A DNA stretch of 25,154 bases. It comes from a virus. Positions 1-25,154 of the stretch are shown here, one piece after another. Position numbers and translations under genes: made by a program. Below the pieces are notes generated by a model, which had not been told where the DNA came from, did not search any database, and saw nothing but the letters and a program-made list of their open reading frames with translations. The first letter of the stretch is position 1. Every line of letters begins with the position of its first letter. The DNA is taken from positions 1 through 25,154 of IMG/VR virus record IMGVR_UViG_3300009706_000057. One strand, written 5' to 3'.

Positions 1-24
1 CCGCCTTCATTAAAGGAAAAAGTT

Positions 25-264
25 ATGGGTGGTATTTGCTCAAGGCCTAAAACACCGAGCCTCCCACCGCCGCCCCCGCCGCCTCCCGTCACACCTGTGC
101 CGGCAATTACAGGTGACGAGGGCGAAGAAGAGGTTGCCGCTGCTGATCGCCGCAAGCGTCGGAATAACAAGCTCGCGACTGGCCCGCAAGGCCTGCTTAC
201 GCAACCTAATATAGGCGGCGCTACGCTATTGGCCGGCGGCGGCTCGCCGACCGAGGAGGCTTAG
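25..264 (+). CDS. Small proline-rich pre-portal virion protein (T7 gp6.7-like)
   Basis: A 79-residue protein with an N-terminal MGGICSRPKTP segment, an uninterrupted run of eight prolines (about residues 14-21), an acidic stretch (GDEGEEE) and a basic RRKRRNN patch, ending in a Gly-rich tail with a GPQGLL motif. Small proteins of this build (short Cys/Lys/Pro head, basic patch, TGGxGLL-type tail) sit just before the portal in many podoviruses; T7 gp6.7, a minor virion protein, is the closest functional analogue. An AAAGGAAAAAG ribosome site precedes the ATG. It ends one base before the next gene. The assignment rests on position and composition, not on recognisable catalytic residues. Confidence 0.6.
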   Translation: MGGICSRPKTPSLPPPPPPPPVTPVPAITGDEGEEEVAAADRRKRRNNKLATGPQGLLTQPNIGGATLLAGGGSPTEEA

Positions 265-265
265 C

Positions 266-682
266 ATGCCAGCACCCGGTTGGGTCACCGGCGGCACCGT
301 ACCGGCAAATCACGCCAGCGCTGTCGCGTCGGGCTGGGTCTACAAAGACTTTGGGATGGCGGGCGGGCGCTACGTAAATTCTAGCACCGGCGAAGTGCGT
401 TCATCTGCGCCGCTTCCCGCAGGCTATGTAGAGACGCCGGGAGGCGTTCGCAAGATGGAGCCCGTCGCTACCGGCCCGGTGACAAGCACCGGGTCAAGCG
501 GCCCCTCTGGCGGCAGCGGCGGTCCCGGCCCGAGCGAAACGATCGTTTCGGCCTCCTCTGGTGGCGATGGCCTGACCGAGGCACAGCTCCAACGCCGCCG
601 GCGTGGGCGGGCGCAGACAAACATGACCGGCGGTGCTGCCGGCGCGGCCAACGTCGCCAAGAAAACACTGATGGGAATTTAA
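266..682 (+). CDS. Gly/Ser-rich pre-portal protein (T7 gp7.3-like, tentative)
   Basis: A 138-residue, low-complexity protein with a Gly/Ser/Pro-rich middle (about residues 70-100). It ends in a basic RRRRGRAQTNMTGG segment that echoes the RRKRRNN...GPQGLL tail of the preceding gene, so the two may share an ancestral C-terminal motif. In T7 the gene just before the portal (gp7.3) is a small virion or host-range protein needed for tail assembly; the same role is inferred here from position only. An AGGAGGCTTAGC ribosome site overlaps the end of the previous gene, indicating translational coupling. No domain was recognised. Confidence 0.6.
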   Translation: MPAPGWVTGGTVPANHASAVASGWVYKDFGMAGGRYVNSSTGEVRSSAPLPAGYVETPGGVRKMEPVATGPVTSTGSSGPSGGSGGPGPSETIVSASSGGDGLTEAQLQRRRRGRAQTNMTGGAAGAANVAKKTLMGI

Positions 683-684
683 AA

Positions 685-2331
685 ATGGCCGAGCCTGACG
701 CGAAAGCTGTCGCTTTTCTAAAGCAGATGCGCGTGCTGGAGACCCAGCGCAGCGTGTGGGAGGCGCACTGGCAGGAAATCGCTGACTATGTAGTGCCGCG
801 CAAGGCCGATATAACGAAAAAGCGCACTGCCGGCGCGAAACGCTCGCAGTTAATCTTCGACGGCACCGCGATCCACGCGCTTGAACTGCTCTCGTCTAGT
901 CTGCATGGCATGCTCACGAGCGCATCGACGGCGTGGTTCACGCTCGGGTTCAGCAACCCGGCGCTTAACCGCGACGATAAGGCCAAGGAATGGCTCGAGA
1001 TGGCAACCGACAGCCTCTATGACGCCTTCGATCGCAGCAACTTTCAGGAGCAGGTGCAGGAATTATATCAAGACCTTGTGGCCTTTGGCACCGGCTGCAT
1101 GTTCGTCGAAAGCGCCGAGCCCGCCGGCCTACGCTTTAGCACCCGGCATATCTCCGAGCTATACATTTCAGAGAACGCCGACGGTCGCGTCGATCAGATA
1201 TACAGAAAATTTAAATTGACCGCCCGCGCTGCCGTTAATCGCTGGGGCGAGGCCGCTGTCGGCGAGCGCGTCGCGAAGACATACAAGGAAGAGCCGCACA
1301 AAGAGGTCTCGATCGTCCATCATGTCTCGCCGCGCGACGATTATAACACCAGCAAGCGGGGCGCTATGGATAAGCCCTTCATGTCCTGCTACATCGAACC
1401 GGAGCTGAAGAAGGTAATTCACGAGGGCGGCTATGATGAGTTCCCGTTCCTTGTGCCACGCTGGTTGAAGGCGTCCTTCGAGCTGGGCTACGGCAGGTCT
1501 GTTTGTATGAAATGCCTGCCCGACATCAAGATGCTCAACAAAATGTCAGAGACGACGATCAAGTCGGCGCAGAAGCAGGTCGATCCGCCGCTGCTCGTTC
1601 CTGATGACGGCTTTATGTCTCCGGTGCGTACCGTCCCTGGCGGCATTAACTACTACCGGGCAGGCACGCGCGATCGGATCGAGACAATGGCGATCGGCGC
1701 GAATACGCCGCTCGGCCTTTCGATGGAGCAGCAACGGCGAGACGCTATACGGCAAGCCTTCTATGTAGACCAATTGATTCTTCAAGAAGGTCCGGCTATG
1801 ACGGCCACCGAGGTCGTGCAGCGTAACGAAGAGAAGATGCGCATCCTTGGGCCAGTCCTCGGGCGCTTACAGGCAGAGTTCCTCGAGCCGCTGATAGGTC
1901 GGACGTTCAGTATTCTGACCCGCCAGAACGCTTTGCCGCCTGTGCCGGAGTTTCTCGTCGGCATGCCGCTCGCAATCCAATACGTCTCGCCGCTGGCCAA
2001 GGCGCAGAAGCTCGGCGACTTGCAGTCTGTTCTGAGGACGATGGAAATATTGCAACCCTTCGCGAGCGTGGACCCCTCGGTGCTTGACTATCTCGACACC
2101 GACGGCCTCGCCCTACATGTCATGGATGTGCTTGGCGTCCCGGCACGGGTACGTAAGGGGCAAGAGGAGGTTCAGCAGATGCGCGAAGAGCGCCAGCAGC
2201 AGCAGCAGGCCAACCAGCAGCAAGAGCAGGCGATGCAGGGCGCTCAGATGGCCGGCCAAGCAGCGCCGATGGTCAAGGCTATAACCAACGCCGAGCAAGC
2301 CGGCGCAACTGCGCCGCTTCAGGCGGCCTGA
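685..2331 (+). CDS. Portal / head-tail connector protein (T7 gp8-like)
   Basis: A 548-residue protein of the podovirus head-tail connector family (Head-tail_con), which forms the dodecameric ring through which DNA is packaged and ejected. Diagnostic features are the N-terminal helix with an ERxxxWxEIADYVVPR-like segment (here SVWEAHWQEIADYVVPRK), the GTAIHALELLSSSLHGMLTSASTAWF region (about residues 60-86), and the FGTGCMFVE stretch near residues 138-146. Its length is close to T7 gp8 (536). The C-terminus is Gln-rich (several QQQ runs after about residue 500), plausibly a flexible crown or barrel extension. It lies directly upstream of the scaffold-capsid block, the canonical order. Confidence 0.95.
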   Translation: MAEPDAKAVAFLKQMRVLETQRSVWEAHWQEIADYVVPRKADITKKRTAGAKRSQLIFDGTAIHALELLSSSLHGMLTSASTAWFTLGFSNPALNRDDKAKEWLEMATDSLYDAFDRSNFQEQVQELYQDLVAFGTGCMFVESAEPAGLRFSTRHISELYISENADGRVDQIYRKFKLTARAAVNRWGEAAVGERVAKTYKEEPHKEVSIVHHVSPRDDYNTSKRGAMDKPFMSCYIEPELKKVIHEGGYDEFPFLVPRWLKASFELGYGRSVCMKCLPDIKMLNKMSETTIKSAQKQVDPPLLVPDDGFMSPVRTVPGGINYYRAGTRDRIETMAIGANTPLGLSMEQQRRDAIRQAFYVDQLILQEGPAMTATEVVQRNEEKMRILGPVLGRLQAEFLEPLIGRTFSILTRQNALPPVPEFLVGMPLAIQYVSPLAKAQKLGDLQSVLRTMEILQPFASVDPSVLDYLDTDGLALHVMDVLGVPARVRKGQEEVQQMREERQQQQQANQQQEQAMQGAQMAGQAAPMVKAITNAEQAGATAPLQAA

Positions 2332-2336
2332 CGTGA

Positions 2337-2588
2337 ATGGATTTTTTAAAGGACTACTGGGAGCAGGTCGTCTTTGTCGGGCTGATCGTTGTTCTTTTCA
2401 CCCGCATGCGCTCGCAAATCGCAGAACTGCGTAAAGATGTGGATGACATGGAAAAGAGAAATACTTTTATAGAGACGACTAAGCTGCGGGCCTCGAGCGA
2501 TGCCCAGGCGGATCAAATAACGGCCTTGTGGGATCACATCAATAAGATCCGCGACATGGTTAGCAACGGATTTGGGAGTAAAAAGTAA
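2337..2588 (+). CDS. Small bitopic membrane protein with a coiled coil
   Basis: An 83-residue protein: a short N-terminal segment, one hydrophobic helix (about residues 10-22, VVFVGLIVVLF), a positive RMR stop, then a charged heptad-like coiled coil (IAELRKDVDDMEKRN and onward). This gives a membrane-anchored helix facing the cytoplasm or periplasm. It starts five bases after the portal stop and its own stop abuts the next tiny gene. Holin-like, spanin-like or superinfection-type roles are all possible for such a topology; its place between portal and scaffold, away from the lysis cluster, argues against the classic lysis role. Function not recognised. Confidence 0.6.
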   Translation: MDFLKDYWEQVVFVGLIVVLFTRMRSQIAELRKDVDDMEKRNTFIETTKLRASSDAQADQITALWDHINKIRDMVSNGFGSKK

Positions 2589-2651
2589 ATGTTTTTATGC
2601 AAATGTAAGGACTGTAAATGTGATCCCTGCCGCTGCGGGGAGACTAAATAG
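2589..2651 (+). CDS. Cysteine-rich micropeptide, metallothionein-like spacing
   Basis: A 20-codon reading frame, ATG directly after the TAA of the previous gene and ending in TAG, which overlaps the GTG start of the next gene (TAGTG). The peptide reads MFLCKCKDCKCDPCRCGETK: six cysteines in a regular C-x-C-x2-C-x-C-x2-C-x-C pattern, as in metal-thiolate peptides. A GGGAG ribosome site lies about 10 bases upstream of the ATG. Butt-joined coupling on both sides and the non-random Cys spacing support a real gene despite the length. Metal binding (zinc or copper) is inference; a regulatory leader peptide is an alternative. Confidence 0.55.
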   Translation: MFLCKCKDCKCDPCRCGETK

Positions 2652-2866
2652 TGGATCAGCGCGAGATTGACCGCCGGCTATCCTACCGCGAATTATTTAA
2701 CAGCGATGTCGGCGAAAAGATCATGGGCGATATGTCCGAGCGCTTTTATGCCGGCAAGACGACGTGGAGCGAGAACCCACTCGAGATGGCCTATTGCGAG
2801 GGTCAGCGCTCGGTGATCCTCTGGCTGCACCACATGTGTTCCGATAAATGGAAAAACCTTAACTAG
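2651..2866 (+). CDS. Bbp19-like small phage protein
   Basis: A 71-residue protein starting at GTG, coupled to the preceding micropeptide by a TAGTG overlap. The pattern YRELFNSDVGEKIMGDM... followed by a T-rich spacer, an ENPLEMAYCEG stretch and RSVILWL matches the small Bbp19-type family found beside the portal and capsid genes of many podoviruses (typical pattern: LF-S/T-x2-G-x3-L-x-D-L, then A-x2-EG-x-R-x-V). Its role in the virion is not established. The family match is from recall of the motif and was not searched. Confidence 0.65.
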   Translation: MDQREIDRRLSYRELFNSDVGEKIMGDMSERFYAGKTTWSENPLEMAYCEGQRSVILWLHHMCSDKWKNLN

Positions 2867-2877
2867 GAGAATTAACT

Positions 2878-3744
2878 ATGGCCGAAGCAGCAGTCGAACA
2901 GGCAGCCCCGGAGGCGGGGTCTGTTCCCTCTGAAGCGACGCCGGAAGCGGCGAATGACTGGCGCGATGCTATCGGCGAGGACATCAGACACGACCCCTCG
3001 CTGCAATCGATCAGGGATGTAGGCAATCTTGCCAAGTCCTATGTGCATGCTCAGCGTATGGTCGGGCGCGACAAGATCGCCTTACCTGGCGAAAGCGGCA
3101 CGCCGGAAGAATGGTCTGACTTCGACGCGCGAAGCGGTAGGCCAACCGAGGCCGCAAACTATGATTTAACCGCGAATATTCCGGCAGGCATGGAGAGCGA
3201 GAATGACTCCGGCGTGCTGGCGGGGTTCAAGGACGCCGCGCTGGCCGCAGGCCTGCGGAACAATCAGGCGCAGGCAGTGCTTGACTATTACTACAGTATG
3301 TCCGGCAGCATGGGCGAAGAGCGAAATCAGATGCTCGAGCAGGGGCGCGCCGACACAGAGACTGAATTGCGGCGAGAATATGGCAAGGCCTACGACGAGC
3401 GTATTGGCTTCGCGAAGGACGCGCTGGCTCAATTTGGCAGCGACGATCTCGCCGAGATGGAGCTTGCCGACGGCAGTAAGGTTGGCAACAACCCTCACTT
3501 CGCAAAAATGCTAGCAAATGTCGGGCTCTTTATCCGCGAGAAGATCGGCGAGGACAGCCTGGAGGGCGACAAACGATTGCAGAATATGATGACGCCGCAG
3601 GACGCACATGATCAGCGCCTCGATCTGATGCGGCCCGGCGGTCCCTATTGGGATAAGAACCACCCACAACACAAAGATTTCGTTCAGCGAGCCCTCGAGC
3701 TGGCCGAGCATGAATTTCCCGAGGAGGTTACGCAAATCGGGTGA
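2878..3744 (+). CDS. Capsid scaffolding protein (T7 gp9-like)
   Basis: A 288-residue, acidic, Ala/Glu-rich protein between portal-side genes and the major capsid gene, the invariant place of the podovirus scaffold, which directs procapsid assembly and is then released. The N-terminal ~30 residues are low-complexity (Ala, Glu, Pro). A recognisable block follows: DVGNLAKSYVHAQRMVGRDKIALPG, then PTEAANYDL, which is widely shared among phage scaffold proteins. The C-terminal third is helical and charged, expected for coat contact. AGGAGAATTAACT gives a strong ribosome site. A 138-nt leader separates it from the capsid gene. Confidence 0.85.
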   Translation: MAEAAVEQAAPEAGSVPSEATPEAANDWRDAIGEDIRHDPSLQSIRDVGNLAKSYVHAQRMVGRDKIALPGESGTPEEWSDFDARSGRPTEAANYDLTANIPAGMESENDSGVLAGFKDAALAAGLRNNQAQAVLDYYYSMSGSMGEERNQMLEQGRADTETELRREYGKAYDERIGFAKDALAQFGSDDLAEMELADGSKVGNNPHFAKMLANVGLFIREKIGEDSLEGDKRLQNMMTPQDAHDQRLDLMRPGGPYWDKNHPQHKDFVQRALELAEHEFPEEVTQIG

Positions 3745-3882
3745 GTTTCGGGACAAGCATCATGTTGATGCCCCTGATTGGACAGCGTGGAAAGGCGCGC
3801 GGCCTAGCGGCCTTACAGTAGGAAGTCCGGCGTTGTGCCGGGTAGCGATCCGAGCAATTCAAATGCTTGGAGGAATAGACTT
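3745..3882 (+). promoter_or_regulatory. Structured leader upstream of the major capsid gene
   Basis: The only sizeable intergenic gap in the window. It holds two clear hairpins, GCATCA/TGATGC (3757-3762 with 3766-3771, loop TGT) and CCGGC/GCCGG (3827-3831 with 3837-3841, loop GTTGT), plus a GGCC-TAGC-GGCC inverted repeat near 3801. The capsid ribosome site TTGGAGGA (3867-3874) lies eight bases before the ATG at 3883. In T7 the corresponding gap carries the strongest late promoter (phi10) and a translation-enhancing leader; the same job is inferred here. Confidence 0.5.
3804..3825 (+). promoter_or_regulatory. Candidate phage-type RNA polymerase promoter before capsid gene
   Basis: The stretch CTAGCGGCCTTACAGTAGGAAG, with a presumed start at G3821, partly matches the T7 late promoter when the TA-GG initiation site is aligned: identities at -1 A, -2 T, -5 C, -6 A, -8 T, -9 C, -11 G and -15 A, with purine-rich initial bases. 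It is in the phi10 position, and a 5-bp hairpin follows immediately, as in many phage leader RNAs. No second copy was found in the window, and the phage polymerase gene is not visible, so this is weak. Confidence 0.25.
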
Positions 3883-4933
3883 ATGTCTAACCAAATTACC
3901 ACAGCGTTCGTAAATCAGTTCTCGAGCAACGTCACTTTGTTGGCGCAGCAGACAGGCTCGATGTTACGCAACGCAGTTAACGTGGAATCGGTTACAGGCG
4001 AAAAGGCCTTTTTCGAACAGATCGGTAAGGCGTCCGCAGTGCAGAGGGTATCTCGGCACTCCGACACGCCACTTGTTGAGACTCCCCACAGCCGCCGGAT
4101 GGTTACAATGACCTCCTACGAGTGGGCCGATTTGGTTGATGATGCTGACAAAATCCGCTTATTGATCGATCCCGCGAGTACCTACGCCCGCGCAGCAGCG
4201 GCGGCCATTTCACGCAGCATGGATACAGCTATTATCGATGCTATGACTGGCTCCGCGAATACGGGAGCGGCAGGCTCTACTAGCACTGCATTACCGGCCG
4301 GGCAGAAAATCGTCCACGGCAGCGCAGGGCTGACATTAGCTAAGCTCGTTTCAGCAAAAAAGATACTTGACCAGAACGATATCGACCCAAGTATCCCACG
4401 CTATATCGTGGTTAGCCCCGAGCAGACTGAAGACCTGCTCAACAATTCGACTGTCACTTCAGCCGATTACAACAGTATCAAAGCACTTGTACGCGGTGGA
4501 TATTCGCCTAGCAGGCGTGAAAGCGTTTGCTGAAAACTGCTCAAATTCGGGGAAGGCTGTAAAATGCTAATCCCGAGCGAAGCCCTAATTTGGGAACGTG
4601 TAGAGACTTGACGGGCAGCACCCTTTGGGGTGATGAGAAAGTCCAGACCACAAACGGCTTATGCCGGCAGCGAAAGCTGTAGCTGGTAAGGAAATTGATA
4701 CTTTCCTCGGCTTTAAGTTTATTACGTCAAACCGCCTCAACTCCGACGGGACTTCGCGTCAAGTCGTTGCCTGGGCGCAAGACGGGATGGCTCTCGCGAT
4801 AGGAGCCGAGCCTAGCGCTCGGATCACGGAGCGGGATGACAAGTCGTATTCGACTCAAATCTACTATTCGGCGACCTTTGGGGCCACTAGGCTTCAAGAA
4901 GAGATGGTCGTCGAAATAGCGTGTAACGAATAG
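3883..4933 (+). CDS. Major capsid protein, split by a group I intron (exons 3883-4497 and 4691-4933)
   Basis: Exon 1 encodes 205 residues (MSNQITTAFVNQFSSNV...ADYNSIKALVRG) and exon 2 encodes 80 (EIDTFLGFKFITSNRL...EIACNE), together a 285-residue coat protein of the podovirus/P22-related phage capsid type. The two halves are complementary: the N-terminal part carries the FF-x-QIGKA and RMVTMTSYEWADLVDDADK-like blocks, and exon 2 supplies the IDTFLGFKFI block and the C-terminal domain. Joining at GGT/GAA keeps the frame and restores the expected VRG-EIDTFLGFKF stretch. Unspliced message stops at TGA 4531-4533, giving a 216-residue truncation. ATG 4661 inside the intron could mimic a separate 90-residue gene but has no ribosome site. 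TTGGAGGA precedes the real start. Confidence 0.88.
4498..4690 (+). ncRNA. Group I self-splicing intron, IC3-like, ORF-less, in the capsid gene
   Basis: A 193-nt insert with the conserved core in order. P3: CTGCTC 4537-4542 with GGGCAG 4613-4618. P4: TCGGG 4547-4551 with CCCGA 4572-4576. P6/P6a: 4577-4599, with CCC/GGG. P7: GACTT 4605-4609 with AAGTC 4639-4643. P8: CACCC 4619-4623 with GGGTG 4628-4632. P2 (4511-4517 with 4524-4530) and a GAAA-capped P9 (4664-4686) are also visible. The strings TCAAATTCGG and GTGTAGAGACT closely resemble the Azoarcus/cyanobacterial tRNA introns. The guide sequence TTCGCC (4503-4508) pairs with exon 1 GGT, giving the required U-G pair at the splice site, and with exon 2 GAA (P10); the intron ends in G. 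No homing endonuclease is present. Confidence 0.92.
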
Positions 4934-4945
4934 GAGGGATGTGAC

Positions 4946-5449
4946 ATGGCAAATGTAAATCAGACGCTCGTCACTAATTTCCTGGCATCACCGCCGACAA
5001 TGAACACGACCCGCCAACTTCACGGGTCGATGCGCGTTGCCTGCGGCACGATAGCTCTAGCCGCTGGTGATTTAAGCGCAGGCGATACGATTATGCTTGC
5101 GCCGATCCCCACCAACGCAGCGGTTGTCTCGATCAAGATTTTTAATGATGATCTGGACAGCGGCTCAGCCGTGACAATGCATGTCGGCTTATATACTGCC
5201 GATGGTAATGTTACCGCAAAAGATGTTGATGCCTACGCATCGGCGACCACCGACCTGAGAGCTGCTGTTCTCACCGGGACCGAGGTGGCCTTCGAGGCTA
5301 GGAACATCAACCTGATGGGGCAGCGCGTCTGGGAAGATGCTGGCGACAGCACTGATTCAGGCGGTCACTATCTGATAGGCCTCGAGACCGATGCTGCTGG
5401 CGATACCGCCGGCGACCTCTCGTTCTTGATTACCTATGTGTGTGACTAG
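4946..5449 (+). CDS. Capsid-associated decoration/structural protein (tentative)
   Basis: A 167-residue, beta-rich, acidic protein immediately after the capsid gene (TAGGAGGG ribosome site). It starts MANVNQTLVTNFLASPP and has a jelly-roll-like mix: GTIALAAGDLSAGDTIMLAPIPTNA, MHVGLYTADGN, GHYLIGLETDAAGDTAGDLSFLITYVCD. Proteins of this size and position in marine podoviruses are usually uncharacterised virion proteins, sometimes called head decoration or fibre. No catalytic motif is visible. Its stop overlaps the GTG start of the next gene. Confidence 0.6.
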   Translation: MANVNQTLVTNFLASPPTMNTTRQLHGSMRVACGTIALAAGDLSAGDTIMLAPIPTNAAVVSIKIFNDDLDSGSAVTMHVGLYTADGNVTAKDVDAYASATTDLRAAVLTGTEVAFEARNINLMGQRVWEDAGDSTDSGGHYLIGLETDAAGDTAGDLSFLITYVCD

Positions 5450-5724
5450 TGACTAAATTCGGGAGGGGGGGCTCGCGCCCTCCCTTTCGTTTTAGCGGCG
5501 GCGGGCAGTCTAAAAAATTCTCGCTGCTCGAGGCGTGTGTCAACGTCACGATCGGCATCGGGGTTGCTTGGGGCTTATCGTTCCTCGTGTTCCCGATTTT
5601 CGGGTACGAGCCCACTGTGATGAAGACTTTATGGATCAGCTTGATTTTTACAGCCGTCAGCTTGATCCGAAGCTATCTACTCCGGCGGCTGTTCAATTTA
5701 ATCTGCATGCGATACGGGAAGTAA
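5449..5724 (+). CDS. Small two-helix membrane protein (DUF7220-like)
   Basis: A 91-residue protein whose core (SLLEACVNVTIGIGVAW..., LVFPIFGYEPT, then LIFTAVSLIRSYLLRRLF) matches the small DUF7220-type integral membrane family common in phages of proteobacteria: two hydrophobic helices (about residues 30-52 and 60-78) and a basic SLxRSYxLRRLF tail. The function of the family is unknown. The family core normally begins near the protein N-terminus; here about 22 extra Gly/Arg/Pro-rich residues precede it. These are encoded by a terminator-like hairpin. GTG 5449 overlaps the previous stop (TAGTG) and is the only standard start in this frame before the core. Confidence 0.65.
   Translation: MTKFGRGGSRPPFRFSGGGQSKKFSLLEACVNVTIGIGVAWGLSFLVFPIFGYEPTVMKTLWISLIFTAVSLIRSYLLRRLFNLICMRYGK
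5461..5493 (+). terminator. Rho-independent terminator-like hairpin inside the next gene's first codons
   Basis: A perfect 7-bp GC stem, GGGAGGG (5461-5467) with CCCTCCC (5478-5484), and a 10-base loop, followed by the T-rich tail TTTCGTTTT. It lies just downstream of the capsid and decoration genes, matching the site of the main T7 terminator (T-phi, after gene 10). It falls within codons 5-15 of the small membrane protein gene. Partial termination would set a high capsid to low tail transcript ratio. Confidence 0.55.
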
Positions 5725-5725
5725 A

Positions 5726-6307
5726 ATGGCCTCGGAAGTTGATATTTGCAATTCGGCGCTGAACCAGCTTGGCGCAAGTCAGATCATCTCGCGCACCGAA
5801 AACAGTAAGGCCGCGCGGGTGGCAAACCAGCGATATGACTTTATCCGCGACAAGGTGATCCGCAGCCATCCCTGGAACGCCTGCGTGCGTCGGGCAAGTC
5901 TGGGCCAGGAGACAGAGACACCCACCTATAAATACGCCTTCCAATACGCTCTACCGACAGACCCCTATTGCCTGCGGGTGATTAACATCAGCACAGGCGG
6001 CAACTACGAAGAGCTTGACATCGATTATCAGATTGAGGGGCGCAAACTTCTCACAGACGAGGGTACTGTCTTTCTACGATACATCGCGCGGATTACCGAC
6101 CCTAATGAGTATGACGCGCTGCTGATAGAGGCTTTGACAGCCGCGCTAGCCGCTGACATATCCTATGCGATCACCAACAGCGTGACGCTGGCGCGCGAAC
6201 TGCAAGGCCTCTATGCCCAAAAACTTTCGGAGGCGCGCTTCGCCGATGCCCAGGAGAATTTCCCTGACGTGATCGAAGCCGACGCCTTTACCAACGCGCG
6301 GCTCTAG
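5726..6307 (+). CDS. Tail tubular protein A (T7 gp11-like)
   Basis: A 193-residue gatekeeper protein that joins the portal to the tail tube. The N-terminus MASEVDICNSALNQLGASQI, followed by the ARVANQRYDFIRDKVIRSHPWNACVRRASL block (about residues 29-59), is the hallmark of the family (CN-x-AL-x-x-LG, then HPWN-x-A). The length equals T7 gp11 (196). The C-terminal helix with LARELQGLYAQKLSEAR is also typical. It is followed by the tail tube B gene with a two-base gap. Confidence 0.92.
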   Translation: MASEVDICNSALNQLGASQIISRTENSKAARVANQRYDFIRDKVIRSHPWNACVRRASLGQETETPTYKYAFQYALPTDPYCLRVINISTGGNYEELDIDYQIEGRKLLTDEGTVFLRYIARITDPNEYDALLIEALTAALAADISYAITNSVTLARELQGLYAQKLSEARFADAQENFPDVIEADAFTNARL

Positions 6308-6308
6308 C

Positions 6309-9300
6309 ATGACGCGAGCCTCGCCAGCGTTTGCCAACTGGACAGCGGGAGAGCTGTCTGCCCGTCTTGAGGGCCGGACTGATCTCGACAAATACTTCCA
6401 GGGTGCGCGCTCAATCGAGAATTTTATCGTTCATCCGCACGGCGGCGTCAGCCGCAGGCCCGGCACGACATACATCGCGCCCGTCAAGGACAGCGCCGCC
6501 AAGACCCGGCTGCTCAGCTTCGAGTTTAATGTCGAGCAAACCTATATAATTGAGTTTGGAAATTTATACCTCCGCTTCTACAAAGATGGTGGCGTCATCC
6601 TCGAGGCCGCGAAGACCATCAGCGCCGCGACGAAGGCCAACCCCTGTGTGGTGACCGCTAGCAGTCACGGCTTCCTTGATGGCGACGAAGTCGAAATTAG
6701 CGGCGTCGTCGGCATGACCGAGATCAATGGCCGGCGCTTTACTGTCGCAAATAAAACGACAAACACATTTGAGCTGTCAGGGATCAACTCAACGGATTTC
6801 ACGACCTATGGCTCCGCAGGCACAGCCGGCCGTGTCTATACGGTCACGACCGCGTACACCACGGCGCAGATACCGGACCTTAAATTCGCGCAGTCTGCCG
6901 ACATCCTCTACATTTGTCACAATTCTCACGAGCCGGTCAAGCTGACCCGCACCGGGCATACGGCCTGGACAATGACAGGCATCAACTTCGTTAATGGTCC
7001 TTATCTGGATCAAAACACAACGACGACGACGCTGACCGCAAACGGTCGATCGGGCTCGGTGACGATTACCGCTAGCTCGGCTGTATTTGTCAGCACCGAC
7101 GTTGGCCGGCTTGTAAAAATGTACAACGGCTATGCGAAGATCACCGGATACAGCTCAGCGACATCAGTCACGGCGACGGTGCAGACGAAAGACGACGGCA
7201 TCAGCGAGTGGCTGCCGACGTACACGTCGGCGACAATAGGCTTCACGGAGGGCGACCCAAGCACCACCGGGCTGCCTCATAACGATAGGATAACCGATGC
7301 CGCGCGGCTGTTCGAGGAAGAGGGGTTCGCGGACGGGATGGATATCACCGTTACGGGCTCGACTTCAAACAATAAGGACGTTCGGGCGGCCTCCGTTTCG
7401 GACGACACGGTGATACTCAAGCCTATCGACGACCTCGTCGCCGAGACCAGCGGTGCCTCAGTTACCCTGGTGGGAAAATTGACAGGGGTGTCAAAGTGGT
7501 CTCTGGGAGCGTTCTCTGCGACTACTGGGTATCCCGCCGCAGTGTCATTTTACGAGGAGCGCCTTGTCTTTGCCAACACCACAGAGCAGCCGCAGACGCT
7601 GTGGTTTAGCCGCAGTGGCGACTACGAAAACTTCACGACATCCGCGACAGTGCAGGACGACGACGCGCTGACGTACACGATCGCAAGCAATTCCGTAAAC
7701 TCGATCAGATATCTTTCGGCTGCAAAAAACCTTCTCGTCGGAACCGTCGGCGGTGAATTTATCGTCCGCGCATCGGGAACGGACCAGCCGATCACGCCGA
7801 CGAATGTCCAAATTAAACAGCAGACCCGCTTTGGCTCGGCGAACATCCAGCCGCAGGTCGTTGCCAACGTCACTCTGTTTTTGCAGCGAGCGAAGCGAAA
7901 AGTCAGAGAGATGCGTTTCGATTACGACAGCGACAGCTATACGGCACACGACATGACAATCCTCGCTGATCACGTTACGGCGTCCGGCGTGACTGAAATG
8001 TCCTATCAGCAGGAGCCAGACAGCATCCTTTGGGCGGCCCTGGCCGACGGCACTCTAGCCGGCCTGACATACCGCCGCGAGGAGGGGGTCGTCGCGTGGC
8101 ACCGCCATAAGATCGGCGGCAGCAATACCACAGCCTTCAACTCGGCTAGCGACGTGACGGCCAGCGGTAGCGACGGCGACGGCAATGGCTACGTCACCAC
8201 CACCGGCCATTCGTTTTCGACCGGCGATAAATTTGTCTATGACTCGAATAGCGGCACGGCGATGGTCGGGCTGACCGACGGCGAGACGTATTACATCCAT
8301 AAACGTGACGCAAATAAGATTGAGATCGCCGGCACAGCGTCTGCGGCAGCCGCGCGGCGTGTCATCAAGATCGGGTTAGGCGTTGGGGTTCACCTAATCG
8401 TTCAGGAAGCATCTGTCGAAAGTCTGGCCACCCTGCCAACCGACGCCGATGAGGACGAGCTGTGGATGATCGTGAAACGGACGATCGGCGCAAACGCAAC
8501 GGCGACGGTGACAATAAGCAACTACGCCAACATCGCAGCCGGCGAGAAGGTGGCGCTAATATCCACCGACGGCACCAGCTATGATTTTGTCGAGGGGAGC
8601 CAGTTAACCAGCGCCGGCACCTTCGACGCGGCGACGAGCAACAACCAGACGGCGACTAACCTCGCCGCCTGCATAAATGCCGGCGACGGCCCGAGCGGTA
8701 CGAAGTTCTATGCAACCGCATCGGCCGCCGTTGTGACAATCTCCCAGGCGGTCGCCGGATGGAACGGCCAGACCGTCGTCACACTAACTGATGCCGGCAG
8801 CGTCGGCATGACGAAGACAAATTTTTTCTCCGGCTCGACCGTTAGGCGTTATGTCGAAAGGATGACGGCTGTCGATTTCGGTTCCGACGTTACGTCAGCA
8901 TTCTTTGTCGATAGCGGGCTGAGCTACGAAGGCGCAGCAGCCACAGCGCTCACCGGGCTCCACCACCTCGAGGGTCTTGCCGTTCAGACGCTGAACAACG
9001 GGTCGGCGTCAAGCGACAAGCAAGTGCTGAGCGGCTCAATAACTCTTGATGCTGCTACGGTCAAATGCCACACCGGGCTCGGTTACAACTCCACGCTGCA
9101 AACAATGCGCGTCGAAGCCGGCTCCGCTGACGGCGGTACGAGCCAGGGAAAGATCAAGCGCATCCATGACCTGACGGTGAGGTTATACAACACCGTCGGC
9201 ATGATGATCGGAAAATCAACGACTGACCTCGATCGCGTGCCTTTTCGGGATAGCTCTATGGCGATGGACTCGCCAATCCCGATGTTCTCCGGCGATAAAG

Positions 9301-9416
9301 ATATTGAATTTGCCGAAGGGCTGGACCAGGACGGCTTTATTGTGATCCGGCAAGACCAGCCGCTGCCGATGACGATCATCGCTGTGTATCCGCGATTGCA
9401 GACCTTTGACCCTTGA
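6309..9416 (+). CDS. Tail tubular protein B / nozzle (T7 gp12-like), enlarged
   Basis: A 1035-residue nozzle protein; T7 gp12 is 794. The N-terminus FANWTAGELSARLEGRTDLDKY, with HPHGGVSRRPGT (about residues 44-55) and the FYEERLVFANT block (about residue 415), is diagnostic of the family. Extra length comes from embedded beta modules: an E1-FCCH-like CVVTASSHGFLDGDEVEISG domain (about 110-178), a related one near 610-697 (TTTGHSFSTGDKFVYDS) and a third beta insert near 723-849. Such inserts decorate the outer face of the nozzle and may touch the cell surface. The end overlaps the next gene by four bases. Confidence 0.93.
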   Translation: MTRASPAFANWTAGELSARLEGRTDLDKYFQGARSIENFIVHPHGGVSRRPGTTYIAPVKDSAAKTRLLSFEFNVEQTYIIEFGNLYLRFYKDGGVILEAAKTISAATKANPCVVTASSHGFLDGDEVEISGVVGMTEINGRRFTVANKTTNTFELSGINSTDFTTYGSAGTAGRVYTVTTAYTTAQIPDLKFAQSADILYICHNSHEPVKLTRTGHTAWTMTGINFVNGPYLDQNTTTTTLTANGRSGSVTITASSAVFVSTDVGRLVKMYNGYAKITGYSSATSVTATVQTKDDGISEWLPTYTSATIGFTEGDPSTTGLPHNDRITDAARLFEEEGFADGMDITVTGSTSNNKDVRAASVSDDTVILKPIDDLVAETSGASVTLVGKLTGVSKWSLGAFSATTGYPAAVSFYEERLVFANTTEQPQTLWFSRSGDYENFTTSATVQDDDALTYTIASNSVNSIRYLSAAKNLLVGTVGGEFIVRASGTDQPITPTNVQIKQQTRFGSANIQPQVVANVTLFLQRAKRKVREMRFDYDSDSYTAHDMTILADHVTASGVTEMSYQQEPDSILWAALADGTLAGLTYRREEGVVAWHRHKIGGSNTTAFNSASDVTASGSDGDGNGYVTTTGHSFSTGDKFVYDSNSGTAMVGLTDGETYYIHKRDANKIEIAGTASAAAARRVIKIGLGVGVHLIVQEASVESLATLPTDADEDELWMIVKRTIGANATATVTISNYANIAAGEKVALISTDGTSYDFVEGSQLTSAGTFDAATSNNQTATNLAACINAGDGPSGTKFYATASAAVVTISQAVAGWNGQTVVTLTDAGSVGMTKTNFFSGSTVRRYVERMTAVDFGSDVTSAFFVDSGLSYEGAAATALTGLHHLEGLAVQTLNNGSASSDKQVLSGSITLDAATVKCHTGLGYNSTLQTMRVEAGSADGGTSQGKIKRIHDLTVRLYNTVGMMIGKSTTDLDRVPFRDSSMAMDSPIPMFSGDKDIEFAEGLDQDGFIVIRQDQPLPMTIIAVYPRLQTFDP

Positions 9417-9868
9417 TTGAACTGATAGACTACAGGCACGCGCATGGTCGTGAGTTATTCCAGAAAAATGAAAGCGACGGCGCGCAAATCGAGGCCTGGT
9501 TTAATCAGCCGACTTTCGACGGCTGGCTAGCCAATCTGGAGCAGCCTGGGCATTCATTCACGGCGATTGACAGCAACCTCGGCATCCTCGCGATCGCCGG
9601 CGTCGTCGAGAAGTGGGTAGGCGTGGGCGAGGCGTGGATGGTTCCCGGCGAGCGCTTGCGGGAAATGCCACTCAGCGGCGCGCGTCTGACAAAGCGGCAC
9701 TTAGACATATTGCGACAGACGCATGGTTTTTGGCGCTTACAAATAAACGTACACGTCGAAAACGAATTGGCTTTGAGATTTGCGAAATGGCTCGGATTTG
9801 TGATGGAAGGCGAAATGATAAAATACGGACCTGACGGTAAAAACTACTACAGAATGGCGAGGCTCTAA
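9413..9868 (+). CDS. Internal virion protein A, GNAT-fold (T7 gp13-like)
   Basis: A 151-residue protein with a GNAT acetyltransferase-like fold. It begins MIELIDYRHAHGRELF (TTG start, overlapping the previous stop as TTGA); the family start pattern and coupling support TTG over any later start. The RLQINVHVENELALRFAKWLGFVMEGEMIKYG region (about residues 112-140) corresponds to the GNAT beta4-alpha-beta5 end. The acetyl-CoA loop Q/RxxGxG/A is not clear, so catalysis is doubtful. T7 gp13 is needed for virion assembly although it is scarce in the particle. It sits in the gp13 slot before gp14- and gp15-like genes. Confidence 0.8.
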   Translation: MIELIDYRHAHGRELFQKNESDGAQIEAWFNQPTFDGWLANLEQPGHSFTAIDSNLGILAIAGVVEKWVGVGEAWMVPGERLREMPLSGARLTKRHLDILRQTHGFWRLQINVHVENELALRFAKWLGFVMEGEMIKYGPDGKNYYRMARL

Positions 9869-10377
9869 TGGCTGCGGCAATAGCGGCGGCTGCGATGGCG
9901 GCGGGCAGCGCCGTCGCGTCGGCGTCGGCATCGTCGAAGGGCGGCAAGCAGGCGCTTATAAATTCACAACTTCGCGCGCAGCAAATCGAACGAAACCGCC
10001 AAATCGCGATGCGCAATCTGGACCGCGAGAAAATCACCGGCTCGCTGGAACGGGCAGAGAACCGCGTCAGAGGGCGCGAGTTTCGCGGCGCTCAACTGGT
10101 TCAGCAACTCCAGTCCGGCGCTGAGACGGGGTCAGGCACGTCGCTTCGCGTCCGCGTTCAAACGGCGAATCAGATCGCCCTTGAGATAAACAAGCAGAGC
10201 TGGGCGAACGAAGAACGTCAATTAGCTCTGCGGATGCAGGCCGATGGATTTGAGTCGCAAAGAGACTTGGAAATATACAGCGGCAGATCGCAAAATAAGT
10301 TAGCTCAACAATCGGCGAAAATGTCGCTGCTGACCGGCGCGGCTAAAACCGCCGGGGCATATTACGGTAATGCATAA
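9868..10377 (+). CDS. Internal virion protein B (T7 gp14-like)
   Basis: A 169-residue protein in the gp14 slot. The Ala-rich N-terminus (MAAAIAAAAMAAGSAVASASAS) can form a membrane-inserting helix, followed by Gln/Arg-rich amphipathic helices (residues about 30-150). T7 gp14 is 196 residues and forms the outer-membrane pore of the ejection channel; the short hydrophobic head and helical body fit. The start overlaps the previous stop (TAATG), as does the start of the following gene, indicating one coupled translation unit. Primary sequence alone is not decisive; the call leans on gene order. Confidence 0.75.
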   Translation: MAAAIAAAAMAAGSAVASASASSKGGKQALINSQLRAQQIERNRQIAMRNLDREKITGSLERAENRVRGREFRGAQLVQQLQSGAETGSGTSLRVRVQTANQIALEINKQSWANEERQLALRMQADGFESQRDLEIYSGRSQNKLAQQSAKMSLLTGAAKTAGAYYGNA

Positions 10378-12425
10378 TGGCAAAAACAGACCTCTTTATT
10401 AGCAAGTCGCCGTTGGGGCAGGGCGCGCCTGCCATGCCGTATCAGGCGGTTTCCAACCTCAACGTGTCTGCGTCTCAGGCTGCGGCACCTCTTCAAACGG
10501 CTGCGGCTGGGCTTGACAACATAGGCGCGGTTTTTCAGCAAAAGCGCGACATCGAAGTGCGATCCGCAGTTGCCGGATACAGCGATGCAATTAAAGACAA
10601 TCTATATGGAGAGGCTTTCAACGCCAAGAAACCGGGTGCGCCGCTTAACGCTGTCTACGAGGATGTCGAAGATGCCAGCGGTAATGTAACGCGGCAGATG
10701 ACTTCGACCGATGGCTTTACGTCATATCAAACAACCACCAAACAATTTCAAGATGGGTTGCTCGCCGGGATCACAGACTCCAAGGTTCGCAAGCTGGTCG
10801 CGGCGGCGATCCCGACGCTAAAGCGGGCAAAGGACTACGAGGTCGCGTCGCATTACCAACTGCGCCAAGTCGATTTCGTGACGGCCCAGCGGCTTCATCA
10901 AATCGAGGCGAGAGGCGACAGGCTAGCTGACGCCTTGTCGCGAGACCTCAGAGAGTTGACGCCGGCTGATATCGTGGAAACACGAGAGGACTTTTTGCGA
11001 TCTCAGACCATGTTCCGGTCGATGGCCGACGACGGCCTGGAAGACTGGGCAAAGGTGCCAGGGTTAGAAGAGACCTTTCGGAATGAGCTTGCCGAGAACG
11101 TATTTGAGGGGATGATTGAACGCGCGCGGAGCGCCGGTGCGACGGTAGCTGAGGACGGCGACGGGCTAGAGGTCGTTACAACTCCTGAGTTGGATCGCTT
11201 GTTAACTATTTTGGCTAGCGACGAAAAGGTCCAAGAGCATGCTCGGGCAATCGGCGACATACTCGGCCTGCCAGAAGACATGGTGCTGGACCTCCAGACC
11301 GAAAAACGCATTGCCATGCTCAATGACGTTCACAAAAAAATTGAACAGGTCTCGGACGAGCATCGCGAGGAAATGAAATTCCAGTGGACCCTAGAAGATA
11401 GGGCGCAGACAGAGAGGCATGAGGCCGGCCGCCGAATAACCGTCGAAACTTTTGGCTTAACAGAAGTTATGACCGATACTCAGCGCCAGGAATGGATTGC
11501 TGAGTTTGTTGAAGCCCACGGGTTTTTTCCTTCTGGGCCAAACGGCACGCTGACCGCAGACGACGTGATCCGCCTAGAAACAACCGATGAGATCAGCTCC
11601 AGTTGGGCAAACACCCTGCGGGGCTGGATCGCAAAAGGTTACGATGGCGATCAGGACTGGGCAACCTTTATTGATTTTCAGAAACAAATCGCAGATGCAG
11701 ACGTTAACGACCTCGCGGGCGTTCAAGAGAATATCTTCACAAAAGCTAGGTCGCTGGGCACCACTTGGGTCTCGCAACTGGTAGGCGACATTACGTCGAG
11801 ACGGACTAAAACGCCGGACTCGGAAGCGCATGCGCGAGCTAAGAGTTTGCTCATCAAGCAATTTAGCGGCGCATTAGACTCGTTTGATGATTGGACTGCC
11901 AAGTCCGGCGCTGTCTTGGGATCGGCGTTGCAAAGATTTTCTGACCAAACGAGAGACGGTGACGGCCTTGTGGTTGGAGGCCTTGATTACAACGACATCG
12001 CCGGGAGTATTTTTGACGAGTTAATAGGTGTCGACGACGCACAGCAGGCGTTGGAAAATAAAATCCGCCCGGTCGTTGCTAACCTAGAGTTCAATAACCT
12101 TAGCCGCGAAGCCTGGGGCGTTGATTTTTTGAACGAGGAAATAGGCAAAAATATTATTAAACAAAGTAACAAAACCCTGGATATTTTGGCCTTGCTGCAA
12201 GCAGGCGCTTCTCCAAGCGACTTTACTTCGGAAGATTTAAAGGAAGCGGGGCTGACAGGATTTGGCATGGTTGTGACAGAAGAGACGTCTGTTGACGAAC
12301 TAAAGCGCATGATGGGGGTCTCGCCGAGCATGTTCACAACGCCGTCTTCAATCCAGGCCGCGAGAGACGATTTAGTGAGGCTGCAATCTATACGCTCGCG
12401 TTATTTGCGTAGGGGGACCAAGTAA
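10377..12425 (+). CDS. Internal virion protein C (T7 gp15-like)
   Basis: A 682-residue, mostly helical protein; T7 gp15 is 747. It sits between gp14-like and the large gp16-like proteins, and no enzymatic motif is seen. Regions such as GLDNIGAVFQQKRDIEVRSAVAGYSDAIK (about 45-73) and long Lys/Glu/Gln helices are in keeping with gp15-type ejection proteins, which form the periplasmic tube with gp16. TAATG overlaps couple it to both neighbours. Homology is inferred mainly from order, length and helicity. Confidence 0.75.
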   Translation: MAKTDLFISKSPLGQGAPAMPYQAVSNLNVSASQAAAPLQTAAAGLDNIGAVFQQKRDIEVRSAVAGYSDAIKDNLYGEAFNAKKPGAPLNAVYEDVEDASGNVTRQMTSTDGFTSYQTTTKQFQDGLLAGITDSKVRKLVAAAIPTLKRAKDYEVASHYQLRQVDFVTAQRLHQIEARGDRLADALSRDLRELTPADIVETREDFLRSQTMFRSMADDGLEDWAKVPGLEETFRNELAENVFEGMIERARSAGATVAEDGDGLEVVTTPELDRLLTILASDEKVQEHARAIGDILGLPEDMVLDLQTEKRIAMLNDVHKKIEQVSDEHREEMKFQWTLEDRAQTERHEAGRRITVETFGLTEVMTDTQRQEWIAEFVEAHGFFPSGPNGTLTADDVIRLETTDEISSSWANTLRGWIAKGYDGDQDWATFIDFQKQIADADVNDLAGVQENIFTKARSLGTTWVSQLVGDITSRRTKTPDSEAHARAKSLLIKQFSGALDSFDDWTAKSGAVLGSALQRFSDQTRDGDGLVVGGLDYNDIAGSIFDELIGVDDAQQALENKIRPVVANLEFNNLSREAWGVDFLNEEIGKNIIKQSNKTLDILALLQAGASPSDFTSEDLKEAGLTGFGMVVTEETSVDELKRMMGVSPSMFTTPSSIQAARDDLVRLQSIRSRYLRRGTK

Positions 12426-15385
12426 TGGCTGACGACGCCAGCGATGACTGGATAAGCGGTTTCGCGGAAACACAAGCGCGATTGAATGACCCAGCCTATC
12501 GCGTTCATGCGGAGTTTGGCGGCCAGGAAACAGCCGATGCGTTTGTGTTGGGCCAAAAGCCCGAGCGGCTTGACGCCAACGACCCCAGCACCTGGGGCGC
12601 TGCTCGCGCGGAGGCTGCTACTTTGCCGGGCGAGAAAATCGAGCCGCGCAGCCCTATCGAAGATCAATCTTACGAATATAGCCACAAGCCCGGCGAGCCT
12701 GAGATGCGGCAACCAGTGACTGAGGAGATGCCGGCTGCGCCCGAGGCCCAGGAGCAGCCCGAGATAGCGCTAACGGATATCTTAGGCGACAAGACTATTC
12801 CTGTTAACAATGAAGGCGGGGCGGCGCTGCACGCTCTTTCGGGTGCCGGTGACGCGATAAATCAAGTCCTCCAAATAAGTGACGAGGTTATTCACGTCTT
12901 GGAGGGGTCTTCTGTAGGCCGCTGGCTTGAGAACGCCGGGCTGGGTAATGCCTACATCGTCGTGGATGGCGACGGGGTACGTTTCCAGCAGGGCCGGCCA
13001 GAGAATGTCCCATTGGCGCAAGTGCCAACATTCGACATGGAAAACCCGCCGATGGTCGCTGACCTTTCACGCGCGGTGACGCACTTTGTCGTCGCGATGG
13101 CTGCCTTACGGACACGATTGCCGGGGGCTGGCGTTGGCATCGGCACGGCGCAAGGCGTGGGACGTGAAGTAATCTCGTCGGCTGGTGCGGCAGCTACGTT
13201 TGACCCGACCGAGGGTGGCCTCGTGACCATGCTCAAATCTATGGGTGTCGAGAGCGAGTTCTTGGCGTATTTGGACGCGCAGGTGCCGGAGGGCTCAAAG
13301 GGAGCCGAGCGCCTTGAGGGGCGGCTTATGCTGGCTGTCGAGGACATCATCGTGACCGGCGGGCTCGGTGCTTTGTTCATCGGGGCGGCGCGCATGCTCA
13401 AGTCTGCACCGAAGTTGGCTGCGGGAGTGGCGCGGGATTTGAAAGCTGCCGGCGTCAGTGCTGACCGCCTTGGCAATACACTTAATAACGCAGCGTCGTA
13501 TGTGGAGGGCAAGGGCGCAGAGGCGATGCAACGCTTGCAGTCTGGCGCAACCATGCACACTGCCGGCGGTGCCATTACCGATGCCGCGCTCGCCGGAGCT
13601 GGCAAGGTTGCCGCGCTCAGTCACAGGCGTCGGCCATCGGGGCAGTACATCGGCGGGCCAAAAGGGTTGGATAATCCACAAAAGCTCGCTGCACTTAGAA
13701 GGAAGGTGACAGGTCTGGCGAGAGAAGGAGAGGAAGGCCGCTTCTGGTATGAGCGGTCCAGCGAGCAGATATTGGATATGGTCGGCGGTGATGTTGAGGA
13801 AGCAGACAAGCTCATTCAAGCCATCGCGGTCACCTCTCCTGGCACGCCTGTAAAGGCAAACTTTGACTATGCCCTGCAAGCATACAGTCAGTGGAAGGCT
13901 GGCTATCCAATCAAGTCAGGCCGCTTCCCGACGAGGATGAGCGAGAAGATGGTGGATATTTTTGCGGGCAATGCATGGGAGGGGCGCAAGACAGATGACT
14001 TCTACAACAACCTGATGATCCACATTGACCCCGAGAGGACAGGGCCGGTCACCGGGGATATCTGGATGCTGAGAGCGTTTGGCTTTGCAAAGGCCAACGA
14101 GATGCCAGCGCCGCAGCAGTATAAGTTTATGACAGCGGAGACGCAGAGGATCGCAAAGCAGCTCGGATGGGAGCCGCACCAAGTGCAGGCGGCAATCTGG
14201 GTGAATATGAAGGCTCGATCTGAAAATGTAGATGTCAAGCGGCTGACAGACGCATCGTCCGAAAAGCTGGGATACATCAAGTTTGAAGCAGGGCCAAAGG
14301 GCCAAAAGCGCCGGGTGATGATTGACGAAGAAGCCCACATGGCAAACTGGTTCAAGCACGCTCTGGCGTACACGCCGGGGCCGGAAGACATCAACAAAGC
14401 GAAGTTCGATTACGCCGATGCCGCGCGAAGTTCTCTGGCGCAAGTCTCCTGGGAGAGCATCCCCGGCCGCAACACCCGCCACCTTCCCGAGATGTTTGAC
14501 GCTCCTTATGAGCAGCAGGCCGAATATCACGTCGCGGTGTCGAAAGCCTTCTTAGATCAAGACGGCACCGACCTAATTGCAAGGGAGTTGGGCCTGCCTA
14601 CGCCCGGCGACTTTGAGGCACCTGGGTACTTTGAAGGCAAGGTTAGTCCCGGTACGCAAACGGAAGTCCTCGCGCCACGCCAGTACAAGGGGCCAGATTC
14701 TGGAGCTGTCGAACCTGCGACGATTGAGTTAATCGAGGCTTACGCCGCTGCTCGCGGGATTTTGATGAAGCAGGATGGCGTTGGGTGGCATAGGCCGTTC
14801 TATAAAACTACGCGAAAAAAGAGCAACGGTGTCGGGGTGGAAATTGGGCGACCCCTTAGTGAAGCAGAAACGGTGCAGTTAGCAAACTTTGTAGCCAAGT
14901 ATGCTGGACATAAAGAGTTCTCCCCTATAGCTTTTGGTGACGGTGTACGTTTCGTAAATTTTGATTACGTTGGGCTTGATAATTTAGAATTTCAAGGCAT
15001 TATTGCAAAAGCATTAAATGATATGCAGTTTGAAGGCGATGTCAGTGCAACTGCTAAACGCTTTCATGCATACACGGGATACGCTGGTAACGATTGGAAG
15101 GTAAATAAGAATGGCGAAGGTTACATGGACGGACGCTGGGCCGGACGACCCGATCTACAACGGAAAGTTCGTGGTGTCGTCGAGAAAGTCGCGGCCCGCA
15201 TCGATGACATCGATGGAGACTTCTCCGAGCGGTATGGCTGGACAGTCAACCAAGACCTCAACGCCGACTACCGAGCCGCAAGAGGTGACGAGGAGCTGAT
15301 ACCACCGCCGGAACCTCTTAACAATATGACGACTGAACCCGCCCCAGAGGCGGGTTTTTTAATGGAGAACTCTAGTGGCAATTGA
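12425..15385 (+). CDS. Large internal virion protein, first of two (gp16-region)
   Basis: A 986-residue virion protein. The N-terminal ~120 residues are acidic and disordered-looking. A hydrophobic Gly/Ala-rich region follows (about 215-330). A conserved domain spans about residues 400-600 (RFWYERSSEQILDMVGGD..., AVTSPGTPVKANFDYAL, WMLRAFGF, LGWEPHQVQAAIW), known to me from large phage ejection or polyvalent proteins (DUF7178-like). No lytic transglycosylase signature was found. A segment near residues 770-900 is coded by AT-richer DNA. The last codons overlap both a terminator hairpin and the next start. Confidence 0.75.
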   Translation: MADDASDDWISGFAETQARLNDPAYRVHAEFGGQETADAFVLGQKPERLDANDPSTWGAARAEAATLPGEKIEPRSPIEDQSYEYSHKPGEPEMRQPVTEEMPAAPEAQEQPEIALTDILGDKTIPVNNEGGAALHALSGAGDAINQVLQISDEVIHVLEGSSVGRWLENAGLGNAYIVVDGDGVRFQQGRPENVPLAQVPTFDMENPPMVADLSRAVTHFVVAMAALRTRLPGAGVGIGTAQGVGREVISSAGAAATFDPTEGGLVTMLKSMGVESEFLAYLDAQVPEGSKGAERLEGRLMLAVEDIIVTGGLGALFIGAARMLKSAPKLAAGVARDLKAAGVSADRLGNTLNNAASYVEGKGAEAMQRLQSGATMHTAGGAITDAALAGAGKVAALSHRRRPSGQYIGGPKGLDNPQKLAALRRKVTGLAREGEEGRFWYERSSEQILDMVGGDVEEADKLIQAIAVTSPGTPVKANFDYALQAYSQWKAGYPIKSGRFPTRMSEKMVDIFAGNAWEGRKTDDFYNNLMIHIDPERTGPVTGDIWMLRAFGFAKANEMPAPQQYKFMTAETQRIAKQLGWEPHQVQAAIWVNMKARSENVDVKRLTDASSEKLGYIKFEAGPKGQKRRVMIDEEAHMANWFKHALAYTPGPEDINKAKFDYADAARSSLAQVSWESIPGRNTRHLPEMFDAPYEQQAEYHVAVSKAFLDQDGTDLIARELGLPTPGDFEAPGYFEGKVSPGTQTEVLAPRQYKGPDSGAVEPATIELIEAYAAARGILMKQDGVGWHRPFYKTTRKKSNGVGVEIGRPLSEAETVQLANFVAKYAGHKEFSPIAFGDGVRFVNFDYVGLDNLEFQGIIAKALNDMQFEGDVSATAKRFHAYTGYAGNDWKVNKNGEGYMDGRWAGRPDLQRKVRGVVEKVAARIDDIDGDFSERYGWTVNQDLNADYRAARGDEELIPPPEPLNNMTTEPAPEAGFLMENSSGN
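15336..15360 (+). terminator. Rho-independent terminator inside the 3' end of the large virion gene
   Basis: A CCCGCC stem (15338-15343) pairs with GGCGGG (15349-15354) around a CCAGA loop and is followed by six T residues (15355-15360); flanking AA/TT can extend the stem by two pairs. This is a textbook intrinsic terminator, placed 15 bases before the GTG start of the next large gene and within the last codons of the upstream gene. Read-through must occur for the distal ejection, fibre and lysis genes unless another promoter lies nearby. Confidence 0.75.
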
Positions 15386-18300
15386 CCGTTACGCGGAGCC
15401 GACACAGCAAGAGGCAGACACCGTTGCGGCACAAGCTACGCCTATTGGCGGGCTAATGGAGCCGCTGACTGACCAGCCGGAGATCGTGCCGGAGCAGGAC
15501 GGCGAGTATGATGTGGCGGGATTCGGCACGCTAAGAAGGCTATTCCCTGTTCCATCGAAAGTGGACGCGCTGCGCAACAAGACAGATGAAGCGCCGGTCG
15601 AGGAGCCACTGCTTTCCCCGCAATCAGAGGCTGGTGAAAAACCGTATCTGGACAATCTTGTCGGCGGGGCTGAAGAGCCGCCGGCCTTTAATCCAAAGCC
15701 GGGCGATAAACGTACAAAGCCTCGCGTCAGCGGTGTTGAGGAGAATGCGCGCCTGCGGAACATTCTTGAGACAGAGCGCGGTGCCGGGAGCTTCGCTGGA
15801 GCGATCGATCCCGAATTTAAGACAAAGATGGATTTGCCCTCTGAAGCCGAGGCCGACGATGTGGTGCGTCAGCTTTGGGAGAGGATGGACGACAAAGCAA
15901 ACTACCCTGATGAATTTGGCCATCGCCATGCGGAGGGGGCGCTTGATCTTTTCAATGCAGGTCGGATCGAGTCAGGCGACGACATCATTGATCTGATCGC
16001 TACGCTGGCCAAATCGACAAAATTCGATGACAGGGTAAAAACCCCTTGGTGGGACGAATCAAAGCGTGGCGTTGTTACACTAGCCGCTCAGAAGCAGGTC
16101 GCAGATTTGATCGGCGCGAGCGAGGGGCGCACCGAGAAGCTCTTTGAAGCGATTATGGCACGCTCAAAAGGCGGCGTAGTCCAGATGGAAGGCATCGGCA
16201 CCGCCGAAGTGATGCTGGCGGCGCGCAATCTCATGGTCACGCTAGTCGAGCGCACTGACGTTGGGGCGCATAAGATTATGCGTGGAGACGCGACAGCCGC
16301 AGAGCTACTCGAGTTCCGCAAACAAATGATGGTGACGCGCGCTGTCATGGCCCAGGTGAAGGGGAGCCAGACAGAAATTGCTCGCGCTCTTGGGGGCATG
16401 CGCAATCGCGCCTCCGGCCAGCAGCGTTTCCTGTCCGGCGCGGAGCTGGAAGAGTTTGACGCGCGAATTGTGGAAGACCTGCTCAACGAGAACGGTGGCG
16501 AGAAGGCCGTTAAGATGATGGCCGAGGCGTGGCTAGAATTACCGACCCTTGAACAGCGCGCGAAATTTGCGCGCTCGATGAACAAAAATGCGATAGCCCG
16601 TGGCGCGGATGCGATCTACGAGGCGTGGATCAATGCACTGCTGAGCAACCCCGTCTCGCAAACGAGGAATATTGTCGGCAACGGCTTGATGCTATGGATG
16701 AAGGTTGGCGAGCGGTCTTTTCAGGGCCGGGTTGCTGGGCCGGTACAGCGTGCTTTCGGGGCAGAAGGCACAATCGCAGCCGGCGAAGACGTGGCGATGG
16801 TCTACGGGATGATCCAGAGCCTTGGAGAGGCAATGCGCGCATCTGGTCGCGCCTTTAAGACAAATCAGTCTGTCGGGTTTGGGACAGGCAAGGTTGAGTT
16901 TAGGTCAGGCGCTTTTACCGCTGAGACGACGAACGTCCACGGTACGGTCGGCAGATTCATCAATGTCCTCGGGGAAATGATGACGCTTGGGCGTGTGCCG
17001 ACCAGAGCCCTCCAGGCCGGCGATTCATTTTTCAAAGTTCTCGCCGCGCGCATGGACCTCTATGCGACGGCCTATAGAGCGGCTGACCGCGAGGGTCTGT
17101 TGAAGGGCAGGACAGCCGCCGATGTCGATAAGGCCAGCGACTTCATGGCAGAGTGGATAGCAAACCCGCCAGGAGCTGCTGAAGCTAGCGCGGAGAAACT
17201 TGCGCGCATGGTCACTTTTACGCAGCGACTGAGTGAACACGGCTCCGGTATGGCGAAGTGGGTTCGCGGTGGAGGTTATGGGATACCGCGCTGGTTTATT
17301 CCGTTTTTTGTCACGCCTATGAATATTGCTGAGGCGATCGTTAAGCACACGCCTCTGCAAATGGCGACTAAGGGTTGGTATACAGATATGCTTGGCAAGA
17401 ACGGCGCGCAGGCTCAAGCCAAGGCCGGGTATCAGACGGCGCTGGGTTGGGGCATGACGCTGGGCTTTTGCAAGCTAGCGGCAGAGGGTTTTATTACTGG
17501 CTCAATGCCGGGCAACAAGACGACGCGAGACGCCTGGGCGGCGCAGGGCATTAAGCCCCTCACTTACTATCCCAATGGCATAAAGCCCGGCGAGACGGGG
17601 TATAGCTATGCCGGCATCGAGCCGCTATCCGGCATGGTCGGAATGTCTGTAGATATTTGCGATATCACGGGCGTAATGGATGGTGAGGCTTACTGGGAGG
17701 ACCACGACGCGCGCGCCACGTTCGGGGCTGTGGTCTACGCCTTTGGCACAAACCTTTTATCGAAGACATACGCCGAAGGCGCAAATAAATTATTCGAGGC
17801 CATCACTGGTGACGCGCGAGACTTTGAGAAGACGATACAGCAACTGAATAGAAGTGTCATACCGCGCGTCTTGGCGCAGGCCAACAGGACGGGCGTACCA
17901 TTCCTTTTCGACGGCAACCGGGATCGGCTTGATCCCAATCAACTTGATAACTTTTCCGAAACGCTATTGCGCGGGCTACAGGGGCAAACGCCTTGGGCGT
18001 CTGACAAGGTTGCGGCTCATGTCGATTGGCAAACCGGGCTCGAAACGTCATACGCCAGCTCGGGTGATACGGAGTGGCATAAACTTTTAGACTGGGTCAA
18101 TCCGACCTTCTCGGTCATTTACCAGCCCGACAAGCCTTATGCGTCGGAGGTCACAAATCCATCAGGGCGCGATGCCGACCTCGACCCGTACCCGGCGTTG
18201 GAGGAGATTGCCCGGCTTTCGCAAGACGCCGATATCGCTCTTACGTTGAGACCGGGATGGCATCGGGGGCGGGTCAATTACCGAGGGGCAACCCTGTACC

Positions 18301-18560
18301 TGTCCGACCAATTTATGCGGCGCGACTTTCTGAGCCACGCCGGTCGAGAGTCGATCAAAGCGCTGACCAAGGTAATGTCTAAGAGCAATTACGACAAGGC
18401 GAGCCTCGAAAGGAAGCACGACCTTGTCCGCAAAGCGTACAAACGTGGCGGGCAGGAGGCGATTAGAATTATAGAAAAGACCCCTGAGTATAAATTGAAA
18501 TTAAAGGCTTGGAGAGCGGAAGCCGCGAAAGAGGCAGAGCGAAGGAGAGGACTAAAATGA
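15375..18560 (+). CDS. Large internal virion / DNA ejection protein, second of two (gp16-like)
   Basis: A 1061-residue protein starting at GTG 15375 (GGAG site 7-8 bases upstream; an in-frame stop just before excludes earlier starts). The ~130-residue N-terminal region is Pro/Glu-rich and flexible. The core has a WINALLSNPVSQTRNIVGNG motif (about residue 415-435), typical of large phage polyvalent/ejection proteins (LPD38-like). Hydrophobic helices follow near 635-655 (IPRWFIPFFVTPMNIAEAIV) and 690-712. A basic C-terminal helix rich in Lys and Glu ends the protein. With the preceding gene it likely fills the gp16 role of building the inner-membrane end of the ejection tunnel. Confidence 0.75.
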   Translation: MAIDRYAEPTQQEADTVAAQATPIGGLMEPLTDQPEIVPEQDGEYDVAGFGTLRRLFPVPSKVDALRNKTDEAPVEEPLLSPQSEAGEKPYLDNLVGGAEEPPAFNPKPGDKRTKPRVSGVEENARLRNILETERGAGSFAGAIDPEFKTKMDLPSEAEADDVVRQLWERMDDKANYPDEFGHRHAEGALDLFNAGRIESGDDIIDLIATLAKSTKFDDRVKTPWWDESKRGVVTLAAQKQVADLIGASEGRTEKLFEAIMARSKGGVVQMEGIGTAEVMLAARNLMVTLVERTDVGAHKIMRGDATAAELLEFRKQMMVTRAVMAQVKGSQTEIARALGGMRNRASGQQRFLSGAELEEFDARIVEDLLNENGGEKAVKMMAEAWLELPTLEQRAKFARSMNKNAIARGADAIYEAWINALLSNPVSQTRNIVGNGLMLWMKVGERSFQGRVAGPVQRAFGAEGTIAAGEDVAMVYGMIQSLGEAMRASGRAFKTNQSVGFGTGKVEFRSGAFTAETTNVHGTVGRFINVLGEMMTLGRVPTRALQAGDSFFKVLAARMDLYATAYRAADREGLLKGRTAADVDKASDFMAEWIANPPGAAEASAEKLARMVTFTQRLSEHGSGMAKWVRGGGYGIPRWFIPFFVTPMNIAEAIVKHTPLQMATKGWYTDMLGKNGAQAQAKAGYQTALGWGMTLGFCKLAAEGFITGSMPGNKTTRDAWAAQGIKPLTYYPNGIKPGETGYSYAGIEPLSGMVGMSVDICDITGVMDGEAYWEDHDARATFGAVVYAFGTNLLSKTYAEGANKLFEAITGDARDFEKTIQQLNRSVIPRVLAQANRTGVPFLFDGNRDRLDPNQLDNFSETLLRGLQGQTPWASDKVAAHVDWQTGLETSYASSGDTEWHKLLDWVNPTFSVIYQPDKPYASEVTNPSGRDADLDPYPALEEIARLSQDADIALTLRPGWHRGRVNYRGATLYLSDQFMRRDFLSHAGRESIKALTKVMSKSNYDKASLERKHDLVRKAYKRGGQEAIRIIEKTPEYKLKLKAWRAEAAKEAERRRGLK

Positions 18561-19948
18561 CTATTGCAAGCGCTACACAGAAAGTAAGTTTTACGGGCAA
18601 CGGCTCGCTCGACGTTTACGCTTATAGTTTTAAGATATTTGCGACTAGCGACTTACAGGTCGTAATTACCAGCACGGCTGGCGTTGAAGCGACGAAAACT
18701 CTGGGGACGCACTTTAACGTCTCGGGCGCAGGCTCGGCCTCTGGCGGGAACGTCACATTTACGGCAGGGAACGTGCCGGCAAGCGGCGAGCTGATCACCA
18801 TCAGCCGGCAACTCGCCCTGACGCAGCCGCACGACTACGTTGAAAACGACAGTTTTGGCGCCGAAGATCACGAGGAGAGCTTAGACCGATTAGTCGGGAT
18901 TGCGCAGCAGTTAAACGAAAACGCTAACCGCACAGTCAGGGCTCCGATCTCGGACACGGGCATCAGCATGAGCCTGCCTGCGAAGGCCGCGAGGGCGTCA
19001 AAGATTTTTGCCTTTGACGCCGCTGGCAACCCCGAGACGATCCAAGAAGTGGGCACCTATCGCGGCGACTGGGCTGCCTCGACCTTGTACGCGCTGCGCG
19101 ATATCGTAAAGGACACATCCAACAGCAATATTTATATAGTCACGACCGCTCACACTTCGTCGGGGTCTCAGCCGCTGTCATCGAATGCGGACAGTGCAAA
19201 GTGGACACTCATCGTGGATGCGGCCGCTGCGGGAACAAGTGCCGCTGCGGCCGCAACAAGCGCCGCCGCAGCGGCGACCTCTGCCACTGCCGGCGCGAGT
19301 TCAGCCACTGCCGGCGCGAGTTCAGCCACCGCATCGGCATCGTCGGCATCGACGGCATCGACCCAGGCCAGTAACGCGTCTACATCGGCGACGGAATCGG
19401 CAGCGAGTGCGGCAGCCGCCGCCGCCAGCGCCGATGCTTTCGATGACACCTACCTCGGCGCGAAGAGTTCAGCGCCAACAGTTGATAATGACGGGGCGGC
19501 CCTGACCGCTGGTGATCTGTATTTCAATACATCCACTAATGTAATGCACGTCTACACCGGCAGTGCGTGGATTGCCGCAGCACTCTCGTCGGCCTCGGTG
19601 GTGGAGAGAACAGCCGCCACCGGATCGGGTGTCACGCCAAGCGGCACGACTGGGCAGCGTGATGGCGCTCCGGCTGTTGGGTACTTTCGCTACAACTCCA
19701 CGACCAATGAGTTTGAGGGCTACTCCGGTGCAAGCCCCGCCTGGGGATCAATCGGCGGTGGCGCTGGATATTTTAAAGGCGACAACGGAACCGTTGGTTC
19801 AAGTGCTGGCGATATTTTCCGTATCAATGAAGCCGAATTAAATACATCGACAGAAATTTTAGCCGCCGAGAATGCGAGTGCGGCGGGGCCACTGACAATA
19901 GCTAGCGGGGTCACGCTTACCGTGAGTGGCAACGTGACGATCATATGA
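18557..19948 (+). CDS. Tail fibre protein with T7 gp17-like N-terminus
   Basis: A 463-residue fibre subunit. ATG 18557 overlaps the previous stop (ATGA) and follows GAAGGAGAGG; an earlier in-frame ATG adds 16 residues antisense to family pattern. Residues 1-150 match the T7-fibre attachment domain (GNGSLDVYAYSFKIF, DYVENDSFGAEDHEESLDRL, AQQLNENANRTVRAP), which docks to the tail. Residues about 221-294 are an Ala/Ser/Thr-repeat shaft expected to form a trimeric coil. The C-terminal part (after 300) has a short YFNTSTNVMHVYTGSAW knob-like block. It is short for a fibre, so the two following proteins may supply receptor binding. Confidence 0.88.
   Translation: MTIASATQKVSFTGNGSLDVYAYSFKIFATSDLQVVITSTAGVEATKTLGTHFNVSGAGSASGGNVTFTAGNVPASGELITISRQLALTQPHDYVENDSFGAEDHEESLDRLVGIAQQLNENANRTVRAPISDTGISMSLPAKAARASKIFAFDAAGNPETIQEVGTYRGDWAASTLYALRDIVKDTSNSNIYIVTTAHTSSGSQPLSSNADSAKWTLIVDAAAAGTSAAAAATSAAAAATSATAGASSATAGASSATASASSASTASTQASNASTSATESAASAAAAAASADAFDDTYLGAKSSAPTVDNDGAALTAGDLYFNTSTNVMHVYTGSAWIAAALSSASVVERTAATGSGVTPSGTTGQRDGAPAVGYFRYNSTTNEFEGYSGASPAWGSIGGGAGYFKGDNGTVGSSAGDIFRINEAELNTSTEILAAENASAAGPLTIASGVTLTVSGNVTII
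19283..19324 (+). repeat. Tandem 21-nt repeat in the fibre shaft
   Basis: Two perfect adjacent copies of a 21-nt unit (19283-19303 and 19304-19324) encode ATAGASS twice, inside a longer degenerate Ala/Ser/Thr heptad array running from about 19220 to 19440. The seven-codon unit fits a heptad, so copy-number change would lengthen or shorten the fibre shaft without breaking frame. Confidence 0.8.
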
Positions 19949-19961
19949 GGGATATAAAATT

Positions 19962-20819
19962 ATGAGTACAATCGAAGCTGATGCCGTCACAGCCGCATCC
20001 GGAGTCAACACGGACCTCTCGCTCGATGGAAAAGGGACCGGGGTTCCTGATCTCGGCGCTGGATTTAAAGTAGGGTCTGTTGCGGGTGTTCCAACGGCAT
20101 CCATTAGAGACGATGCCATCACAACCGCCAAAATACTTAATGACAATGTTACTCTAGCCAAACTCGCCGCCGGGACTGACGGGGAGCTTATAACTTGGGA
20201 TGCGAGCGGCGATCCAGCAGCCGTGGCTGTCGGTACGGCTACTCATGTTTTAACATCGAATGGCGCTGGGGCCGCACCAACTTTTCAGGCTGCTGCGGCT
20301 GGTGGTGCTTGGACGAAAATAGGAACAGCGGTCGCCGCTGACAGTGCAACCCTAACGGTCACTGGACTAGATAGTACATACGATACTTACGCTTGTGCGC
20401 TCAGTGATATTAAGTGCCCTACTGATGGTTCTACGGTCAGGATGAGGGTAGGAGATAGTGGGGGAATGGAGACTGGCATTACCTATCGTTATCACAGATC
20501 GCAAACCATGAGCAGTGGCGTTGGTTATAGTGGTGCCGCTGACCAAGGGATAAATGGAATGAATTTTTCTAATGACTTAGGTAACGCCACGGGAGAAGGC
20601 CTTGGTGCTATGCTGTTTTTGCATCGGCCGGGGGATGGTTCTGCCAGACCTATCGTGTCAGGAAGCTACATGTACACTCAAAGTCAAGGGTATGTTCAAG
20701 GCGGGCAATACGCCGCGCAGTTCGATAGCGTGATTACACTAGACCGACTAGACGTTTCACTTACCGTTGGAAACATCGTATCTGGACGTTTCACAGTGTG
20801 GGGGATTTCACATGCCTAG
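19962..20819 (+). CDS. Receptor-binding-type tail protein 1 (paralogue of 21271-22095)
   Basis: A 285-residue protein. The N-terminal ~120 residues (GKGTGVPDLGAGFKVG, AGTDGELITWDASGDP, VAVGTATHVLTSNGAGAAPTFQAA) form a beta/adaptor module repeated in the second receptor-type protein downstream. After a Gly-Ala hinge, the C-terminal ~160 residues (TVTGLDSTYDTYACALSDIKCPTDGS and onward) resemble a beta-sandwich tip domain as found in phage fibres of many marine podoviruses. The gene follows the fibre gene and overlaps its likely chaperone gene by eight bases. The receptor is unknown. Confidence 0.7.
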   Translation: MSTIEADAVTAASGVNTDLSLDGKGTGVPDLGAGFKVGSVAGVPTASIRDDAITTAKILNDNVTLAKLAAGTDGELITWDASGDPAAVAVGTATHVLTSNGAGAAPTFQAAAAGGAWTKIGTAVAADSATLTVTGLDSTYDTYACALSDIKCPTDGSTVRMRVGDSGGMETGITYRYHRSQTMSSGVGYSGAADQGINGMNFSNDLGNATGEGLGAMLFLHRPGDGSARPIVSGSYMYTQSQGYVQGGQYAAQFDSVITLDRLDVSLTVGNIVSGRFTVWGISHA

Positions 20820-21270
20820 TTTTACAACGGTTAACAAAGTCGATGAGAATGGTTTCATCTGCAAGTGCGACGTTTTCGAGACACGGGAAGAGGCTGATGC
20901 AAGAATTGTCGAATTACATCAAATGGCTGGTTATGAAGATGCCTTTGTAGTGGATAATGATGCAACCGCCGTTAATGGTGAGATGTGCTTTCAAACTCCA
21001 GCACATTTCCCTGTTGACGTAGTTAATAAGACTGTCGCATTTAATCAAACTGCTAAAGACGCGACTGTATTGGCAGCGGGTATGACAGCCCTACGAAATG
21101 AACGAGAGTCCATTTTAGTTGCTTCAGACCTGGATGTTCTCCCTGATCGTTGGGATGCGATGGATGCCGCTACAAAGACAGCTTGGTCTATCTATCGTCA
21201 AGCATTACGTGATCTTCCAGCAACAACGGCTGATCCCTCCAATCCAACGTGGCCAGAGGAGCCTAGTTAA
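20812..21270 (+). CDS. Tail fibre assembly chaperone-like protein
   Basis: A 152-residue protein; ATG 20812 overlaps the end of the receptor-type gene by eight bases, which favours it over an earlier ATG at 20767 in the same frame. The C-terminal block (LRNERESILVASD, WSIYRQALRDLPAT, DPSNPTWPEEPS; about residues 97-152) is the signature of the tail assembly chaperone family (Phage_tail_APC). That family accompanies fibre genes and helps fold or attach the tips. The N-terminal half is not recognised. Its position between the two receptor-type genes suggests it may serve both. Confidence 0.75.
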   Translation: MPSFTTVNKVDENGFICKCDVFETREEADARIVELHQMAGYEDAFVVDNDATAVNGEMCFQTPAHFPVDVVNKTVAFNQTAKDATVLAAGMTALRNERESILVASDLDVLPDRWDAMDAATKTAWSIYRQALRDLPATTADPSNPTWPEEPS

Positions 21271-22095
21271 ATGACTTCAACATTAAATACTGACGTAATA
21301 CAATCAAAATCAACCGATGGCGATTTGACGATACAGGGGTCTGGAACTGGTGTTCCTAATCTCGAAGCTGGCTTTAAAGTTGGTGGAACCGCAGGTGTCC
21401 CTGTCTCTGCTCTGCGCGCAGGGACCGATGGCGAGCTAATTACCTGGGCCGCCGACGCAACTGCCACGACAGTGGCTGTTGGAACAGCTACTCATGTACT
21501 CACTTCGAATGGCGCTGGTTCTGCGCCTACATTTCAAGCCGCTGCTGGCGGGGGTGGGCTGAAATCGGTTCAAGTTTTCACTAGTAGTGGGACTTGGACG
21601 AAACCTACCGATATCGGTAGCGTCCGAGTCCAATTGGTTGCCGGTGGTGCTGCCGGGAATCACTCTGGATATGGCGGCGGCGCAGGTGGATATTCTGAGA
21701 AGTTTATCGACGTTTCCTCTATCTCTAGTGTCACCGTGACGGTAGCGGCGGCTGTTGCCGGGAATACCGCTGGCAACTCCTCTTCGTTTGGAACGCACCT
21801 ATCAGCCACGGGTGGGTTTAAAGGTGGAGCAGGTGCTTTCGGAGGACTGGGTGGAGTTGGCACTGGTGGCGATATCAACACATACGGCGGCGGCGGCGGC
21901 TACCACGATGGTGCTGCTTCAAGTTCGGGCGGCTCGTCGTACTTTGGCGGTGGTCAGCAAGGGCGTAGTGCCACCTTCGGGACTAACACGGCTGCTCACT
22001 TAGCGTATGGCGGTGGCGGCATCGGAGTTTATAACGGGTACACACAAGGCGGTAATTCCGTTGGTGGGTTGGTCGTCGTTTGGGAATACGAATAG
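21271..22095 (+). CDS. Receptor-binding-type tail protein 2 with glycine-rich tip
   Basis: A 274-residue protein. Residues about 1-100 repeat the adaptor of the first receptor-type protein (GSGTGVPNLEAGFKVGG, AGTDGELITWAAD, VAVGTATHVLTSNGAGSAPTFQAA) without its ~20-residue DDAITTAKILNDNVTLAKLA segment. The C-terminal ~150 residues are very Gly-rich (GGAGGYSEKF, GGGGGYHDG, YGGGGIGVYNG) and end GGLVVVWEYE, a Gly-rich tip pattern known from phage adhesins that can form polyglycine-II packing. It starts directly after the chaperone stop. A host-range role is inferred. Confidence 0.75.
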   Translation: MTSTLNTDVIQSKSTDGDLTIQGSGTGVPNLEAGFKVGGTAGVPVSALRAGTDGELITWAADATATTVAVGTATHVLTSNGAGSAPTFQAAAGGGGLKSVQVFTSSGTWTKPTDIGSVRVQLVAGGAAGNHSGYGGGAGGYSEKFIDVSSISSVTVTVAAAVAGNTAGNSSSFGTHLSATGGFKGGAGAFGGLGGVGTGGDINTYGGGGGYHDGAASSSGGSSYFGGGQQGRSATFGTNTAAHLAYGGGGIGVYNGYTQGGNSVGGLVVVWEYE

Positions 22096-22110
22096 GTAGG
22101 AGTTTTTAGA

Positions 22111-22491
22111 ATGCCGCATATTTTAGTTACAGTTGCAACGAACAGGGTCGAGCAAGTCGCCGACGCCACTTTTGAAGTTCATCCAAACTTGGCTTGGCAC
22201 TCAGTGGAAAATGCAGACGTTAAAAGCGGATGGCAATACAATCCGGGGGACAACACGGTTACGGACTCGTCTGCGGCTTGGTTGGCGTCACCCGAAGGTC
22301 AGCGCGCAACAATGGCTGAGAACAGGAAGAGCGCCTACGGTCCAATTGGCGATCAATTGGATGCGATCTTTCGGGACTTGAGAGACGGGACGACAGTCTA
22401 TGTTGATCACATAACCAAGGTGAAGGCTGACAACCCTCGCGTCGATATTGTTGATCCGGGTGATCGGGATAGAGTTCTGACTTCAGAGTAG
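22111..22491 (+). CDS. Small tail-fibre-associated protein
   Basis: A 126-residue protein following the second receptor-type gene (TAGGAG ribosome site). The middle block RATMAENRKSAYGPIGDQLDAIFRDL (about residues 66-91) is common to small proteins encoded beside fibres in cyanophages and other marine phages, where a YP-x-IGDQLDAI motif recurs. The N-terminal part is beta-rich and not recognised. A role in fibre maturation or capping is inferred from neighbours. It precedes a compositionally distinct gene by two bases. Confidence 0.6.
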   Translation: MPHILVTVATNRVEQVADATFEVHPNLAWHSVENADVKSGWQYNPGDNTVTDSSAAWLASPEGQRATMAENRKSAYGPIGDQLDAIFRDLRDGTTVYVDHITKVKADNPRVDIVDPGDRDRVLTSE

Positions 22492-22493
22492 AC

Positions 22494-23690
22494 ATGCCAG
22501 ATTTTACCCGAAAATTTTCGATACCACATTGGGATAACTATTCCGATGACGATATTTTCTATCGCTTGTTTAAAAACTCAGCCAAAGAATACAAGGACGA
22601 AATTCGCGACATATTTTTTGGCGGGGAATTTCATTATGAGTATAAGGGTGAGCAAAAGAAGTATGGCGATGTAATGGGAGTCAGCCCCTCTCCCATTCAG
22701 TTAGATAACCTATTCAAAATCCAAGATGAGTTTGGCACAGAAATTTCACTCACCCTAAATACCCTGGATATGGGCAAGGAATTGGCATCTGACGCGAACG
22801 TCATAAATCAGATGCTAGAATTTATACGGGGATATTATGAGCGGGGTCTTAGGGTTTGCACAATTAGCTCGACTCATCTGATGAGGACTGGGGCTTTACA
22901 GGAAGCATTCCCAGATATGAACTGGAAAAACACAGTCAACCATCTGGTGAAATCTACCCAAGAGGTCTATGACTACGCAGCCTTGGGATACACGACAATA
23001 TTATTGGATCGCTCTCTGAATCGAGACATCGATTTATTGAAAGAAATCCGCCAAGAGACGAAAAAGCTAAAGATTGAAACATCACTGTTAGCATCTGAGT
23101 CCTGTATGCCGAGCTGCCCCTTCAAACAGGAGCATGATCTTTGGCAAGCACCATTGCAGCAATCAGAATCAAATTATTGGCAGACTTTTCCGACGACCTG
23201 TGTGCGCTGGCGCACCCCATATACAGAACAGTTGCCCCGGCTTGGCATTAATATCTCGATGGCAACCAAAGAAATTGTTGATGAATTTTCTGAAAATGTA
23301 GATGTGTTTAAATTCAGCGGCAGGCTGGGGCAGTCGCAGGGGATCGATCCCGATGGCCGAATGTGCTGGTCCGGCATCGAAAAGGGAAACAGAAAAATCG
23401 ACCTGGAAAGTGGCAAATTACTTGACGCTTTTGAGTATGCAGATTCATTTCAAGAGATATATGAGAAAAGTCTTTCACCATATTTAGTGGATCGATGGGC
23501 ACCGCAAGGCTGGACAAATTTAGCACAGACCCAGCAACACAGCGCCGAAGATATTTCATCGATCTGGAACACCAAGAAGGGCCAAGGTCTGAGCAAGATT
23601 TTGTCTAAGTGTAAAAACAGGTGTTGGGACTGTCACGCTTGCGAAAAAGTATTCGGCGTCGAGGCGTTCAATTCGACGTTGGAGCTGTAA
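22494..23690 (+). CDS. U32-peptidase-like TIM-barrel iron-sulfur protein
   Basis: A 398-residue protein, not a standard virion component. Barrel-like strands carry YAALGYTTILLDRSLNRDIDLLKEI (about 161-185), reminiscent of the U32 family, followed by the signature-like LLASESCMPSCPFKQEHDLW with C204, C208 and H214-D215. The C-terminus ends with C373-x3-C377-x2-C380-x2-C383, an iron-sulfur-type cluster; C122, C236 and C291 add possible ligands. Known U32 proteins hydroxylate tRNA, rRNA or quinones rather than acting as simple proteases. The gene is AT-richer than its neighbours, suggesting acquisition. Substrate is unknown; family call is from motif recall. Confidence 0.6.
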   Translation: MPDFTRKFSIPHWDNYSDDDIFYRLFKNSAKEYKDEIRDIFFGGEFHYEYKGEQKKYGDVMGVSPSPIQLDNLFKIQDEFGTEISLTLNTLDMGKELASDANVINQMLEFIRGYYERGLRVCTISSTHLMRTGALQEAFPDMNWKNTVNHLVKSTQEVYDYAALGYTTILLDRSLNRDIDLLKEIRQETKKLKIETSLLASESCMPSCPFKQEHDLWQAPLQQSESNYWQTFPTTCVRWRTPYTEQLPRLGINISMATKEIVDEFSENVDVFKFSGRLGQSQGIDPDGRMCWSGIEKGNRKIDLESGKLLDAFEYADSFQEIYEKSLSPYLVDRWAPQGWTNLAQTQQHSAEDISSIWNTKKGQGLSKILSKCKNRCWDCHACEKVFGVEAFNSTLEL

Positions 23691-23713
23691 ATTATTTATG
23701 TAGGGGAACCCTT

Positions 23714-24562
23714 ATGAAAAACTTTCTAATCAGGGCGGCATTGGCCGCCTTTTTTATTGTCGCGTCAGCGGGCGCAGCAGTCGCGGACCAGTCTGCCAAA
23801 GTGCGGCACGAACAGATGATTTACCCTGTGGTGCTGGTTCAGTCTGGGCATGGCTCGGGCTCCGGCACGGTCATCTTCTCCGAGCGGCATGACGGCGAGG
23901 TTCACACGTATATCCTGACCAACCATCACGTCGTCGCTAACTCGATAAAGGTCTCGAAGCTCTGGTGCAGCGGGCCGCCAAAGTGTAACGAGCCTGGAAA
24001 AATCGATATCGAGAGGCGCGAGACGGTCCAGGCCATCTGGTTTGAGTACAACGATCTCAGCAGGAACATCGGCACGCGCGGTCAGAAGGCAGACATCGTG
24101 GCCTATAGCCCCCTCCGCGATCTGGCTCTTTTAAGAACCCGAAACAAAGAGACCGAAGTCCAGTACGTCGCGGCGATCATGCCGGAAGATGCGCCCACTT
24201 ATCTGGGCGATCGCATTCAATGCGTCGGTGCCGGCCTCGGCAACCCGCCCTTCCTTACCTCGGGTGAAGTGGGCTTCCTCGACGCCGAGATCAAAGGCGA
24301 GGATAGCCGTTACGCGCTGATTTCCTGCCCGATAATTTTTGGCAACAGCGGCGGGGCCGCCTTCCGCTGGAGCGACGCGCGGCAGCAGTACGAGCTGCAA
24401 TCGATACCGTCAAAGGTATCGGCGACCTGGGCGACCGGCCCGGTCACGCATATGGCCTGGGGGATCACGATGGAAACCGCAAGAAAATTCTTCAGAGAGC
24501 ATGAGCTTGGTTGGGTCATTGGTGACCCTAAGATTATCAAAACAGATGAAGGAGAAAACTAA
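23714..24562 (+). CDS. Secreted trypsin-like serine protease
   Basis: A 282-residue protein with an N-terminal signal peptide (MKNFLIRAALAAFFIVASAG, likely cut near A24-D25), so it acts in the periplasm or outside. The triad of a chymotrypsin/HtrA-like fold is visible: H72 in TNHHVV, D136 in RDLALL and S212 in GNSGGAAF. No PDZ domain follows, unlike HtrA. Two cysteine pairs (C85/C91 and C170/C205) may form disulfides. ATG 23714 yields the complete signal peptide; upstream in-frame codons do not. It starts the lysis block and overlaps the holin-like gene start by one base. Confidence 0.88.
   Translation: MKNFLIRAALAAFFIVASAGAAVADQSAKVRHEQMIYPVVLVQSGHGSGSGTVIFSERHDGEVHTYILTNHHVVANSIKVSKLWCSGPPKCNEPGKIDIERRETVQAIWFEYNDLSRNIGTRGQKADIVAYSPLRDLALLRTRNKETEVQYVAAIMPEDAPTYLGDRIQCVGAGLGNPPFLTSGEVGFLDAEIKGEDSRYALISCPIIFGNSGGAAFRWSDARQQYELQSIPSKVSATWATGPVTHMAWGITMETARKFFREHELGWVIGDPKIIKTDEGEN
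23734..23755 (+). terminator. Rho-independent terminator inside the protease signal-peptide codons
   Basis: A 6-bp GC stem, GGCGGC (23734-23739) with GCCGCC (23744-23749), loop ATTG, is followed directly by six T residues. It lies 20 bases into the protease coding sequence, downstream of the fibre/U32 block. Its shape is as good as the terminator at 15336. Translation of the signal peptide through it could keep it unfolded, so termination may depend on initiation at ATG 23714. Confidence 0.65.
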
Positions 24563-24738
24563 TGCAGTGGATTATTTTAAGAGCGAAAGAGCGTTCAACT
24601 TGGATGGGCTTATTCTCAGTGGTCGGCGCGATCGGCATCGGCGTCTCGCCAGAGAATAAAGAGATAATTATCTCCGCAGCCATCGCCGTCGTCGCGGCTA
24701 TCGCCGCGCTGACGAAAGATAAAGCGCCGGTGGAATGA
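24562..24738 (+). CDS. Small holin-like membrane protein
   Basis: A 58-residue protein, starting at an ATG that shares one base with the previous stop (TAATG) and has an AAGGAG site. Two hydrophobic stretches are separated by the charged turn SPENKE: WMGLFSVVGAIGIGV (about 14-28) and EIIISAAIAVVAAIAAL (about 34-50). Basic residues lie at both ends. Two helices, small size and position between protease and spanins fit a class II-type holin that opens the inner membrane. Its TGA is immediately followed by the ATG of the next gene. Confidence 0.65.
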   Translation: MQWIILRAKERSTWMGLFSVVGAIGIGVSPENKEIIISAAIAVVAAIAALTKDKAPVE

Positions 24739-24948
24739 ATGCCGCTGCTCGCCATTTTCAAATTACTGGGCGGCGTACTCAAGCTGCTGCCGATGGTCGG
24801 CGCTTATTTCGCAGGGAGGGCGCATGTTTCGTCTAAAATTTCTAAACGCACCGCCAGAGCGAAGGCTCGTCAGGCTGAGCTTGCTGCTCGGCCTCGCCGC
24901 GATGCTCGTGATCTCGTTGGGCGCATGCGGGACGGCGACGGGCAGTGA
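24739..24948 (+). CDS. i-spanin-like inner-membrane protein (Rz-like)
   Basis: A 69-residue protein with an N-terminal hydrophobic segment (about residues 4-25: LAIFKLLGGVLKLLPMVGAYFAG), then a strongly basic helix (KISKRTARAKARQAELAARPRR). The second half is read over a different frame by a lipoprotein gene. The architecture (membrane anchor plus charged helix, embedded lipoprotein) is that of Rz/Rz1 spanin pairs that fuse inner and outer membranes in lysis. At 69 residues it is short for an Rz, so the call is moderate. Confidence 0.55.
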   Translation: MPLLAIFKLLGGVLKLLPMVGAYFAGRAHVSSKISKRTARAKARQAELAARPRRDARDLVGRMRDGDGQ

Positions 24949-25096
24949 CCCCGACATCTGCCCGCCGTTCCCAGTAGCTGGCAGCGAGGTCGCCGATGAG
25001 ATCGAGGCCCGGATGTTTCCTAGTCATGATTATCCAGCCTTTTGGCACTGGATCGATCGGCTGGACGTACTGCATGAACAGCTAAAGGACTGCTGA
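24824..25096 (+). CDS. o-spanin-like lipoprotein (Rz1-like), overlapping in another frame
   Basis: A 90-residue protein. A hydrophobic signal (LVRLSLLLGLAAMLVISLGAC) with a lipobox LGAC puts the mature lipid-modified Cys at about residue 35; the mature part is short and begins GTATGSDPDICPPFPV. A GGGAGGG ribosome site precedes ATG 24824. The first 125 bases overlap the preceding spanin-like gene out of frame, the nested layout typical of o-spanins. Its mature domain lacks strong Pro repeats, so an unrelated lipoprotein is possible. Confidence 0.6.
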   Translation: MFRLKFLNAPPERRLVRLSLLLGLAAMLVISLGACGTATGSDPDICPPFPVAGSEVADEIEARMFPSHDYPAFWHWIDRLDVLHEQLKDC

Positions 25097-25154
25097 TGCG
25101 AAGAGATGAAATTACAGAGGCAGAGTTGCGCGAGGTGGCTGAGCTGAACGATCG
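25096..25154 (+). CDS. Partial gene at window end (start only)
   Basis: ATG 25096 overlaps the preceding TGA (TGATG). Nineteen codons are visible (MRRDEITEAELREVAELND), a charged, helix-prone N-terminus. In T7 a terminase gene lies near here, so a terminase subunit is possible, but the sequence does not show it. Confidence 0.4.
   Translation, partial: MRRDEITEAELREVAELND

Follow-up and report, generated by a model that had tools for sequence, protein, structure and literature searches.

The locus analyzed here raises the question of how an intron without a mobility enzyme of its own came to interrupt a phage capsid gene, and how it could spread. The whole stretch of DNA analyzed, referred to as the window, comprises 25,154 bases of a virus record with 55.6% G+C, in which profile matches pointed to a podovirus-like phage with genes for portal, scaffold-like, capsid and tail proteins. 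A first-pass annotation had read its major capsid gene as two exons separated by a 193-nt group I intron of the type known from bacterial tRNA genes, had noted that no homing endonuclease is encoded therein, and had left the mobility of the intron unexplained.

Comparison with homologues and with the profiles PF19821 and phrog_3437 showed the annotated exon coordinates to be exact. Exon 1 (3883–4497, plus strand) comprises codons 1–205, ends in CGCGGU and matches positions 1–207 of PF19821 and 3–210 of phrog_3437, and exon 2 (4691–4933, plus strand) starts with GAAATT, comprises codons 206–285 plus the stop codon and matches positions 208–293 of PF19821. Joined in frame, as had been proposed, they form a single open frame of 285 codons for a PF19821/phrog_3437 protein, and phrog_3437 is covered end to end (about 1–210 by exon 1, 210–293 by exon 2). 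The unspliced frame starting at 3883 runs into a stop codon at 4531–4533, and the frame for the same protein resumes downstream. The capsid gene was uninterrupted in 143 full-length IMG/VR copies, and intron-free relatives continue through the junction, e.g., with GTA CAA GGT/GAA GTA GAT. In the nearest isolates, which are HTVC010P-like pelagiphages, the capsid gene is in one piece, with about 58% identity. In IMG/VR, the window's own junction was not found in intron-free or spliced form. By this comparison, the 5′ splice site lies directly after U4497 and the terminal omega-G (4690, plus strand) is the final intron base at the 3′ splice site. The similarity of KAVAGK, which is encoded ahead of the 3′ splice site, to KALVRG was considered as a sign of an alternative 3′ splice site or a duplication; this reading was rejected because the homologues fix the junction at GGT/GAA and the 3′ ends of the introns at other sites explain these bases.

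The intron (4498–4690, plus strand) is 193 nt long and lacks an ORF. The suggested Infernal search against Rfam returned the model Intron_gpI (RF00028) at 4489–4661 over its full length, with 53.2 bits (E 4e-11), which passes the cut-off of 50 bits only narrowly. The structure was assessed across 29 introns located in capsid genes, T7-type capsid genes and the tRNA genes of bacteria and phages. A P1–P9 fold drawn on the window, as proposed in the first-pass annotation, held up in this alignment, with 90.7% of the cells paired, 41 of 57 pairs changed on both sides, and a covariation score of 0.502, as compared to 0.168 for shuffles and 0.055–0.104 with slid partners.

All helices lie on the plus strand. 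P1 (4495–4508) is formed by GGU^GG with UCGCC (4504–4508) and places the pair U4497–G4506 at the splice site; this pair of exon U and guide G was present in 26 of 28 rows. The guide 5′-UUCGCC (4503–4508) is part of P1 and, with GAA of exon 2, of P10, as indicated by guide–target covariation. P2 (4510–4531) has 9 bp, all of which covary, and a GAAA loop. P3, whose 5′ strand (4537–4542) has its partner at 4613–4618, showed double changes in five of six pairs. The 5′ strand of P7 (4605–4609), the helix of the G-binding site, pairs with 4639–4643 in a pseudoknot with P3; P3, P6 and P7 were paired in all 29 sequences (100%). P4 (4547–4552/4571–4576) with P5 (4555–4557/4566–4568) occupies 4547–4576 and was 96.9% paired, while P6 (4577–4579/4597–4599) with P6a (4583–4585/4592–4594) occupies 4577–4599 and was 100% paired, the third P6 pair being G-C in the window and C-G in most other introns. 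P8 (4619–4632) was 97.7% paired. P9 (4647–4650/4684–4687) together with the hairpins P9a and P9b extends over 4647–4687; P9b was 98.2% paired, and the outer P9 pair and P9a, which are poorly aligned across groups (47–70% paired), are based on the window's own complementarity. Thermodynamic folding by itself was moderate (z −2.84, with 2 of 200 shuffles equally good), and minimum-energy folding was rejected as proof in its own right. With the Rfam match, the covariation and the uninterrupted homologues, the segment is very likely a compact group I intron of the IC3-like type known from bacterial tRNA genes, capable of self-splicing, as judged from sequence comparison.

The assignment to the tRNA-type rather than the T4-type introns was borne out in substance by R1, a covariance model built for the window's intron family. 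The window intron, one of the sequences that make up R1, scored 207.9 bits. Most held-out bacterial tRNA introns scored about 94–184 bits (15 of 63 matches reached only 43–73), IA-like phage introns about 33–60 bits and the T4 nrdD intron 20 bits; the cyanobacterial tRNA-Leu introns in the 29-row alignment were from species other than the reference Anabaena. Hairpins of the P7.1/P7.2 type between P7 and P3 mark IA introns. In the window, three bases connect P7 to the 3′ strand of P3, and the connection is short and free of such hairpins in all 29 rows. The tRNA-type reading is thus supported; the formal label rests on IC3 being the class name used in the literature for these bacterial tRNA introns. 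The core pattern GAGCSAAGCC..GTGYAGAGACT, derived from the intron, occurred no fewer than 119 times in the genomes of bacteria and archaea, and among the matches listed, 102 were inside tRNA genes according to ARAGORN, mostly Leu(UAA) and Arg(CCU). Viral contigs contained at least 120 matches; among those listed, 32 were in predicted tRNA genes, four of which were doubtful in type. This pattern was rejected as a marker of tRNA-type introns since it also catches IA-like introns (25 phrog_1357 contigs), and subgrouping was done with the full model R1 instead. In L139, L124, L162 and about 22 other contigs, the downstream exon of another major head protein, phrog_1357, starts right after the IA-like intron.

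Bacterial tRNA introns (cyanobacterial tRNA-Leu; proteobacterial tRNA-Leu, tRNA-Arg and tRNA-Ile) have the same core strings and helices and are similar in size and 3′ end, and the joint 29-row alignment had a mean column identity of 57%. The best bacterial matches, over 182 aligned bases, were the introns of Bartonella tRNA-Arg(CCU) and Hoeflea tRNA-Leu(UAA), with 83% and 82% identity, respectively. In contrast to these, the window intron lies in a phage protein gene and has its own guide (GCC for GGU) and target. Bacterial tRNA introns are hereby linked to phage capsid genes. Group I introns of the tRNA type were also seen in phage tRNA genes (L088, L102, L113, L191 and others); according to a 2014 review, all phage introns known then were in protein genes.

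The structure and the exact junction were derived by comparison, and the splicing chemistry is that inferred from the family. Accordingly phrased, GGU of exon 1 would pair with GCC of the guide in the transcript (P1), and a guanosine bound in P7 would attack after U4497. The freed exon would then attack after G4690, with GAA of exon 2 held by UUC (P10), and the normal message for the capsid protein of 285 aa would result.

The capsid gene of HTVC010P-like phages was found to carry introns at 15 or more insertion sites, with up to four introns per gene. They are small and ORF-less and belong to two structural classes, both of which were confirmed by Rfam. When the capsid protein was mapped on the fetched loci, introns of the window's family were placed after residues 46.7, 48, 52.7, 198.7 and 205; residue 205 is the window's site and is common to four other contigs, the intron being identical. 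The second, IA-like class has an extra hairpin region between P7 and P3 and occupies about ten further positions (42, 50, 60, 63, 65, 71, ~84, 152, 201, 257 and ~272). Scanning viral contigs with a guide-sequence pattern in which no more than four exon bases are specified yielded 88 matches, all 88 of them at PF19821 capsid genes. Two or more introns were present in 23 locus entries, which outnumber the contigs since some contigs were fetched twice. In 12 larger records, Rfam detected 15 introns in all, and those matched by coordinates, a subset that was checked, lie in the capsid gene. The capsid gene was interrupted in 12 of the 80 nearest cases, a sample biased by similarity to the window. 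At locus L346 (2845–4451, minus strand), a single capsid gene contains four group I introns, which fall into two classes. A search of open-access papers turned up no account of such a pattern. Taken alone, the intron adds a further example to a known kind; the new part is its setting, with many ORF-less invasions in which guide and target change together.

This joint change is evident in P10. The guide bases GCC for exon GGU are kept at all five sites of the window's family, and at each of them the triplet before GCC pairs with the opening triplet of the 3′ exon: at 48, ACU with AGU; at 46.7, CCU with AGG; at 52.7, UUU with AAA as well as UUC with GAA; and in L029, CUU with AAG. Over 23 distinct guide/target combinations, P10 pairing was complete, at 69 of 69 positions, including 66 Watson–Crick pairs, while 10,000 shuffles gave a mean of 43.9 and a best value of 58, and none reached 69. 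The five sites share essentially only the six guide-paired bases (core identity 0.50–0.91), and the flanks outside the paired core have an identity of 0.14–0.31 between different sites, which is about chance. Bhattacharya et al. based their case for reverse splicing in fungal rDNA on the same pattern (PMC1299323). Forward splicing likewise depends on a guide/target match, so that a match is expected after a move of any kind, and the match alone does not prove the route. Five targets for a single intron family are available in this small phage gene, and guide and target change together.

Spread at the same site is of a different appearance. The intron of L004 is identical to that of the window at 193 of 193 positions, and the exons are 82.5% alike. 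Within 16 codons of the site, exon identity amounts to 93.9%, as compared to 75.2% (s.d. 5.3) in that region for intron-free pairs of equal overall distance, 0.4% of which reach 93.9%. The identical intron and the raised exon identity near the site point to a short tract having recently been transferred by recombination. Same-site spread probably represents homologous recombination, which would probably take place between coinfecting phages. Presence/absence variation and lateral transfer, by which mobile introns are recognized, were both found. As had been noted, the 193-nt intron encodes no homing endonuclease, its longest stop-free stretch being 53 aa. The first-pass statement that the mobility is unexplained can be refined, since sequence evidence was gained for guide-directed changes of site and for lateral transfer with flanks.

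Could the element be inert, or be moved by an enzyme encoded elsewhere? It is highly improbable that the segment is a dead, non-splicing remnant or an assembly artefact. The Rfam score near the cut-off is in keeping with this notion, but the same intron is identical in four other contigs, core and covariation are intact, the guide/target match is kept at all sites, and the unspliced frame of this essential gene stops 12 codons into the intron. Rather unlikely is also a homing endonuclease acting in trans, free-standing and encoded by the phage or a coinfecting phage, which would act together with double-strand-break repair and reach new sites by relaxed cutting. Endonucleases acting in trans are known in T4-like phages (PMC3984707), an HNH_3 domain was matched in 1 of the 12 virus records, and the identical introns, with a flank identity that is raised and then falls with distance, look like co-conversion. 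These records, several of which may be incomplete, gave no match to GIY-YIG, HNH (PF01844) or LAGLIDADG, however, and the sites have only the guide-paired bases in common, whereas homing is said to need 15–20 nt of flanking identity (PMC1299323). The pattern of ectopic spread thus fits reverse splicing and is a poor fit to endonuclease homing, as far as can be read from the sequences.

The remaining alternative assumes inheritance and ordinary homologous recombination only, each site going back to an old insertion of its own from a bacterial or phage tRNA intron, and is rather unlikely. AU tests on alignments of about 200 columns did not reject one origin per site (p 0.20–0.24), so that strict proof of several origins per site was not reached, and the identity of up to 83% between bacterial tRNA introns and the window intron would suit such insertions. 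However, the capsid introns from the five sites cluster apart from the tRNA introns (94/82; tRNA group 89/96), with the phage tRNA-Asn intron L191 falling among the capsid introns, and the window intron groups with introns from other sites (FastTree 97; IQ-TREE 98/95 and 86/79), the nearest one differing between trees. Due to this grouping, changes of site within the gene are the simpler reading, and with one family at several sites moves are needed in any case. Reverse splicing as the route between sites is close to an even bet on the present sequences. New positions would probably be reached by reverse splicing into the abundant capsid RNA via guide pairing, with a DNA copy being made afterwards. 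The 12 records, several of them possibly incomplete, gave no match to a reverse transcriptase (RVT_1), so that the copying step would need a host enzyme or another route. In its full form, the account reads that endonuclease-less introns of the tRNA type spread by guide-directed reverse splicing in the capsid genes of HTVC010P-like and T7-like phages, favoured by abundant late capsid mRNA, which would explain two classes and at least 15 sites in one gene of 285 codons; we put it forward tentatively, at slightly less than an even chance. The case for reverse splicing as a way in which group I introns move in nature has long been built on circumstantial data from rDNA. The capsid gene provides a natural test case for spread without a helper enzyme, and isolated relatives of these phages can be grown.

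Among known systems, the HTVC010P-like capsid introns at 46.7–52.7 and 198.7 belong to the same family (R1 about 147–225 bits, no ORF) but occupy other sites. Pelagibacter phage HTVC120P and Chosvirus KM23C739 likewise have family members without an ORF (R1 about 147–225 bits), in their case in T7-type capsid genes, and these introns, unlike that of the window, use a CGU target. Mycobacteriophage LittleE and lactococcal phage Tuc2009 also have a (probable) group I intron in the capsid gene. The LittleE intron was shown by RT-PCR to be spliced, and its type was called unclear, most likely group I (PMC3706429); unlike the window intron, it carries an endonuclease frame, and a single site was described. 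Phage introns of the IA type, as in T4 nrdD and the Bastillevirinae, are group I ribozymes in phage genes as well, the former with an R1 score of only 20 bits. Of 45 introns in the Bastillevirinae, 32 contain an endonuclease, and most are similar to the IA type (PMC11878797).

In phage records of this kind, a capsid gene can be split and wrongly annotated. The genes of HTVC120P (L082, 2293–3467; MH598807) and KM23C739 (L083, 2127–3400; KT997847) are split by introns of the family and annotated as two capsid CDSs, and no intron is marked in either annotation. In L083, an apparent second intron was seen at 3159–3344 (99.8 bits). Elsewhere in the window, a protein of 398 aa with matches to phrog_1458 and phrog_36869 is encoded at 22494–23690, downstream of the tail-fibre-like region, and a trypsin-like peptidase domain (PF13365), unusual among phage structural genes, is encoded at 23621–24562.
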